From: Desulfobacteraceae bacterium
Lineage (GTDB): Bacteria > Desulfobacterota > Desulfobacteria > Desulfobacterales > SKZT01
Assembly: GCA_011389745.1 (NCBI GenBank)
Contig: JAABTQ010000007.1
Span: 1 to 64,000, forward strand
Direction of reading: 5' to 3'
Length of the DNA: 64,000 bases
Below the pieces are notes generated by a model that worked only from the letters and a program-made list of their open reading frames with translations, was not told the origin of the DNA and made no database searches. A program made the translations under genes and the position numbers. Below, one piece after another: positions 1-64,000 of this stretch. Numbering within the stretch: position 1 is the first letter of the stretch; each line of letters begins with the position of its first letter.

Positions 1-745
1 CGAGAGAGGTATCAAAGGATGTGATTCCATGCAATAATCCTGTCATCACGTTTACAAGGCCAAGCCCTCGTGTATCGTGCAAATGAAGCATGACCGGAAC
101 TTGTTTTGTCATGGGTATGATTTTTCCGAGCAGGTATTCCAATTTCAGGGGGGTGGCCATGCCTGTGGTATCGGAAAGGCAGACGCTGTCGGCTCCATGC
201 TCCAGGTACTCTTCGACAGTTTGTATAACCCTCCGGGTGTCGACTTCGCCTTCAAATACGCACCCGAAAGAACACTGCACACTGCCCCGAATTGTCTGAT
301 GAAAACCTTTGGCCAGGCGAATCATGTCTTTAGCTTTTGAAAGGGCTTGAGAAAAAGGAATCCCCGCATTTTTAAGGCCGTGAGTGTCACTGGCGGAAAT
401 GGATATCTCCACGCTGGATATCCCTGCTGCGGCAGCCCGCTCAACTCCTTTTGTGTTTAAAACCAGTCCGCTGTAAATTACATGATCCTTTTTAGGCAAA
501 AGTCGTATCAATTTTTCAGCATCAGCCATTTGCGGGACTTTTTCAGGATGGACAAAAGAAGCGACCTGGATATGGGAAATTCCGGCATCGGCCAGGTCTT
601 CTATAATCTGAATCTTCAGCTCGGTTGGAATAATGGCTGGTTCAAACTGAAAACCATCCCTGGGGCCGACTTCGATGAGTGTGACCTTTTGTGGAAGATA
701 TTTATCAAGCATTGGTTTGATTCGGTTATGGATTGAACATTTCAT
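1..745 (-). CDS. Hydroxymethylglutaryl-CoA lyase homologue, C-terminus cut by window edge
   Basis: Reverse-strand reading from the ATG at 745 stays open to base 1 (248 codons), so the gene continues beyond the window. The translation has the DRE-TIM metallolyase hallmarks: EVGPRDGFQ near residue 23, ASFVHPEKVPQMAD, SFGCVFEGEV and a DTTGMATP metal/substrate loop, followed by MLHLHDTRGLG with the HxH metal ligands. This matches the HMG-CoA lyase branch, which cleaves HMG-CoA to acetyl-CoA and acetoacetate in leucine degradation or ketone metabolism. The C-terminal catalytic Cys region lies outside the window, so a related DRE-TIM aldolase is not fully excluded. The neighbouring acyl-CoA synthetase fits an acyl-CoA catabolic context. 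Confidence 0.82.
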   Translation of the reverse strand, partial: MKCSIHNRIKPMLDKYLPQKVTLIEVGPRDGFQFEPAIIPTELKIQIIEDLADAGISHIQVASFVHPEKVPQMADAEKLIRLLPKKDHVIYSGLVLNTKGVERAAAAGISSVEISISASDTHGLKNAGIPFSQALSKAKDMIRLAKGFHQTIRGSVQCSFGCVFEGEVDTRRVIQTVEEYLEHGADSVCLSDTTGMATPLKLEYLLGKIIPMTKQVPVMLHLHDTRGLGLVNVMTGLLHGITSFDTSL

Positions 746-761
746 GGTTATAAATAAAAGG

Positions 762-782
762 TTCAGGTTTCAGGTTTCAGGT
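762..782. repeat. Heptamer tandem repeat TTCAGGT x3
   Basis: Three perfect head-to-tail copies of TTCAGGT lie just upstream of the HMG-CoA lyase start. They abut the dispersed repeat at 786-950. No coding role is visible. Confidence 0.7.
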
Positions 783-785
783 CCC

Positions 786-950
786 GGATGTCCGTCATTC
801 TGAGGAGGCCGACACCGTAATCTGTTGTTTGGCAGACAATCATTGGCCGACGAAGAATCTGCTTTCCTGAACACTGACACCTGAACACTTTTTTTTCCTG
901 CCAACTTGCAATCAAAGATTCTTCGGTCGCTTCGCTCCCTCAGAATGACA
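786..950. repeat. Dispersed repeat, inverted pair (MITE-like)
   Basis: The left end reads GTCATTCTGAGGAGGCCGAC (794-813) followed by CGACGAAGAATCT (849-861). The right end carries the inverse: AGATTCTTCGGTCG (916-929), then CCTCAGAATGACA (938-950). The block is therefore a nested inverted repeat of about 157 bases. Related copies occur at about 4263, 5250, 16213 and 17778. Short reverse-strand ORFs here are translations of the repeat, not genes. Confidence 0.75.
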
Positions 951-959
951 GTTTCCCTG

Positions 960-1012
960 CACCTAACACCTAACACCTAACACCTAACACCTAATACCTA
1001 ATACCTAATACC
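960..1012. repeat. Heptamer tandem repeat YACCTAA x7
   Basis: Five CACCTAA units are followed by two TACCTAA units and a partial one. The array ends 11 bases before the stop codon of the acyl-CoA synthetase gene. On the other strand it reads TTAGGTG/TTAGGTA. It is a simple-sequence array associated with the adjacent dispersed repeat. Confidence 0.85.
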
Positions 1013-1023
1013 CATTTGCAGCG

Positions 1024-3165
1024 TTAAGTGTGTTCCAAGACAAAAACCGCATCGGCGATTACAGGTTGGTTGCCGTTAATGAGAATCGGGTTCAGGTCAA
1101 TTTCCCTGATTTGAGGAAAGTGAAGTGCGATATGGCTCAGGCCGATCAGAATATCCACAAGTGCGTCCAAATCCACGGAATGTTTTCCCCGAAATTCGGA
1201 AAGCAGCTTATTGGATTTAATGGAGGTGATCAGTCGCGTGGCTTCGTTTTTCCCGAACGGTGCCAACCTTACCGCGAAATCATTAATTGTTTCAGCGAAA
1301 ATACCGCCGATGCCGAAAAGTATGCATGGTGGAAAAAGATTAAAACGGGTCATGCCGGCCATAAACTCCCTTCCGGGGTTGATCATTTGGGAAATGAGAA
1401 AATAAGCATTCCTCACCTGGTCCGATATTGCTTTACAGGCTATTTGGACATCCTCTTTATTGCGGCAATCCATGTGTACTAAGTTTTGTTCGGTTTTGTG
1501 AAAAATCCCCGGAAAACAACCCTTAATGACCACCGGATATCCGATCCTGTCTGCGGCAATGATGGTTTGTCCGGGGGAATCGGCCCGAATTTCATCAGGG
1601 GTGGGTATGTTATAGGCTCTTAATATTTCTTTGGCCATGTATTCATCCATGGTTTCTGAGGTGGCATATTTCATGATCTGGACAGCTTTTTCCGGTATCG
1701 ACAAATCCTTCATGTCAGAAGGTTCGTCCGGGAGCCGTTTTTGAATCATGCTGAATTCATATAAGGCTGCCATGGCATGGGCTGCTTTTTCAGGAGAGTC
1801 GAAAGAGGGGAGTTGAAAATCCCTGAAAGTCTGAAGACAATGATCCTCTTCTCCCATAAAGGTTGAAAGCAAAATGGGTGTGTTATATTTTCGCGGCATG
1901 CTGATCAATTGGGTTAAATCTGCCATAAAATACCCTTTAAAATCAGACTCGGAAACATTCAGAACATCTTTAAAAATCGGGTAGAGCAGATCAGCAAATC
2001 CTGTGTCCATGATTCCATGGATAAGAAGGCCATCAATTTCACCGGATTGCAGCAAAATATCCGGAAGTGTTTCCGCCATTAATTCCATACCGGTATGAAA
2101 TGTCAGGTCCACCGGATTTCTGGAGCCGGCATGGCCTGGAAGAAAAGATTCTAATTTTTTTCGCAGGTGATTTGAAAATTCAGGAACTTCCAGACCAAGG
2201 GCTTCGATTGTGGTGGCCATACCCGTGCCGGGACCTCCGGAGTTGGTCAGAATGCCGATTCGTTTGCCGGCTGGTGCAGGTGACAGGGCCAGTGCATTGC
2301 CTGACATAAAAACATCCTCGATAGTGTCTGCCCGGATAATTCCGGCCTGCCGAAAAAGGCCGTCATAGAGATAAGCCGGACCGGCCATGGCACCTGTGTG
2401 ACTGGCCCCAGCCCTTGCTCCTGCTGATGTTCCCCCCACATATTGTGCGATGATCGGTTTGTTGCGGGTAATTTTGCGGGCGACCTGCAGGAAACGATCA
2501 ACACGTTTGACGCTTTCAATGTAAAGTCCGATGCAACGGGTGTTTTGATCCTCGGAGAGATATTCAAGGCAATCAGAAAGGTCAATGTCTGCTTCGTTTC
2601 CCACGCTGATGGCTTTTGCAATTCGCACGCCTTTTTGTTTCAGGTAACGAAGCGTCTGTGTCACATAAGTGCCACTTTGGGAGACCAGGGATAAATGACC
2701 CGGCTTGTCTTGTAAGGGAACCACCGTGGTATTCAACGGATGGCTTGAGTTGATGACACCCAGGCAATTCGGGCCAACTATTCGCATGTCGTAGTTTTTG
2801 GTCACGGCAATTAATTCTGATTCCAGGGCTTTACCAGATTTTCCGGTTTCTCCGAAACCGGCTGAGACTATGATGGCGTGTCTGGTGCCGATCTTTCCGA
2901 AATCCTCCAGAAGACTGACAACATACCGGCTGGGTACTATCAGTATTGCCAGGTCAGGAGCGTATGGGAGATTTTCGGGAGATGCATAAGCTGTTTTTCC
3001 GAATATTTTTTCCTGATTCGGATGTACCGCCAGAACCTCTCCATTAAATCCTCCGTAGATAAGGTTTAAATAAAGAATGGTACCCATTTTGGCGGGATTG
3101 TTGCTTGCTCCCGCCACAGCAATTGAATTGGGCGAAAGTATTTTTTGAAGTGGATTCCGGTTCAT
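1024..3165 (-). CDS. Acetyl/acyl-CoA synthetase (NDP-forming), fused alpha-beta
   Basis: The 713-residue protein converts acyl-CoA plus ADP and phosphate to acid plus ATP, or the reverse, by phosphohistidine relay. An N-terminal CoA-binding Rossmann domain (GASNNP near residue 19) leads to succinyl-CoA-ligase-like domains containing SHTGAMAG, whose His256 is the expected phosphorylated histidine. The C-terminal ATP-grasp domain includes GYPVVIKGCFPGIFHKTE, with the second conserved His of the HKT motif, and ends in EIDLNPILI. Length and order match the single-chain ACD family (alpha then beta). It starts at ATG 3165 with only a weak purine-rich ribosome site. In anaerobes such enzymes conserve energy from acyl-CoA; the exact acyl substrate cannot be read from sequence. 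Confidence 0.9.
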   Translation of the reverse strand: MNRNPLQKILSPNSIAVAGASNNPAKMGTILYLNLIYGGFNGEVLAVHPNQEKIFGKTAYASPENLPYAPDLAILIVPSRYVVSLLEDFGKIGTRHAIIVSAGFGETGKSGKALESELIAVTKNYDMRIVGPNCLGVINSSHPLNTTVVPLQDKPGHLSLVSQSGTYVTQTLRYLKQKGVRIAKAISVGNEADIDLSDCLEYLSEDQNTRCIGLYIESVKRVDRFLQVARKITRNKPIIAQYVGGTSAGARAGASHTGAMAGPAYLYDGLFRQAGIIRADTIEDVFMSGNALALSPAPAGKRIGILTNSGGPGTGMATTIEALGLEVPEFSNHLRKKLESFLPGHAGSRNPVDLTFHTGMELMAETLPDILLQSGEIDGLLIHGIMDTGFADLLYPIFKDVLNVSESDFKGYFMADLTQLISMPRKYNTPILLSTFMGEEDHCLQTFRDFQLPSFDSPEKAAHAMAALYEFSMIQKRLPDEPSDMKDLSIPEKAVQIMKYATSETMDEYMAKEILRAYNIPTPDEIRADSPGQTIIAADRIGYPVVIKGCFPGIFHKTEQNLVHMDCRNKEDVQIACKAISDQVRNAYFLISQMINPGREFMAGMTRFNLFPPCILFGIGGIFAETINDFAVRLAPFGKNEATRLITSIKSNKLLSEFRGKHSVDLDALVDILIGLSHIALHFPQIREIDLNPILINGNQPVIADAVFVLEHT

Positions 3166-3521
3166 TTGGTTGGTTTTCCGATTAGTTATCTCTATAGTTA
3201 TCTGGTTTTGAAAGAAAAAACTTTTCGATCCGTTGACCGATTTTTTTTATACCACACATAACCATTATTGCAAAGAAGACGTCAACTGATTCCTTGCAAA
3301 TTATTTGATGAATTGACTAAAAAATGATTTATAATCATAAAAAATTGTTTACTCCATCGGATAATCGTGCTAAGGTTTTTGCCAAGGGGAGGAAAAGAAC
3401 CACCATTTTGTTTTTGCTGTCCCTAGTATTCCAATCAAATGGGTAACCAGGCGGTATATGCCGAAATTATTACCATTAAACCTGTTTAGTGGCTGAATGG
3501 AAGGTGCTTTACTCTATCTTT

Positions 3522-3551
3522 TTGACACGGAAGGGAGGTGGTGAATTTAAA
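3522..3551 (+). promoter_or_regulatory. Putative sigma70 promoter of the Cache protein gene
   Basis: TTGACA at 3522-3527 is followed after 18 bases by TTTAAA at 3546-3551, about 85 bases before the Cache gene. The rest of the 471-base gap 3166-3636 is AT-rich and shows no ORF with a properly spaced ribosome site; a GTG at 3541 directly behind GGGAGGTG is too close to be a good start. Confidence 0.4.
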
Positions 3552-3636
3552 TCGGCTCTTGGGTAAAAAACAGAATATCGAAAACAAATATTTTTTGAAA
3601 GCGGTATTCAAACATTAAATCAAATGGAGGGGAATT

Positions 3637-4023
3637 ATGAAGAAGTTTATGATGGTATTATTTGTCATGGTTTTGGGACTTTTTATTGCATCAGCATCAA
3701 TGGCGGCGGATGAAGCTGCAATCGAAGCCAATGTGAACGGTGTTGTGGACGGCATTAACGGTGGTAAAGCTCCGGCGGAATTCGATGCAGGAGAATTTGA
3801 TCCCTATGTTTATATCATGGAAGAAAATGGCATGTTGTTGGTTCATCCGAGCCTGCAGGGTCAAAGCCTGGGTGAAGAAAAATACAAACCGGTTTATGAA
3901 GCAATTACACAGTCTACAGCCGACGGTGTGTGGGTTGAATATGAATGGGCCGGAGGACCGAAAAAGGCTTATGTTCGAACGACAGAGGGTGGATTGATTG
4001 TCGGAAGCGGCTACGCCAAATAG
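3637..4023 (+). CDS. Secreted stand-alone Cache-domain protein
   Basis: The 128-residue protein has a clear signal peptide (MKKFMMVLFVMVLGLFIASASMA, cleaved near residue 23). What remains is about 105 residues resembling a single small Cache_2-type sensor domain: DPYVYIMEENGMLLVHPSLQ, then GVWVEYEWAGGPKKAYVR and a final GLIVGSGY. Cache domains normally form the extracytoplasmic part of chemoreceptors or histidine kinases and bind small ligands. Here there is no transmembrane helix or signalling domain after it, so it is probably a free periplasmic ligand-binding protein. The start is well supported by GGAGGGG seven bases upstream. The partner receptor, if any, is not in the window. Confidence 0.75.
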   Translation: MKKFMMVLFVMVLGLFIASASMAADEAAIEANVNGVVDGINGGKAPAEFDAGEFDPYVYIMEENGMLLVHPSLQGQSLGEEKYKPVYEAITQSTADGVWVEYEWAGGPKKAYVRTTEGGLIVGSGYAK

Positions 4024-4087
4024 TATTAAGGTTTAAATCTTTATACAAAACGGTCAACGTTTAATTCGAAAATAACTGAATAAAAAA

Positions 4088-4146
4088 GGCGCTTTTTCTT
4101 TTTGGAAGATGATGCAATAAAAATGATGGACATAAGAAAAAGCGCC
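4088..4146 (+). terminator. Perfect 13-bp inverted repeat, possible terminator
   Basis: GGCGCTTTTTCTT (4088-4100) is exactly complementary to AAGAAAAAGCGCC (4134-4146), with a 33-base AT-rich loop. It follows the Cache gene by 64 bases. The long loop and lack of a U-tract after the second arm make it an unusual terminator; it might be an RNA-stability or protein-binding element. Confidence 0.45.
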
Positions 4147-4262
4147 ATACCTATCCTGAAAACAATATTTAGCCTTCCTCACCGAATTCCGGACTTAGTC
4201 TGAAAGCATCAATCTAAAGTATTTCAAATACGGACTCCAAGGTTCCGGTCACTAAAATAAAG

Positions 4263-4296
4263 GCGACCGAAGAATCTTCGGTAGAGGCCGGCACGG
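4263..4296. repeat. Dispersed repeat fragment
   Basis: GCGACCGAAGAATCTTCGG followed by AGGCCGGCACGG resembles the inner part of the repeat family. It contains the 8-bp inverted repeat ACCGAAGA-A-TCTTCGGT (4266-4282). It sits just beyond the stop codon of the phosphoesterase gene. Confidence 0.55.
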
Positions 4297-4305
4297 ATTA
4301 GCAAA

Positions 4306-5175
4306 TTATCCCAAAAATCTCCTGAGATATTTTATCTTTTTATCTTTCAGACTCAGCAAAATATAACGAAAGCGTGATCCTAACCCGTTTTCCTGGCCGG
4401 GGTTAAAGCAGGGGGTATTATGGATCATTGTCATGATAGAGCCGGTGCGACGGGGGGACTCATGGATATGGCCGTGAAATGAGGCGATTAAATACTTTTT
4501 TTGTGACCATTTTTGGATAAATTCCCGAACAGCGAGGCTCCCGACATGATCGTCGTTGTATATAACGTCGAGACCGGTGTTATAAGGCGGGATGTGAGAG
4601 ACAAAAATAAACGGACAACGGATTTTTTTTTCAAGGACTTTCAGATCCGTCTCAATGGAATCTTCAGAGTCTAAATCGAGAACCGTTTTTTCTAAAAACC
4701 CGTTTCGGGAAACAACTCCTTTTATGGATATGAGATTTCCGGGAGCAAAAGGTTGTTTTTTGCAATCGGGCTTTTCCCAGTCCTTTCGTCCGAAAGGAGT
4801 CGGAGGGACTGCCATATAGCCTAAAATATCCACTTTATCCGTAAATGGATGGCATTGCATATGGAGAAGTTTGAAAAGATTTCCCTGCCGGATTTCCAGG
4901 ATTTTTCTTCCGGCAATAAAATCATCGTTTCCCATATCGAGATAAAATATTGTCCGGTGTTGTGCAGCAAACTTTTCTATGGCGGGAATGAATATTTTTT
5001 CAAGATAACCGGCTTGAGCATTCAATATGTCATGACTATCGAATTCCGGCAAATAGTGGGGAACAATATCGCCTCCGATTACCACGGCATCAACGGATTT
5101 TTTCCCGGCTTTTGCCAGCATGGAAAAAAGATGATCATAGCTTGCATGGATATCTGATGTGAATAAAAACCGCAT
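4306..5175 (-). CDS. Calcineurin-like metallophosphoesterase
   Basis: The 289-residue protein carries the full metallophosphoesterase signature: DIHASYDH near the N-terminus (DxH), GGDIV, GNDD (GNH-type motif with Asp in place of His), SHIPP and GHIHES near the C-terminus. These residues bind a dinuclear metal centre and hydrolyse phosphomonoesters or diesters. I placed the start at the internal ATG 5175 (MRFLFTSDIHA), which has GGAA upstream and begins right at the domain; an upstream in-frame ATG at 5220 lacks a ribosome site and adds a Cys/Asn-rich tail unlike the family. No signal peptide, so cytoplasmic. The substrate is unknown. Confidence 0.85.
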   Translation of the reverse strand: MRFLFTSDIHASYDHLFSMLAKAGKKSVDAVVIGGDIVPHYLPEFDSHDILNAQAGYLEKIFIPAIEKFAAQHRTIFYLDMGNDDFIAGRKILEIRQGNLFKLLHMQCHPFTDKVDILGYMAVPPTPFGRKDWEKPDCKKQPFAPGNLISIKGVVSRNGFLEKTVLDLDSEDSIETDLKVLEKKIRCPFIFVSHIPPYNTGLDVIYNDDHVGSLAVREFIQKWSQKKYLIASFHGHIHESPRRTGSIMTMIHNTPCFNPGQENGLGSRFRYILLSLKDKKIKYLRRFLG

Positions 5176-5249
5176 TGAATTCCGATTTTTGAAATTTGAG
5201 TTATTCCGGCAAAGGTCCATCTGCGTTAAGCCAGGATGTGGACCAGGTG

Positions 5250-5287
5250 TTAAAGTCCGTCATTCTGAAGAGACCGACACCGTGCCT
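5250..5287. repeat. Dispersed repeat fragment forming the 3' end of a gene
   Basis: GTCCGTCATTCTGAAGAGAC followed by CGACACCGT nearly repeats bases 790-817 (two G-to-A differences). It supplies the stop codon and the last residues (CRSLQNDGL) of the VanZ-like gene on the reverse strand. Confidence 0.65.
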
Positions 5288-6506
5288 TGTTGACCACCTG
5301 ATGATGATACAGCCGGTAAAATATTGCTCCGAGACAACCCCCAAGGGTGTTAAAAATCAAGTCCAAAGACTGTGAACTTCTTGAGGGTATCCAGGCTTGT
5401 GCCAGTTCGATAATCAGGCTGATCATGAAGCAGATGAAAACGGTCAGTAGAATACCGTGCTTTTCATAAAACCCGCCGAGATGGAACATAAGAGCGCAGA
5501 AAAAAAAACCAGGAAAAATAAAACCCGCCAAATTCATCACCATATCCTGAACCAATTGACGATCCAGGCGACCTTCATTCCATGGGGCTACAAGGATTTC
5601 TTTTTTGATAATTTTCACCCGGGATGGAATTACCAGATGATGGTCTTTTGAGCCATGGTCAAATGCTTTCAAACCGGTTTTTTCATCAAAGGTATAAAAA
5701 ACCTTAGGATAAATATTTCTGGGAAAGGAAAAATTATGTTTCCGGGAGTATTGATTAAAATGAGAAGATGTATCCCCGGAATTTAGAGTGTGTTCATAAA
5801 TTGCAAGGCCATAGATATCCCCTGTCCAGGAATGTCTCCCATATGGGGAATTACCAAGTACAAGCACTGCATCCGATGTCTCATTGGGTATCTTTAACAC
5901 CAATCGTCCATTGGATACACGCATGTGACCGTTAATGTAAACAAACGTTCCGCTTTCACCAGAAATGATGTTGATAAAAGAATTGCTTTTTGGTGGTAAT
6001 GCATTTTGAACGCCGACTTTTGGTATCTTTTTTTTTCCGTCGTAATCATCGCCGTTCATGACGATGAGTGAGGAACGCCATTGGCCGATAATAAGCTGAT
6101 CTGAATCTTTGCCTGCGTGGATACATAATAAAATTTTAAAGCGATCGTTTATGGAATCGTCCGGTCGTACAGCCAACTCTATAGAAAGGCCGCCTGTTGG
6201 TTCCTGGCTGCTTTCCCTTGATGGAAATGCGGTATGTGAATAAGCAATGCCGTAGTGACCAAATCGGATGCCATCCTCCCCGTCGATCCAGGCCACATTA
6301 TTGGAAAGAGAAAAGTTCTTAAATTGAAGTCCGAAAAAAACAATCAACAAAAGCATGCCCAGATTGATCCAAACGAGCATACTAAAAGAAAATGGAAGGT
6401 TGCGGTCTGATATGCTCACGGCATTTGATCGGATGATTTCTGTTTGGAAAAATTTAAAAAACCATATTTTTTTAAATGATATATCAAAACCATGGTTTTG
6501 TGTCAA
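5250..6506 (-). CDS. LamG-like lectin domain fused to VanZ-like membrane domain
   Basis: The 418-residue protein begins with a cytoplasmic basic stretch and a TM helix (about residues 42-60). An exported region follows with beta-sandwich character typical of concanavalin A/LamG domains (LSIELAVRPDDS, TFVYINGHMRVSNGRL, WTGDIYGLAIYEHTL). After it come TM helices holding the VanZ-type motif (IIELAQAWIPSRSSQSLDLI, FNTLGG). VanZ itself gives low-level teicoplanin resistance; the role of LamG-VanZ fusions is unknown. The start is uncertain: TTG at 6506 is the longest option, and the first ATG is at 6380, at the TM helix. The last 13 residues come from a dispersed repeat, so the native C-terminus was probably replaced. 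Confidence 0.75.
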   Translation of the reverse strand: MTQNHGFDISFKKIWFFKFFQTEIIRSNAVSISDRNLPFSFSMLVWINLGMLLLIVFFGLQFKNFSLSNNVAWIDGEDGIRFGHYGIAYSHTAFPSRESSQEPTGGLSIELAVRPDDSINDRFKILLCIHAGKDSDQLIIGQWRSSLIVMNGDDYDGKKKIPKVGVQNALPPKSNSFINIISGESGTFVYINGHMRVSNGRLVLKIPNETSDAVLVLGNSPYGRHSWTGDIYGLAIYEHTLNSGDTSSHFNQYSRKHNFSFPRNIYPKVFYTFDEKTGLKAFDHGSKDHHLVIPSRVKIIKKEILVAPWNEGRLDRQLVQDMVMNLAGFIFPGFFFCALMFHLGGFYEKHGILLTVFICFMISLIIELAQAWIPSRSSQSLDLIFNTLGGCLGAIFYRLYHHQVVNKARCRSLQNDGL

Positions 6507-6536
6507 TTATTGATAAAATGTTAACCCAAAAGGGTT

Positions 6537-8630
6537 TCAATGTTCAGATATAGGGTGTCTGGTTTTTTCACCGGGGTCAGCGTTGACTGTGCTTCGGATG
6601 TGAATATCCCGCTGAGGAAAGGGGATTTCAATGCCGGCTTTTCTGAATTTATCGAATATCGAGAAATATAGAGTACTTCGAACTCTTCGCCGGGGTGTTT
6701 TTTTTACATCGATCCAGATCAGCAATATAAAGTTGACGGAGTTGTCACCATACTCGACAAGACGTACAGCAGGTTTCTGGAAGTTTATGACTTCCGGTTC
6801 TTCCAGAGCAGCCTCAAGAATAATCTTTTTCACTTCCATGGGGTCGGCATCGTAGGATACCCCTACGGGTACTTCAATGCGAATGAATGATGAGGAAAGT
6901 GAATAGTTGACCACAATATCCGATATGAGATTGGAGTTTGGTATAAGATATTCAATGTTGTCCCGTGTTCTTATCTTGGTTGCGCGAAGATAGATATCCG
7001 TGACAACGCCGAGAGTATTTGATACTTCTATCCAATCGCCTTTGCGAATCTTGCCGCCAAATACGATGGTAAACCCGCTGATCACGTTGGCGGCCATATT
7101 TTGCAGACCCAGACCGACACCTATGCCGATGGCACCTGCAAATACCAGAAAAAAACGAAGGTCAATTCCGACAATTTTTAAAGAAATCAAAACGCCGATG
7201 GCAAGGCTTACGTATTTGAAAAACACGTTTAAGGCGTATCCCAGTCCCTGATCAACCCCGATGGATGGATACACCCTGTAGTCCAGATATGCCTGTAGAA
7301 GTCGTGTCGCGTATATAATTGCCAGCAGAATCAAAACGGCCTTGATGATGATCCAAAAAGTGACCGGTGATTCACCCATTTGCAGTACCTGAAAAGACAT
7401 AAGTTGTTGCAAGGGATCCAACAGGCCGAGAAGATTGAGAATAACTCCCACACTGGCGGTTATGGTGGCATAAAGCAGTAATGATTTTATGCTCCGGGAA
7501 AGAAACACAGCTGTTTCATCCGTAATGTCAATCTGAGCAGACCACTTATTCAGGCGGCTTTGTAGAATCTGATATATCATTATAATGAGCAGATATGCGC
7601 CGGCAGAAGACCAGATTTTGATGAGAACAACTTGTCCGAAATTTTGATACCCGAAGCACCATAGAAGTCCTGCAAATAAGGAAACCAGCATTACAGGGTA
7701 ATAGAATTTTCGAAGCAGGTTCACAAATCCCTGATACGCCCGGTTAGGAAGGGTGGGAAACAAAGACATGAATGCCTTGCGTTTGAGCAGAAACAAAAAA
7801 AGAACCACAACGATTGATACTGCTGTGATAAATTGTACCAGCGCTAAAACATCCTCACGTAAACCGAGGAGTTCACCTCCCCAGGATACTGCAATCGCAC
7901 CCAAAACAAACAACATGACCAGGCGTGATACCTGAAAAATATTTTTCCCGTATTGAGCGGTTGATTGAAACAAATCCCGTGTGAGTGTTTCCCGCAAAAG
8001 ATTGATAAATAATGATGCGATGGCCCAGAGAATTATCAGTCTTCTGACCAATTGAAACCACGTTGCCTTATAACCCAACAAAGCATCGAGCAAGGAAAAA
8101 GCGGCCAACAAAAAAAGAGGAATCAATGCAGACAGAACAACCCTGCTCAGGGAAATGAAAAAAGGATAGACTCGTTTTGTCATTTTATTCTGAAAGGGTG
8201 CAATCCGATTTTCAATTCGCTGCATCAGTCGTTTTTGTATCAGAATGCTATAGAGCACAACAAATATAAATGCTATGACTAAAAGCGAACCAACTATACC
8301 GAGAATTCGACTTTGTTCATGAATGCGTTGAACGATTTCCGGTATCATTCCCGGCACGGTTAAAATCCATTGGTATAGGTATTCGATGGTTGTCCAGTCC
8401 CAGTCAAGGGGTTCGCGCGCAAATAAAGACTTTGCCTTTTCCTTGAATTCTCCTTTGACACGGGATGCTTCCCGAATTATCACATCGTCCATGTCTTTGG
8501 AAACGGAAATAGCCGGCTCAGGTTTGACATCCGCGTTGCTATCCTGCTCCTGTGCAAGGCAAAGCGAATGTGCAACCAAAATAAATATAAAAACAATTAG
8601 GCAAATTTTGCGGAAGGATACATTCATCAT
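6537..8630 (-). CDS. Mechanosensitive ion channel, MscS family, large form
   Basis: The 697-residue protein has a signal peptide, a short periplasmic acidic segment, about eleven predicted TM helices and the MscS core. The core is clear: GAIGIGVGLGLQNMAANVIS for the pore helix TM3, then GDWIEVSNTLGVVTDI for the cytoplasmic beta domain and TRDNIEYLIPNSNLIS. It opens under membrane tension to release solutes during hypo-osmotic shock. The extra N-terminal helices place it with the larger MscK/YbdG/YnaI-type members. It shares the strand of the VanZ-like gene 30 bases downstream and could be cotranscribed with it. Confidence 0.92.
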   Translation of the reverse strand: MMNVSFRKICLIVFIFILVAHSLCLAQEQDSNADVKPEPAISVSKDMDDVIIREASRVKGEFKEKAKSLFAREPLDWDWTTIEYLYQWILTVPGMIPEIVQRIHEQSRILGIVGSLLVIAFIFVVLYSILIQKRLMQRIENRIAPFQNKMTKRVYPFFISLSRVVLSALIPLFLLAAFSLLDALLGYKATWFQLVRRLIILWAIASLFINLLRETLTRDLFQSTAQYGKNIFQVSRLVMLFVLGAIAVSWGGELLGLREDVLALVQFITAVSIVVVLFLFLLKRKAFMSLFPTLPNRAYQGFVNLLRKFYYPVMLVSLFAGLLWCFGYQNFGQVVLIKIWSSAGAYLLIIMIYQILQSRLNKWSAQIDITDETAVFLSRSIKSLLLYATITASVGVILNLLGLLDPLQQLMSFQVLQMGESPVTFWIIIKAVLILLAIIYATRLLQAYLDYRVYPSIGVDQGLGYALNVFFKYVSLAIGVLISLKIVGIDLRFFLVFAGAIGIGVGLGLQNMAANVISGFTIVFGGKIRKGDWIEVSNTLGVVTDIYLRATKIRTRDNIEYLIPNSNLISDIVVNYSLSSSFIRIEVPVGVSYDADPMEVKKIILEAALEEPEVINFQKPAVRLVEYGDNSVNFILLIWIDVKKTPRRRVRSTLYFSIFDKFRKAGIEIPFPQRDIHIRSTVNADPGEKTRHPISEH

Positions 8631-8852
8631 TTGCTTTTGAACAGATGGATTATTTGATATTTGACCATAATGCTGATTTTCGAATCGGTCCGTCGGATCT
8701 ATATCTTACTAGTTAATTTAAGGTTGTGTTACCCCAAAAAAGGAAAAATTACCATTATATGCAGAATCAGGAAAAAGGTTGAAGTTAGAATTGAATATCT
8801 TTTAGCATATATGTCAAATCTAGGACATTGTGTCAAGGAAATTTAGTTTGAG

Positions 8853-9185
8853 TTAAAAGTTATACCTCAAACCAAGCATATAAAAATCAGAGGCCCCCTT
8901 TACACCGCCAAAAAGTCCGAATACTCCGGAGCGATGATGAATTCGGTAAACCATGCCGGCTTTCGGGTATTTAGGAATAGAAAATGCAAATTCAATTGCT
9001 AGGTAGTTAAGCAGATGCCGGCTTTCACTTTGATCTCTCTGGGATTCGCGTTCAGGGATTTTGGAGGTCAGGGACAACCCTTCTCCTATGGCAATAGATG
9101 TGTCGACATAATTATCCCATGGGAAAGTGTGGTAGCGAAGTAAAACCGCCAGTACATATTCTTCAAAGTGTCTTGTTAAAATCAT
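8853..9185 (-). pseudogene. 3' remnant of an outer-membrane beta-barrel protein gene
   Basis: The 110-residue ORF has no signal peptide but looks like the C-terminal strands of an outer-membrane barrel: alternating aromatic segments, YRIHHRSGVFGLFGGVKG (acyloxyacyl-hydrolase/lipid A deacylase-like) and a terminal GLRYNF ending in Phe, the usual BAM signal. A full protein should be roughly twice this length with a signal sequence. Only 79 bases separate the ORF start from livF, so the 5' half is missing. I call it a truncated, probably non-functional gene. Confidence 0.55.
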
Positions 9186-9264
9186 GAAAATAGCCTCGGT
9201 AAAAATGATTAAAATACTTTTTATGGTGGGAGCGATTGAAAAAAAGAATTGGAAGTCAGAAGGA

Positions 9265-10005
9265 TCAGAGCTGATGTTTTTTTAGAGCGGAACCTCCAAG
9301 ATAGGCTTCCTGAACTTTTTGATTGCTTTTAAGTTCGGTGGAGGTACCGCTGATGGAGATCTTTCCGGTTTCGAGTACATATCCTCTGTTGGCGACTCCA
9401 AGCGCTTTACGGGCATTTTGTTCCACCAGCAAAATGGAAACCCCCTGAGAATTGATTTCACGGATAATTTCAAAGACATGTTTTACTATCAGGGGGGAAA
9501 GACCCAATGAAGGTTCATCCAGCAGCAGAATACGGGGATTGCTCATGAGTGCGCGTCCCATGGCCAACATTTGCTGTTCTCCTCCTGAAAGGGTGCCGGC
9601 CAACTGACGCCGTCGTTTTTTTAAAATAGGAAAAAGGTCAAAAATATGTTCTTTGGCCTGTTGAATTTCCCGGGTATGTTTGCGCCGGACATAAGCGCCT
9701 AAGTTCAGGTTTTCTTCGATGGTCAATGTGGCAAAAACTTTGCGGCCTTCCGGAGAATGGCTGATACCATTTTGAACAATATCGTGAGGCGGACTGTCTT
9801 TTAATGACTTATCCAGTAAAAAAATGTCCCCTTGCCGGAGAGGGACCAATCCGGAAATACATCGCAGCAACGTGCTTTTACCGGCACCGTTGGCGCCTAG
9901 CACAGTGACGACCTCGCCTTCCTCAATATGCAATGACACGCTTTTTAAAGCATCAATCGAACCGTAAGACACATATATGTTTTCGATATGCAAAAACTTT
10001 TTCAT
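9265..10005 (-). CDS. livF: Branched-chain amino acid ABC transporter, ATPase LivF
   Basis: The 246-residue ABC ATPase has Walker A GANGAGKST, signature LSGGEQQM, Walker B ILLLDEPS and the LivF-type ending VQEAYLGG. Together with LivG it energises import of branched-chain or related amino acids through LivHM at the inner membrane. It is the last gene of the livJ-H-M-G-F operon, 12 bases after livG. Confidence 0.95.
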   Translation of the reverse strand: MKKFLHIENIYVSYGSIDALKSVSLHIEEGEVVTVLGANGAGKSTLLRCISGLVPLRQGDIFLLDKSLKDSPPHDIVQNGISHSPEGRKVFATLTIEENLNLGAYVRRKHTREIQQAKEHIFDLFPILKKRRRQLAGTLSGGEQQMLAMGRALMSNPRILLLDEPSLGLSPLIVKHVFEIIREINSQGVSILLVEQNARKALGVANRGYVLETGKISISGTSTELKSNQKVQEAYLGGSALKKHQL

Positions 10006-10017
10006 TGGGGCACAATT

Positions 10018-10812
10018 TTAAAAGTCGTCTTCATATTCTTCTTTTCCAAGGTAGGCTTCAATTACCTGAGGGTTGTTGTATACAGTTTCAGGTGGTCCTT
10101 CGGCGATTTTTGCGCCCTCATCCATAACTGTCACCCAATCCGAAATGCCCATAACCACATTCATATCATGCTCAATGATCAGGATAGTCAGATCTTCATG
10201 TCGCAAATCTTTTAAAAAGCCGATCAGATCCCGGGTCTCAGCATCATTAAGACCGCTGCTGGGCTCATCGAGCACCAGAAGATGAGGATTGCTTGCCAAA
10301 GCCCGGCCTATTTCCAGCATCCTTTGGTTGCCGTAAGCAATGTTTTTGGCAAGCTCATTACTGTAACGACTGAGTCCGACTTGTTTCAAACGGGTTTCTG
10401 CTACCTCATGGATTTGTTTTTCTTCGGCTCTTTGCCTTTTGGTGCGGAAAACGGAAGACCAAAGTCCCGAACGGGCACGGCAGTGTTGTCCTGCCATAAT
10501 ATTTTCCAGGCAGGTCATATTAGGAAATAGACGAATATTTTGAAAAGTTCGCGCAATACCTTTGGCCACGATCTGATGGGGCTTGAGTCCCTCAATGTTG
10601 CTGCCGTTAAAGATCACCTGGCCTTCCTGTGGACGATAAATACCTGTAATAACGTTGAATACCGTGGTTTTGCCGGCACCGTTGGGGCCGATTAAACTGT
10701 TGATATCACCCTTTTTTACCTGAAAGCTGAAACTGCTGACGGCGGTCAGGCCGCCGAATCTTTTGGTGATATCACAGGTTTCCAGAACTACATATCGATC
10801 ATTGCTATTCAT
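10018..10812 (-). CDS. livG: Branched-chain amino acid ABC transporter, ATPase LivG
   Basis: The 264-residue ABC ATPase has Walker A GPNGAGKTT, the degenerate signature typical of LivG (NIAYGNQRMLEIGRAL), Walker B LLVLDEPSSGL and H-loop IIEHDM. It pairs with LivF. Its ATG directly abuts the livM stop codon, which suggests translational coupling. Confidence 0.95.
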   Translation of the reverse strand: MNSNDRYVVLETCDITKRFGGLTAVSSFSFQVKKGDINSLIGPNGAGKTTVFNVITGIYRPQEGQVIFNGSNIEGLKPHQIVAKGIARTFQNIRLFPNMTCLENIMAGQHCRARSGLWSSVFRTKRQRAEEKQIHEVAETRLKQVGLSRYSNELAKNIAYGNQRMLEIGRALASNPHLLVLDEPSSGLNDAETRDLIGFLKDLRHEDLTILIIEHDMNVVMGISDWVTVMDEGAKIAEGPPETVYNNPQVIEAYLGKEEYEDDF

Positions 10813-11829
10813 TTATGCACCCGGCAACTCTCCGGGCAGCAACGGCTTTTTTATCCCTTTGAGAGCCTGACCTTTTTGAATAGCCCCGCGCTTGCGCGGC
10901 CAAATACCGCCGGGTCTGAAAATCATCATCAGAATCATGGCCGCACCGAAAAACAGCATACGATATTGGGCCATGGGCCGGAATATTTCAGGAAAAAGAC
11001 TGATTGCCGCAGCCCCGATCAAAACTCCAGGAACTGAACCCATACCTCCGATCAATACGATGGAAAACATCATACAGGATTCCATGAAACTAAAACTTTC
11101 AGGAGAGACAATCATCAGCTTGCTAGCGTAAATATTTCCGGCAACACCTGCCAATGCGGCGCCAATTACAAACGCCAGTAGTTTGAATGAACGCACATCA
11201 ATACCGTTGGCTTCGGCGGCAATTTCATCCTCCCGGATACAATTCCACGCCCGTCCCACACGGGAGTGTTGTAAACTCATGAGTCCAAGAATACAAAGAC
11301 CTACAACAATCCAGATGAAAAAATAAAATTTCAGGGAAGTATCAATATCCATAAAACCCAATGAAGGATAATCGATTCCAAATACGCCGTTGGGACCTCC
11401 GGTGATGCCGAATGGATTGTTTAAAAGTGCCAGACGAACGATTTCACCCATCCCGATGGTGACAAGAAGGAAATAATCGCCTTTCAAATGAATTATTGGA
11501 GAACAGACAAGATATGCGAAAAATCCGGCGGTGAAAGCGCTGAGAGGCAATAGCATCAGGACAGGAATTCCCAGTGTGGTATTGAGGATAGCGGTGGTGT
11601 AAGCGCCGATGGCATAAAAACCGGCATGACCCAGATCAAAAAGCCCGACTTCTCCCAGCACCACGTTCAAACTTAGTCCAAGTAAAGCATAAATTCCGAA
11701 AAAAAAGGCAACATCAATGAAATAATCACTCATCAGAAAAGGATATACTGCAAATCCTATCAACACTAAACTCAGCCAAAAGCGACGTCCCCCGAGGGTA
11801 TTAAGCCGGTTTTTTATTTCGTCGTTCAT
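10813..11829 (-). CDS. livM: Branched-chain amino acid ABC transporter, permease LivM
   Basis: The 338-residue membrane protein has the LivM/LivH permease pattern, including GEVGLFDLGHAGFYAIGAY and a conserved cytoplasmic loop (SRVGRAWNCIREDEIAAEAN) that contacts the ATPases. I chose ATG 11829, four bases after the livH stop; the longer frame to GTG 11859 would reuse the end of livH. Confidence 0.93.
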   Translation of the reverse strand: MNDEIKNRLNTLGGRRFWLSLVLIGFAVYPFLMSDYFIDVAFFFGIYALLGLSLNVVLGEVGLFDLGHAGFYAIGAYTTAILNTTLGIPVLMLLPLSAFTAGFFAYLVCSPIIHLKGDYFLLVTIGMGEIVRLALLNNPFGITGGPNGVFGIDYPSLGFMDIDTSLKFYFFIWIVVGLCILGLMSLQHSRVGRAWNCIREDEIAAEANGIDVRSFKLLAFVIGAALAGVAGNIYASKLMIVSPESFSFMESCMMFSIVLIGGMGSVPGVLIGAAAISLFPEIFRPMAQYRMLFFGAAMILMMIFRPGGIWPRKRGAIQKGQALKGIKKPLLPGELPGA

Positions 11830-11833
11830 GATA

Positions 11834-12745
11834 TCAGACTTTTTCCGCGATTTTTTCACCCAAAATGCCGGTTGGTCTAAAAATCAGTACAAGAATTAAA
11901 ATCAGAAAGACAAATACATCTTTCCATGCTGAGGAAATGTATGCGCCTCCAAGCATTTCTAAGGTTCCCAGAATGAGACCCCCCAACATTGCACCAGGCA
12001 AATTTCCGATACCGCCCAGAATCGTGGCTGTAAAGGCTTTCAGGCCGTAATTCCAGCCCATGGTGAAACTGATTTGGCGATAGTACATCCCCACCATGAC
12101 TCCGGTGATGGCTCCCAGTGCCGGGCCTAATATAAAAATAAAAAGGATAACCTTATTGAAGTTAATACCCATAAGCGCGGCTGTGTCCCGATCCAGGGCC
12201 GTCGCTCTGATAGCGGCGCCGAATGTGGTTTTCTGAATAACGTAGTAAAGGGAAAGCATCAATATAAATGACATTACCAGAATCAGCAGCTGCAACAAAG
12301 AAATGTTAAACCCCAAAATCTGTAACGGAATGTTGGGAATGAGAGCGGCGGGATATGCCTGATATCGTGGACCCCAGATGATCATGATGCTGTTTTGTAT
12401 AACAATGGAGGCTCCCAGAGCGGAAACGACTGCCGGGAGACGCCCTGATGCATATATGGGGCGGTAGGCCATACGCTCCACTATCAGGCCGACCAATGCC
12501 ACGCTGATGGCAGCTACCAGCATGGCAATAGCAATCATTCCCCAAATGCCGAAATAAGCCGTTAGTGCGGCTGAAGCAAAGACCAGAACCGTATAACCCA
12601 CATAAGAACCCAGGGTAAAGAAATCGCCGTGAGCAAAATTGATCAGTTTCAAAATTCCATAAACCATGGAATAACCCAGGGCGATCAGTGCGTAAAAAGA
12701 ACCGATGGTTAATCCATTAATAATTTGTTCGATCACAACCTGCAT
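11834..12745 (-). CDS. livH: Branched-chain amino acid ABC transporter, permease LivH
   Basis: The 303-residue permease starts MQVVIEQIINGLTIGSFYAL, the standard LivH opening, and has about eight TM helices plus the TFGAAIRATALDRDTAALMG coupling loop. It forms the pore with LivM. It lies between livJ and livM. Confidence 0.95.
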   Translation of the reverse strand: MQVVIEQIINGLTIGSFYALIALGYSMVYGILKLINFAHGDFFTLGSYVGYTVLVFASAALTAYFGIWGMIAIAMLVAAISVALVGLIVERMAYRPIYASGRLPAVVSALGASIVIQNSIMIIWGPRYQAYPAALIPNIPLQILGFNISLLQLLILVMSFILMLSLYYVIQKTTFGAAIRATALDRDTAALMGINFNKVILFIFILGPALGAITGVMVGMYYRQISFTMGWNYGLKAFTATILGGIGNLPGAMLGGLILGTLEMLGGAYISSAWKDVFVFLILILVLIFRPTGILGEKIAEKV

Positions 12746-12772
12746 GACGGTTTCTTTACCCCTGCCTTAATT

Positions 12773-13930
12773 TTACTGGGAAACCACAATTTGGCCTTCG
12801 TCATTGACAACATACAAATAGAAAGGCACACCCTCACGATCTCCCTGATCGGTAAATCCGATCGGACCGGTAACACCGGGAACCCCATCAACTTCCTTAC
12901 GCAGGTATTCAGCCAGGACATCCCCGTCTGTAGAACCGGTTTTATCAATAGCGTAGGCGATTATTTTCAAGGCATCCGCTGCGTATAGCGGCCATGGACT
13001 TGAAGGAATTTCACCGAATTTTGCCTTGTAGGCGTCTAAAAACTCGCGGGTTTCATCAAAGGGAAGATCCGCCGGCAAAGGTTCATTGGTCATAAAAGCA
13101 CCTTTAGCTATATCAATACCGGCAATTTTGACAAATTCATCGTTAATGGCGGCATTACCTCCTACAAAGGGAATGGTGATACCGATTTCCCTCGCCTGAG
13201 ACAATAACAGGGCTGCTTCGGCGTAATACCCGGTAAAATACCACAAATCAGGATTTGATTCCCGTAAATTTGTCAGGGGCACCCGAAAATCTCTTTCTCC
13301 CGGGGTAATGGCATCAAAATAGACAACGGTTATCTGGCCGTTATCAATTAAGGATTTCAATGCGTTTTGGGTATCTTCGGCCAGGCCTTTGCCAAAAGCG
13401 GTATTGTCATGCATAATTGCAATCCGTTTTGCATCAAATTTTTTTGTGGCGACTTCCGTGAAAAATTTACCCTGGGAATCATCCCGTCCGCAGGTGCGGA
13501 AAAAATATTTTAATCCGCGGTCGGTTAAACGTACTGCCGTGGCTCCATAGGCGATGTTGACCTTTTTTGCCTTTTCATAAATGTTGGAGGCAGGCTCACA
13601 AACAGAAGATCCATAGGTGGATACCGCCGCCACCACGTCTTTTTGCCCAACCAGTTTGGTTGCAGCCAATGCTCCGGTTCTGGGTTGACCTTCGTCATCC
13701 ACTACCCGGACTTCCACCATTCTTCCACCAAGTATTCCGCCCTTGGCATTGATCAATTCAGCCGCGATCTCACAGGATTGTTTTGCCATTTGTCCTTCAT
13801 AAGCCCAGGGACCCGTAATCGGACCCTGTAAGCCGATCACCACCGGATCCGCCGCCACTGCAAAGGGAATTGCCCATAAGCCCACCACCAGAAAAATGCC
13901 TAAAATTTTCAACATACGCATTTGTTTCAT
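12773..13930 (-). CDS. livJ: Branched-chain amino acid ABC transporter, periplasmic binding protein
   Basis: The 385-residue Leu/Ile/Val-binding family protein has a signal peptide (cleaved after VAA near residue 27) and the mature start DPVVIGLQGPITGPWAYEGQ. It captures the substrate in the periplasm for LivHMGF. It is first in the operon, with a strong AAGGAGGT ribosome site nine bases before ATG 13930. Family members also bind amides, urea or aromatic compounds, so the ligand is inferred. Confidence 0.92.
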   Translation of the reverse strand: MKQMRMLKILGIFLVVGLWAIPFAVAADPVVIGLQGPITGPWAYEGQMAKQSCEIAAELINAKGGILGGRMVEVRVVDDEGQPRTGALAATKLVGQKDVVAAVSTYGSSVCEPASNIYEKAKKVNIAYGATAVRLTDRGLKYFFRTCGRDDSQGKFFTEVATKKFDAKRIAIMHDNTAFGKGLAEDTQNALKSLIDNGQITVVYFDAITPGERDFRVPLTNLRESNPDLWYFTGYYAEAALLLSQAREIGITIPFVGGNAAINDEFVKIAGIDIAKGAFMTNEPLPADLPFDETREFLDAYKAKFGEIPSSPWPLYAADALKIIAYAIDKTGSTDGDVLAEYLRKEVDGVPGVTGPIGFTDQGDREGVPFYLYVVNDEGQIVVSQ

Positions 13931-14118
13931 GATATTGACCTCCTTAAATGTTATACAACAAGAATTTATGACTGAATAAAAGTTCTGTTTTCAGCCACCT
14001 GTTTAGTGAATGAGCAATATATCGGTCAAACACCTGCAAACAGAAAATTAATACATATTAAACAGCTAAAAGTAAATTCTTTTTTTTTATGGAAAATCAG
14101 CCTAATCGAACCTTAACG

Positions 14119-15447
14119 TTATAAAGCAGGAAGAAAAACCAGAGTGCCGCGGGGCAGCATGGAAAAATCGGAAATCTTGTTGCCGGTGTATACTTCACGG
14201 TTGGGAAGGTAATAGACGGTTTGTTCGTCACGGACTTTATGTCCCGCGATAGAATTGGCTTTTTGCGAACTATTGATGGTAAAAGGGCCATGATAACCGA
14301 TGATCAGGCGGGTTTGCGACGGCAGATCATCCCAGGCGGATATCCGTGTGCCATCGGTGACTCTTCCGCAAGGCAGAAAATAAATAGTCGATCGGCTGTT
14401 GTAATTTCGCCCGGCAAAAGACCAGGCTGTTTTTCCATTGGAGATAATTTTGATAGGTCCGGAGCCGGTCTTAGTTCCACTTCCGGTTCTGCGCAAATCA
14501 GCGGGCTCACCCTGTTGGTTCAGAAGCACTATGGTATTTGGAGGAATCCGGTTCCATCCTAACGTTGATTCTATTTTGTTACCGGTAATCGTTTGGCCGC
14601 CGGGAAGCTGGTAGATGGTTTGCGGGCTGTTAAAGTCCTCCCCTGCAATAGACCATGCAGTGTTGGTTTTTGAGATAACGTTGGTTGTTACTCTGGAGGC
14701 AATCATCACACTCGGTGAACCATAAAAAATGACTGCCAGTTCCTTATCCTCTGTCAAACGACCGGCCCTTACATCCGGATCAAATGGCCATGTCGGCCCT
14801 AACCCTGCCTTGGTACGCTCAAAATTTTTAGCACAGCGCTTTCTTCCACGATGATTTCCCGGAAACCACTGGTTAGGTCTTCCGTATGCTACCTGTGAGT
14901 GGGTTAGTACTGCACGATCCTTCAGCCCATAAATGTTCTGAAGGATTTTGATCAGTATTTTAACAGAGCGATATTGGTGATCAGTCAATGGTTCATAATG
15001 GTAACCCACCAGTTCAATACCAATGGAAACCCGGCTTATATCGGTTTGTCCATCCCACATGCTCAAACCGGCGTGGTCTGCTACATAATTTTTGTCCAAT
15101 GTTCGATAGGTGACGCCATTGCGGGCAATAACATAGTGGGCATGGCCCCCGAATGTACGATTGCCTTTGTAGGTGAGTTTACCACTTGATACTGTTTTAA
15201 GTGCGCTTTGCAAACCACTCTCGGAGGTGTGCACAATGATATATTTGGTCTGGTCTCGGGGAGCCTTTCTGTATCGGGGATTGAGGTGTCTTTGGTAATC
15301 GACCAGAGCCCGCTGAAAAACGGTTCTTTCATTTACCGAGGCCACAGACACATTTTCAGGCAGGAAAAATAAAGAAAATAAAAAAATGGCGAAAAGGGAA
15401 CTTTGGCAGACTTTAAGGTTTTGATGTCTTTTTTGATTAAAATACAT
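14119..15447 (-). CDS. Exported N-acetylmuramoyl-L-alanine amidase with three C-terminal repeats
   Basis: The roughly 442-residue protein has a signal peptide, then an Amidase_2 (PGRP/AmpD-like) domain: YIIVHTSESG, HAHYVIARNG, NYVADHAG, SIGIELVG and VLTHSQVAYGRPN, with Zn-ligand and catalytic His/Glu residues. It should cleave the bond between MurNAc and L-Ala in peptidoglycan. Three repeats of about 44 residues follow (about 264-308, 341-384 and 397-440), each with a SxAG...TxYxLPxG...GxxI core; they may bind the cell wall. I chose ATG 15447; an in-frame TTG lies two codons earlier and neither has a good ribosome site. Confidence 0.85.
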   Translation of the reverse strand: MYFNQKRHQNLKVCQSSLFAIFLFSLFFLPENVSVASVNERTVFQRALVDYQRHLNPRYRKAPRDQTKYIIVHTSESGLQSALKTVSSGKLTYKGNRTFGGHAHYVIARNGVTYRTLDKNYVADHAGLSMWDGQTDISRVSIGIELVGYHYEPLTDHQYRSVKILIKILQNIYGLKDRAVLTHSQVAYGRPNQWFPGNHRGRKRCAKNFERTKAGLGPTWPFDPDVRAGRLTEDKELAVIFYGSPSVMIASRVTTNVISKTNTAWSIAGEDFNSPQTIYQLPGGQTITGNKIESTLGWNRIPPNTIVLLNQQGEPADLRRTGSGTKTGSGPIKIISNGKTAWSFAGRNYNSRSTIYFLPCGRVTDGTRISAWDDLPSQTRLIIGYHGPFTINSSQKANSIAGHKVRDEQTVYYLPNREVYTGNKISDFSMLPRGTLVFLPAL

Positions 15448-15486
15448 TTCCAAATCTAAAGTTGCATGTATGTTTAGTTTTTAGCA

Positions 15487-15517
15487 ATATATGCCCCCAA
15501 AAAAACATAATTGTCAA
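15487..15517 (-). promoter_or_regulatory. Putative promoter of the amidase gene
   Basis: Read on the reverse strand, TTGACA (15517-15512) is followed after about 18-19 bases by an ATATAT-rich -10 region, about 40 bases upstream of ATG 15447. The remaining part of the 328-base divergent gap up to 15775 shows a TTGACA at 15585 on the forward strand without a convincing -10 box. Confidence 0.35.
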
Positions 15518-15775
15518 CAATTATGTAAAACTTATATATCTTGTCAGTATCTAATGATTTCTATATAGGAAACCTAAATTTTCCTTGACACTTAGGTGTG
15601 AAAAGATTACCACTTATGGGCATATGTTCATTAATCGGTCAATGACAAATCTTTTGTTGAAATCGTTCTGGGTAAGAACCTCAGGCACGGTCAAAAACGT
15701 TACATAACGACCTGATACTTAAAAGGCTATAATCGCCGGGTATTCGGGTTGATCAATTGAAAGGAGTAATTTGAG

Positions 15776-16180
15776 ATGAACACACTTATTGCTGTCCCGT
15801 CGGAGCAGCCCGGAGGTCTTGATGCTTCGGTGGGCGCACATTTCGGACATTGTGAATTATACACACTGGTGTCGGTGGAAAACAATGAGGTAAAAACTAT
15901 CCGGATCATACCCAATCTGCCTCATGAGCAGGGCGGATGCATGGCCCCGGTTAATTATCTGGCCGAACACGGGGTCAAGGCATTGATTGCCGGCGGAATG
16001 GGACTTCGTCCGCTGATGGGATTCAGCCGGGTTGGTATCGATGTTTACCATAGTGGCGGGAACAGCACCGTAAAAGACGCGATATCAGCCATATTAGAAA
16101 AAAAACTTGTCAAATTCAGTCAGCAGCATACCTGCGGGGGTGGAGGAGAACATCATACGCACTCCTGCGGCAATCATTAG
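15776..16180 (+). CDS. NifX/NifB-family (dinitrogenase iron-molybdenum cofactor-like) protein
   Basis: The 134-residue protein has the small Fe-Mo-co binding fold: an N-terminal VGAHFGHCELYTL strand-loop, NLPHEQGGCMAPVNYLAEHG and IAGGMGLRPLMGF. Such stand-alone proteins bind or carry Fe-S or metal clusters and are common in anaerobes without nitrogenase. The C-terminus is a metal-type tail, CGGGGEHHTHSCGNH, after residue 119. The ribosome site GAAAGGAG lies eight bases before the ATG. No nif genes are nearby, so nitrogen fixation is not implied. Confidence 0.85.
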   Translation: MNTLIAVPSEQPGGLDASVGAHFGHCELYTLVSVENNEVKTIRIIPNLPHEQGGCMAPVNYLAEHGVKALIAGGMGLRPLMGFSRVGIDVYHSGGNSTVKDAISAILEKKLVKFSQQHTCGGGGEHHTHSCGNH

Positions 16181-16212
16181 TTAAAACAGGTTTCACGTGT
16201 TCAGTGCCGACT

Positions 16213-16318
16213 TGGATCAAGAGATTCTTCGGTCGCTGCACTCCCTCAGAATGACAATTGCCATGCCCCTGTCATTCTGAGGAGGCCGGCACTACAATCG
16301 CTCCCTCAGAATGACAGG
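16213..16318. repeat. Dispersed repeat copies with 15-bp hairpin
   Basis: One unit runs GATTCTTCGGTCGC to TCAGAATGACA (16223-16256). A second block is a perfect 15-bp inverted repeat, CCTGTCATTCTGAGG (16268-16282) against CCTCAGAATGACAGG (16304-16318), with a 21-base loop. It follows the NifX-like gene and could also act as a weak transcription stop. Confidence 0.75.
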
Positions 16319-16524
16319 CTTAAGGTTACTCCCGAACCTTTTTCCTTTGTTTTTTTAAAAATAAATCTTGACACTCCCTGAGATTCCTTTATTTCCCTTT
16401 TGATCGTATTGGCTGAATCCCTGAGGGATTCCATTTCCGGAAAGTTTCTCAGTCCGTATTGTTTAACTACTTGAAATGACAGCAACGTTGTAATCAGCAT
16501 AGCACCTGAACGCCAATTTTCCAC
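16306..16524 (-). CDS. Doubtful small hypothetical ORF
   Basis: The 72-codon frame opens with GTG 16524 and runs into the dispersed repeat, which supplies its last codons and stop. It has a short hydrophobic stretch (AMLITTLLSFQVV) and a charged middle (NTIKREIKESQG). I do not recognise it. It is divergent from the methyltransferase gene 35 bases away. It may be a truncated gene or no gene. Confidence 0.25.
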   Translation of the reverse strand: MENWRSGAMLITTLLSFQVVKQYGLRNFPEMESLRDSANTIKREIKESQGVSRFIFKKTKEKGSGVTLSLSF

Positions 16525-16559
16525 ACCTTCAAGGGTTACGATAAGGGAATATCATTCAA

Positions 16560-17729
16560 ATGAAAACAACGCACCAGATTTTTTTCAAAGATGCTCAAAA
16601 AATGGATGATATCGAAAACGAATCCATTGATCTGATGGTTACCTCTCCGCCATATCCCATGGTTGAAATGTGGGATGAAATTTTCACCCGTCAGAATCCA
16701 AAAATATTTAAAGCATTAAATTCCTCGGATGGGGTAATGGCATTTGAACTGATGCATCAAATCCTTGATCGGGTATGGGATGAAGTCCGGCGGGTTTTGA
16801 AACCCGGGGCGGTCGCCTGTATCAATATCGGTGACGCTACAAGGACAATCAATAGCCGATTTTCTCTGTTTGCCAATCACACAAGGATCCAGTCCTATAT
16901 GCTTGAGCTTGGATTTTCGGCGCTGCCGTGTATTTTGTGGCGAAAGCAGACCAATGCACCCAATAAATTTATGGGATCAGGAATGCTTCCTCCCGGTGCA
17001 TACGTCACTCTTGAGCATGAATACATTCTGATTTTTAGGAAAGGTAACAAAAGGCTTTTTAAATCTGATGAGGAAAAACAAATCCGCCGGAAAAGCGCTT
17101 ATTTCTGGGAAGAACGAAACCATTGGTTTTCCGATGTCTGGATGGACTTAAAAGGAACCCGCCAGGAACTTTCGGGCAATAACGCCCGAGATAGAAACGC
17201 GGCATTTCCCTTTGAACTGGCTTATCGTCTTATTTGCATGTTTTCGGTCAAACAAGATCGTGTGCTTGATCCGTTTCTGGGAATCGGTACCTCAATGCAT
17301 GGTGCCATGGCTGCCGGAAGGAATTTTCTGGGTATCGACATAGATCCCAATCTGAAGTCGACCATTTTTTCAAAGATGGAAAATATTATAGAATTTTCAA
17401 ACAGAAAAATCATAGATCGGCTTCAGAACCATCTTAATTTTGTGGGAAATCGAATCCGGGAAAAAGGCCCTTTCAAACATACCAATCAACCCTACGGCTT
17501 TCCCGTGATGACTTCCCAGGAAAGGGATTTATTGTTAAATTCACCACAGTCATTAGAGAAGATCGGTGAAACTATTTTCATGGTTATTTATTCCGACAGT
17601 GCTCAAGAAGAATTTATTTATGAAAAAGATCATAACGTTACAGATAAGGCTGAAGCAAATACAATTCTTTTACAAAAGCAAGAGCAGAGGAAACAGAGAC
17701 ATTGCCAGATAAAATTGTTTGACAAATGA
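16560..17729 (+). CDS. Orphan DNA methyltransferase, beta-type motif order
   Basis: The 389-residue protein has catalytic motif IV TSPPYPM (residues 28-34) ahead of the AdoMet-binding motif I DPFLGIGTS (237-245), the order of beta-class amino-methyltransferases. The TSPPY form is most frequent among N4-cytosine enzymes, but N6-adenine is possible. A substrate-recognition region probably lies between residues 100 and 215, and a 100-residue charged tail follows the core. No restriction endonuclease gene is adjacent, so it is either solitary (regulatory) or the survivor of a restriction-modification system. Dispersed repeats flank it on both sides. Confidence 0.88.
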   Translation: MKTTHQIFFKDAQKMDDIENESIDLMVTSPPYPMVEMWDEIFTRQNPKIFKALNSSDGVMAFELMHQILDRVWDEVRRVLKPGAVACINIGDATRTINSRFSLFANHTRIQSYMLELGFSALPCILWRKQTNAPNKFMGSGMLPPGAYVTLEHEYILIFRKGNKRLFKSDEEKQIRRKSAYFWEERNHWFSDVWMDLKGTRQELSGNNARDRNAAFPFELAYRLICMFSVKQDRVLDPFLGIGTSMHGAMAAGRNFLGIDIDPNLKSTIFSKMENIIEFSNRKIIDRLQNHLNFVGNRIREKGPFKHTNQPYGFPVMTSQERDLLLNSPQSLEKIGETIFMVIYSDSAQEEFIYEKDHNVTDKAEANTILLQKQEQRKQRHCQIKLFDK

Positions 17730-17777
17730 AACAATTTTTAAGTATTGGGTGTCAGATTTAGAAAATGCGCAAATGAT

Positions 17778-18118
17778 TTGTCATTCTGGAGGAGTAGCAG
17801 GCAGCAGCTTCATGGCTGTAAAAAATATTTTCCAATAAACTGGTTGAAATCCACAGTGACCGAAAATTTCTGGATACAAGTTGGCAGGGAGATGAATAGT
17901 CGAGAATCAAAACAGACTTGACCTGGAAAGTAACTAGTCGGTTCGGGTTGATAGGCGCGAAAGATTCTTCGTCGGCCAATTTTTCTGTGCCAACTAAAAC
18001 AAGCTGTTATTGGCCTCCTCAGAATGACAACGGCAGGAAGCTTGTCATTTTGAGCAATGCGAAAAATCTCCGGTTCCAAGTTGGCACGGATACTGCTCCC
18101 TGCTCCCTGCTCCCTGCT
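17778..18118. repeat. Degenerate dispersed repeats ending in TGCTCCC x3 array
   Basis: Fragments are TTGTCATTCTGGAGGAG (17778-17794), GATTCTTCGTCGGCC (17963-17977), GGCCTCCTCAGAATGACAA (18012-18030) and CTTGTCATTTTGAGCAATGC (18041-18060). A heptamer array TGCTCCC x3 plus TGCT follows (18094-18118). This fills the 418-base gap after the methyltransferase gene. Overlapping short ORFs are repeat translations. Confidence 0.65.
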
Positions 18119-18147
18119 TACTAATCATTCATATAAGGAGAAAAGAA

Positions 18148-18315
18148 ATGAAAGGCTGCGAATCCTGTAAACTCAGAGCACGGTATGATAAAAATCCCAG
18201 ATCCTTTTTAGGCAAATTCTGGAAATGGCACATCCAATGGTGTCCGGGTTGGAAATCCTATGTAAAGTCACTTCCACAGGATGAAAGACGGTCGCTTATC
18301 AAGCGCTATGGATGA
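18148..18315 (+). CDS. Small conserved-looking Cys protein, 55 residues
   Basis: ATG 18148 is preceded by a strong AAGGAG site at nine bases. The product starts MKGCESCKLRARYDKNP, has a Trp-rich centre (FWKWHIQWCPGWKSYVKSLP) and ends LIKRYG. The CxxC pair and third Cys suggest a metal or redox site; the spaced Trp/Lys pattern looks selected. I do not know a function. It is convergent with the RND permease gene, whose stop is 10 bases away. Confidence 0.7.
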   Translation: MKGCESCKLRARYDKNPRSFLGKFWKWHIQWCPGWKSYVKSLPQDERRSLIKRYG

Positions 18316-18325
18316 ACTGAAATTT

Positions 18326-21300
18326 TCAATCACTTTTAATGACCGACGGTTCTGATGCGGCTTTGGCGGTAAATCCTCTGAGATCTTCCAGGATCATATA
18401 AAATGCCGGTACCAGGATAAGAGTGATGAGAGTAGCAAAAACAATCCCGAACCCTAAGGACAAGGCCATGGGTATCAGAAATCTTGCCTGACGGGAAGTT
18501 TCGAAAATCATTGGAGCAAGACCACCAAAAGTGGTCAATGTTGTCAGAAGGATTGGGCGAAAACGATGAATTGCCGAAGCATGTATGGCTTCCAGAGCAT
18601 TCATTCCCGAGGTTCGCCGTCGGTTGGCAAAATCGATCAATACAAGCGATGCGTTTACCACTACTCCTGATAAGGCCACTACACCGAACATACTCAGTAC
18701 GCTTAAACTGTAGCCCATGATCAGATGCCCGATAACTGCGCCGACAATACCAAAAGGAATGGCCACCATGATAATGACGGGTTGAACATAACTGTTGAGG
18801 GGAATTGCGAGCATGGCAAAGATGACCAAAAGGGCCATCAGCAGTCCCCTGAACAAGGCTTGCATACTTTCGCGCAGATCTGCCTGACGCCCTTCAAAGC
18901 TGAAAGTAAGTCCAGGATATTTTTGCTGAAGTCCGGGAAGATATTCAGTCCTGACGGACGCCAGAACCTGGCCGGTCTGGCTTCTGGGATTGACATCTGC
19001 GGTAACGGTAACAATTCGTCTGCCTTGTCTTCGGTTGATATCCGTATAGGCCCGGCCTCGTGTAATTGTTACGGCATCCCTGAGCAGGATTTCAGTTCCA
19101 TTGGGAGCTTTAATGATCATTTCTTCAAGGCTGTATTCGGAAATACGTTCCTGAATCGGAAACCTCACCATGACCTTGACTTCGTTTCGGCCTCTTTGCT
19201 GCCTGATGGCCTCGGCTCCGTAGAATGCGTGGCGCACCTGCCGGGCTACCTCCCTGGCGTCCAAACCCAGACTTCTGGCTTCGGGTTTTACGGTAAAATC
19301 GATCTGCTGCTTACCGGGTGAAAAGCCGTCGTCAATATCCGTCACATTGGAATAGAAGCGCAAAGCATCGGCCAGTTCGGCGCCGGCTTTCTCAAGAAGA
19401 TCCATTCGCTGATGACTGAGTTCCACGGAAATTGCAGCACCCCTTCCGGGCCCACCTGCATCGGATTCAAATTTGATGGATTTCAGGCCTGGAATTACCC
19501 CGGTCCGGTCACGCCACAGGTTGGTGACCTGAGCGGTGGACAGGGGCCGAACATCGGGCGGTGTCAGGTACATGCGTATTTCCACAATGTTGTCCTGGAT
19601 ACCGGAAAAAACGCCATCCACAAGGGTTTTACCCCCATGTTTTTCGATGATTTCCCGGGATGACATTATCAGTTCACGTTCTACCCGTTTGGCATTTTCA
19701 AAGGATGTGCCAAAAGGAAGTGAGGCTGTCACCAAAGAATAGTCGGATTCGATTTTGGGAAAAAGTTCGAAGCCAAGCCGACCACTCCTGACGTAGCCGA
19801 TGGTCACGAGAAGTACTGCAAAGCCGATGGCCAATGTTAAATATCGCCGGCGGATTGCCTTATGTAGAAATGGACCGTAATGTTGATTGACAAAGTTGGT
19901 TAAGGTATCCCCAATATATTGTTGTATACGGGAAATTCTGTTTAAAATTCCAGTTGGAGCGCTTTTTCGCCTGTGGCCGATGTGTGCCGGAAGGATAAAG
20001 AGGCTTTCAATAAGTGATACGGCAAACACACTGATGACCACGATGGGAATATGTCTGTAAACTTTGCCCATAAAACCTGGGATGAAAAAAATAGGTAAAA
20101 ATGCCACCATATTGGTAAGTACGGTGAAATTAAGAGGCACGGCAATTTCCCGGGTGCCTGTGACGGCAGCCTTAAACCAGGGTTCTCCCTGCTGACGATG
20201 GTAATAAATGTTTTCCCCCACAATAATGGCATCATCCACAACAATTCCAAGGGTCACAATAAAGGCAAACATGGAAACCATATTAATGCTCACATTGGCC
20301 AATTTCAGAAAGAATATAGATCCTAAAAAAGATATCAGAATGCCGAGGGAAACCCAGAAAGCCAGACGAGGTTCTAAAAATAGTGCTAAGAAAATAAATA
20401 CCAGGCCGAGTCCTAGAAAGCCGTTTTTAATTAACAGCCCAAGGCGCTGGCGATAAATATCGGAGCGGTCATTTCGAAGATCTACCTGAAGTCCTTTAGG
20501 CAAAATCCGGTTAATTTCCTGCACCACCGGCCGAACAGCGTCTGAGACTGAAATGGGTGTTTGTTCACCCACCCGAAAGACATCGATCATCACGGCGGGT
20601 TGGCCGTTGAAACTAGATGAAACCGAGATCTCTTCAAAGTCGTCATGGATAACGGCAATATCTTCAAGTAAAATTTTTGTGCCGTCTGCTGTGGTAATAA
20701 TGGGAATTTTGGCGAATTCATATCCAAAATCACGTCTTTCCATCATACGAACCAGTATGTCCCCCGATTCGGTTTTGATGGCGCCTCCGGGAAGTTCCAC
20801 CGATGCCCGTTGAATTCGCATGGCAATATCATCGAGGGTGAGTGAATATCGGCGAAGTGTGTCCTGGGGGATTTCAACACTGATTTCATAATTTCGAATG
20901 GGAGTTATTTCTACTTGCGAAATTTCCGGATCCTGCAAAAGACGGTCGCGGATAAACTCCGCATACTCCCTGAGAATCCGTTCACTCTGGTCTCCATACA
21001 GGGCAAGGGAAACCACATAGCGTTTTCTGGAAACGATCGCCACAATAGGTTTTTCTGAGTCTTCAGGAAAGGAGGTAATGCGGTCCACTTCATTTTGGAT
21101 ATCCTGTGCAAGCTTTTGAAGATTTTCCCCCTCGATCATATCGACCATGATGGAGGCTAAGCCCTCACGTGATGTCGAACGGACTTCATCAATTCCTTCA
21201 AGTCCCGATATTGCTTCTTCTATGGCTTGTATAATCCCTTTTTCAACTTCCTGAGGACTTGCCCCGGGGTATACCACGGTAATTTGCACCTGGTCGGTTT

Positions 21301-21454
21301 CAAAATCGGGAAAGACTTCCTGTTTTATATTGGAGGCCAGAATGACTCCTCCGACCAGAAATACCAGCATCAGAAGGTTGGCAGCCACCGAATGGCCTGC
21401 CATCCAGGCAATTGGACCTTTGGTAATGTTCGACGCAGGTTTATCGTAATCCAT
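18326..21454 (-). CDS. RND efflux pump inner-membrane permease (AcrB/HAE-type)
   Basis: The 1042-residue protein has the 12-TM RND plan: TM1 near residue 30, a large periplasmic loop, TM4 with GIVVDDAIIVGENIYYH (paired Asp for proton relay), a second periplasmic loop and a C-terminal TM bundle (GVVALSGVVVNASLVLIDFAN). It exports hydrophobic or amphipathic compounds by proton antiport. It works with the adaptor gene (1-base gap) and the outer-membrane channel gene upstream. Substrates cannot be inferred. Confidence 0.93.
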   Translation of the reverse strand: MDYDKPASNITKGPIAWMAGHSVAANLLMLVFLVGGVILASNIKQEVFPDFETDQVQITVVYPGASPQEVEKGIIQAIEEAISGLEGIDEVRSTSREGLASIMVDMIEGENLQKLAQDIQNEVDRITSFPEDSEKPIVAIVSRKRYVVSLALYGDQSERILREYAEFIRDRLLQDPEISQVEITPIRNYEISVEIPQDTLRRYSLTLDDIAMRIQRASVELPGGAIKTESGDILVRMMERRDFGYEFAKIPIITTADGTKILLEDIAVIHDDFEEISVSSSFNGQPAVMIDVFRVGEQTPISVSDAVRPVVQEINRILPKGLQVDLRNDRSDIYRQRLGLLIKNGFLGLGLVFIFLALFLEPRLAFWVSLGILISFLGSIFFLKLANVSINMVSMFAFIVTLGIVVDDAIIVGENIYYHRQQGEPWFKAAVTGTREIAVPLNFTVLTNMVAFLPIFFIPGFMGKVYRHIPIVVISVFAVSLIESLFILPAHIGHRRKSAPTGILNRISRIQQYIGDTLTNFVNQHYGPFLHKAIRRRYLTLAIGFAVLLVTIGYVRSGRLGFELFPKIESDYSLVTASLPFGTSFENAKRVERELIMSSREIIEKHGGKTLVDGVFSGIQDNIVEIRMYLTPPDVRPLSTAQVTNLWRDRTGVIPGLKSIKFESDAGGPGRGAAISVELSHQRMDLLEKAGAELADALRFYSNVTDIDDGFSPGKQQIDFTVKPEARSLGLDAREVARQVRHAFYGAEAIRQQRGRNEVKVMVRFPIQERISEYSLEEMIIKAPNGTEILLRDAVTITRGRAYTDINRRQGRRIVTVTADVNPRSQTGQVLASVRTEYLPGLQQKYPGLTFSFEGRQADLRESMQALFRGLLMALLVIFAMLAIPLNSYVQPVIIMVAIPFGIVGAVIGHLIMGYSLSVLSMFGVVALSGVVVNASLVLIDFANRRRTSGMNALEAIHASAIHRFRPILLTTLTTFGGLAPMIFETSRQARFLIPMALSLGFGIVFATLITLILVPAFYMILEDLRGFTAKAASEPSVIKSD

Positions 21455-21455
21455 A

Positions 21456-22724
21456 CTATGATTTTTCTTTAACCGGATCAGCCTGACCCGGTTCTATGAA
21501 GTTTTTTTTCGAAGTCTCCCGTTGCAAAGGCATACCTTCAACCGGAGCAGAAAGATCGGTAACAACCAGCAGTTCACCGGGCTGAATTCCACCGTCGATG
21601 ATTACCGTATCAACCTCTCTCCAAACCGGTTGAACTTCTTTAATTTCAAGGTTTGAATTTTCGTTCATAACCCAGATATAGGCATTTTCCCTGAGAGCTG
21701 TTCTTGGGATTTGATAGACGTTTTCAAGCATATTGCCTTCGATTTCCACATGAACATAGTCGCCGATCAAAAGCGGAGGCGGACCATCTTTTTGTTGTTC
21801 AAGCCCTAACGGGTCATTGACTTCAATCAGAATTCTGGCCATTCGCCCTTCATCGGAAAGGTCTCCCAATAGCCGCGCGACTTTGGCTGCTTTTTTGAAC
21901 CGGCGTGCATACAGGATATTCGCAGTCGATGCCGGATCACCCTGTCTGTGCGGAATTTTAATCCAGCTTAAACGCTCCACCGGTATTGACGTCTGAATCC
22001 AATAGGTGTCAGTGCCGATCATGTCGGCAAGGGACTGTTGTTCGGTCACCTGAGACCCTACATTTATATGTCTGTTTCTGACAATGGCATTAAAAGGCGT
22101 TGTGATTACCGTGCGGGATAAATCCAAATTTGCCTTTTTAACTTCAGCTTCAGCCGCAGTAATTGCAGCTTGCGCCTTTTCAAGATGAGGTTTTCGAAGG
22201 GCAAGCTCGATTTCCCGGGCCGAGGCTTCTTTTTCCAGGCCGAGCAATTCCCATTCCCTCCTGGCGACTTCTTGTCTGCCAAGTTCGAGCTTATACTCAT
22301 AGACGGCATCGGCCAGGGCTTTTTCTTTTTGAATTAAAGCCAACTCATAATCCACGGGATCTATCTGAAGAATTTTTGTCCCCGCTTTCAGAAATCCCCC
22401 TTCGATAAACTCCGGATGAATGTCGATAATTTCGCCGGATACGCGGGATTTCAATTCCAGATTTCGGGCAGGTATGATGGTTCCCATGGCATGAATCATT
22501 GCAAGATGATTTCCCGGAAAAAGTTCTTTCACCTGTACTACCGGTGCCAATCTAACCGGTGGACGTCGTTCGCTTGTCGGGCCGGTATTTTTTAAATAAG
22601 AGGACGCTGCTATTCCCGTAATAATGACAACTACAGGTAACATAATCTTAAATATCAAAGTGATCCACCCTGATAAAACCTTGGGTTGGTTCTTTGCTTT
22701 TTTTTCCTGAGCGTTATCTTGCAT
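21456..22724 (-). CDS. RND efflux periplasmic adaptor (membrane fusion protein)
   Basis: The 422-residue protein has an N-terminal membrane anchor (IMLPVVVIITGIAAS), a split lipoyl domain (ELKSRVSGEIIDIHPEF ... TVITTPFNAIVRNRHINVGS), a long alpha-helical hairpin rich in Ala/Glu between them, and beta-barrel and membrane-proximal domains. It bridges the RND permease and the outer-membrane channel. It is the middle gene of a three-gene operon. Confidence 0.92.
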   Translation of the reverse strand: MQDNAQEKKAKNQPKVLSGWITLIFKIMLPVVVIITGIAASSYLKNTGPTSERRPPVRLAPVVQVKELFPGNHLAMIHAMGTIIPARNLELKSRVSGEIIDIHPEFIEGGFLKAGTKILQIDPVDYELALIQKEKALADAVYEYKLELGRQEVARREWELLGLEKEASAREIELALRKPHLEKAQAAITAAEAEVKKANLDLSRTVITTPFNAIVRNRHINVGSQVTEQQSLADMIGTDTYWIQTSIPVERLSWIKIPHRQGDPASTANILYARRFKKAAKVARLLGDLSDEGRMARILIEVNDPLGLEQQKDGPPPLLIGDYVHVEIEGNMLENVYQIPRTALRENAYIWVMNENSNLEIKEVQPVWREVDTVIIDGGIQPGELLVVTDLSAPVEGMPLQRETSKKNFIEPGQADPVKEKS

Positions 22725-22743
22725 GATCTTTTTTTCTCGAGGT

Positions 22744-24150
22744 TTAACTATCGGATGATATCAAATCCGATGTCCATGTGGCTCCAAGAGCACGGAATAA
22801 TTCGACCCGGTTTGCCATAAGTGTTGCCTGCTGGTCGATGAGGTTAAGTTCCAGATCCTGAACTGTCAGAATCTGGGTGAGTACCGGCAGATAATCGATC
22901 AGGCCGTGTCGATAACGAATAGATGCCTGTTCCAGTGCTTTTCTGGCAGTATCGATAACTTGGTTTAATCTTTCAATATGTTCCATCTGCGTGCTTTCCG
23001 TTACCAGCGCATCTTCAACTTCCCGAATGGCTACCAAAACCGTTTGCCTGTAAATGGCAAGGTTTTCATCCTCAAAAGCCCTGGATCTTTCTATTTCAGC
23101 TTGCCTGAGATTTCCATCGAAAATCGGTGCCGCAAGGTTTGATGTCAGGCTCAGCAGCCAATTGTCCAGCAGAAGATCCAGGTGTTGGCTGGTAAAAACG
23201 CCTCCGGCTGAAAAAGAAATATTCGGAAGGCGATCAGCCTTTGCTGCAGCCAGATTCCAGCCTGAGGATTTGAGCCGGAATTGCACTGCACGTATATCCG
23301 GACGGTTTTCAAGAAGATCCACCGGTATTCCGGAAGGAGGCATGGGGGCCAATTCGGGCAAATCAACACGTAAAATTTCAATTGAACCGTGTGGAGCTTT
23401 TCCTGAAAGTACGGCCAGTTCATTGTTTAAGCGGCGTTTTCTGGCATCCACCAAAGGTATTTGTGCCCGGATGTTGTCAATGACCTGTTGTTGCTGGAAT
23501 ACATCCAGGGCCGATACCATGGATTGGCGAAATCTTAGCTTAATAAGTTCCAAAAAGGTTTCGTTGTTATGGAGCTGATCATTTAAAAGCTGCAACTGCA
23601 TCCTTTGGGAGATGATTTGAAGCCATCGTATGGCTATTTCGGCTGCCAGTGTGACGGCTGTGGCGCCAAAATCCTGTTCTTCAGCCTCGGCAATATTAAC
23701 AGCCGCAAGTTTTTCAGCAAGATTTTTTCCCCACAAATCCAAATCATAGTTGCCGGCAATACCCAGGCTGTAATCTCTTGCAGTGTTTGCAGGCAATGAA
23801 CCGTTTTCGGTTTGTCTTCGGGTATGAACAGTGCCTGCTGTTGCAAAAAGGTCCGGGTAAAGATCGGCTCCGGCAATGACTGACAATGCCCTGGCCTGTT
23901 GAACTCTGGCCCATAACGCCTGTAAATTTAAGTTATCTGAGAAAGCATCTTCAATAAGCGCATTTAACTCGGGATCCTGAAACGTTTCCCACCATTTTAA
24001 ACCGGGGTCGACATCGGATGAAAGTGTCGAAAAGTTTTCCGGAATAAGTTCGCTCAGGGATGGAACCGGATCAGGATGAAACGGCCTGCATGCGGATAAG
24101 CAAAAAATGATCCCGGCAATTAGCGTTAAGGTGAAACATCTTGATACCAT
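22744..24150 (-). CDS. RND efflux outer-membrane factor, NodT/OprM-type lipoprotein
   Basis: The 468-residue protein starts with a lipoprotein signal whose lipobox is LSAC (Cys about residue 20). Two TolC-type repeats follow (WWETFQDPELNALIEDAF, LWARVQQARALSVIAGADLYP, then IDLLENRPDIRAVQFRLKSS-type text). It forms the trimeric exit duct of the pump. As first gene of the operon it precedes the adaptor by 19 bases. Confidence 0.92.
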   Translation of the reverse strand: MVSRCFTLTLIAGIIFCLSACRPFHPDPVPSLSELIPENFSTLSSDVDPGLKWWETFQDPELNALIEDAFSDNLNLQALWARVQQARALSVIAGADLYPDLFATAGTVHTRRQTENGSLPANTARDYSLGIAGNYDLDLWGKNLAEKLAAVNIAEAEEQDFGATAVTLAAEIAIRWLQIISQRMQLQLLNDQLHNNETFLELIKLRFRQSMVSALDVFQQQQVIDNIRAQIPLVDARKRRLNNELAVLSGKAPHGSIEILRVDLPELAPMPPSGIPVDLLENRPDIRAVQFRLKSSGWNLAAAKADRLPNISFSAGGVFTSQHLDLLLDNWLLSLTSNLAAPIFDGNLRQAEIERSRAFEDENLAIYRQTVLVAIREVEDALVTESTQMEHIERLNQVIDTARKALEQASIRYRHGLIDYLPVLTQILTVQDLELNLIDQQATLMANRVELFRALGATWTSDLISSDS

Positions 24151-24221
24151 TTAATAATAGCCTTTTAACAATATAAAAAAAATGAACCGTAATTAATAAA
24201 TTGAAATTCCGGAGTATTCCG

Positions 24222-27065
24222 TCATGTCGGACTTGATCCGGTATTTGGAGAAGATAAAATCTTTTTGAGAAACCTTCCGGTATGGGAAGCTTCATTTTCA
24301 GAAAGTTCTTCAGGACTGCCAAATCCGATTACGTAGCCGCCTTCATCTCCTCCTTCGGGACCCAGATCGATAATATAGTCAGCCGATTTGATAATGTCCA
24401 TATGATGTTCAATGACCACGACCGTGTTGCCGGTATCCACAAGACAGTTCAACACTTCCAGAAGTTTACTGACATCTTCCATATGAAGACCGGTAGTGGG
24501 CTCATCCAGAATATAGAATGTCCGACCCGTTTCTCTTTTGCTCAATTCCCGTGAGAGCTTGACCCGTTGTGCTTCGCCCCCGGACAATGTAGTGGCGGGT
24601 TGTCCTATCCGAATGTATCCCAGCCCGACATCTATGACCGTTTTTAATTTGTTTCGAATAGTCCCGATATTTTCAAAAAACCGGTATGCCTGATTGACCG
24701 TCATGTCAAGGACATCCGAGATGGTTTTTCCTTTATAGCGAATCTCTAAAGTTTCACGGTTGTACCGTTTTGCTCTGCAGACATCACAGGTCACATAGAC
24801 GTCGGGAAGAAAATGCATTTCAATTTTAATGACTCCATCGCCGGTACAAGCCTCGCACCTTCCGCCCTTAACATTAAAACTGAAACGACCCGGTTTGTAA
24901 CCTCTCATTCTGGCTTCGGTGGTTTTTGAAAAAAGCTCCCGGATAAAAGTAAAAAGACCGATATAAGTGCCGGGATTGCTTCGGGGAGTTTTTCCGATCG
25001 GAGATTGATCTATATGAATCACTTTGTCCACATGTTCAAGTCCCAAAAGCTTTTTGTGATGTCCGGCAAGGGTTCTGGAACGATAAAGTTGCCGGGAGAG
25101 TCCCCGGTAAAGTGTTTCCAAAACCAGTGTTGATTTCCCGGATCCGGATACACCGGTAACACAGATGAAGCATCCCAGAGGAAACTTCACATCGATATTT
25201 TTAAGATTGTTTTCCGAAATGCCTTCAATGGTAATGTGATGACCGTTGCCGGACCTTCGTTGGGAGGGTGTTTTGATTTGTCTTTTGCCGGATAAATACT
25301 GGCCGGTCAGTGAGGTTTCGCAGGTTATGAGTTCATTGGGTGTACCTGAAAATACCACATTGCCGCCATTGATTCCCGCCCCGGGTCCCATGTCCACAAC
25401 GTAGTCCGCTTTTTGAATAGTTTCTTCATCGTGTTCAACCACCAGAACCGTATTTCCCAAGTCCCGCATTTGGAACAGGGTTTTCAAAAGTCTTTGATTA
25501 TCACGTTGATGAAGTCCGATGCTGGGTTCATCCAATACATATAATACTCCGGTCAATTTGGAACCGATTTGAGTGGCCAAACGAATCCGCTGACTTTCTC
25601 CGCCGGAAAGTGTATTGGCCGCACGGTCCAGAGTCAGATACCCTAAACCGACATTTTCAAGAAACAGAAGACGTTCGGTAACCTCTTTTAAAATTCGCTG
25701 AGCAATGATTGCTTTTTGGCCTTTGAGAGATAGTTCATTAAAAAAATGACCGGCCTTAAATACCGACATGGCTGAAATTTCGGCAATGTTGCATCGGCCC
25801 ACTTTTACGGACCTGCTTGCTATATTCAATCGGGAACCATGGCATTCCGAACATGGACGAAAAGTCATGTATTGTTTAATTTCTTCTCTGGATTGGGTTG
25901 ATTCGGTTTCCAGATAGCGTCTTTCAAGTTTGGGAATGATGCCTTCAAAAGCTTTCTTATAGGTATAACGCCTGTTTTTGCTTTCAAAATAAAAAGCTAT
26001 TTCATCATTACCTGAACCATAAAGGAGAACATGGATAAAACTTTCAGGAAGATTTTTCACCGGGTCGTATATATCCACACCATAATGTTTTGTCAGGGCA
26101 TCTATAAATTCGAAAAAACGAATGGAATTTTTATTGGCCCAGGGTGCTACAGCCCCTTCTCTCAATGACAATGACGGATTGGGAATGATGAGTTCAGGAT
26201 CGATTTCAGTGGTGGCACCCAATCCATCACATTTATTACAGGCTCCCTGAGGAGAGTTAAAGGAGAAACTGGCTGGTGTAAACTCGGGATAGCTGATGTT
26301 GCAGGAAATACACGCAGATTTTTCACTGAAAATGAAAGGTGAATTTCCAATCACATCTACGGTAACAACGCCATCCGATAAAGAAAGTGCCATCTCCAGG
26401 GAATCCGTTAAACGGTTTCGGATACCTTCTTTTATAACAAGTCTGTCCACCACGACTTCGATTGTGTGCTTTTGATTTTTAACCACCCCCACCATATCTT
26501 CAAGTTCAAAAATTTTGCCGTCGACTCGAATTCTTGCAAATCCTTCTTTCCGGAGCTGCCGGAACCTTTTTTCCCAGCCACCCTTTTGATCCGTAACAAT
26601 AGGGGCAAGGATAATAATTTTACTCCCCACCGAAAGATCCATGATCTGATAGACGATTTGATCAATACTCTGGGAGGTGATTGGTTTGCCGCATTTGTAA
26701 CAATGGGGTGTACCGATTCTGGCAAAAAGAAGCCTGAGATAGTCATGAATTTCCGTGACGGTCCCAACAGTGGATCGAGGGTTGTGACTTGCTGATTTTT
26801 GTTCTATTGCAATGGCCGGGGAGAGACCTTCGATATGGTCTACATCCGGTTTTTCCATCCTTTCAAGAAACTGACGGGCATAAGTGGAAAGAGATTCCAC
26901 ATATCTGCGTTGCCCCTCGGCATAAAGGGTGTCAAATGCAAGAGTGGATTTTCCGGAACCGGACAGGCCTGTAATGACCACCAGCTTATTTCTGGGAAGC
27001 TCAAGATCAATGTTTTTCAGGTTATGTTGCCGGGCACCGCGTATAATGATTTTGTCAGATTCCAT
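24222..27065 (-). CDS. uvrA: Excinuclease ABC subunit A
   Basis: The roughly 947-residue protein has two ABC ATPase modules: Walker [10 protein letters not shown] near the N-terminus and [11 protein letters not shown] near residue 625, each with LSGGE signatures and DEP Walker B. Zn-binding Cys clusters are present ([25 protein letters not shown]). It recognises bulky DNA lesions with UvrB in nucleotide excision repair. I chose ATG 27065 ([18 protein letters not shown]), the usual UvrA opening; the longer frame begins with TTG and adds 13 atypical residues. Confidence 0.95.
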
Positions 27066-27582
27066 ACAATTTAAGATAATACAAAAGCCGCTTTTAATTT
27101 TCAAACAAAATAAATTGTTAATATTTATTTATCAAAAACTTTAGTTACTTAGAATATATCTTTATATATAAGCTCAATTATTAAAGAAAATAAGAGGTTT
27201 TAAAAGATATTGAGAGATATTTTGTTTTTCGGTGATTGTTAACAACCTGATCATAATCGATAACATGCCGAATCTGGTTGCATAATATCGGTTTATAAAA
27301 AATGGTCGATTTATGAGGGATTCAACATAAATAAAGTATTATAAACTAATAATAATAATATGTTATCTAATTGTTAACAACGTGTTAGGAAAGGTTCCGG
27401 CAATCTCGAATCATCCGGTTTGACACTCTCGAACCGATACATTAAATAAGCTCGTAAATGTTGTCCTAACCGCACCAATAAATTTTAATCTTTCTAATCT
27501 GTTCTATTTTGTAATTTTGACAATAAATATTGTCAACGGCAGCGTTTTATCTGATTTCTTAAAAGAAAGAGTATGGTGACCA
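27066..27582. other. AT-rich uvrA-dnaA gap; possible replication-origin sequence
   Basis: The 517 bases hold no gene. They contain two identical 12-mers ATTGTTAACAAC (27235-27246 and 27370-27381), each centred on the palindrome TTGTTAACAA, and an AAT-trinucleotide run TAATAATAATAATA (27347-27360) just before the second. AAT-type trinucleotide runs beside DnaA sites resemble DnaA-trio unwinding elements. No canonical TTATCCACA box was seen. It may be oriC, the dnaA regulatory region, or both; strand skew of the whole genome would decide. Confidence 0.35.
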
Positions 27583-28926
27583 ATGAATGAGACGTGGGAA
27601 GAGATTAAATCCGAACTTAAAAACCAAATTCCGGACCATAGTTTCAAAATGTGGATAGAGCCGCTGGTTTTTGAGACCTTGGAAAACAACGCAATGGTGA
27701 TTTCCGCTCCCAATTTTTTTTCCAGAAAGCGGGTTTTGGATTACTATGGGGAGATTATTGAAAGAGAGCTGATAAATGCCGGTGGGAAAGTCAGTCGTTT
27801 AAAAATAATTCTTTCGGGAAAAAAAGAGAAGCCGGTAAAAAATGGGTTTGAAATCAGTCAGCAACTGATTTTGCCCATGATGGACTTTCAGCCTCAGAAC
27901 GGACGGAAGCTTCGCCAAGATTTTACCTTTGATAATTTTGTGGTGGGCATGAACAATGATTTTGCGTATTCGGCGGCATTGTCTCTTGCATCCAGGCGTG
28001 AGTCCAACCAGCATTCGCTTTATCTGCTGTCAGACACGGGAATGGGAAAAAGTCATCTGTCACAGGCGATAGGACATCATATTCTATCCCATGGAAAAGG
28101 TGAGCGTGTTTATTATATTACGGCGGAGGACTTTACAAATGAGATGGTCAGGGCTTTCAGGCAGAACTGTCTTGACAAATTCAAGCAAAAGTACCGGGAT
28201 GGGTGTGATGTTCTGTTGTTGGAAGATATCCATTTTCTAACAGGAAAAGATCGCACCCAGTCCGAACTTTCACTGACCCTGGATTATCTTCTCGATGCCA
28301 GAAAGCGTGTTATTTTCAGCAGTTGTATGAGGCCGAATGAAATTCCGAAACTCAGCGACCAGCTCAGATCGCGCCTGTCCTGCGGACTGATATCGCCGAT
28401 TGATCCGCCGGATTTTCGAACACGGGTGAGAATTCTCACCAAAAAGGCCAGGGAAAAAGGGTATGAGCTGCCCATGGATGTTATCGAATATCTCGCCAAT
28501 GAGCTAACGGACGATATTCGTCAGCTTGAGAGCGGGTTGATCGGAGTGGTGGCCAAATCATCTCTTCTCGGGGTGGATGTGGATATTAAACTGGCCGAAA
28601 GCGTTGTAAAAACCATCAGCCAGAAACAGAAAAAAATTACCGTAGAGGCTATCAAGAGGCTAGTGTGTAAAGAATTTAACGTCACCGAGAAGGATATTGT
28701 TTCAAGCTCGCGAAAACACAGTATTGTCCGTCCACGACAGGTTGCCATGTATTTGTCGCGGCGATATACTGATTCTCCCCTTCAGGTTATCGGTAAAAGT
28801 TTCAACCGTTACCATGCCACCGCTCTTCACTCCATCGGTGCCGTGGAGAAAGAAATCAAAAATAACGGTGCTTTTCAAAAACAGGTGGAGATATTGGGGA
28901 AAAAAATCGAGCTGGGGAATTTTTAA
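27583..28926 (+). CDS. dnaA: Chromosomal replication initiator DnaA (divergent)
   Basis: The 447-residue protein starts WEEIKSELKNQIPDHSFKMW (domain I). A linker leads to the AAA+ domain with DFTFDNFVVGMNNDFAY, P-loop SDTGMGKS (residues 150-157), Walker B LLLEDIHFL (211-219), sensor II region LTDDIRQLES, and the DNA-binding domain IV (VRPRQVAMYLSRRYTDSPLQ ... FNRYHATALHS). It opens the origin for replication. Two features are atypical: the first P-loop Gly is Ser, and the DNA-contact motif GGRDHTTVLH reads FNRYHATALH. The gene is followed by an oxidase gene rather than dnaN. Confidence 0.92.
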   Translation: MNETWEEIKSELKNQIPDHSFKMWIEPLVFETLENNAMVISAPNFFSRKRVLDYYGEIIERELINAGGKVSRLKIILSGKKEKPVKNGFEISQQLILPMMDFQPQNGRKLRQDFTFDNFVVGMNNDFAYSAALSLASRRESNQHSLYLLSDTGMGKSHLSQAIGHHILSHGKGERVYYITAEDFTNEMVRAFRQNCLDKFKQKYRDGCDVLLLEDIHFLTGKDRTQSELSLTLDYLLDARKRVIFSSCMRPNEIPKLSDQLRSRLSCGLISPIDPPDFRTRVRILTKKAREKGYELPMDVIEYLANELTDDIRQLESGLIGVVAKSSLLGVDVDIKLAESVVKTISQKQKKITVEAIKRLVCKEFNVTEKDIVSSSRKHSIVRPRQVAMYLSRRYTDSPLQVIGKSFNRYHATALHSIGAVEKEIKNNGAFQKQVEILGKKIELGNF

Positions 28927-28964
28927 CCTTTAAAGACCTTGAAAAGGATTTTGAATGCAGTCCT

Positions 28965-30347
28965 ATGACCATTTCCAATGCTACATTCACAAAGCTTGAA
29001 GCTATAGCAGGAAGAGACCATTGCACGTGCAAAAAGGAGGATCTGGCTTGCTATGGATATGATGCCACAGCCCGGATGCATCTTCCTGATGCCGTGGTTT
29101 TTCCGGAAAATGCCCGGCAAATATCTTCCATACTAGAACTGGCCAATGCTGAAAAATTTTTTGTCATTCCACGGGGCGCGGGTTCCGGAATGACCGGCGG
29201 TGCAGTGCCTGTCCGGGGTGGAGTGGTGCTTGCCACATCACGGATGAATAATATCATTTCCATAGATACCGACAATTTGATTGCCGATACACAACCAGGA
29301 GTTATCACCGGCCATTTTCATGTTGCTGTGGAAAAAATGGGGTTATTTTATCCTCCCGATCCCGCCAGTTCCGATTTTTCCACACTGGGAGGAAACGTTG
29401 CCGAGTGCGCAGGGGGGCCCAGGGCTGTCAAATATGGTGTCACAAGAGATTATGTATTGGGCCTGGAAGCGGTTTTGCCCACCGGTGAAATAATACATAC
29501 AGGGGTGCGAACTGCAAAAGGTGTTGTGGGATATGATCTCACAAGGCTTATTACCGGTTCGGAGGGAACACTGGCAGTTATCTCGGCCATGACCTTGAAA
29601 CTTCTACCCCTACCCGAGGCCGTAGGCACAATGACGGCAAGCTTTGACCGAATGGAAGATGCGGCGGATACGGTTTCGGAAATCATTCGGCAAAGTATGA
29701 TTCCACGAAACATAGAGTTTATGGACAATGCTTCAATACAGTGCGTAGAAACTCAATTGAAAATCGGACTTCCTGTCAATGCCGGCGCATTGTTGATTAT
29801 GGCTGTGGATGGTTCCCATAGTGAAGTTGCCGACGGAATGGAAAAACTTCGGACAGTTTGTGAAAAGATGCGCGCAACAGAAATTCGTGTGGCACAAAGC
29901 TCTCAGGAGGCTCAGAACCTTTGGCGTGCCAGAAAAGCGATTTCTCCGGCCTTGTTTAAATATGGTCCTGATAAAATCAACGAGGATATTGTCGTGCCAA
30001 GAAGCAAAATCCCTGATATGGTCCGCAGGATCAAAGCCTTAAAGGACGAGACAGGCCTGACAATTGTGGCTTTTGGCCATGCAGGGGACGGTAATATCCA
30101 TTTTAATATCATGCTGGACAGGCGAAATCCGGAAGTTTTAAAACTCGCTGAAAAGACAATCGAAACCCTTTTTGATTATACACTTGAGCTTGGTGGAACC
30201 ATTTCGGGTGAACATGGTGTGGGCATAACCAAAATGGCGTTTATAAACAGAGAAATCGGGCCGGTAGAATTATTATTGATGAAAAAAATAAAGACGGTTT
30301 TTGATCCCAACGACATTCTCAATCCCGGCAAGATTTTTCCTGTATGA
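28965..30347 (+). CDS. FAD-linked oxidase, glycolate oxidase subunit GlcD-like
   Basis: The 460-residue protein has a PCMH-type FAD domain (VIPRGAGSGMTGGAVPVRGGV, STLGGNVAECAGGPRAVKYG, GSEGTLAV) and the C-terminal FAD-oxidase domain (GHAGDGNIHFNIM, GGTISGEHGVG) with conserved His residues. Relatives oxidise glycolate or D-lactate. It lies 38 bases after dnaA. The Fe-S partner (GlcF) usually found in bacteria is not adjacent, so substrate and electron acceptor are open. Confidence 0.9.
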   Translation: MTISNATFTKLEAIAGRDHCTCKKEDLACYGYDATARMHLPDAVVFPENARQISSILELANAEKFFVIPRGAGSGMTGGAVPVRGGVVLATSRMNNIISIDTDNLIADTQPGVITGHFHVAVEKMGLFYPPDPASSDFSTLGGNVAECAGGPRAVKYGVTRDYVLGLEAVLPTGEIIHTGVRTAKGVVGYDLTRLITGSEGTLAVISAMTLKLLPLPEAVGTMTASFDRMEDAADTVSEIIRQSMIPRNIEFMDNASIQCVETQLKIGLPVNAGALLIMAVDGSHSEVADGMEKLRTVCEKMRATEIRVAQSSQEAQNLWRARKAISPALFKYGPDKINEDIVVPRSKIPDMVRRIKALKDETGLTIVAFGHAGDGNIHFNIMLDRRNPEVLKLAEKTIETLFDYTLELGGTISGEHGVGITKMAFINREIGPVELLLMKKIKTVFDPNDILNPGKIFPV

Positions 30348-30485
30348 TAAGAAAAACCTTGCGGCCTGCAAGGATAAAGGTCTCGGTTGTCAGGTTTCAG
30401 CGCTTCTTGAAGCAATCCACCTTCCTGACCAAAAGACAACCATTCGATCACCAGCAGCTTTATAATCAAATAGCTTCCTGAATTT

Positions 30486-31226
30486 CTATTTACTGTTGAT
30501 CCTCCGAATTTCGTGTCCAAGGGTGGAATAGGACCATTTTTTCCCGGTTCTTGACTTTAATCCGCGTTCATCCAGAAGCTTTATAATATCCGTCTTGGGT
30601 ATTCCCTGGTCAAGCCATTCTTTTATCATATCCATGGCTTTTTCGAATTGTTCACTGTAAACTTCTTTGACGGGTGGGATGTAATCGGCCGATTCATTGT
30701 CTGTTTTGAATTCAACCGTCCGTTCAAAAGGCTGAATAGAAATGGGTGTGTTGCTCGCCTCTTGGGCACGCGCCATTTCTTCGTACACCGGACATTGCAA
30801 ATCACAGCACGCCTTAAACGGGTTCTTTTCAAGCCGGCACTCAAAGCTGACATCGGAATTGTAGATATACCTGATATTGCTCTTGGTACTATGCCGTATC
30901 CGGGAAGGTGAACTGGAAGATAGCGCAGATAATACATTGATACAATATCCGATCATCCACTCCCGGCAGTCATCCGCGGACATCCCGATGTATTTACACC
31001 AGGAAGCTATGTATTGGGTTATGTCCTGACGTGAAGGAGGATCGGCACCATCCTGGAATCGTTCCAACTTCAGTCCATTTGCCACCAGGTCTTTAATGCA
31101 CGGAAAAAAACACTGCTCATTATTTTCGGGCAACTTATCTCTTAATATTTTCAGATGGCTTGACGATTTCATTGAAAAATCCGCATTCTCCGGATGGGCG
31201 TTCCCGCCCGTTATATGTGTTTTCAC
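30486..31226 (-). CDS. Unknown protein with recombinase-like helical tail
   Basis: I do not recognise the 246-residue product as a whole. The N-terminal half has paired Cys and Trp (CFFPCIKDL, ASWCKYIGMSADDCREWM) and a cluster FKACCDLQCPVYEEM near residue 145, suggesting a metal site. The last 45 residues (WLDQGIPKTDIIKLLDERGL, KSRTGKKWSYSTL) resemble the helix-turn-helix segment of serine recombinases and phage DNA-binding proteins, used there to read DNA. The GTG at 31226 overlaps the preceding remnant's stop; ATG 31172, with GCGGA upstream, is an equally good start. Confidence 0.6.
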   Translation of the reverse strand: MKTHITGGNAHPENADFSMKSSSHLKILRDKLPENNEQCFFPCIKDLVANGLKLERFQDGADPPSRQDITQYIASWCKYIGMSADDCREWMIGYCINVLSALSSSSPSRIRHSTKSNIRYIYNSDVSFECRLEKNPFKACCDLQCPVYEEMARAQEASNTPISIQPFERTVEFKTDNESADYIPPVKEVYSEQFEKAMDMIKEWLDQGIPKTDIIKLLDERGLKSRTGKKWSYSTLGHEIRRINSK

Positions 31227-31534
31227 ATGATTACCTGAAACATCACAGAAGCGTTCGTATCACGCGCCTTAAAGCCGAATGATTCGCAGTAATTCCCATT
31301 GCCGACAATATGGTTATTTTCCATGACGACCACGGAAAACAAAGAGTTGCTTAGACCGATTTCAGTACCCCTTTCGTTGGCTTTCGACCAGCAGAAAGAG
31401 TCGTTCAGTTTTCTTATAATACCACGGATTGCATTACGATGAAACAGCATTGATCCAGGAAATGAAAAGGCACCTTTACTGTCGGTAGTGCCGGAGGAAA
31501 AGATACCAGAATACGATCCGAAATTACCATTCAA
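31223..31534 (-). pseudogene. GNAT acetyltransferase remnant with internal deletion
   Basis: The second part of this 103-codon frame reads CWSKANERGTEIGLSNSLFS, then VVVMENNHIVGNG, like the N-terminal beta-alpha unit of a GNAT acetyltransferase. It then jumps directly to YCESFGFKARDTNASVMFQV, which is the C-terminal strand pair of the same family. The central part with the acetyl-CoA pyrophosphate loop (R/Q-x-x-G-x-G/A), roughly 50-60 residues, is missing. The first 40 codons look non-coding. I call it a decayed gene; the true start was probably near 31414. Confidence 0.6.
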
Positions 31535-31774
31535 CCCAGCATTCCTTTGGTGAAAAAAGTGATGGCCTTTTTAACGCGATGACTGATGCTTTATAAGCAG
31601 TGGCTGAACGAAAACTTTCCCGGAGGGCTGAACTTTATACACACTTAACACCGTGGGTAAGAATATGATGTCAGGTTCGTTATTCGGGCCTCATTTTAAT
31701 TGAATCTATCGGGATAAACGTTGCGAACGCTGTGTAACCGTTGCGTCCGTTGCGATTATAACAGACCTTTGAGC
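31535..31774. other. Intergenic segment without a gene
   Basis: No ORF with a ribosome site is seen. Three GTTGCG motifs lie close together (31720, 31740 and 31749) just beyond the MarR-like gene's stop codon. They may be chance; no palindromic operator is evident. Confidence 0.4.
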
Positions 31775-32170
31775 TTACGATGATGAAGAGGATGCTCTGA
31801 AACGCCTCTCTGCTCCAGCGGTCTTCTCATACTTGAAAACATTCTGGATGTCTGCTGCCAGTTGTTGTCCTTTAGGTGTCGGCCAGCAGGCCAGACGTTT
31901 TGTGTGGTAAAGATCCGGGCGCATTTCGATCAGGTCATGGCCTCTGCGAATAGGATTGCCGTGCTTGTCTTTGTCCAAGAAGATCGACAAAGCCCGACAG
32001 TTGCGGCTGACTGAGGCCTGTGTCACGTTAAGTTGCTCACCCAGGTCCGTCTGTGTAATTCCTGGTTCGTTCATGATTGCGATCAGGATTCTGATTTGTT
32101 GTTCTGGTGCTCCCGGAACTGTCTCACTAATTCTGTCCATGAATCTTGCAATTCTTTGATATGTATCCAT
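31775..32170 (-). CDS. MarR-like winged-helix regulator
   Basis: The 131-residue protein has a winged-helix fold: ILIAIMNEPGITQTDLGEQL, then NVTQASVSRNCRAL as helix-turn-helix (about residues 39-62), and a wing region around HGNPIRRGHDLIEM. It ends in a Ser-rich tail. MarR-type proteins are dimeric repressors; similar short forms occur on phages and genomic islands. A strong AGAAGGAG site precedes ATG 32170. Its target is probably local, but no operator was identified. Confidence 0.75.
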   Translation of the reverse strand: MDTYQRIARFMDRISETVPGAPEQQIRILIAIMNEPGITQTDLGEQLNVTQASVSRNCRALSIFLDKDKHGNPIRRGHDLIEMRPDLYHTKRLACWPTPKGQQLAADIQNVFKYEKTAGAERRFRASSSSS

Positions 32171-32297
32171 AATGCTTCTCCTTCTGTGATTTCAAGTTCA
32201 AAGTTACACCTTTATTTGGGTTGTGTATGATCCTGATTAGCTCAATTCAAATCAGGTTTTGAAATTTAACGCTTTAAATGTACAGTTTATTAATCTT

Positions 32298-32813
32298 CTA
32301 CCAAATTAAACTACCCGCCAAAATACGACTTCCCCCCACTCTATCATCGTTTATTGAAACCAATTTAATTCTTGCGCGATCGGGATTTTTTGGGCTATTT
32401 ATTGAGGCCCATAATTTCCAAAAAACTGTTGCATCATTTTTCCTAAGGTGCTTATTTCTGGCATGCCACAGGGGTTTCATAACCAAAATTACTTCTTGCG
32501 GAAGATTTTTATTAAGATATACATCTTGTACGATATTAATATTTTGCTTATTAAGCATATCGAACAGGCCATTTTTAAATATTATTATATCTTCTTTTGC
32601 TTTTGCCAACTTTAAAGCTCGTTTTCTTTCATTCTCAATCCTCCTATGTTCAGCTTCAGCCCTTTTTATTTCTTTTTCAATCTCCTGTTGTTTTTCCTTT
32701 TCCAATTGGGCAGCAATTGCAACTTGTACTCTCCTTTCTTTAGAAGGTAAAGAAGTTCGGCATTTTGACACAAGAGCAATAATTGAAAAAATAATAACCC
32801 TTGATAAAATCAA
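32298..32813 (-). CDS. Hypothetical protein with N-terminal hydrophobic segment and coiled coil
   Basis: The 171-residue frame opens with TTG 32813, has a hydrophobic N-terminus (VIIFSIIALVSKC, export signal or anchor), then a highly charged helix (QLEKEKQQEIEKEIKRAEAE) predicted as coiled coil, and a C-terminal domain ending VGGSRILAGSLIW. The Lys preceding the Cys makes a true lipobox doubtful. I do not recognise a family. I preferred this strand over the overlapping forward ORF because of the charged, periodic sequence. Confidence 0.5.
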   Translation of the reverse strand: MILSRVIIFSIIALVSKCRTSLPSKERRVQVAIAAQLEKEKQQEIEKEIKRAEAEHRRIENERKRALKLAKAKEDIIIFKNGLFDMLNKQNINIVQDVYLNKNLPQEVILVMKPLWHARNKHLRKNDATVFWKLWASINSPKNPDRARIKLVSINDDRVGGSRILAGSLIW

Positions 32814-32930
32814 TAACCCGATTGGAAAAATTCAGCCGGGTTTATTATTGTGAAAGGCCAAAAACCTCATGAAATCAGGTCAAGAATTTTTTATTAGGGA
32901 TAGGTTAGGGACAAACCCATAAGGCATTCA

Positions 32931-32963
32931 AAAGGGTTACCAAGTTCAATTTGGTAACCCTTT
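32931..32963. terminator. Bidirectional Rho-independent terminator beside tRNA-Leu
   Basis: A perfect 13-bp stem AAAGGGTTACCAA / TTGGTAACCCTTT with a 7-base loop. A T-rich run (ATTTTTA) follows on the forward strand and TTTT on the reverse strand, so it probably ends the tRNA-Leu transcript. Confidence 0.75.
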
Positions 32964-32971
32964 ATTTTTAC

Positions 32972-33059
32972 TGGTGCCGGAGGTCGGAATCGAACCGACA
33001 TGGACGCAAGGTCCGGGGGATTTTGAGTCCCCTGCGTCTACCTATTTCACCACTCCGGC
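32972..33059 (-). tRNA. tRNA-Leu (CAA)
   Basis: The reverse strand folds as a class II tRNA: acceptor GCCGGAG pairs with CTCCGGC, the anticodon loop is CTCAAAA within GGGGA/TCCCC, there is a long variable arm, GGTTCGATTCC in the T arm and an encoded CCA. Anticodon CAA reads UUG. Its 3' end faces the accessory patch at 30.4-32.9 kb. Confidence 0.95.
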
Positions 33060-33126
33060 AATTGACGGAAGCCATTTATGGCAAAAATATTTTGCATTGT
33101 CAATATGTTTGAGCATTCTCAGGCAA

Positions 33127-33774
33127 TTAAGTTATGCTCAGTGCGGCAAAGAATTTTTCTGCTGAGATAATGCCTTCTCTTACGATAATACATTTGTTTT
33201 GAGCAACATCCACTACTGTGGAGCCGGCACCGCCTAAAAGTGGTCCGGCATCCAGCACCAGATCGACCTTGTCCAAAATCATTGAATCAAGGCTTCCGAT
33301 ATCCGCAACCCCGGGCTGTCCTGACAAATTGGCGCTGGTGCCGGTTATGGGGTTATCTAAGAGCTTGGTTAAGGCCGATGCCACAGGGTGACCCGGGAGG
33401 CGAACACCGATTTTGTCCGTATTTCCTGTAAGAATTTTTGAAAGGGTTTGCCTGGCTGAAAAAATAATGGTCAGTTTACCGGGCCAGAATGCTTTCATGA
33501 GCCGCCGGGCATGCGGTGGAATATTTTGAACAAGCGAATGAAGAGCGTCCTGGTTTTTTATCAGAATAAGAAGCGGTTTATCTGATGGGCGGTTTTTTAT
33601 TTTGAAAATTCTGGAAACGGCATCCGGATTCAGTGCATCCGCCGCTAATCCATAGAGGCAGCGGGTTGGAAAAATGACGATTCCTCCACTGTTTATAATC
33701 TGCGCAGCTTCCTTTAAAATGCCAAGATTCGGAGAGTTCGGATCGATGACCCGGATTTTAGTGCTGGGATTCAA
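33127..33774 (-). CDS. Threonylcarbamoyl-AMP synthase (Sua5/YrdC/TsaC family)
   Basis: The 215-residue protein has the YrdC fold signatures GGIVIFPTRCLYGLAADA, KNRPSDKPLLILI, FWPGKLTIIF, IGVRLPGHP and PITGTSANLSGQP. It makes threonylcarbamoyl-AMP from Thr, bicarbonate and ATP for the t6A modification at tRNA position 37. It begins with TTG 33774 inside the end of purE (17-base overlap), so it is likely translationally coupled. Its length equals the short TsaC-like form without the Sua5 C-terminal domain. Confidence 0.9.
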   Translation of the reverse strand: MNPSTKIRVIDPNSPNLGILKEAAQIINSGGIVIFPTRCLYGLAADALNPDAVSRIFKIKNRPSDKPLLILIKNQDALHSLVQNIPPHARRLMKAFWPGKLTIIFSARQTLSKILTGNTDKIGVRLPGHPVASALTKLLDNPITGTSANLSGQPGVADIGSLDSMILDKVDLVLDAGPLLGGAGSTVVDVAQNKCIIVREGIISAEKFFAALSIT

Positions 33775-34264
33775 TTTTTACGGCTTTTTCTTCAACTTGG
33801 CCGGCAAGCTGTTTTTTGTACTCCAATAGCTTGGCTTGCAGCGTAACATCAGAAGTGGCCAGAATTTGCAGGGCAAGAATGCCCGCATTTACTGCGCCTG
33901 GTTTTCCGATGGAAACCGTGGCCACAGGAATTCCCGGCGGCATCTGTACGGTTGACAACAGGGAATCCAGACCTTTAAGGCAGGAAGAATCAATTGGGAT
34001 GCCAATTATCGGCAAAATGGTATAGGCTGACATGGCGCCGGCCAGATGGGCGGCATGGCCTGCACCTGCTATAATCACCCTGATTCCTCTTTCCATGGCT
34101 GTTTTTGCATATTCCGAGGCCCGTTGGGGGCTTCTATGTGCTGAGGCCACAGTCATCTCATAGGGAACTTCAAACTTTTTGAGCACAGAAGCAGCTTCTT
34201 TCATAATTCCAAGATCCGAATCACTTCCCATAACAATTCCCACAAGGGGTTTTTGTACTGCCAT
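33758..34264 (-). CDS. purE: N5-carboxyaminoimidazole ribonucleotide mutase
   Basis: The 168-residue protein has the PurE signatures GIVMGSDSDLGIMKEA (N-terminal), TVASAHRSPQRASEYA and GAGHAAHLAGAMSAYT. It moves the carboxyl group of N5-CAIR to give CAIR in purine synthesis. The ribosome site TTAGGAG precedes the ATG. It lies between the ATP-grasp gene and tsaC in one directional cluster; purK is not adjacent. Confidence 0.95.
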   Translation of the reverse strand: MAVQKPLVGIVMGSDSDLGIMKEAASVLKKFEVPYEMTVASAHRSPQRASEYAKTAMERGIRVIIAGAGHAAHLAGAMSAYTILPIIGIPIDSSCLKGLDSLLSTVQMPPGIPVATVSIGKPGAVNAGILALQILATSDVTLQAKLLEYKKQLAGQVEEKAVKIESQH

Positions 34265-34276
34265 TGTTTTTTTCTC

Positions 34277-35047
34277 CTAATTGTTTTTATTGATTTTCTT
34301 GCCTATGTCTGTGGCCATTTGTTCAAGAACTTGCTGTTTTTTTAACTCAAGTTCGTGATGACCTATCATAGCTCCTTTTAGCCCTCCGCTCAGGGCGATT
34401 TCAGAAAGATAAATAGTATTGTTTTCAAAAATCATCAGATCGATATGAGCATAAGGAAAATTACCCCTTGCCATGACTCTTTGGGAGAAATGAATGTGTT
34501 CCTGCTTTAAAGTGTAGGGGGTGCTTTTTCCACCGGCTGCAAGATTGCACCTGAAATTGTATGGATTTTCACGGGTATAAGCCTCTATATAATTCCCGGC
34601 AAAAATAGCACGGACATCCGTGAAGTTTGTCAGCAATGGCTGGAGAACAAACGGATAGGAGGTTTCTTCAAGGCCCAGAATGCTGTACAGGTTCTCGATA
34701 TGATCCCAAAGGCGCACACCATGGCCGCAATGTTTTTGGTCCTCTTTGGTGACCACTTTGCCGATCCCGTTTTTGTTATAAAAGCCGACTGCATTCAGAA
34801 GCTCTATTCGTCTTGTAATGACACATGTCAGTGGGGCCATCCAAACATTTAAAATATGTGCCTGGGTGATTTTAGACCGGCTAAGGGTTTGAGAAAGACA
34901 AAAGGGAAGGCAAGTGACACCTCTTTCGAGAAGGTCGATCATCATGGGCAGTTCCAAATGTTTAGCTGAAACGGAACCGATGTAGATATCTTTGGGGCCC
35001 AGTTGATCATAGGCCGTTTTGAGTTCTTGCGACCCCCTTAAAATCAT
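34277..35047 (-). CDS. ATP-grasp (RimK-like) protein of unknown substrate
   Basis: The 256-residue protein has ATP-grasp character: GIGKVVTKEDQKHCGHGVRL, FVLQPLLTNFTDVRAIFAGN, RCNLAAGGKSTPY and a C-terminal HIDLMIFENNTIYLSEIALS metal/nucleotide segment followed by GGLKGA. Such enzymes ligate a carboxylate to an amine using ATP. It lies directly downstream of ddl (3-base gap), so it may act on a D-Ala-related or amino-acid substrate, but this is inference. ATG 35047 is preferred to the TTG one codon earlier. Confidence 0.75.
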   Translation of the reverse strand: MILRGSQELKTAYDQLGPKDIYIGSVSAKHLELPMMIDLLERGVTCLPFCLSQTLSRSKITQAHILNVWMAPLTCVITRRIELLNAVGFYNKNGIGKVVTKEDQKHCGHGVRLWDHIENLYSILGLEETSYPFVLQPLLTNFTDVRAIFAGNYIEAYTRENPYNFRCNLAAGGKSTPYTLKQEHIHFSQRVMARGNFPYAHIDLMIFENNTIYLSEIALSGGLKGAMIGHHELELKKQQVLEQMATDIGKKINKNN

Positions 35048-35050
35048 CAA

Positions 35051-36001
35051 TTATGCCCTGCGCCCGTGCTCTTCAATTCCCAGTTCGATAAGGCGGTCCA
35101 GAAGTTTGCTGAATGATAGACCATGGACCTGTGCCGCTTGAGGCAAAAGGCTGGTCGGGGTCATGCCCGGAATAGTGTTGGTTTCCAGAACAAAAATTTC
35201 TCCTTCTGAATTCACAATCATGTCGGTGCGACTGTATCCTTTACAAAAAAGCGCCTGATGGGCTTTTACGGCAAGTGATTGAGCTTTTACAGTTTGTGAA
35301 TGATTTATCCCGGCAGGGCATATTTCCTGCGTTGCACCGGCTTTGTATTTGGCCTCATAATCAAAAAAGGAGTAATCTTTACCCGGAACTATTTCAATCA
35401 GGGGAAGAGGTTCCGGTTCATTATTTCCAATGACACCCCCTGTGATTTCCGTTCCCTTGATATATTTTTCAAAAACGATGGTATGATCATATTCAAAAGC
35501 TTTCTGTGCCGCAACCTGCAGATCCTTTTTATTGCTAACGATGCTCATCCCGATACTGGAGCCGCCTTCCACGGGCTTGACCACTATGGGGAACCCGATT
35601 TGTAAATCGCAGATATCAATGTCGATGGTGTCATTTTTGTGAAAAGCCAAATAAGGGGGGACTAAAATATCGGCTTGTTCATACAACTTTTTAGAAGCCA
35701 ATTTATTCATGGCCGCAGCACTTCCCAAAACACCCGAACCCTGATAGGGAATGCCTAAAAGCTCCAAAAGTCCCTGAACCGTTCCGTCCTCTCCGTATCG
35801 GCCGTGAAGGATCACCATGGCCGCATCGATTTTGGGAGCATCTGCTATGAGTTTTGGAAGATCTTCTTTCGGGTCATAACGAACCACGTTATATTTTTCC
35901 TTGTCAAGGGCATTATAAACCTGGTTTCCGCTTTTTAAAGACACTTCTCTTTCGGAAGATGCTCCACCCATTAGCAATGCAATGGTCAGTTTTTTCATCA
36001 T
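35051..36001 (-). CDS. ddl: D-alanine-D-alanine ligase
   Basis: The 316-residue protein has LMGGASSEREVSLKSG, VILHGRYGEDGTVQGLLELL, GIPYQGSGVLGSAAAMNKL, PVEGGSSIGMSIV and the C-terminal ETNTIPGMTPTSL, all Ddl hallmarks in the ATP-grasp fold. It makes D-Ala-D-Ala for peptidoglycan. It starts with tandem ATG codons after AAAGGAAA. It is first in a cluster with the ATP-grasp protein, purE and tsaC. Confidence 0.95.
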   Translation of the reverse strand: MMKKLTIALLMGGASSEREVSLKSGNQVYNALDKEKYNVVRYDPKEDLPKLIADAPKIDAAMVILHGRYGEDGTVQGLLELLGIPYQGSGVLGSAAAMNKLASKKLYEQADILVPPYLAFHKNDTIDIDICDLQIGFPIVVKPVEGGSSIGMSIVSNKKDLQVAAQKAFEYDHTIVFEKYIKGTEITGGVIGNNEPEPLPLIEIVPGKDYSFFDYEAKYKAGATQEICPAGINHSQTVKAQSLAVKAHQALFCKGYSRTDMIVNSEGEIFVLETNTIPGMTPTSLLPQAAQVHGLSFSKLLDRLIELGIEEHGRRA

Positions 36002-36034
36002 GTGCCGATATTTCCTTTTTTTGGTTTTACAAGG

Positions 36035-36517
36035 CTAATTTGGGTTAAAAATCTGTTTTTTGGCCTGGTTATATTCTTCCAACGTAATCAAATTGTTTTC
36101 AAAAAGACGAACCAGTTCATTTAACTCTTTTAACCGCATCGTATCAGGATCTTCAAGTTGTTTAACATCTCCTTGGTAATTTTCAAGAAATAAATTCCGG
36201 GGCTTACCGACTTTCAAAGATGCAAGGCCTCCCAGGAGACTGATTTCAACCTCCCGACCTCTGAATAATGGGGAATTCATCATTTCCTTTAAGGTTTTTC
36301 TTTCCTTTTTCATCTTTCTGTAGAATCGATAGGCTGAAAATATGATAATGCCTGTGCCGGCAAGAAATATCCAAAGCATGTAGTTCACAATGCCTCTGAA
36401 AAATATAATCAATACGCCCAGGCCGGCAAGAAGCAGTATGTGAAGCAGTAGAATAAAATACGCTATAAATATACTTTTAATAACGCCATTGTTTTCTTTG
36501 ACACTATTTACCTTCAT
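36035..36517 (-). CDS. Membrane protein with SHOCT-like C-terminus
   Basis: The 160-residue protein has two TM helices (about residues 15-38 and 47-65), a basic cytoplasmic loop (RKMKKERKTLKEM), and a C-terminal helix pair (LKELNELVRLFENNLITLEE, YNQAKKQIF) like the short SHOCT oligomerisation motif. Function is unknown. It stands between ddl and the DUF1992 gene on the same strand. Confidence 0.65.
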   Translation of the reverse strand: MKVNSVKENNGVIKSIFIAYFILLLHILLLAGLGVLIIFFRGIVNYMLWIFLAGTGIIIFSAYRFYRKMKKERKTLKEMMNSPLFRGREVEISLLGGLASLKVGKPRNLFLENYQGDVKQLEDPDTMRLKELNELVRLFENNLITLEEYNQAKKQIFNPN

Positions 36518-36555
36518 GATTTAAAATTCCATCCGGACTTCTGTTACCTGTTTTA

Positions 36556-36939
36556 CTATTTATTACTTTTTGGCCCGAAACGTTCAACAAGATTTGATAA
36601 ATATTTTTCGGGCATCTCAAAATCAACTGATGATTTACGAATCGAGTTCAATTTCATGATCAGGAAATTGAGTTTCTTCATCACTTTGTATTTTTCCGCT
36701 GTGTCATCCATACCAGCAAGAAGATCTTCGGTCTTGTAAATTTCTTTCTTGATCTCTATTTCGGGTGGGAGACAATCGGCATTTTTCAGGATTTTGTATG
36801 AAAGCTTCAACTCTTCGGGGACTCCGGCAAGTTCATCGAGGTTCAGGGGTTTTCCGGCTCCCTCCAGATTGTCGAAATCACCTTTTCTCTGAGCTATTAA
36901 AATCCGTTCTTCAACAATTTTTTCAAACCCTGGAATCAT
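36556..36939 (-). CDS. DUF1992 family protein (DnaJ-C28-type domain)
   Basis: The 127-residue protein matches the DUF1992 pattern: VEERILIAQRKGDFDNLEGA, GKPLNLDE, then YKILKNADCLPPEIEIKKEI. The family is small, cytoplasmic and widespread in bacteria; the eukaryotic version joins a J domain, hinting at a chaperone link. No function is proven. Confidence 0.8.
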   Translation of the reverse strand: MIPGFEKIVEERILIAQRKGDFDNLEGAGKPLNLDELAGVPEELKLSYKILKNADCLPPEIEIKKEIYKTEDLLAGMDDTAEKYKVMKKLNFLIMKLNSIRKSSVDFEMPEKYLSNLVERFGPKSNK

Positions 36940-37140
36940 TGTATGTTTTGAATCCTTATCAGTTTAAAGAGGTTTTATCATTGAAGGCGTATTATAGTAT
37001 ATTTTCAGTTGTATTTGCAAGGTCAAAAAAATGAGAATCAACAACGCTTTCAGCCGAATTATCATAGAATTGGTAGTTTCTTTAAAAAGCAGGATATGTC
37101 AGTTTTTTGCGATTTCACGGTTATTGAGTCCTGAAAAGAA

Positions 37141-37175
37141 AAAGCTCCCGGATTTAGTAAAATCGCAAGAGCTTT
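37141..37175 (-). terminator. Putative terminator of tRNA-Met
   Basis: On the reverse strand AAAGCTC (37175-37169) pairs with GAGCTTT (37147-37141) and is followed by TTTTCTTTT. It lies 12 bases beyond the CCA end of the tRNA gene. Confidence 0.5.
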
Positions 37176-37186
37176 AAATACAAATT

Positions 37187-37263
37187 TGGTGGCGATGCAG
37201 GGATTCGAACCCCGGACACTGCGGATATGAGCCGCATGCTCTAACCGGCTGAGCTACATCGCC
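37187..37263 (-). tRNA. tRNA-Met (CAT), elongator type
   Basis: The reverse strand gives a 77-base cloverleaf: GGCGATG acceptor pairing with CATCGCC, GCTCAGCCGGTTAGAGC D arm, TGCGGCTCATATCCGCA anticodon arm with CAT, GGTTCGAATCC T arm and encoded CCA. The body matches elongator tRNA-Met rather than initiator or the lysidine-modified tRNA-Ile. Confidence 0.93.
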
Positions 37264-37413
37264 AAACAAACTCATTTTCCAATTTTGACTGTATTCATGG
37301 GATTATACCGATTTTTGAAAACATACGATACGGTTCCCTCAACCAAACAGCCGACTTTTTTATCAGTTACATTTATTTTAGTCAAGTTTAATCAAGTTTA
37401 AACGTTCATTTTT

Positions 37414-39330
37414 TTAGGCCGGGGATGAACTTTCTATTAAAACCTCAAATTCTTCAAGCTGTTGGGGTAATTCTGAAAAGATAATCATAAAAGGAACGGC
37501 TTGCCCGGGCTGAATAATTACATTTGAACTGTTTTGTCCGCGACGATTGTTTAAACGATTTTTAATAGCTTCCATGTCCAGACTGCGATATTCCAGCTCA
37601 GAGAACATATTGCCGGCATAAACCTGTTCAGTATGGGACAATTTTTTTGCAGGTTCATATAATTTACCGGTAATTTTTATGAAGCTTCTGGGTTCGGCGT
37701 ATTCATTTTTTATGATGCCTGTAATGATAAATATTTTTCCGGCGTGTCGGTTTTCATCAAATTTGCTGTTCAGATCAACAGCGATCAATTTAAGATTTCC
37801 GGGATCAGGCGTTTGGGTTTTCAAGAAGCTTCCAATTATAGGAATCTGTGAAACCGACATGTTAAAGCCGGTAAATAAACCATAACCTGCAGCGGCCAAC
37901 ATCAATAAAACAATGGCAACAAGAACCATTTTACCAAACCCGCTTTTGGATTTGATCTCTTCATCTTCTATGCTCACATCATCATCTGTTTCGTCATCAC
38001 GCAACGTGTCCGATAATGTGACCGTATTAAAAACCTTGTGAATTTTTCCCTCGGGTTCATCCAGGTTATAATCGTCTTTTTCCGTTAAAAAAGCTTCTTC
38101 ACGATTTTCATCCATATCATATCGAGTATCTTCAATACCTTCAGGATATTCATCCATATCAAATTCAGTATCTTCAATTTTTTCGGAATAATCGGATTCT
38201 ATTTCCACTGCTTTTTCCGAAGATTCAGAATCTGATTCTTCTCCTTCATGAAATACTGTAAGGGATGTCCCTTCGTCTATATCTGGTTCTAAAGCAAGAT
38301 CGAATTCAAGTTCTTCATCGTCATTTTCTGATTTCAAAGATTTTGTGTCGACTTCGGATTCTTCCTCAAGGTCTATTATTTCTTCTAAATCCGACAGGTC
38401 GAATTCTTCATCGAACGCTGTTGAGTCATCCGTTTTTTTATGATCGTTAACATCAAAATCCAATTCAGGGTCATCCGTTGATTTGACATCTTTCAGATCA
38501 TCAGCGGGGTCATCTTCCATTTCGAGATCAAGGTCAAAATCGAAGTCAATTTCATCATCCTTTTCACTCGGAAAGAATTCATCAATCTCTGATAAATCTA
38601 TTTCTTTCCCATTTTTGTCCGACCCATCATCTAAAGAGATTTCTCCTTCATCATTGAGAAATTTGTCCATAGAAAGAATCTCGTCATCGTCTTGCGATAT
38701 GGAATCGAGATCCTCAAAGGAGGCCGATGTTTGTACGGATTGTTTTTCATCTTCCCCGAACAAATCATCCAATTCGGACAAGTCGATATCCTCTGCTTCA
38801 TCAACCTGTTCTGATTCTGATAACCCGGATGTCTCTTCTTTTTCAAAGTCAAAGTCAAAATCAAACTCCAAGTCCGAATCTTTTGAGTCGGTATCAGTTT
38901 CCGAAAGGTTTTCCACCAAATCGTCATCTTTGTCAAATAAGTCATCCAATTCGGCAAATTCAAAATCATCATAATTTTCTTGATGGTCATCACTTTCCAG
39001 GGTATCGCCATCAAAAGTTTTGCCGTTTTCTTCCTGAAGTATTTTTTCGATCTCGGCCAAATCCAAATCTTTGCCGGCATCCGGCTTGCGATGGAATTTG
39101 TTTTCCTCAACCTGTTGCTGGTCAGAGGACAAATACGGTTTAGTGTCTATTTTTTCTTCAGATTCCATGGAGAGGGTGCTTTGTTGAACATCGGGTTCCT
39201 TGTGAATATGGGGGGGAAAGACTTGAAAAATATAATTACATTTGGAGCATTTGACCTTGGAGCCTGTATCCTTGACAAGTTTATCGCTCAGATTGAAACC
39301 CGTATTACAATTTTTGCAAGTGATAATCAT
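37414..39330 (-). CDS. Acidic MJ0042 zinc-ribbon protein with DUF3426-like tail
   Basis: The 638-residue protein starts with an MJ0042-type zinc ribbon (CKNCNTGFNLSDKL ... CSKCNYIFQV; two CxxC pairs). A very acidic Asp/Glu/Ser region of about 400 residues follows. Five short copies of a DLSELDDLF-like motif recur in it (about residues 90, 123, 181, 243 and 309). One TM helix (about 474-495, LVAIVLLMLAAAGYGLF) leads to a C-terminal DUF3426-like domain (GNLKLIAVDLNSKFDENRHA, GKIFIITGIIKNEY). The layout suggests an inner-membrane protein with a disordered cytoplasmic acidic arm that docks repeated partners. Function unknown. Confidence 0.75.
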   Translation of the reverse strand: MIITCKNCNTGFNLSDKLVKDTGSKVKCSKCNYIFQVFPPHIHKEPDVQQSTLSMESEEKIDTKPYLSSDQQQVEENKFHRKPDAGKDLDLAEIEKILQEENGKTFDGDTLESDDHQENYDDFEFAELDDLFDKDDDLVENLSETDTDSKDSDLEFDFDFDFEKEETSGLSESEQVDEAEDIDLSELDDLFGEDEKQSVQTSASFEDLDSISQDDDEILSMDKFLNDEGEISLDDGSDKNGKEIDLSEIDEFFPSEKDDEIDFDFDLDLEMEDDPADDLKDVKSTDDPELDFDVNDHKKTDDSTAFDEEFDLSDLEEIIDLEEESEVDTKSLKSENDDEELEFDLALEPDIDEGTSLTVFHEGEESDSESSEKAVEIESDYSEKIEDTEFDMDEYPEGIEDTRYDMDENREEAFLTEKDDYNLDEPEGKIHKVFNTVTLSDTLRDDETDDDVSIEDEEIKSKSGFGKMVLVAIVLLMLAAAGYGLFTGFNMSVSQIPIIGSFLKTQTPDPGNLKLIAVDLNSKFDENRHAGKIFIITGIIKNEYAEPRSFIKITGKLYEPAKKLSHTEQVYAGNMFSELEYRSLDMEAIKNRLNNRRGQNSSNVIIQPGQAVPFMIIFSELPQQLEEFEVLIESSSPA

Positions 39331-39346
39331 ATCATAACCTCACCGG

Positions 39347-39865
39347 TTAAAGTTTCAGATGATAAATATCTGGTAGGTATCTGTATTTTTCTGCAAAATC
39401 AAGTCCATATCCCACCAGAAATCCCTCTTTTACCACATGGCATGCATAACGAATATCTATTCTTTTTTTCTTTCGTTCCTGCTTGTCAATAAGAGTGCAG
39501 ATCTGAACAGATTTTGGATTAAATGCGAAAAGATAATCCACAAGGAAAGAAATCGTCAAACCTGTATCGATGATATCCTCAATGATTAGAACATCTTTAT
39601 TTTTTATCTCGGTTTCCAGTTCATAAGTCAACCGTATTTTTTCAGTTGTTGCAGATTCTGTGCCATAACTGGAAACCCTGACAAATTCAACTTCAACCGG
39701 AATTGAGAGTTTTCGGATAAGATCGGAAAGAAATATAAATGCCCCTTTAAGTACTCCAATTACAACCAGTTCAGATTGAGCATAGTCAGCCGAAATTTTT
39801 GCAGCGATAGCAGTCACCCTTTGATCAATTTCGTTTTTGCTTAATATGGGAATAAGTTCAGGCAT
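39347..39865 (-). CDS. hpt: Hypoxanthine phosphoribosyltransferase
   Basis: The 172-residue type I phosphoribosyltransferase has the PRPP loop DVLIIEDIIDTGLT (residues 91-104), GVLKGAFIFLSDL and the C-terminal EGFLVGYGLDFAEKYRYLPD found in hypoxanthine-guanine enzymes. It salvages hypoxanthine or guanine to IMP or GMP. It is 16 bases upstream of the zinc-ribbon gene on the same strand. Confidence 0.93.
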   Translation of the reverse strand: MPELIPILSKNEIDQRVTAIAAKISADYAQSELVVIGVLKGAFIFLSDLIRKLSIPVEVEFVRVSSYGTESATTEKIRLTYELETEIKNKDVLIIEDIIDTGLTISFLVDYLFAFNPKSVQICTLIDKQERKKKRIDIRYACHVVKEGFLVGYGLDFAEKYRYLPDIYHLKL

Positions 39866-39904
39866 AATGCAATATACAATATCTGTTTTTTCCTTACCAA
39901 GAAA

Positions 39905-40819
39905 TTAAAGTCCTGTTTCAGCTAATTTTTTAACCAGTTCCATCTGGGTGTCATTAAGGTGTTTGGGCATTTTAATCCGGATTTTAATGAACATGTCTCC
40001 CTTTCCCTCTCCCCTCATATGGGGCAAGCCTTGGGCAGGGATGCGCATTTGCGTGTTGTGTCTGGTTCCCGGGGGAATTTTCATATTCAGTTCCTTGCCG
40101 GCCAGAGTAGGAATATTAATTTGGATTCCCAGGAGCGCTTCGGTCAGTTTGATATCCCGGGTGATAAAAAGATCATATCCATCGACTTTATAAACAGGAT
40201 CATTCAGCAAAACGGTCTTAATGAACAGGTCTCCAGGAGGTCCTCCCAAAGGGCTGGGTTGTCCTTTTCCGGAAAGTCTCAGCTTTTTACCCGGAATCAT
40301 TCCTTTCGGTATGGTTACGGTCAATTTTTCAGCCTGTCCGGCATGGCGTATATCCACGGTTTTTTGTGTGCCTGTGGCCACTTCCTGCAAGGTTAAGGGA
40401 AGCTCGTAGATCAGATCATTGCCTTTTGAAGGGCCTCTTTGATGTCCAAAACCACCAAATGGGTTTTCCTGTCTATAAGAAAATCGCTGTCCCCTTCCTC
40501 CCCCTCCAAAAATACCGGCCCCTCCGAAACCGAATTCTTTTAATATATCGGAGAAATCGAATCCCCTGAAAATATCTTCCTGTGAAAATTTCTGATGAAA
40601 CCCGGCTGAACCATAAGTATCGTATTGTTGCCGTTTTTCCTTATCGCTTAAGACAGCATAGGCCTCACTGATGGATTTAAACTTTTCCTCAGCATTCTTA
40701 TCCCCTTTTGCATGATCAGGGTGGTATTTCATGGCCAGTTTTCGATAGGCTTTTTTTATATCATCGACATTCGCCGATTTGTCCACTCCGAGAATTTTGT
40801 AATAATCCTTTTCTTCCAT
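39905..40819 (-). CDS. DnaJ-family cochaperone, CbpA-like (no zinc finger)
   Basis: The 304-residue protein has a J domain (MEEKDYYKILGVDKSA, with the HPD triad in YHPDHAKG), a Gly/Phe-rich linker (GGAGIFGGGGRGQRF) and two C-terminal substrate-binding domains (VTIPKGMIPGKKLRLSGKGQ). The Cys-rich zinc domain of true DnaJ is absent, so it is the CbpA/DnaJ2 type, stimulating DnaK. I use ATG 40819; the upstream in-frame TTG is too close to its AGGGA. Confidence 0.9.
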   Translation of the reverse strand: MEEKDYYKILGVDKSANVDDIKKAYRKLAMKYHPDHAKGDKNAEEKFKSISEAYAVLSDKEKRQQYDTYGSAGFHQKFSQEDIFRGFDFSDILKEFGFGGAGIFGGGGRGQRFSYRQENPFGGFGHQRGPSKGNDLIYELPLTLQEVATGTQKTVDIRHAGQAEKLTVTIPKGMIPGKKLRLSGKGQPSPLGGPPGDLFIKTVLLNDPVYKVDGYDLFITRDIKLTEALLGIQINIPTLAGKELNMKIPPGTRHNTQMRIPAQGLPHMRGEGKGDMFIKIRIKMPKHLNDTQMELVKKLAETGL

Positions 40820-40949
40820 TTTTATTATCAATCCCTTACATCTTAAAGTCGTGCAATATTATTATTTTAATAAGGAAAATCAGATTTACATGTGGAATTA
40901 ATTTTAAAGTTCCTTTCCCAGGGTGTCAAGAAAACATCAGGACAAAAGA

Positions 40950-42821
40950 TTACCTGAAAGTAGATCTGATAGCAATCATAACAGCAGAAATCGCTGAAGG
41001 TGTCATTCCATCTATTCGCCTAGCCTGTCCCAAAGAATCAGGCCGCACCTGTGAGAGCTTTTCCTTAAGTTCGTTGGAAAGACCATATACTGAAGTAAAG
41101 TCAAAGTCATCAGGGATTTTAATCTTTTCCAGGCTTTTAAATCGCTGAACTTCTTTTTGCTGCCGATCGATATATCCCTCATATTTGGATTCGATTTCTA
41201 CCTGCCAGGCTGCTTTTTGTGATAGTTGTCGGGGAGCCGGAGCCAGTATTTCCACATCATGATATCTCAATTCGTTTCTTTTAAGTAGTTGATCCAGATA
41301 AACCCCTGATTTAATTGGTGCGGTGCCACGTTCCTGTAAATAATTATTGACCTGTTGGTCAGGTTTAATCACTGTTTTTTTTATTCTTTTCAGCTCGTCC
41401 TGAATTTCTTTTTTGTGTTCATTGATTTTATTAAGAGAATCGTCATCAACAAGGCCCAGTTGGTTACCGATTTCCATAAGACGCAAATCCGCATTGTCCT
41501 CACGGAGAATGAGCCGGTATTCCGCCCTGGATGTGAAAATTCGATATGGTTCTCGTGTTCCCCGGGTGACGAGGTCGTCGATCATAACCCCCATATAAGC
41601 CTGAGATCGATCCAGAATAAACGGTGGCCTTTTTTGTACTTTTAATGCAGCATTAATACCGGCCCACAATCCTTGGGCTGCAGCCTCTTCATATCCTGAA
41701 GTCCCGTTGATTTGCCCGGCGAAATACAGACCTCCAATTCGTTTTGTTTCCAAAGTATTTTTCAACTGTATCGGATTGACATAGTCGTACTCGATGGCAT
41801 AGGCAGGGCGAATCATTTCAGCAGATTCGAGTCCGGTCACGGATCGGATAAATTTTAACTGAATTTCAATGGGAAGGCTGTTACCAAGACCGCTTGCATA
41901 TATTTCATCGGTATCCAGGCCTTCTGGTTCCAGAATCACCTGGTGCCTTTGTTTTTCTGGAAACCGAACGATTTTATCTTCAAAAGAGGGGCAATATCTT
42001 GCTGAAACACCTTTTATAATTCCACCGTAAAGGGCCGAAAGATTCAAATTATCAAAAACAATTTGATGCCCTTTCGGGTTTGTATAACCGATATAACTGG
42101 GGAGCTGGGGCATAGTGATTTTTTTTGTATAAGATGATAACGGGGTGGGATTATCATCTCCGTCTTGCTTGCTAAAAACGCTGAAATCAATACTTTGCTT
42201 TTTTAATCGGGGTGGGGTTCCGGTTTTCATTCGCCCCAGTTCAAACCCCAGTTCACGAAGATGCCGGGGAAGGCCATATGAGGCAAATTCCCCGGCTCTT
42301 CCAGCTTTCATCGATTTAAAGCCGATATGGACCAATCCTGATAAAAAAGTCCCGGTGGCAAGAATGACCGCTTTTGCACAATACCCAAACCCTGTATAAT
42401 CCTCAATTCCGACAATTTTATCGTTTTCCTGGAAAAGCCGTTCAACAAGAACCTGTTTCAGGTCAAGCCCGGACTGTTTCTCAACGACTTTTTTCATGAT
42501 CGCGTGATAACGCAGCTTATCATTCTGGGTCCTGGAAGATTGTACTGCAGGTCCTTTTTTGGTGTTCAATGTGCGATACTGAATGGCGGTCTGGTCGGAA
42601 ATTTTGGCCATTTCGCCACCCAGGGCGTCAATTTCCTTTACCAACTGACCTTTGGCCATGCCTCCAATAGAAGGGCTGCATGGCATGGCTGCAAGCTTGT
42701 CCAGATCGATTGCCGTCAAAAGAACACTGCATCCCATTCGGGCGGCAGCCAGGGCAGCCTCACATCCCGCATGCCCTGCTCCAACAACAATGATATCATA
42801 TACTTTATTATACAATGCCAA
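40950..42821 (-). CDS. mnmG: tRNA uridine-5-carboxymethylaminomethyl(34) synthesis enzyme MnmG
   Basis: The 623-residue FAD protein opens [20 protein letters not shown] (FAD fold) and has [20 protein letters not shown], the [18 protein letters not shown] loop, and a helical C-terminal tRNA-binding domain ([15 protein letters not shown]). With MnmE it installs cmnm5 on wobble uridines using glycine and folate. The length is normal. mnmE is not in the window. Confidence 0.96.
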
Positions 42822-42943
42822 TCAGTTTCTAACTCCTTCAAATCAGATAAAATTTTAATCACTTACTATATATCTGTTCGGATAGTTTGTATACTCTTTT
42901 AAGATTGCGGGTTTTTAAATTTAGATGATATTATGATAGAATA

Positions 42944-43867
42944 ATGAAACGCTATAACGATTTAAACAGTTATCTGAGAGAGATTTTTGGGTGTAGGGTT
43001 CAAAAAATCACTGTTGATGCCGGGTTAAGCTGTCCCAATCGTGACGGGACTATTTCAACCGGAGGATGTATCTATTGTAATGAACGTGGATCCGGTACCG
43101 GCTTTTTTGGTTTAGGGCTTTCAATAACAGAGCAACTGACCAGGGGTAAAATTTTTCTTTCAAAACGCTACAAAGCCAAAAAATTTCTGGCTTATTTTCA
43201 GTCTTTCTCCAATACTTACGCCCCCATTGACAGGCTCAGGACCCTTTATGACGAGGCTGTAGCCGTGGAAGACATTGTCGGGCTTTCAATCGGTACTCGT
43301 CCTGACTGCATTGATAAACCCATTGTCAGACTTTTGGGGCATTATTCAAAAACACATCTCATATGGATCGAGTATGGGCTCCAATCCGCCAATAATCAAA
43401 CCTTAATGAGGCTTAACCGCGGACATGACTTCGATTGTTTTAAGCATGCCGTTGAATTGACAAAAGGACATGGAATACAAATTTGCGCCCATGTCATTCT
43501 GGGGCTGCCCGGTGAAACCCGGACCGATATGCTCCGTACAGCAAAAATGCTGGCAAGTCTTGATATTGACGGTGTCAAACTTCACCTTCTTTATGTTGTC
43601 AAAGGTACCAAAATGGATGCTTTTTATAGGCAAGGGCATTATCGATGCCTGACAAGGGAGGAGTATGCAGAATTTGTTTGCGATTTTCTCGAAGTATTAC
43701 CTGAAAGGATGATCATACAGAGGTTGACCGGAGACCCTCATCCGGAGGAACTGGTGGCTCCCGTTTGGGCCCTGGAAAAATCAAAAAACTTATTGTGTAT
43801 TCAAGAGGCTTTGGAGCGAAGAAATACCTGGCAGGGTAAATTTTTCAAAGGAGATAAACCAATATGA
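42944..43867 (+). CDS. Radical SAM protein, TIGR01212/YhcC family
   Basis: The 307-residue protein has the family's spaced Cys set for a [4Fe-4S] cluster, SCPNRDGTISTGGCIYCNER near residue 25, followed by FLAYFQSFSNTYAPI and SIGTRPDCI. These are radical-SAM enzymes of undefined substrate, in E. coli called YhcC. It overlaps prmA by 4 bases, so the two are coexpressed. Confidence 0.9.
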   Translation: MKRYNDLNSYLREIFGCRVQKITVDAGLSCPNRDGTISTGGCIYCNERGSGTGFFGLGLSITEQLTRGKIFLSKRYKAKKFLAYFQSFSNTYAPIDRLRTLYDEAVAVEDIVGLSIGTRPDCIDKPIVRLLGHYSKTHLIWIEYGLQSANNQTLMRLNRGHDFDCFKHAVELTKGHGIQICAHVILGLPGETRTDMLRTAKMLASLDIDGVKLHLLYVVKGTKMDAFYRQGHYRCLTREEYAEFVCDFLEVLPERMIIQRLTGDPHPEELVAPVWALEKSKNLLCIQEALERRNTWQGKFFKGDKPI

Positions 43868-44811
43868 AATGGATAGAAGCCAAGGTCTTTTTCGAATCTG
43901 ATGAACCTTCATGGGCTATGGAAATAATTTCCGATATTTTTAACGAACTTCATACTCAGGGGGTTGTCATAGAAGATCCCATATCTGATCCCCATGAGGG
44001 ATGGGGCATAGAAGCGCATAAACCCCCTGATTACTATGCGGTAACCGGATATTTTCCTGAAAATCAACAGACCGAAAACAGGCGGCAGGTACTTGAAGAA
44101 AAGCTTTTCAACCTGAACGGACAAAACAATCTTCGCACCAAAGTCGTATATCAGGGTATCGATGAACAGGACTGGGCCAATTCATGGAAAAAATATTTCA
44201 AACCGCAAAAAATCGGAAATCGCATTGTTGTCAAGCCCACCTGGCACGATTATATGCCTGATCCCGATGAAATTATCCTTGAAATTGATCCGGGCATGGC
44301 TTTTGGGACAGGTACGCATCCTTCCACTGCCATGTGCGTTCGCATGCTGGAGAAATATGTAAAAAGAGGTGATTTTTTTCTGGATGTGGGAACCGGTTCG
44401 GGAATTTTGATGATAGTCGCCAATCGGTTTGGTGCAGCCAGGCTGTTAGGGACCGATCAGGATGAAATGGCTGTTACAATCGCCCGCCAAAATCTTTTAA
44501 GAAATCGTATAACTGCCGGGCAATTTAATTTAATTGTTGCGGACCTGGTTAATGGGATCAGGGGAAAATTTCATGTGGTGGCGGCAAATATCCTGTCCGA
44601 AGTCATCATTGTGCTTTTAGAAAATCTTTCCGAAGTACTTTCTGAGGGAGGCCTTTTTATTGCATCAGGAATTATTGAGGAAAATAAGGACATGGTGATA
44701 AAAAAAATGACTGAACAGGGATTGGAGATTTTGGATATGGATGTCCGGGAGCAATGGGCGGTTATTGTTTCGCGTAAGAATGTTTCGGGGTCCATTCATT
44801 TTCAGGATTAA
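43864..44811 (+). CDS. prmA: Ribosomal protein L11 methyltransferase
   Basis: The 315-residue protein joins an N-terminal L11-binding region to a class I methyltransferase: EIDPGMAFGTGTHPSTAMCV, then FLDVGTGSGILMIVANRFGA (AdoMet motif I) and VAANILSEVI. It trimethylates ribosomal protein L11. It overlaps yhcC by an ATGA, and its last 50 bases overlap the convergent trmL gene. Confidence 0.93.
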   Translation: MKWIEAKVFFESDEPSWAMEIISDIFNELHTQGVVIEDPISDPHEGWGIEAHKPPDYYAVTGYFPENQQTENRRQVLEEKLFNLNGQNNLRTKVVYQGIDEQDWANSWKKYFKPQKIGNRIVVKPTWHDYMPDPDEIILEIDPGMAFGTGTHPSTAMCVRMLEKYVKRGDFFLDVGTGSGILMIVANRFGAARLLGTDQDEMAVTIARQNLLRNRITAGQFNLIVADLVNGIRGKFHVVAANILSEVIIVLLENLSEVLSEGGLFIASGIIEENKDMVIKKMTEQGLEILDMDVREQWAVIVSRKNVSGSIHFQD

Positions 44812-45301
44812 TTGACCGAAGGCTTTCGTATAAGGCGATTCCTACCGCGGTGGAAAGATTCAGGCTCCTGATGCCGGTTGAAATAGGAATATTGTATGTG
44901 TCGTCGGGATACTTTTCGACAATATCAGCCGGCAGTCCCTTGGTCTCGGAACCGAAAATCAGGAACAGTCTTTGGGGTCGACTCATGGTCCAAAAGGATT
45001 TATTACCTATCTTGGAAAACAAGGCAATTTCATGTCTCAAGGGCGTCATTTTATCAAGAAACGCCTGAAAATTTTTCCATACCCAAAGCTGAACCCTGGG
45101 CCAATAATCGAGTCCGGCTCTTTTTACGTGTTTGTCATCCAGTAAAAATCCAAGGGGCTCAATCAGATGCAGGCAAGCATGTGCACCGATACAAGTGCGC
45201 CCGATGTTTCCGGTGTTCCAGTGAACTTCAGGTGAAACGAGCACCACATGTCTTTCCCAGGGGAAAGGGTCACTTTCAACTAAAATGTTTTCGGCTTGCA
45301 T
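44762..45301 (-). CDS. trmL: tRNA (cytidine/uridine-2'-O-)-methyltransferase TrmL
   Basis: The 179-residue SpoU-family protein has the trefoil-knot motifs NTGNIGRTCIGAHACLHLIE (motif 1), FLIFGSETKGLP (motif 2) and IRSLNLSTAVGIALYESL (motif 3). It 2'-O-methylates the wobble position of tRNA-Leu species. It overlaps prmA at its 3' end (convergent) and the upstream pyruvate-kinase-like gene at its start. Confidence 0.92.
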   Translation of the reverse strand: MQAENILVESDPFPWERHVVLVSPEVHWNTGNIGRTCIGAHACLHLIEPLGFLLDDKHVKRAGLDYWPRVQLWVWKNFQAFLDKMTPLRHEIALFSKIGNKSFWTMSRPQRLFLIFGSETKGLPADIVEKYPDDTYNIPISTGIRSLNLSTAVGIALYESLRSINPENEWTPKHSYAKQ

Positions 45302-45828
45302 ATGATTTCGCGTATTCGCATATCAAAAAAATCCGACTGGCACACCGGTTTCAGTACCACTGCGCAATCAGCCCCTTTAGCGGTTCCTCCCACGGCAATA
45401 ATATCTTTTCCACTAAGGGCACCTGCATCGGTTGCCATAATTGAAATTTCAACGGCCACTTTAATACCTTGTCCGAAAAGTCTTAATGTGTCGGCAATTA
45501 AAAGCACGGGGTAAATTCCGCTATATTTTTTGGCAACGGAACGTTCAAGGCCGGAAAGTGCATGGGTAGCCGCAACCACTTTAACACCTTCGTTTTCAAG
45601 GTTCATACGGACATTCCGGCTCATTTCCATCTTAAAGGATTCCCTGAAACCGCAATGGTAAGTGACCGCAATAATATCAAATCCCTTGCAAATTTCCAGG
45701 GCTTTATAGGCAGTGTCGCCTGTAGTGGATGCAACGACCACTTCGTTGATTCCGAGTTCCTGTCCTTTTTGAAAAGCAAGTTTTAGAGTCTGTTCGGTAT
45801 TTTCCTTACCGGGTTTATCAAAATACAT
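45280..45828 (-). CDS. Pyruvate kinase C-terminal-like (PK_C) stand-alone protein
   Basis: The 182-residue protein resembles the allosteric PK_C domain alone: NEVVVASTTGDTAYKALEI, DIIAVTYHCGF, and IMATDAGALSGKDIIAVGGT. No catalytic barrel is present. It may bind a small phosphorylated ligand. AAGGAGG precedes ATG 45828. Its end overlaps trmL by 22 bases. Confidence 0.75.
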   Translation of the reverse strand: MYFDKPGKENTEQTLKLAFQKGQELGINEVVVASTTGDTAYKALEICKGFDIIAVTYHCGFRESFKMEMSRNVRMNLENEGVKVVAATHALSGLERSVAKKYSGIYPVLLIADTLRLFGQGIKVAVEISIMATDAGALSGKDIIAVGGTAKGADCAVVLKPVCQSDFFDMRIREIICKPKTF

Positions 45829-45929
45829 GATGCCTCCTTAAGTTCAATCTTTTTATCAGTGATTCTTTATTGTATAATAATTTAATTTTGAGTCAACCTT
45901 TCAATTTTACACAAAGGATTGAAATTACC

Positions 45930-46769
45930 ATGATCATTGATTTTCATACACATATTTTTCCCAAATCGATTTGCGTGAACCGGCAGGACTTTTTTCCCGG
46001 TGAGCCGGCATTCAGGCTTCTTTACCAGTCGCCAAAGTCGAGGATGGTGGGTGCGAAAGAGATAGTTATGTCCATGGATGAACAAGGGGTGGATGTTTCT
46101 GTGGTATTTGGTTTTCCCTGGCGAAATGCAGAAATTTATAAAATGCATAACGATTATGTTTTAGACGCTACGACACGATTTCCTGAGAGACTGATCGGTT
46201 TTGCCTGTTTTGATCTGGATTCGGAAACAGCGGTAAAAGAGGCTTACAGATGTATTGAAAGCGGGCTTTCAGGGGTTGGAGAGCTGGCATTTTATGAATC
46301 GGGAATCGATGAAAAGTGCCTGGAGTTGCTTTCACCGGTGATGCAGCTTTGCCGACAAAGAGATCTTCCGGTCTTAATTCATACCAATGAGCCTGTCGGT
46401 CACCAATATCCGGGAAAAGCACCCATCAAATTGGAGCAGATTTACGAAATGGCGAAACGATTCTCCGAAAATAAACTGGTGCTGGCGCACTGGGGAGGCG
46501 GTATTTTCCTTTACAGCCTGCTAAAAAAAGAGGTCGGGGACGTTTTAAAAAATGTTTACCTGGATACGGCAGCGTCTCCTTATCTTTATGACCCTCAAAT
46601 ATATGCTATTGCCTGTAAACTGGTGGGACGGGAAAAAATTTTATTGGGTTCGGACTTTCCTCTCTTAAAACCAGACAGGTATTTTAAGGAGCTTGATGAC
46701 GCGGGCATATCGGGAAGTGACAGGGCTGCCATTTGCGGAGCCAATGCAAAAAGACTTTTATACCTTTAA
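45930..46769 (+). CDS. Amidohydrolase family 2 (TIM-barrel) protein
   Basis: The 279-residue protein starts MIIDFHTHIFP with the HxH metal ligands, contains ERLIGFACFDL, VLIHTNEPVGHQYPG (third ligand), LVLAHWGGG and a C-terminal ILLGSDFPLL Asp. It is a metal-dependent hydrolase or decarboxylase of the ACMSD/Amidohydro_2 group; the substrate is unknown. I chose ATG 45930, after AAAGGATT; the longer frame adds 20 residues encoded by AT-rich promoter-like sequence. Confidence 0.82.
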   Translation: MIIDFHTHIFPKSICVNRQDFFPGEPAFRLLYQSPKSRMVGAKEIVMSMDEQGVDVSVVFGFPWRNAEIYKMHNDYVLDATTRFPERLIGFACFDLDSETAVKEAYRCIESGLSGVGELAFYESGIDEKCLELLSPVMQLCRQRDLPVLIHTNEPVGHQYPGKAPIKLEQIYEMAKRFSENKLVLAHWGGGIFLYSLLKKEVGDVLKNVYLDTAASPYLYDPQIYAIACKLVGREKILLGSDFPLLKPDRYFKELDDAGISGSDRAAICGANAKRLLYL

Positions 46770-47542
46770 TTTTTATCAATCAAAAAGCTGTTTAGTGAAG
46801 ATAAGATATACTCAATTTTTTTCCGGTGTTCCGGAGGGACCATGAGCACCGGTATGGGAATATTTGATACAAGGCTTCCGTATTGCCCCTGGAGGCTATT
46901 TTTTTCATAACGATTTCTGTTTTTTTCATCGGACATTAAATGCAGCACATCTGTAAAGTTTCCCGAATATCCACCTGTATCCAAATGCTCGATAAATTGC
47001 ATAAAAACATCATTCACAGTCATCACCACCGGGTCCATTTCAGCAAATCCGGTTTCAGAGCAGCACCTTTTCGAGACCATGCATCGGCAACCAAAAGGGC
47101 GGAAATGATAATAAACGCATTCCAGTTTTTCCAGGAAAGGACATTTGCCCCATGAGGGATCACTCTGTTCCTCGGGAACATCCTTTCCCTGGGCACATAA
47201 TGATGCAATCCGGTTGAATGTCAGTTCCGGTTGAAAACGCCTATGCGGGCTGTTATTTAATTTTGTCAATAGCCCTGACTTATTTTTCAATATGAGGTTT
47301 TCAACAAGGTAATAGGCTTCCAGTGTGGTCATGGTCAGGTTGCAGGTACAGCAGTCGGCACAATACCTTTTGCAGGCGTGGGTGTAATCTGTTAAAAATT
47401 GTTCGTAAAGATTATAACCCTTGACGAGTGTGGATATTTTAGTTTTAAGGCTCAAATCAAATTTTTCCCAACCTGACTTTGTGAAGTTCTCAACCAAGAG
47501 ATCATATATATCCTTTATACCCCTTGACTTTGCTGAGCACAA
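46766..47542 (-). CDS. YkgJ-type Cys-cluster (putative zinc/iron-chelating) protein
   Basis: The roughly 258-residue protein has spaced Cys groups: CKRYCADCCTC near residue 57, then CPFLEKLECVYYHFRPFGCRC, which is the YkgJ/CxxCxxCC-type metal cluster signature. It probably binds Zn or an Fe-S cluster. The TTG at 47542 is the longest start; no ATG precedes the Cys motif, so the N-terminus is uncertain. Its stop overlaps the amidohydrolase end by 4 bases (convergent). Confidence 0.7.
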   Translation of the reverse strand: MCSAKSRGIKDIYDLLVENFTKSGWEKFDLSLKTKISTLVKGYNLYEQFLTDYTHACKRYCADCCTCNLTMTTLEAYYLVENLILKNKSGLLTKLNNSPHRRFQPELTFNRIASLCAQGKDVPEEQSDPSWGKCPFLEKLECVYYHFRPFGCRCMVSKRCCSETGFAEMDPVVMTVNDVFMQFIEHLDTGGYSGNFTDVLHLMSDEKNRNRYEKNSLQGQYGSLVSNIPIPVLMVPPEHRKKIEYILSSLNSFLIDKN

Positions 47543-47660
47543 CCCGTTACTTTATTTTTAAAAATAAAGGTGTCTGGTTTGCTTTCCTACGAGAAAATTG
47601 CTTCCATGAACACTGAAACCTTATTACTTAAAGATGAATCATTATTCCAAGGGAGGGAGT

Positions 47661-48767
47661 ATGAAAAGCAATGTTTATTTTATTGACTTGAGAGCGACAG
47701 CCAGGGAAAATTTTCCGGCCAAACTCAAAAGGCTTATGGAAACGGCCGGTATATCCAAAGTGGTTAAAAAAAAAGATCTGGTGGCTGTAAAACTTCACTT
47801 TGGTGAACTTGGCAATACAGCATTTATACGTCCTGTTTATATTCGCAAAATTGTTGAGACCATCAAGGGGCTGGGGGGGGAACCTTTTCTTACCGATGCC
47901 AATACCGTGTACGCCGGCACAAGAAGCAGCGCACCCCGGCATTTGACCACGGCGATCCAAAACGGCTTTGCCTATGCTGTGGTGGAAGCGCCGCTTGTAA
48001 TTGCCGACGGTCTTATGGGCCGAACTGAAACCGCTGTAACCATAAATCAGAAACGATTTAAAAAAGTCTACATTGGAAGCGAGATTGTTCAGGCTGACAC
48101 ACTGATCTCCGTTGCTCATTTCAAAGGGCATGAACTTTCCGGATTCGGTGGAACCATCAAGAATCTCGGTATGGGTTGCGCCTCCCGGAAGGGAAAGCTT
48201 GCTCAGCACTCTACCGTTAATCCGCAAGTTGTTGAGGAAAAATGCGAAGGATGCGGAGATTGTGTGTTGCGCTGTTCTCAGAAAGCCCTTCAGGTTATCG
48301 AAAAAAAGGCGGTCATTGATTCCAAGAAATGTATAGGGTGTGGTGAATGTATTTTGATATGTGAAAATGGGGCAATTGAAATCCAGTGGAACCAAGCCAT
48401 TCCGGTATTTTTGGAAAATATGGTGGAATACACCATGGGGGTATTGAAAAACAAGGTAGAGAAGGCATTTTTTATCAATTTTATTACAGATGTGTCTCCT
48501 GCGTGTGACTGCATGCCTGTAAATGATGCTCCCATTGTCAGAAATATCGGTGTTCTTGCCTCCACTGATCCTATTGCCATCGACCAGGCCTCCGTGGACC
48601 TGGTCAACCTCGAACCTGCTCTTCCCGGAACGTGTCTGACTATCAACACCGGTCCCGGAGAAGATAAGTTTAAAGGCGTTTATCCGGAAATAGATTGGAA
48701 AATACAACTCGATTATGCTAATGAGCTGGGGCTTGGAAGTACAGACTATGAATTGGTCAGGCTTTAA
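47661..48767 (+). CDS. DUF362 protein with two [4Fe-4S] clusters
   Basis: The 368-residue protein has a DUF362 domain (VAVKLHFGELGNTAFIRPVY, VAHFKGHELSGFGGTIKNLG) split by a ferredoxin insert with two motifs CEGCGDCVLRC and CIGCGECILIC (about residues 195-240). Such proteins are soluble electron carriers or unknown enzymes in anaerobes. ATG 47661 follows GGGAGGGAG. Its stop overlaps the convergent radical-SAM gene by 11 bases. Confidence 0.88.
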   Translation: MKSNVYFIDLRATARENFPAKLKRLMETAGISKVVKKKDLVAVKLHFGELGNTAFIRPVYIRKIVETIKGLGGEPFLTDANTVYAGTRSSAPRHLTTAIQNGFAYAVVEAPLVIADGLMGRTETAVTINQKRFKKVYIGSEIVQADTLISVAHFKGHELSGFGGTIKNLGMGCASRKGKLAQHSTVNPQVVEEKCEGCGDCVLRCSQKALQVIEKKAVIDSKKCIGCGECILICENGAIEIQWNQAIPVFLENMVEYTMGVLKNKVEKAFFINFITDVSPACDCMPVNDAPIVRNIGVLASTDPIAIDQASVDLVNLEPALPGTCLTINTGPGEDKFKGVYPEIDWKIQLDYANELGLGSTDYELVRL

Positions 48768-50070
48768 GGTGTTGAAATTTTTCCTTTGGTGGATTGAAAT
48801 ATCCGAATTTAATTTCCGGAAAGGTTTTGCGTACCTTTTTTATAAGGTTTTTCATGCCGATTGGAGGGGTGTGCGGAGCAGCCTTTGACATGGTTTGAAA
48901 ATACCTCAACGGATCGAAATTCAGATTTCGCCACTGGATCATATTGACCGGATGCTTTCTGAGAAAGTCCATTAAAGCTGTTGTTTCTTCCGGTGAATCA
49001 GTAAATCCAGGGCAATTCAAATAGTTGACGGCCACATGTTTTTTTAATTTCCCAGCCAGAAGGATACTTTCAGTAACATGAGAAAATTGATAACCTCTGG
49101 GTCGAAAATAAGTATCATAGCACGCTTTTCTTGTGCTGTTTATGCTGACACGGATACTGTCGAGACCGGAGATGAAAAGTTCTTCAATGATTTCAGGCTT
49201 GCTGGCATTGGTATTCATGTTGATGGTTCCTTCTATGGTTTGGGCACGGATTTTACGAATGGCTGGTAAAATTGTATGGGCGGCAAAGAGCGGATCTCCT
49301 TCACACCCCTGGCCAAAGCTGACAACGGCTTGTTTTACCCGGTGGATATGAGCCAGGGCAACTTCGGCAATTTCATCAGCGGTGGGAGTGAATGTAATTC
49401 TGCTCTGGCTGCAGGGGATTTGACTGTCTGTCTGAAGGGAAATACATCCCAGGCAACTGGAATTGCATTGTTTTGATGTGGGAAGTGGTGCTTCGAATCG
49501 TCCCAGGAAAAAATTTTTACCGGCAGGGCATCCATAAACCAGTGCACAATTTTCCAGATGAGCACGAAGGCGATTGTGAGGCATTTTTATTCGCATTTTT
49601 TCGACACCCTCCTGAATTTTTTCTAATTTCATTAACCTCAGGTCCTGGCGTTTTTCGTTATCAATACAGATAGCGGTTGTGACCATGCCATTTTGATACC
49701 ATCCAGCGGCACCATACGAAAAAAGGGGAAGCGGACCGGCGTGTTCATTTTCCTCATACGCGCTCGTTTGGGTAATCACATAACCGGGGGAATTGAAAAC
49801 AGCAACGGGAAACACCGGTTGGCCAGGGGTGTATGGGTTTTCATAAAGGGTTTCTATTTTGCCTCTTGAGATATTGTAAACCCGGGGACGTCTTTCAGGA
49901 AGCATCATAAGCTCACTGCCGTAGGGTACCTGAATTGTTTGACCTGGTGAAATCGGAGTTTGGAAAACTCCGGCCATACCTACCGCAGTGTATCCGTCCA
50001 GTTCAAAAATTTCTCCCCGTGCATTGGCAACAAGCGCGACAACAGTCCCCTGTTTTATCTTTTTCATCAA
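48757..50070 (-). CDS. Radical SAM protein with N-terminal extension
   Basis: The 437-residue protein holds a radical-SAM cluster motif QCNSSCLGCISL (C202-x3-C206-x2-C209) behind about 190 residues of an N-terminal domain of unknown fold. The core includes SFGQGCEGDPLF, NMNTNASKPEIIEELFISGL and SIRVSINSTRKACY. It cleaves SAM to make a 5'-deoxyadenosyl radical. Extra Cys residues (C220 and others) could hold a second site. The substrate is unknown. Confidence 0.85.
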   Translation of the reverse strand: MMKKIKQGTVVALVANARGEIFELDGYTAVGMAGVFQTPISPGQTIQVPYGSELMMLPERRPRVYNISRGKIETLYENPYTPGQPVFPVAVFNSPGYVITQTSAYEENEHAGPLPLFSYGAAGWYQNGMVTTAICIDNEKRQDLRLMKLEKIQEGVEKMRIKMPHNRLRAHLENCALVYGCPAGKNFFLGRFEAPLPTSKQCNSSCLGCISLQTDSQIPCSQSRITFTPTADEIAEVALAHIHRVKQAVVSFGQGCEGDPLFAAHTILPAIRKIRAQTIEGTINMNTNASKPEIIEELFISGLDSIRVSINSTRKACYDTYFRPRGYQFSHVTESILLAGKLKKHVAVNYLNCPGFTDSPEETTALMDFLRKHPVNMIQWRNLNFDPLRYFQTMSKAAPHTPPIGMKNLIKKVRKTFPEIKFGYFNPPKEKFQHLKA

Positions 50071-50242
50071 ATCAATCTCCTAATGACGTGCCGTAGTTTT
50101 GTATATTGAGTCTATGGGATGTTTAAAGGTTCAAATTTTCCGGCACCAGGCAACAAGTTAATTCTATCCTGAAACTCAAGTATTTCAGGAGTTGGTTTTA
50201 CTAATATTTTTTTAATGGGAAAATTATAACCGTTTCAATTGG

Positions 50243-50271
50243 TTGACAAGACCAAAGGGGGATACTATAAT
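50243..50271 (+). promoter_or_regulatory. Consensus sigma70 promoter of trxA
   Basis: TTGACA (50243-50248), 17-base spacer, TATAAT (50266-50271): a perfect match to the housekeeping consensus. It implies a leader of about 105 bases before trxA. The rest of the 315-base gap from 50071 has no other clear site. Confidence 0.8.
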
Positions 50272-50385
50272 TCGACCGTTTAATCTGTTCGACAAGCAAA
50301 TGAATTTATAAAGCTACTTTAACCGTAAAAATCTTAAATTACGAACAATAAATTTATTAACAATATTAAAGAAAGGAATCAGGTC

Positions 50386-50712
50386 ATGGCCGAAGGTATT
50401 TTGGAAGTCAGTGACAGCAGCTTTGATAGTGAGGTTTTGAAATCAGATAAACCCGTTTTGGTGGATTTCTGGGCACCATGGTGCGGTCCATGCAGGGCAA
50501 TCGCGCCGATTATTGAGGAGTTGGTCAAAGAGTACGGCGATCAAATAAAGTTTACAAAATGCAATGTCGATGACAATCCTGTTACACCTGGTCAGTATGG
50601 AATTAAGGCTATTCCCACGCTTATTTTTTTTAACAATGGTAAAGTAGAAAACCAGATTACCGGAATGGTAGCAAAATCCAAGCTTGTTGACACAATTAAA
50701 GGTGTTTTGTAG
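50386..50712 (+). CDS. trxA: Thioredoxin
   Basis: The 108-residue protein has the active site WCGPC (Trp32 to Cys36) and the cis-Pro loop IKAIPTL (Pro77). It reduces disulfides in the cytoplasm using thioredoxin reductase. AAAGGAAT precedes the ATG. bamD follows 126 bases downstream on the same strand. Confidence 0.96.
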   Translation: MAEGILEVSDSSFDSEVLKSDKPVLVDFWAPWCGPCRAIAPIIEELVKEYGDQIKFTKCNVDDNPVTPGQYGIKAIPTLIFFNNGKVENQITGMVAKSKLVDTIKGVL

Positions 50713-50838
50713 GTGTAAAGTCGCTTTGTTTCAACCATACGGATATTATCCAGCCAATATTGCGAAGGCAGGGAGTGGGCCATGCCGATTTGTTTTTTAC
50801 CGTGAAAGTTTAAAGCCGTATTTAAGGTAAATTGTGTT

Positions 50839-51495
50839 ATGCGATACAGGTTTTTTTTTATTTTATGCTTAATATCACTGGTACTTTTCACAGGGTGTTC
50901 GTGGTTTCAGGAAAAGGATGTCAAATCAGCCCCTGAACTAGCTGCAGACGGGATGGAAGAATACCGGCAAGGCAATTACAAAAGGGCCATTGAAAATTTT
51001 GAAAAATTAAGAGACTGGTACCCTTTTGACAGATATGCAATTTTAGCCGAATTAAAAATCGCTGATTCACATTATCAGCTCAAACAATATGATGAAGCTG
51101 TCGTTGCCTATCAGGAGTTCGAAAGCCTTCATCCTATGAATGAGGCAATACCATATGTGGTTTATCAAATCGGGCTCTGCTATTATGAGCAGATAACCAC
51201 TATTGATCGTGACCAGAGTGCGGCAAGAAATGCTTTGATGGTTTTTGAGCGGCTCCAGAGACAGTTTCCAGATCATCAATATTCCAAACGAGCAGGTGAA
51301 CATATTCACACGTGCCTGAAAAGTCTTGCAGGGCATGAGTTGTATGTCGGTAAATTTTATTTTAAGAAAAAAAATTATATAGCAGCTATGAACAGGTTTA
51401 AAACCATTATAAATGAATACCCGGATGTGGGAATTCATAAAGAGGCTTTGGATTACCTGGCACGATGTGAGGTAGCTATGCCAAGTAATAAATAG
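50839..51495 (+). CDS. bamD: Outer-membrane assembly lipoprotein BamD
   Basis: The 218-residue protein has a lipoprotein signal ending LFTGC (Cys20) and five TPR-like repeats, beginning ELAADGMEEYRQGNYKRAIE and continuing with DSHYQLKQYDEAVVAYQEF. It belongs to the BAM complex that inserts beta-barrels in the outer membrane. A hairpin terminator follows at 51513. Confidence 0.9.
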   Translation: MRYRFFFILCLISLVLFTGCSWFQEKDVKSAPELAADGMEEYRQGNYKRAIENFEKLRDWYPFDRYAILAELKIADSHYQLKQYDEAVVAYQEFESLHPMNEAIPYVVYQIGLCYYEQITTIDRDQSAARNALMVFERLQRQFPDHQYSKRAGEHIHTCLKSLAGHELYVGKFYFKKKNYIAAMNRFKTIINEYPDVGIHKEALDYLARCEVAMPSNK

Positions 51496-51512
51496 TATTG
51501 CCGGCTTTTTAT

Positions 51513-51541
51513 AAAGCCCCCTTATTTAACAAGGGGGCTTT
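51513..51541 (+). terminator. Rho-independent terminator after bamD
   Basis: Perfect 11-bp stem AAAGCCCCCTT / AAGGGGGCTTT with a 7-base loop, followed by GTCTTTC. Confidence 0.85.
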
Positions 51542-51588
51542 GTCTTTCATATGTTGGAAATCCGGTTGAAAAATAAATAATTAAAATC

Positions 51589-51617
51589 TTTACATAAATT
51601 TTTCTTTTATCTATAAA
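51589..51617 (+). promoter_or_regulatory. Promoter of rpmB
   Basis: TTTACA (51589-51594), 17-base spacer, TATAAA (51612-51617), close to sigma70 consensus and 67 bases upstream of rpmB. Confidence 0.65.
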
Positions 51618-51683
51618 GATCAGTTTGTATTTTTTGAATTAAACTGACTTATCAATAGAGAACGTATCAGGAGAGCTTAGAAA

Positions 51684-51875
51684 ATGGCAAAAATGTGTGA
51701 AATATGTGGAAAGAAGCCTATGGTAGGAAGTAACATCAGCCATGCCCATAATGTTACCAAACGCCGATTTAATCCCAACCTTCAGAGAGTAAAAACTCTT
51801 TTCGGAGGTCGAAGAAAAAAAATGATGGTTTGTACATCCTGCATCAAGGCGGGGTTTGTGGTTAAGGCGCCCTAA
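51684..51875 (+). CDS. rpmB: 50S ribosomal protein L28
   Basis: The 63-residue basic protein has the L28 pattern [30 protein letters not shown]. Two CxxC pairs (C5/C8 and C52/C55) mark the Zn-binding form. AGGAGAG precedes the ATG. It converges on spoT, 17 bases away. Confidence 0.95.
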
Positions 51876-51892
51876 AAATTCATATGGCGTTA

Positions 51893-54034
51893 TCAACGAT
51901 CTATTCTTTTGACTTCATGAACCATTGGTACTTTTTTGATTGAGATGAGAACGGTTTCAAGATGGGCGGTGTTTTCAACGGCCAACTCAAAAACATTTTC
52001 AACTTTTTCTTTGGTCCAAAAGGTCGTATTGACACTGATGATGTTGGCTTTGTTTTTACTGATGCTACCGGCAATGTCGGCCAAAAGGCCTACACGGTCA
52101 AGGGAACGAACGCGAATGGTCACCGGATATGAGTTGGTCGCTTCCTCATTCCAGGTCACATCAATCTGACGTTCAGGACTCGTTTTTAGAGCGTTTACAC
52201 AGTTTTTACGATGGATCGTCACGCCGTGGCCCCGGGTAATATATCCCGTGATGGCATCTCCGGGGACCGGCTGACAGCATTTGGCAAACCGGACAAGGAT
52301 ATCGTCAATACCCTTGACCAAAATACCCCCTCTGTTTTTTTTCGGCTGCACTTTCCCGGTTAGTTTGCCGATAATGGATTCATCTTCTTCTTCAGGTTTG
52401 GGAATAAACCTTTTGACCACCTGGAGAGGGGTAATCTTTCCATAACCTACGCTGGCAATCAATTCATCCTCTGTTTTGAACCCGAAGTTTTCAGCCGTTT
52501 TTTGCATATCATCGGTTTTGGAAATAGAATTGAAATTCAATCGGTGTTTCCGAAAGATTTTATCCAGCATTTCCCGGCCTAGAGTGACTGAACGTTCTTT
52601 TTCCTGCTGTTTTATCCATTGACGGATTCGTGAACGTGCCTTGACGGTTTTGACAAAATTAAGCCAGTCCTTACTTGGATTATGATTTTTTGTGGTGATA
52701 ATTTCCACTCGGTCGCCGGTCTTAAGCTCCGTGTTTAGCGAAACCATTCGGTTGTTGACCTTTGCACCGGTACACTGGTTGCCCACTTCCGTATGAATCA
52801 AATATGCAAAATCAATAGGTGTGGCACCTCTGGGAAGGGAATGGATTTCCCCGTTAGGTGTAAAAACATAAACCTCATCGGGAAAAAGATCGATTCGGAC
52901 ACTTTCAAGAAATTCATCCGGATCCTTAATGGTTTCCTGATTTTCCACCAGATTTTGGAGCCATGAATAGGTCTTGCTTACACTGTCGTCGACCACTCGC
53001 CCCTCTTTGTAGCCCCAGTGAGCTGCAATGCCGGAATTAGCCACCTTATCCATTTCCCAGGTTCTGATCTGAATTTCAATCCGGTCTCCATGGGAGTTGC
53101 TGACAGTGGTATGAAGAGACTGGTACATGTTGGGTTTAGGAAATCCAATGTAGTCCTTGAACTTTTTTGCGATAGGTTTCCAGATGGAGTGAATATGGCC
53201 CAAGGCTTCATAACATTGAGGTACCGTAACTAAGATAATGCGAAATGCCACAAGATCGTGGACATCTTCAAAAGTCAGGTTCTGGCTTTCCATCTTACTG
53301 TAAATACTCCAAAACTGCTTATATCGACCCTGAACCTCGCACGTTAAACCAACCTCCTCCATTTTTTCTGTAATTTTATGCTTAATGGTCTCTACAAAAA
53401 TCTCCCTTTCTTTCCTGTCCTTATTAACCAATCCCTTGAGCTTTTCATATTCGTCAGGAAGGATATACCTGAATGCAGTGTCTTCGAGTTCCTTTTTGAT
53501 CCAATAAATTCCAAGGCGAGCAGCAAGAGGAGCGTAGATGTCCATGGTTTCCTGCGCGATTTTTCGCTTTCGATCTTCTGATTTGTGAAACTGAAGTGTG
53601 CGTATATTATGAAGACGATCCGCCAGCTTGATAAAAATAACACGAATATCATTTGCCATGGCCAGGATCATTTTACGAAAATTTTCCGCTTGTCGCTCCT
53701 GTGAGCTTTTAAACGCTATCTTGCTCAGTTTGGTGACACCATCGACGATATGTGCCACATCTTTGCCGAACATGGATTCGATATCTTCCCGTGTGGCATG
53801 GGTGTCTTCAATCACATCGTGAAGAAGTGCTGCCGCAACACTGACAGGGTCAAGTTTCATGTCGGCCAATATTCCGGCCACCTCCAGAGGATGGGAAAGA
53901 TAAGGCTCACCTGACAGCCGGACTTGGCCATCGTGGACCCGTGCTGAATAAATATACGCCCTGTCTATAAGATCCAGCTCTGCTTCGGGATTGTACTCAA
54001 TAATTTTATCAATAATTTCAGTAATTCGAATCAT
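51893..54034 (-). CDS. spoT: Bifunctional (p)ppGpp synthetase/hydrolase RelA/SpoT
   Basis: The 713-residue protein has the HD hydrolase domain (RLSGEPYLSHPLEVAGILAD, LLHDVIEDTHA with His72-Asp73), the synthetase domain (YKQFWSIYSKMESQNLTFED), a TGS domain, helical and Zn-finger regions, and a C-terminal ACT domain (VGLLADIAGSISKNKANIIS). The intact HD motif implies it can degrade as well as make the alarmone. It ends the ispG-proS-spoT run; the gap to proS is 5 bases. Confidence 0.93.
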   Translation of the reverse strand: MIRITEIIDKIIEYNPEAELDLIDRAYIYSARVHDGQVRLSGEPYLSHPLEVAGILADMKLDPVSVAAALLHDVIEDTHATREDIESMFGKDVAHIVDGVTKLSKIAFKSSQERQAENFRKMILAMANDIRVIFIKLADRLHNIRTLQFHKSEDRKRKIAQETMDIYAPLAARLGIYWIKKELEDTAFRYILPDEYEKLKGLVNKDRKEREIFVETIKHKITEKMEEVGLTCEVQGRYKQFWSIYSKMESQNLTFEDVHDLVAFRIILVTVPQCYEALGHIHSIWKPIAKKFKDYIGFPKPNMYQSLHTTVSNSHGDRIEIQIRTWEMDKVANSGIAAHWGYKEGRVVDDSVSKTYSWLQNLVENQETIKDPDEFLESVRIDLFPDEVYVFTPNGEIHSLPRGATPIDFAYLIHTEVGNQCTGAKVNNRMVSLNTELKTGDRVEIITTKNHNPSKDWLNFVKTVKARSRIRQWIKQQEKERSVTLGREMLDKIFRKHRLNFNSISKTDDMQKTAENFGFKTEDELIASVGYGKITPLQVVKRFIPKPEEEDESIIGKLTGKVQPKKNRGGILVKGIDDILVRFAKCCQPVPGDAITGYITRGHGVTIHRKNCVNALKTSPERQIDVTWNEEATNSYPVTIRVRSLDRVGLLADIAGSISKNKANIISVNTTFWTKEKVENVFELAVENTAHLETVLISIKKVPMVHEVKRIDR

Positions 54035-54039
54035 CTAAA

Positions 54040-55563
54040 TTAATACGCCTTGGCAAAAACAACTCGTTGGGTGCTTTTATTCCCGCAGCAGATGCAGCTG
54101 CCGTTATCCCCGTTTTCATCTGTTAAAGGAATACACCGTATGGTTACACTGAGGTCATTTTTGATTTTTGTTTCACAATCTCCGGAACCGCACCAGTGTG
54201 AATATGAAAAGCCGCCATGAATTTCAGACGGTTCTTTGCTTTTTGGCGTAAAATAATCATAAAAAGTTTTTGAATCATCAATGGTGTGGGTATTTTCTTT
54301 CAAATAAATGCGTGCCCGTGAGAAAAGATTTTTCTGAATTTCATCGAGCATCAGTGTGATTTCGGCCACAAACCGATCCCGTGGCATAGACTTCTTTTCA
54401 CGAATACCGAGGTCCCGCCTTCCGACAAAAACCGAGTTGCCGGCAATATCCCTGGGGCCGATCTCAACGCGAACCGGAACCCCTTTTTTGATCCATTCCC
54501 ATCCTCTGGCACCCCCGATGTCGCGATCATCAATTTCAACGCGAATTTTTTTATGATCATAAAATTGATCGGTTAATTCTTTGGAGAGGTTTGCAGTAAA
54601 TTCCATCACTTTGGTCCGTTCTTCGGGATTTTTGAAAATCGGCAATAAAACAACATGGGCAGATGCCACCCGGGGCGGCATGATTATACCGTCGTCATCG
54701 CCATGGGTCATGATGACTCCTCCGATCAGTCGTGTCGATGCGCCCCAGGAAGTTGTCCATGCAAACTCTTCTTTTTCTTCTGCATTTTGAAAACGGATTC
54801 CGGATGCTTTTGAAAAATTCTGGCCAAGAAAATGAGAGGTTCCGGCCTGAAGAGCCTTTCTGTCCTGCATCAGAGCCTCGATACAAAGAGTGTCCACAGC
54901 TCCGGGAAACCTTTCCAGAGGGGTTTTTCTTCCTCGAACAACCGGCATTGCCAGATAGTCTTCCGCAAGCTTTGCATAAATATCAAGCATCAATTGAGTA
55001 CGTTCCATGGCTTCTTGTGCGGTGGCATGGGCCGTATGTCCCTCCTGCCATAAGAACTCGCTGGTTCTCAGAAACATCCGCGTGCGCATTTCCCATCGGA
55101 CTACATTTGCCCACTGATTGATCAGAAGCGGCAGATCCCGATAGCTGTTAACCCATCTGGCAAAGGAGTCTCCGATAATGGTTTCGGAAGTGGGTCGCAC
55201 GATCAGAGGTTCAGTAAGGGGGCCCGCTGGTACTAATCCCCCTTCAGGTCCTTTTTCCAGACGGTGATGAGTGACAACGGCGCATTCTTTGGCAAAACCC
55301 TCGACATGTTCAGCTTCTTTTTCAAGAAAAGAAAGGGGTATAAACAGTGGGAAATAGGCATTCTTAACTCCTGTCTCCTTGAACATGCCGTCAAGGGAGT
55401 TTACGATATTTTCCCAGAGTGCATATCCCCACGGCTTGATGACCATACATCCTCTGACCACGGATCGTTCCGCTAAATCCGATGCTTTGATAACTTGCTG
55501 GTACCATTCCGGGTAATCTTGTTCCCTTGTGGGTGAAATTGCTGTTTTTACCACTTTGGCCAT
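54040..55563 (-). CDS. proS: Prolyl-tRNA synthetase, archaeal/eukaryotic-like type
   Basis: The 507-residue class II synthetase has AYFPLFIPLSFLEKEAEHVE, RPTSETIIGDSFARWVNSYR (motif 2 region), LWQEGHTAHAT and the C-terminal Zn-like tail CICCGNKSTQRVVFAKAY. The length and ending Tyr match the ProRS form without the editing insert, common in archaea and some bacteria. It charges tRNA-Pro. Confidence 0.95.
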   Translation of the reverse strand: MAKVVKTAISPTREQDYPEWYQQVIKASDLAERSVVRGCMVIKPWGYALWENIVNSLDGMFKETGVKNAYFPLFIPLSFLEKEAEHVEGFAKECAVVTHHRLEKGPEGGLVPAGPLTEPLIVRPTSETIIGDSFARWVNSYRDLPLLINQWANVVRWEMRTRMFLRTSEFLWQEGHTAHATAQEAMERTQLMLDIYAKLAEDYLAMPVVRGRKTPLERFPGAVDTLCIEALMQDRKALQAGTSHFLGQNFSKASGIRFQNAEEKEEFAWTTSWGASTRLIGGVIMTHGDDDGIIMPPRVASAHVVLLPIFKNPEERTKVMEFTANLSKELTDQFYDHKKIRVEIDDRDIGGARGWEWIKKGVPVRVEIGPRDIAGNSVFVGRRDLGIREKKSMPRDRFVAEITLMLDEIQKNLFSRARIYLKENTHTIDDSKTFYDYFTPKSKEPSEIHGGFSYSHWCGSGDCETKIKNDLSVTIRCIPLTDENGDNGSCICCGNKSTQRVVFAKAY

Positions 55564-55566
55564 GTG

Positions 55567-56652
55567 TTAATCCTGTCTCCTTTCCTTTTCAAGTGCTGCA
55601 ACCTCTTTTAATAATACATCAACAAGTTGTTCCTGAGGAAATTTTTTTACAATCTTTCCGTGTTTAAATAAAATTCCGACTCCGTCTCCTCCGGCAATTC
55701 CAACATCAGCCTCACGTGCCTCTCCGGGACCATTGACGACGCATCCCATGATGGCAATTTTGGCAGGTAATAAACAGGTCATCAATGAATCTTCAACCTT
55801 TTCGACAATACCAAACAGATCGATATTGCACCTTCCACATGTGGGACATGAAATGATTTCAGGGCCGCGCCGGCGAATCCCCAAAGCTTTTAGTATTTCA
55901 TAGGCCACCCGAACTTCTTCAACAGGATCGCGTGTGAGAGATACCCGGATAGTATCTCCGATACCATCGGCCAAAAGCGTTCCAATGCCCAAAGATGATT
56001 TGACAATTCCCGAATATAAAGAACCTGCTTCGGTAACACCCACATGCAAAGGAAAATCCGTTGATGATGAAAGGAGTCGGTAGGCATCTACAGTTCGAGC
56101 TACATCGGACGCTTTAATTGAAAGTTTAATCCGATCAAATCCAAAGGAGGTTATAAGGTCGATGTGTCTTAGAGCACTTTCGACCATGGCTTCAGCAGTT
56201 ACTTTTCCAAACTTTTTTAAAAGCTCTTTTTCCAAGGATCCTGAATTGACCCCAATGCGAATTGACACATTCCTGTCTTTAGCACAGTCAACCACCGCTC
56301 TGACATTTTGAATGCTTCCGATATTTCCCGGGTTTATGCGAAGAGCATCTGCACCGGCCTTTAAGGAATCCATGGCCAACCGATAATCAAAGTGAATATC
56401 AGCTATAAGTGGAATCGATATTTCTTTTTTAATTTCAGAAATGGCCATGGCGGCTTTCTTATCGGGAACCGCCACCCGGACAATTTCGCAGCCGGCTGAT
56501 TGCAAACGATTTATTTGGGATACCGTTGCTGAAATGTCATGGGTATGGGTGTTGGTCATGGACTGAACCGATATTGGCGCGTCCCCGCCGACAGCTACAG
56601 TACCCACTTGAATTTGGCGTGTCTTCTTTCTTTTTTGAATAAATGGGGCCAT
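55567..56652 (-). CDS. ispG: 4-hydroxy-3-methylbut-2-en-1-yl diphosphate synthase
   Basis: The 361-residue protein has QVGTVAVGGDAPISVQSMTN, PLIADIHFDYRLAMDSLKAG, RINPGNIGS and the Cys set CPTCGRCN ... GCVVNGPGEA for its [4Fe-4S] cluster. It makes HMBPP from MEcPP in the MEP isoprenoid pathway. proS follows after a 3-base gap. Confidence 0.96.
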   Translation of the reverse strand: MAPFIQKRKKTRQIQVGTVAVGGDAPISVQSMTNTHTHDISATVSQINRLQSAGCEIVRVAVPDKKAAMAISEIKKEISIPLIADIHFDYRLAMDSLKAGADALRINPGNIGSIQNVRAVVDCAKDRNVSIRIGVNSGSLEKELLKKFGKVTAEAMVESALRHIDLITSFGFDRIKLSIKASDVARTVDAYRLLSSSTDFPLHVGVTEAGSLYSGIVKSSLGIGTLLADGIGDTIRVSLTRDPVEEVRVAYEILKALGIRRRGPEIISCPTCGRCNIDLFGIVEKVEDSLMTCLLPAKIAIMGCVVNGPGEAREADVGIAGGDGVGILFKHGKIVKKFPQEQLVDVLLKEVAALEKERRQD

Positions 56653-56880
56653 GGTTTCATCTTTTATTGTTTAAGATGGAATTAAAAAATATTTTCTAAC
56701 AGACCTGTTATACGTATTCAAGTGAAATGAGCGGAGTATTTTTTTAAAATAATTTTTAATGCCTTGAGCTTTTTGTGCCTGGATTGGTTGAAGATCTTCA
56801 GGAACTGTCCGGCCGAATAATACCAAGTTTACATTTTTCACTTCCTGGGATATAAAATTATCCTCATTATCTGTGTAAAA

Positions 56881-57789
56881 ATGCTAAAAAACAAAAGGTT
56901 TGAAACTCAATTGAATAAAAAATTTAAAATTCCGGTTCAAAAATTTATAGAGGATTTAAACGATAGTCAGTTATCTGATCAGAACGTCATGGAAAAGTAC
57001 GGATTGGACCATCGGCAAATGGTTTTTGTCCTGGGAAAACTGGCTGAATCCAGAAGGATTTCCTTCAAACGAGTCGTATTGATTATCAGGGAATATCTGG
57101 ATGGGGGAGAGCTGATAAAAGCTGAAATTTGTCTTAAGATTATAAAAAAATATTTTGCCGGTATCTGGGGTGTTCAGGCGATAGTCAAGGGGCTTGAACA
57201 GGATTTGCTATCAGTGAAATGCCGGACGGCATTTAAACAAAAGATGGATGAAAAATCCAAAAGCCTTGAACACTTCAGGTTGGAATACCCTGGAACCTTT
57301 CTGCACCCCGCGGTTGAATCTTCGATCAAAGTTTTAGACTATTACATGGACAAAATACTTGAAAAGGAACGGGTTGACACCAATATTTTAAAACTTTTGG
57401 ATGCCCAATCACGGCTGAAAATCTATCCTAAATATGCTCACCGTTTTGCCAAATTCGATCCAATTGAAGCCACGCGGTTTTGGCACTATATTTCCCTTAA
57501 ATTGTTTGCTCAAGAAAAAATCAGTCATTTCATGATCCGGGGCGTAATGGATCCCGATACTCGTGATGTTTGTATGCATTTGGATGGAACTCGCCTTTCG
57601 GTCAATGAAGCCATGTTGAAAGCTGTTGAAGAAAATATGTCAGGAAAACTTTTAACTGTGACTTATTTTCCGGTATTAATGGATGTTGAAGATTTTTCCA
57701 TGGAGCACAAAGCCAACGTATTAATGGAAAATGGCTGGTATCTTCCTCCCTTTTGTGAAAACTGTCGTTGTCAGATTTTTCCGTGTTAA
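56881..57789 (+). CDS. Solitary protein with MuF-like C-terminal domain
   Basis: The 302-residue protein has an N-terminal, mostly helical region of about 215 residues that I do not recognise. The C-terminus shows the pattern of phage Mu gpF/head-morphogenesis domains: MDPDTRDVCMHLDG (residues 223-236), a helical spacer and PPFCENCRC (289-297). In phages this domain belongs to minor head proteins; it also occurs in toxin-loading MuF proteins. No phage gene is nearby. No ribosome site precedes ATG 56881, so the start could be later. It may be a domesticated phage gene or an independent family with a Cys/His metal site. Confidence 0.55.
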   Translation: MLKNKRFETQLNKKFKIPVQKFIEDLNDSQLSDQNVMEKYGLDHRQMVFVLGKLAESRRISFKRVVLIIREYLDGGELIKAEICLKIIKKYFAGIWGVQAIVKGLEQDLLSVKCRTAFKQKMDEKSKSLEHFRLEYPGTFLHPAVESSIKVLDYYMDKILEKERVDTNILKLLDAQSRLKIYPKYAHRFAKFDPIEATRFWHYISLKLFAQEKISHFMIRGVMDPDTRDVCMHLDGTRLSVNEAMLKAVEENMSGKLLTVTYFPVLMDVEDFSMEHKANVLMENGWYLPPFCENCRCQIFPC

Positions 57790-57894
57790 TAAAAGGGCTT
57801 TACAACAAGATGATTAAATGTGACGGTGGTTTATCCTGTTGTAATTGTGATGGATTCCAAACGGTTTTATGAGGATTATAATTTTATGTTTTCA

Positions 57895-57923
57895 TTGACA
57901 AAAAGCAAGTTCTTATCTTATCT
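57895..57923 (+). promoter_or_regulatory. Putative promoter of the TAXI-TRAP operon
   Basis: TTGACA (57895-57900), 17-base spacer, TTATCT (57918-57923), about 92 bases before the binding-protein start. Confidence 0.55.
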
Positions 57924-58014
57924 TGAATCTTGAAAATCCGTCATAGACAGTATGACAAATTGTCCAGGGAGTAAAGTTATTTTCTTGAAACTGACAATCT
58001 TATGGAGGTGGATT

Positions 58015-58974
58015 ATGTTTGGTGGCAAGTGGTTTTTATCTTTGGTTATCGCTCTTGGTCTGGCGTTTTCCGCACCCCAGGCCATGGCCAAGCAGGACAT
58101 CCTTTTCGGCGGGGCAGCCATTACCGGAGTGTATTACCAGGTAGCCCTGCAGATCAGCAACATCATGAACAAGCACATGGGAGATAAGTACAACTACATT
58201 GGTCGCCCCACGGGCGGATCGGTGTTCAACATCAATGCCCTGGATCGGGTGGCGTTCGACTTTGCTGTGGCCCAGTCCGACCGCAACTGGCAGGGCTTCA
58301 ACGGCGCTTCGGACTGGGAAGGCAAGCCTGTTCAGGGGCTACGCAGCGTATTCAGTATGCATCCGGAAACCGTGATGCTTGTTACCCGCAAGGATACAGG
58401 TATTAAAAGCGTTGAGGATCTGAAGGGCAAGAGGGTGAACATCGGTAACCCCGGCTCAGGCCAGCGCGGCAATGCTGAGGATGTACTCCGGATGTATGGA
58501 TTGGATTTCACGAAGGATTTCAGAGCTGAGGCCTTGCAGCAGGCCGAGGCTTCCCGGGCCCTGGTGGACCAGAAGATAGATGCTTTCTTCTACACCGTGG
58601 GCAATCCCTCTGCGGCCCTTGAAGAGCCGGCTCAGTCTGTGGACCTGGACATAATCCCCTTGAATTCCGATGCCGTCAAAGCGTTCGTGGTCGAGCATCC
58701 TTACTACATCATGACCAAGATCCCCGCGGACACCTACCGGGGCATTGACAAGGATATTGAGACCTATGCTGTGACCGCAACAGTAGTGACCAATGAAGAG
58801 GTATCTGAAGAGGTCGTCTATGACATGGTCAAGACCACCTTTGAGAACCTGGATGAGCTACGTGCCTCCCATGCAGCATTTCGCAATCTGAACCCCGAAG
58901 AAATGCTCAAGGGCCTCTCCGCCCCCTTGCACCCGGGCGCTGAGAAGTACTACAAGGAAAAAGGCTTGATGTAG
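58015..58974 (+). CDS. TAXI-family TRAP transporter solute-binding protein
   Basis: The 319-residue periplasmic protein has a signal peptide cleaved after AMA (about residue 24) and the TAXI-type start ILFGGAAITGVYYQVALQIS. The family binds organic acids or amino acids such as glutamate. ATG 58015 follows TATGGAGGTG. The coding sequence is clearly GC-richer than neighbouring genes (hand count of bases 58201-58260: 39 of 60 G/C; bases 57601-57660: 21 of 60). Confidence 0.92.
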   Translation: MFGGKWFLSLVIALGLAFSAPQAMAKQDILFGGAAITGVYYQVALQISNIMNKHMGDKYNYIGRPTGGSVFNINALDRVAFDFAVAQSDRNWQGFNGASDWEGKPVQGLRSVFSMHPETVMLVTRKDTGIKSVEDLKGKRVNIGNPGSGQRGNAEDVLRMYGLDFTKDFRAEALQQAEASRALVDQKIDAFFYTVGNPSAALEEPAQSVDLDIIPLNSDAVKAFVVEHPYYIMTKIPADTYRGIDKDIETYAVTATVVTNEEVSEEVVYDMVKTTFENLDELRASHAAFRNLNPEEMLKGLSAPLHPGAEKYYKEKGLM

Positions 58975-58991
58975 AAAAATTTTAGGCATAC

Positions 58992-59014
58992 AAAGGGGTC
59001 TTTGTGGCCCCTTT
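58992..59014 (+). terminator. Intercistronic hairpin between TAXI genes
   Basis: AAAGGGG (58992-58998) pairs with CCCCTTT (59008-59014); TC/GG extends the stem, loop TTTGT, then TTACTT. It may attenuate transcription so that binding protein exceeds permease. Confidence 0.65.
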
Positions 59015-59082
59015 TTACTTCTTGGTGGCGTGTTCATCAGCTTATTTTTAATGTGAATTATTGAAGAAATGGGGATGGGGAC

Positions 59083-61311
59083 ATGAGCAACCAGCAGGTT
59101 CAGACATCGTCTGAAAAGGGGAAATTAAAGCGTGATCCAAGGCTTCGGAAATCCGCCGAGGACATGGTGGCCATGGTTGAAGCCGGTGCCAGAGAACCCA
59201 AAAACCCCATTGCGGCCTGGCTTATTACGCTTCTTTGCCTTGGATGGTCCCTTTATCAGCTCTACATTGCCTATATGCCGATTAATTCGCACATTGCCCG
59301 CGCCTGGCATTTGGGATTTGCGATTTGTTTGGCATTTTTAGCTTATCCTGCATACAAGCAGTATAGGCCGCCAATTTGGGTCAAGGTGACCCAAAGGGTT
59401 GTGCCCAGTCTCACCAGCCGCTCCATCCGCACCTATATTCCAATTTACGATATAATCTTCGCGATCATGGCCACCTCCGCGGCCTTGTATATCTGGTGGG
59501 ACTACGGCGGACTGATCAATCGCCAGGGACTGCCGTCCCATTTAGATATTTGGATGGGGTTGATCTTAATCGTTTTATTATTAGAAGCGGCGCGTCGCTC
59601 TTTGGGGCCTGCGTTGGCCATCCTGGCGGTCATGTTCCTTGTATACACATTTTTTGGCCCCTATCTGCCTGAGGTACTCCGACACCGCGGGGTGCCTCTG
59701 GATTTTGTAATTAGTGACATGTACTTATCCACCACGGGCATTTTCGGCGTGCCTTTGGGTGTGTCAACGGATTTCGTTTTCCTTTTCGTTCTTTTCGGGG
59801 CGCTTCTTGACCGTGCCGGAGGCGGGAAATATTTCATTGATGTGGCTTTTTCCGCCCTGGGTACCTTCCGAGGCGGACCGGCAAAGGCCGCTGTTGCGGC
59901 TTCGGGGCTGACCGGTTTGGTTTCAGGGTCGTCTATTGCCAATACCGTGACCACGGGAACCTTCACCATCCCTTTGATGAAAAAGGTCGGGTTTCCGGCG
60001 CACAAGGCAGCGGCCGTGGAAGTAGCCGCTTCTACCAACGGCCAGCTCATGCCGCCGATTATGGGCGCGGCTGCGTTCATCATGGCCGAGATCGTCGGCG
60101 TGCCATACCTGGACGTGGTCCGTGCGGCCATATTACCTGCCCTTATTTCCTACATGGCGCTTTTTTACGTGGTGCATATCGAGGCATTAAAATTGGGAAT
60201 AAAAGCTATTCCCCGCAAAGAACTGCCGCCCTTTGGCAAGACCCTTCTCCGGGGCTTTCATTTCATCATCCCCCTGGCCGTGCTTATCTATTATCTGGTC
60301 ATATTGCGTCGGTCACCGGTGACTTCAGCCCTGCTGGCCGTAGAGGCTATCATCGTTATCATGCTCGTACAGCGTCCGATCATTGCCTTTCTCTCCTTTG
60401 GCGCGCATCGTAAAACCGGCACCTTAAACAGGGATGTGGAACTGAAAGGTTTTTTGCTCAAGGCCGCATGGGAGGGGGTTAAGGATGTTTGGAGCGGCTT
60501 GATTATGGGCGCAAGGAACATGATTTCCGTGGGCGTGGCCACAGCTACGGCCGGTATCATTGTTGGCGTGGTGACCATCACGGGTTTGGTGGGCCGCTTT
60601 ATTACTCTTATCGACACCATTTCCATGGGCAACATTGTGCTCATGCTCATATTTACGGCTATTACCTGCCTGATCCTTGGCATGGGTATGCCCACCACGG
60701 CCAACTACATCATCATGGCCACCCTGACCGCCCCGGTCATTGTTCAGCTGGGTGCGGACGCCGGACTGGTCTTTCCGCTGCTTGCGGCCCATCTTTTCGT
60801 GTTTTATTTCGGCATCCTTGCCGATGACACACCGCCGGTGGGTCTGGCCGCCTATGCCGGAGCGGCCATCGCCCGCACTGATCCGATCAAGACGGGCCTG
60901 CAGGGCTTTGCCTACGACCTGCGTACAGCTATTCTTCCGTTTATTTTTATATTCAATACCGAATTGTTGATGATCAAGGACCTGACCGCAAACGGCGATA
61001 TCATCTGGATGACCAATCCACTACGAATCGGCTGGTTGTTTTTTTCCGCGTTGATTGCCATGTTCGCATTTGCTTCAGCCTTGATGGGTTTTTTGGCGGA
61101 CCGATGCAATATCCTGGAGCGGTTGCTGCTTTTCGGGGTTTGTGTAACCACATTTAAAGCATCGATGATTGAGGCCTATGTGCCCTTGGGGCCCTATGGC
61201 CTCCAGGTTATCGGGGTAAGCGCCTATTTTTTAATATTTTTCTGGCAGCGATTCCGAGTCAGGAAACGAAAGGCGCTGAACGGAATCATTAAATCGGGGA
61301 GGAAGGTTTAA
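59083..61311 (+). CDS. TAXI-type TRAP transporter fused DctQ-DctM permease
   Basis: The 742-residue membrane protein merges the small (DctQ) and large (DctM) TRAP subunits: four early TM helices, then the DctM repeats with GLTGLVSGSSIANTVTTGTF, AASTNGQLMPPIMGAAAFIM and GMGMPTTANYI. It uses the sodium gradient to import the ligand brought by the TAXI protein. The start has only a weak GGGGATGGGG context. The usp gene follows immediately. Confidence 0.93.
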   Translation: MSNQQVQTSSEKGKLKRDPRLRKSAEDMVAMVEAGAREPKNPIAAWLITLLCLGWSLYQLYIAYMPINSHIARAWHLGFAICLAFLAYPAYKQYRPPIWVKVTQRVVPSLTSRSIRTYIPIYDIIFAIMATSAALYIWWDYGGLINRQGLPSHLDIWMGLILIVLLLEAARRSLGPALAILAVMFLVYTFFGPYLPEVLRHRGVPLDFVISDMYLSTTGIFGVPLGVSTDFVFLFVLFGALLDRAGGGKYFIDVAFSALGTFRGGPAKAAVAASGLTGLVSGSSIANTVTTGTFTIPLMKKVGFPAHKAAAVEVAASTNGQLMPPIMGAAAFIMAEIVGVPYLDVVRAAILPALISYMALFYVVHIEALKLGIKAIPRKELPPFGKTLLRGFHFIIPLAVLIYYLVILRRSPVTSALLAVEAIIVIMLVQRPIIAFLSFGAHRKTGTLNRDVELKGFLLKAAWEGVKDVWSGLIMGARNMISVGVATATAGIIVGVVTITGLVGRFITLIDTISMGNIVLMLIFTAITCLILGMGMPTTANYIIMATLTAPVIVQLGADAGLVFPLLAAHLFVFYFGILADDTPPVGLAAYAGAAIARTDPIKTGLQGFAYDLRTAILPFIFIFNTELLMIKDLTANGDIIWMTNPLRIGWLFFSALIAMFAFASALMGFLADRCNILERLLLFGVCVTTFKASMIEAYVPLGPYGLQVIGVSAYFLIFFWQRFRVRKRKALNGIIKSGRKV

Positions 61312-61785
61312 ATGTACAAGCGCATTCTGGTTCCTATTGACCTGCAGGAGGAGGAGCGTGTTCGTCGTCTGGCCCTGTATCGAGCGGTGGAAATGTGCCG
61401 ATTCTATCAGTCCTCGTTGTATGTGCTCACCGTAGTGCCGGACATGGGCATGCCCATTGTTGCCCACTATTTTCCGCCGGATGCCGGCGACAAGATCGTG
61501 GCTGAGGCCGAGCACATGCTCCATGAAATGGTGGGCGCCTACATTCCCGAGGACATTGACATAAACCATGTGGTGGCCCAGGGAACCATCCACAGACGCA
61601 TTCTGCGTATGGCCGAGAAAATCGATGCGGACCTGATCATCATGCCGGCGCACCGGATGAAGCTGCAGGACTATCTGCTGGGCACAAACACGGCACGGGT
61701 GGTTCGCCATGCCAAATGTTCCGTGCTCGTGGTGCGTTGCGACAAACCGGAGAACTATGAACTGTACCAGCCGGGGGAAAGTTGA
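61312..61785 (+). CDS. Universal stress protein (UspA family), TRAP-linked
   Basis: The 157-residue protein has a Usp fold: YKRILVPIDLQEEERVRRLA at the N-terminus and GTNTARVVRHAKCSVLVVRC near the end. It starts directly at the end of the permease gene, so it is in the same operon, as with TeaD, which regulates the ectoine TRAP transporter TeaABC in Halomonas. The GxxG of the usual ATP motif is replaced by PAHRM, so ATP binding may be altered. Confidence 0.88.
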   Translation: MYKRILVPIDLQEEERVRRLALYRAVEMCRFYQSSLYVLTVVPDMGMPIVAHYFPPDAGDKIVAEAEHMLHEMVGAYIPEDIDINHVVAQGTIHRRILRMAEKIDADLIIMPAHRMKLQDYLLGTNTARVVRHAKCSVLVVRCDKPENYELYQPGES

Positions 61786-61941
61786 TTTTTTGCAGAGGTT
61801 TATGCAGGTGTTGTCTGTCTCCATTGGGCGGTGAAAATTGACATTCGTGCTTTTGTGAATAAGATTTAAAAAATACCAGGATTTGAAAAATTCAGTTTAA
61901 AATTTGGACAACAAATAAGACCAAAAAAAGGAGGCAAAAAA

Positions 61942-62172
61942 ATGGTTACCCCTCATACAAAACTGGTTAATCTGGAAATGATCAATACACTGACGGATGG
62001 ATGCCCCGGTTGTGGAAGGCCTTTTAATCTGGGTGATTCGGTAGTCATGGCCTGCGGAGCGTGGGAGGGCGGTCCTAAATATATTCATGAAAATGAAGCG
62101 GTTTTTGATCCCAGGACCTCGACTTATGTGGAAAGAAAATGTTTTGAAGCCGGAAGAGAACCCGGATTATAA
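61942..62172 (+). CDS. Small CxxC protein, 76 residues
   Basis: The protein has DGCPGCGRPFNLGDSVVMAC near residue 19, then GGPKYIHENEAVFDPRTST and a final YVERKCFEAG. The CxxC plus later Cys and His suggest a Zn ribbon. A strong AAAGGAGG site lies eight bases before the ATG. Function unknown. Confidence 0.75.
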   Translation: MVTPHTKLVNLEMINTLTDGCPGCGRPFNLGDSVVMACGAWEGGPKYIHENEAVFDPRTSTYVERKCFEAGREPGL

Positions 62173-62249
62173 TCAGGGTTTACGGACAAGCCTATAACAT
62201 TGACAGGCAAGCTGTTTGTTTATTTGATTCTGGAACTGTATTGAAAATC

Positions 62250-64000
62250 CTATAAAAGAAAGGCTCCGTTTTCTCCCTGCATTTCTTTTCGAATTTTATC
62301 AAAAGTTGCTTCATTAGCTAAAAAGGCATCCACGATTTCCGGGTCAAAATGTTTTCCACTATCGCGGACAATGATTTCCATGGCCTTTTCATGAGAAAAA
62401 GCTTCTTTGTAAATGCGCACCGAGGTCAGCGCATCGTAAACATCGGCAAGGGCGACTATTCTGGCTGAGAGCGGTATCTCATCTTTTTTTATCCCTTTGG
62501 GATAACCGGTACCGTTCCATTTTTCATGATGAAAATAGGCAATATGCATTCCAATGGTCAAAAAAGATCGTCCGTTAATCTTGGCATTAACCTGTTTGAG
62601 AACATCTCCCCCAATGGTTGAATGGCGTTTAATTACCTCGAATTCCTCGTTGGAAAGCATTCCGGGCTTGAGCAGTATGGAATCGGGAATACCTACTTTG
62701 CCGATATCGTGGAGAATGGAAGAAAAATAGATATCGCTGATATATTGGTCGGTTATATATTTTTGATAGTGGGGTTTCCGGGATAGTTCTTTTGTCAGGA
62801 TAAGGGTGTATTCCCGAATCCGTTCCAAATGCGCACCGGTAGCTTCATCACGATATTCCGCCAGTTTGGCAAGGCCAAGGATTGTGCCGGTTCTGGCGTT
62901 TTCCACATCTTTGATGGAATCGAGCAGTTCCTTTTCCAGTCGTTTTCGTTCGGTAATATCCCGGATAACCATTTGGTATCCAACCAACTCGTTGTCCTTT
63001 TTAATGGATTTGGCATTACACTCCACATCGAAAATTTGGTTGGCCTTGTTCTGAAGTTTAAAATAAAAATCTTTAATTTCATTACCATCATGCAATTTAT
63101 CTAACAATGCTGTTTGAACCATGTAACGGTCATTGGGAAATATCCAGTTTTTAAAATCTTTTTCTCTTTCACGAACAGCTTCACGAGATATTCCTATGGT
63201 GGAATAAAAACGTGGATTTGCCATGATGACCTGATCTTTGGGATCAATTAAAATAACCAGATCGATAATATTTTCATACAGCTGTCTGTAACGAAGCTCG
63301 GATTCTTCCAGATTTGAATAGAGCCTGGCATTTTCCAGAGAGATGGCAATCTGGGAGGTTAATAACTTAAGCACTTCGAGCCTTTCATAATTAAAAGCAC
63401 CGGTGACAAGGTTATTTTCAAGGTATAGCACACCAAGAAAACGGGATTTATATAAAATCGGACCACAAAAAACAGATTTGGAGCATCCGGCTAGAATTTG
63501 AGGATCATTTCTAAAATCACCTTCTTTGTAAGCGTTGTTGAGCACTATGAATTTCTGAGTTCTGGCTACATAATTGACAACAGATAAAGGAAGCGTTGTA
63601 CTCTTTTCCAGGGGAATGGACAAAAGAACTCCGGCATTTTTTTGTTCCATGGTTAATTCAGCTTCGATACTCAGTTTTCCATCGGTTTCTAAAATCAAGA
63701 CACCTTTTTGAGCGCCGGCGTTTTCGATAATAATTTTCATGAGCTGATCCAGAAGTCTATCTATAACTATTTCACTGGAAATCGTCTGTGAGGCCTTCAT
63801 CACCGATTTGAAATCGAGTTTTTCAAATGATCTGTAAGTGGAAGTAGTGAGATTTTTTTCAGGTGATTGCTCTGAATCTTTAACTTTGATCTGAAAATCA
63901 GCCAGGATCTGATCATAGGTTTCGTCCATTGCCCTGACTTTGGCATTAGCTCCCCAATCCAAGAAGCCATATCTGGCATTTTGCAAATAGTTAACGGCTT
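62250..64000 (-). CDS. GAF-PAS-HD-GYP regulator, N-terminus beyond the window
   Basis: The frame is open to base 64000, so 583 codons of a larger gene are seen. In order: a linker (LQNARYGFLDWGANAKVRAM) of the kind that precedes GAF domains in large kinase/AAA-type regulators, a GAF domain (NAGAQKGVLILETDGKLSIE ... FLGVLYLENN), a PAS domain (RYRQLYENIIDLVILIDPKD) and an HD-GYP domain (SSILHDIGKVGIPDSIL, HHEKWNGTGYPKG). HD-GYP enzymes hydrolyse cyclic-di-GMP. The upstream domains are inference from the linker. Confidence 0.85.
   Translation of the reverse strand, partial: AVNYLQNARYGFLDWGANAKVRAMDETYDQILADFQIKVKDSEQSPEKNLTTSTYRSFEKLDFKSVMKASQTISSEIVIDRLLDQLMKIIIENAGAQKGVLILETDGKLSIEAELTMEQKNAGVLLSIPLEKSTTLPLSVVNYVARTQKFIVLNNAYKEGDFRNDPQILAGCSKSVFCGPILYKSRFLGVLYLENNLVTGAFNYERLEVLKLLTSQIAISLENARLYSNLEESELRYRQLYENIIDLVILIDPKDQVIMANPRFYSTIGISREAVREREKDFKNWIFPNDRYMVQTALLDKLHDGNEIKDFYFKLQNKANQIFDVECNAKSIKKDNELVGYQMVIRDITERKRLEKELLDSIKDVENARTGTILGLAKLAEYRDEATGAHLERIREYTLILTKELSRKPHYQKYITDQYISDIYFSSILHDIGKVGIPDSILLKPGMLSNEEFEVIKRHSTIGGDVLKQVNAKINGRSFLTIGMHIAYFHHEKWNGTGYPKGIKKDEIPLSARIVALADVYDALTSVRIYKEAFSHEKAMEIIVRDSGKHFDPEIVDAFLANEATFDKIRKEMQGENGAFLL

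Follow-up and report, generated by a model that had tools for sequence, protein, structure and literature searches.

A lineage-restricted, probably mobile intergenic repeat of enlarged TGTC-tagged hairpins in a Desulfobacteraceae genome

Background

The closest described relatives of the repeat reported here are the CGTC-tagged REPs of Di Nocera, De Gregorio and Rocco (2013; PMC3733652). They have an unpaired CGTC (often TGTC) tag, a stem of 8-9 bp that starts with A-T and T-A pairs, a loop of 4-5 bases (in some cases of other length) and an unpaired 3' tail, mostly CCA. They are intergenic and occur predominantly as head-to-head dimers, often heterodimers, some of them inside longer palindromes; five phyla were listed. 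No transposase is associated with these repeats, a dedicated one is apparently lacking, and the question of how they spread was left open in 2013 (PMC3733652).

Other described elements invite comparison as well. REPINs and RAYT-associated GTAG REPs (PMC3116915, PMC2817692) are non-autonomous; two inverted hairpins stand at a defined spacing, and the pairs are scattered through intergenic DNA. MITEs such as Correia/NEMIS, RUP and ERIC are non-coding intergenic elements of 150-300 bp with terminal inverted repeats, and each can be drawn as one long hairpin. BIMEs are mosaic clusters of REPs, with arrays and hybrids of units.

We analysed 64,000 nucleotides (the window) from the draft genome of a Desulfobacteraceae bacterium (3.6 Mb in 80 contigs, estimated contamination 2.45%), in which a sequence-only reading had proposed a dispersed repeat family. 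In our preferred explanation, to which we give a probability of roughly 0.72, the repeat is mobile but non-autonomous and restricted to one lineage; its unit is a head-to-head heterodimer, made obligately of two enlarged REP hairpins with the TGTC tag, called A and B. The explanation builds on the structure of the unit, the fixed A-B pairing, the intergenic dispersal, the absence from the closest relative, the kinship with a short palindrome and the covariation of that palindrome's stem.

Results

The repeat and its copies

The window holds 12 matches to the core GTCATTCTGAGG with at most two mismatches, against 4.33 (sd 2.23) in shuffled sequence, and none of 100 shuffles reaches 12. Genome-wide, with at most one mismatch, 221 matches were found, compared to four for a reversed-pattern control, so that the proposed repeat family is borne out. 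Reading about 1 Mb of the genome around GTCATTCTGAGG sites yielded 73 A ends and 61 B ends. Covariance models of the A arm (R1) and the B arm (R2) match at least 97 and at least 92 times, respectively; these counts are lower bounds, as no more than 150 candidates per genome were scored. The genome-wide model search that had been suggested for finding copies beyond the window thus does find them. We estimate the number of copies of this scattered, non-coding element at about 90-100. No repeat block matches Rfam, and a literature search by repeat sequence found no paper on it.

Copies of the repeat and associated features in the window
Feature	Position	Strand	Evidence
A arm, 66 bp, of a 156-bp copy	794..859	+	R1 82.4 bits, E 8e-23
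Parts of this A arm: tag GTC, stem ATTCT/AGAAT, GA/GA, G-C, GA/GA, GGCC/GGCC	794..859
Spacer between the arms, shorter than in full copies	860..916	+	alignment of 28 copies
B arm, short 33-bp form GTCATTCTGAGGGAGCGAAGCGACCGAAGAATC	917..949	-	R2 44.4 bits
Remnant, inner end of B arm only, GCGACCGAAGAATC	4263..4276	+	read from the sequence; neither model matches
Truncated or degenerate A arm, overlaps 3' end of VanZ/LamG ORF	5259..5325	+	R1 17.5 bits, E 0.006; direct repeat D2
Right half of a copy, ends in short B arm (16223-16255, minus)	16205..16255	+	R1 and R2 matches; direct repeat D4
45-bp deletion hybrid, first bases of A end joined to last bases of B end	16271..16315	+	R1
DNA methyltransferase gene in repeat-bounded island 16181-18148	16560..17729	+	PF01555, E 7.5e-38; synteny
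Full-length copy, 249 bp	17780..18028	-	R2 48.6 bits, R1 80.2 bits
Degenerate B arm of the full-length copy	17780-17869	+
A arm of the full-length copy	17963-18028	-
25-bp monomer GTCATTTTGAGCAATGCGAAAAATC, compensated stem ATTTT/AAAAT	18044..18068	+	R1 23.4 bits; fold

At least five blocks of the window had been said to share the cores, and for the five that were listed this holds to different degrees. The first is an internally deleted copy with an intact inverted pair (794-949), in which 938-949 is the inverted copy of 794-805; its 33-mer GTCATTCTGAGGGAGCGAAGCGACCGAAGAATC is also present in other families of the phylum. Two more blocks stand, namely 16213-16315, which combines the right half of a copy with the hybrid, and 17778-18068, where a full-length copy whose degenerate B end reads GTCATTCTGGAG is followed by the monomer. 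At 5250 there is only a truncated A end (one mismatch). The block at 4263 falls short, as it lacks the GTCATTCTGAGG core and consists of no more than 14 bp from the inner end of a B arm.

The short copy at 794-949 is accompanied by runs of CCTAACA/CCTAATA-like tandem repeats (765-785 and 960-1012). A similar AAAACCT run lies upstream of a FeMo-Co gene in a species of the same genus (locus L122, 2790-2875).

Architecture of the unit

A full unit of about 235 bp consists of A, a spacer of about 70 bp and B in reverse orientation. Both ends begin with GTCATTCTGAGG, which forms a terminal inverted repeat of 12-13 bp. The A end continues with AGGCC and closes with GGCCGACGAAGAATC after 66 bp (exactly 66 bp in 50 of 57 ends); the B end continues with GAGCGACTCGCAG and closes with CACGGCGACCGAAGAATC after about 91 bp. 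Wherever two ends face each other at a distance of up to 400 bp, one is A and the other is B (29/29 pairs; chance about 1.5e-9). Facing pairs predominate in this genome (29, with 7 back-to-back and 10 head-to-tail) and also in other phyla (36, 10 and 8, respectively).

Many copies have internal deletions, and 53 of 134 ends are solitary. The median identity between copies is 79%. The best pair reaches 94%; its members are adjacent, and this side-by-side duplication is the only pair above 90%. Such divergence means that the spread was not recent, and the element is probably inactive now. Later internal deletion and array formation would account for those ends of the window that are short, hybrid or solitary.

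At one locus elsewhere in the genome (L079, 11487-11936; G000 C4) three A arms stand in tandem with a 108-bp period, followed by one B arm, an instance of array growth. At another (L034, 5752-8575; G000 C12) two dimers flank a small gene pair resembling a PHD/VapB antitoxin and a PIN-domain toxin, together with a sigma-54 type regulator.

Hairpins and kinship with a short palindrome

The consensus folds of A and B are alike: ATTCT pairs with AGAAT, and a GA/GA step, G-C pairs, a second GA/GA step and more G-C pairs follow. The stem is thus 5 bp, a GA/GA mismatch step and G-C pairs, and it opens with A-T and T-A pairs that hardly vary. The loop enclosed by the last conserved pair measures about 34 bases in the A arm and about 60 in the B arm. 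Whole elements fold better than shuffled sequences (z about -3.4), single arms do no better than shuffles under nearest-neighbour rules, and the stems within this genome are conserved without visible covariation. Since the two ends can pair as single strands over at least 12 bp, an entire copy can fold into a single long hairpin, whether as DNA or once transcribed. The sequence-only reading was right to describe nested inverted ends, and in a few copies an additional inverted repeat lies further out.

Other genomes contain a short unit of the form GTC-AT-xyz-GAG-n-GA-z'y'x'-ATC. Six alternative stems occur among these units, their apical hairpins differ greatly, and the loops of the short forms in relatives are small. 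Among units from many phyla whose stems are not ATTCT (not TCT/AGA), 54 of 66 are complementary, where chance would give about 1 in 64. GTC is preceded by T in 113 and by C in 28 of 146 short units from many phyla, and by T in 118 and by C in 20 of 141 ends of our genome. After the stem, C, then T or C, then C is most frequent in the many-phyla units. Short forms from other families match R1 and R2, which ties the enlarged arms to the short family. The A and B arms are, on this evidence, large forms of a short palindrome that carries a TGTC/CGTC tag and occurs in many phyla.

The enlarged form itself is narrowly distributed. Among 390 genomes of the class the extended A arm is present in this one only (0/389 others), and the same-genus and same-family genomes give no match to either arm model. 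Of 395 genomes of the phylum, 47 contain the short unit. The loci that name further phyla are an uneven sample; among the matches listed are Nitrospirae, Bacteroidota, Acidobacteria, Chloroflexi, Omnitrophota, Clostridia, Helicobacter, Paceibacterota and others, in agreement with the earlier remark that similar elements are common in environmental genomes.

Genomic context and the corresponding sites of a sister species

By a crude ORF-based analysis of intergenic position, 87 of 88 clusters lie outside ORFs of at least 120 aa. The neighbours include ordinary conserved families (CoA ligase, metallophosphoesterase, VanZ, a FeMo-Co protein, amidase), which gives no support to the idea that the repeats cluster around poorly conserved genes. 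Of the gaps with an element, 22 of 80 separate convergent genes, compared to 53 of 377 other gaps (p 0.007). Together with the good folding of whole elements, this excess would be expected if the repeat were not mobile at all, being instead an intergenic element with a structural or regulatory role (a 3'-end hairpin or terminator) that selection retains and recombination has multiplied. We consider this very improbable, because half of the elements are found between tandem genes and 14 of 80 between divergent ones, the state of the copies is very variable, with many solitary or deleted ends, and the element is missing from a species of the same genus.

That species (G001) has no copy anywhere in its genome, including the syntenic sites compared. 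Unaligned parts of the syntenic gaps measure 9, 28 and 394 bp there against 192, 280 and 624 bp in our genome. An island of about 2 kb (16181-18148), carrying an N4/N6 DNA methyltransferase gene between repeat blocks, has no counterpart at the syntenic place either: in that species a small ORF comes almost immediately after the FeMo-Co gene. The sister species is only about 76% identical at the DNA level, so the junctions are drawn without base resolution, and at individual sites the difference may reflect loss in the sister species. The sequence-only reading had proposed a comparison of sister strains for empty sites; this comparison with a sister species came out in favour of its view of the element.

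How the element may have spread

On our preferred explanation, some enzyme acting in trans on the ends would have copied the element into new sites. The routes weighed below concern only the mode of spread, and both are compatible with this explanation.

The dimer could have moved as single-stranded DNA by means of a Y1/HUH RAYT (TnpA-REP) transposase, as GTAG REPINs do, the enzyme having since been lost. REP-like hairpins with an unpaired tag, head-to-head dimers and the conserved base ahead of the tag (T in 71-91%) fit the IS200/IS605-REP pathway. So does the outcome of the search for target duplications, another check proposed by the sequence-only reading: the flanks of 28 dimers in our genome show no excess identity at any length from 2 to 12. 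A Y1_Tnp gene is moreover kept in the sister species. However, our genome has no match to Y1_Tnp (PF01797, Y1/RAYT), and in 57 genomes of the phylum the presence of Y1_Tnp shows no association with the repeats: 19 of the 26 genomes rich in repeats have it, as do 21 of the 31 without repeats (p 0.77). Among the Y1 loci fetched from repeat-rich genomes, only that of G300 has a repeat cluster within about 1 kb, and the 2013 survey likewise found no transposase (PMC3733652). We regard this route as unlikely.

Some details of the gene survey may be added. The cluster of G300 (locus L313, 9025-9362; C7) has seven units, and another cluster is found 9 kb away. Y1_Tnp genes occur in the repeat-free genomes G001 (same genus) and G002 (same family), and our repeat-rich genome has none. 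Repeats flanking Y1 genes are not the rule in relatives, G300 being the sole case among the loci examined. We also looked for an autonomous copy, in which A and B would enclose a gene; in three pairs the facing ends are 0.6-2.4 kb apart, but no plausible full-length transposase lies between them. One DDE_Tnp_1 gene is present in our genome.

Alternatively, the dimer may be the interior of a larger miniature transposon whose outer inverted repeat is recognised by a DDE transposase, the hairpins being cargo or an accessory structure. The best case comes from G288, which belongs to another family of the phylum. Its short dimers lie within GAGACCTCTGCGAAAGTC inverted repeats. Almost every pair of facing outer arms covers 138-142 bp, a single one 185 bp. 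In no pair are the arms as close to each other as in an empty palindrome, so that insertion of dimers into pre-existing palindromes is unsupported there. Outside the outer arms the 5-bp flanks of 11 copies, aligned left to right by eye on the outer repeat, which is a weakness, are 76% identical, compared to 52% for shuffled partners. None of 5000 shuffles reaches this value, and the signal appears only at length 5. Outer inverted repeats also exceed the 99% null in 13 of 53 dimers from many phyla, some of them, it should be said, of low complexity. In our genome an outer inverted repeat, GGATTCCGGCCTTCGCCnATTGGCGTcAAGTTAAGG, accompanies a few copies at a fixed distance from about seven ends, about 51 bp outside A and 75 bp outside B, yet only 2 of 28 copies have it on both sides, and these lack a duplication. 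The findings suggest that in at least some lineages the dimers travel inside DDE-type miniature transposons; for our own genome we infer the same only tentatively, and as the mode of its spread this is a possible route, short of even odds.

A broader speculation can be made. Many unrelated miniature transposons of the DDE type might generally carry CGTC/TGTC-tagged REP dimers in their interior and so spread them; each lineage would have its own outer repeat and target duplication around a central hairpin dimer shared across phyla, and the element of the window might be an enlarged, decayed example. We consider this generalization possible but less likely than not. It would be a specific and testable answer to how these repeats move: they ride inside DDE miniature transposons.

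Two further loci of G288 (L372, C15; L367, C8) have dimers inside other, unrelated outer repeats (ATACCAAGTTGC... and AAGCTRTTGCAAAACCT), meaning that several families of outer repeat coexist.

As to the suggested mobile element without its own transposase, the search found no Y1-type transposase and the sister species lacks the element, which supports it; movement is deduced from these patterns rather than observed.

Relation to known repeats

The element resembles CGTC-tagged REPs in its TGTC/CGTC tag, the A-T/T-A start of its stem, the predominance of head-to-head dimers, its intergenic position and the lack of a Y1-type transposase. Its loops of about 34 to 60 bases, compared to 4-5, lead us to class it as a variant rather than a plain CGTC-tagged REP. 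It also differs in that the A-B heterodimer is strict and the extended form occurs in one species among those searched. The short family was seen here in many more phyla than the five of 2013.

With REPINs it shares the traits given above, but the tag is TGTC/CGTC instead of GTAG, the genome has no Y1/RAYT (PF01797) gene, and repeat-flanked Y1 genes are not the rule in relatives. The identification as a GTAG REPIN was therefore rejected. The resemblance to Correia/NEMIS, RUP and ERIC extends to size, terminal inverted repeats (GTCATTCTGAGG at both ends, as in DDE-type MITEs), non-coding nature, intergenic position and the single long hairpin. Unlike these MITEs, it has no target duplication at the inner ends, duplication being seen only outside the outer repeat of G288, and its sub-terminal A and B regions differ. 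A plain MITE was rejected on the target-duplication result for the 28 dimers. Arrays and hybrids of units, such as the three tandem A arms with a B arm, recall BIMEs, from which the element differs by its basic unit, a fixed asymmetric dimer.

This analysis contributes a family spanning many phyla with clear stem covariation, its expansion in one species with an invariant A-B heterodimer, the negative test of association with Y1/RAYT genes, and an outer inverted repeat with a 5-bp target duplication in one relative.

The repeat should also be kept in mind when environmental genomes are annotated, where it can give rise to short false ORFs and to spurious residues at C-termini. In line with the earlier suspicion that such elements are often mis-annotated as protein, the VanZ/LamG ORF of the window (5250-6506) owes its C-terminus, ...KARCRSLQNDGL, to a repeat remnant (5250-5330).
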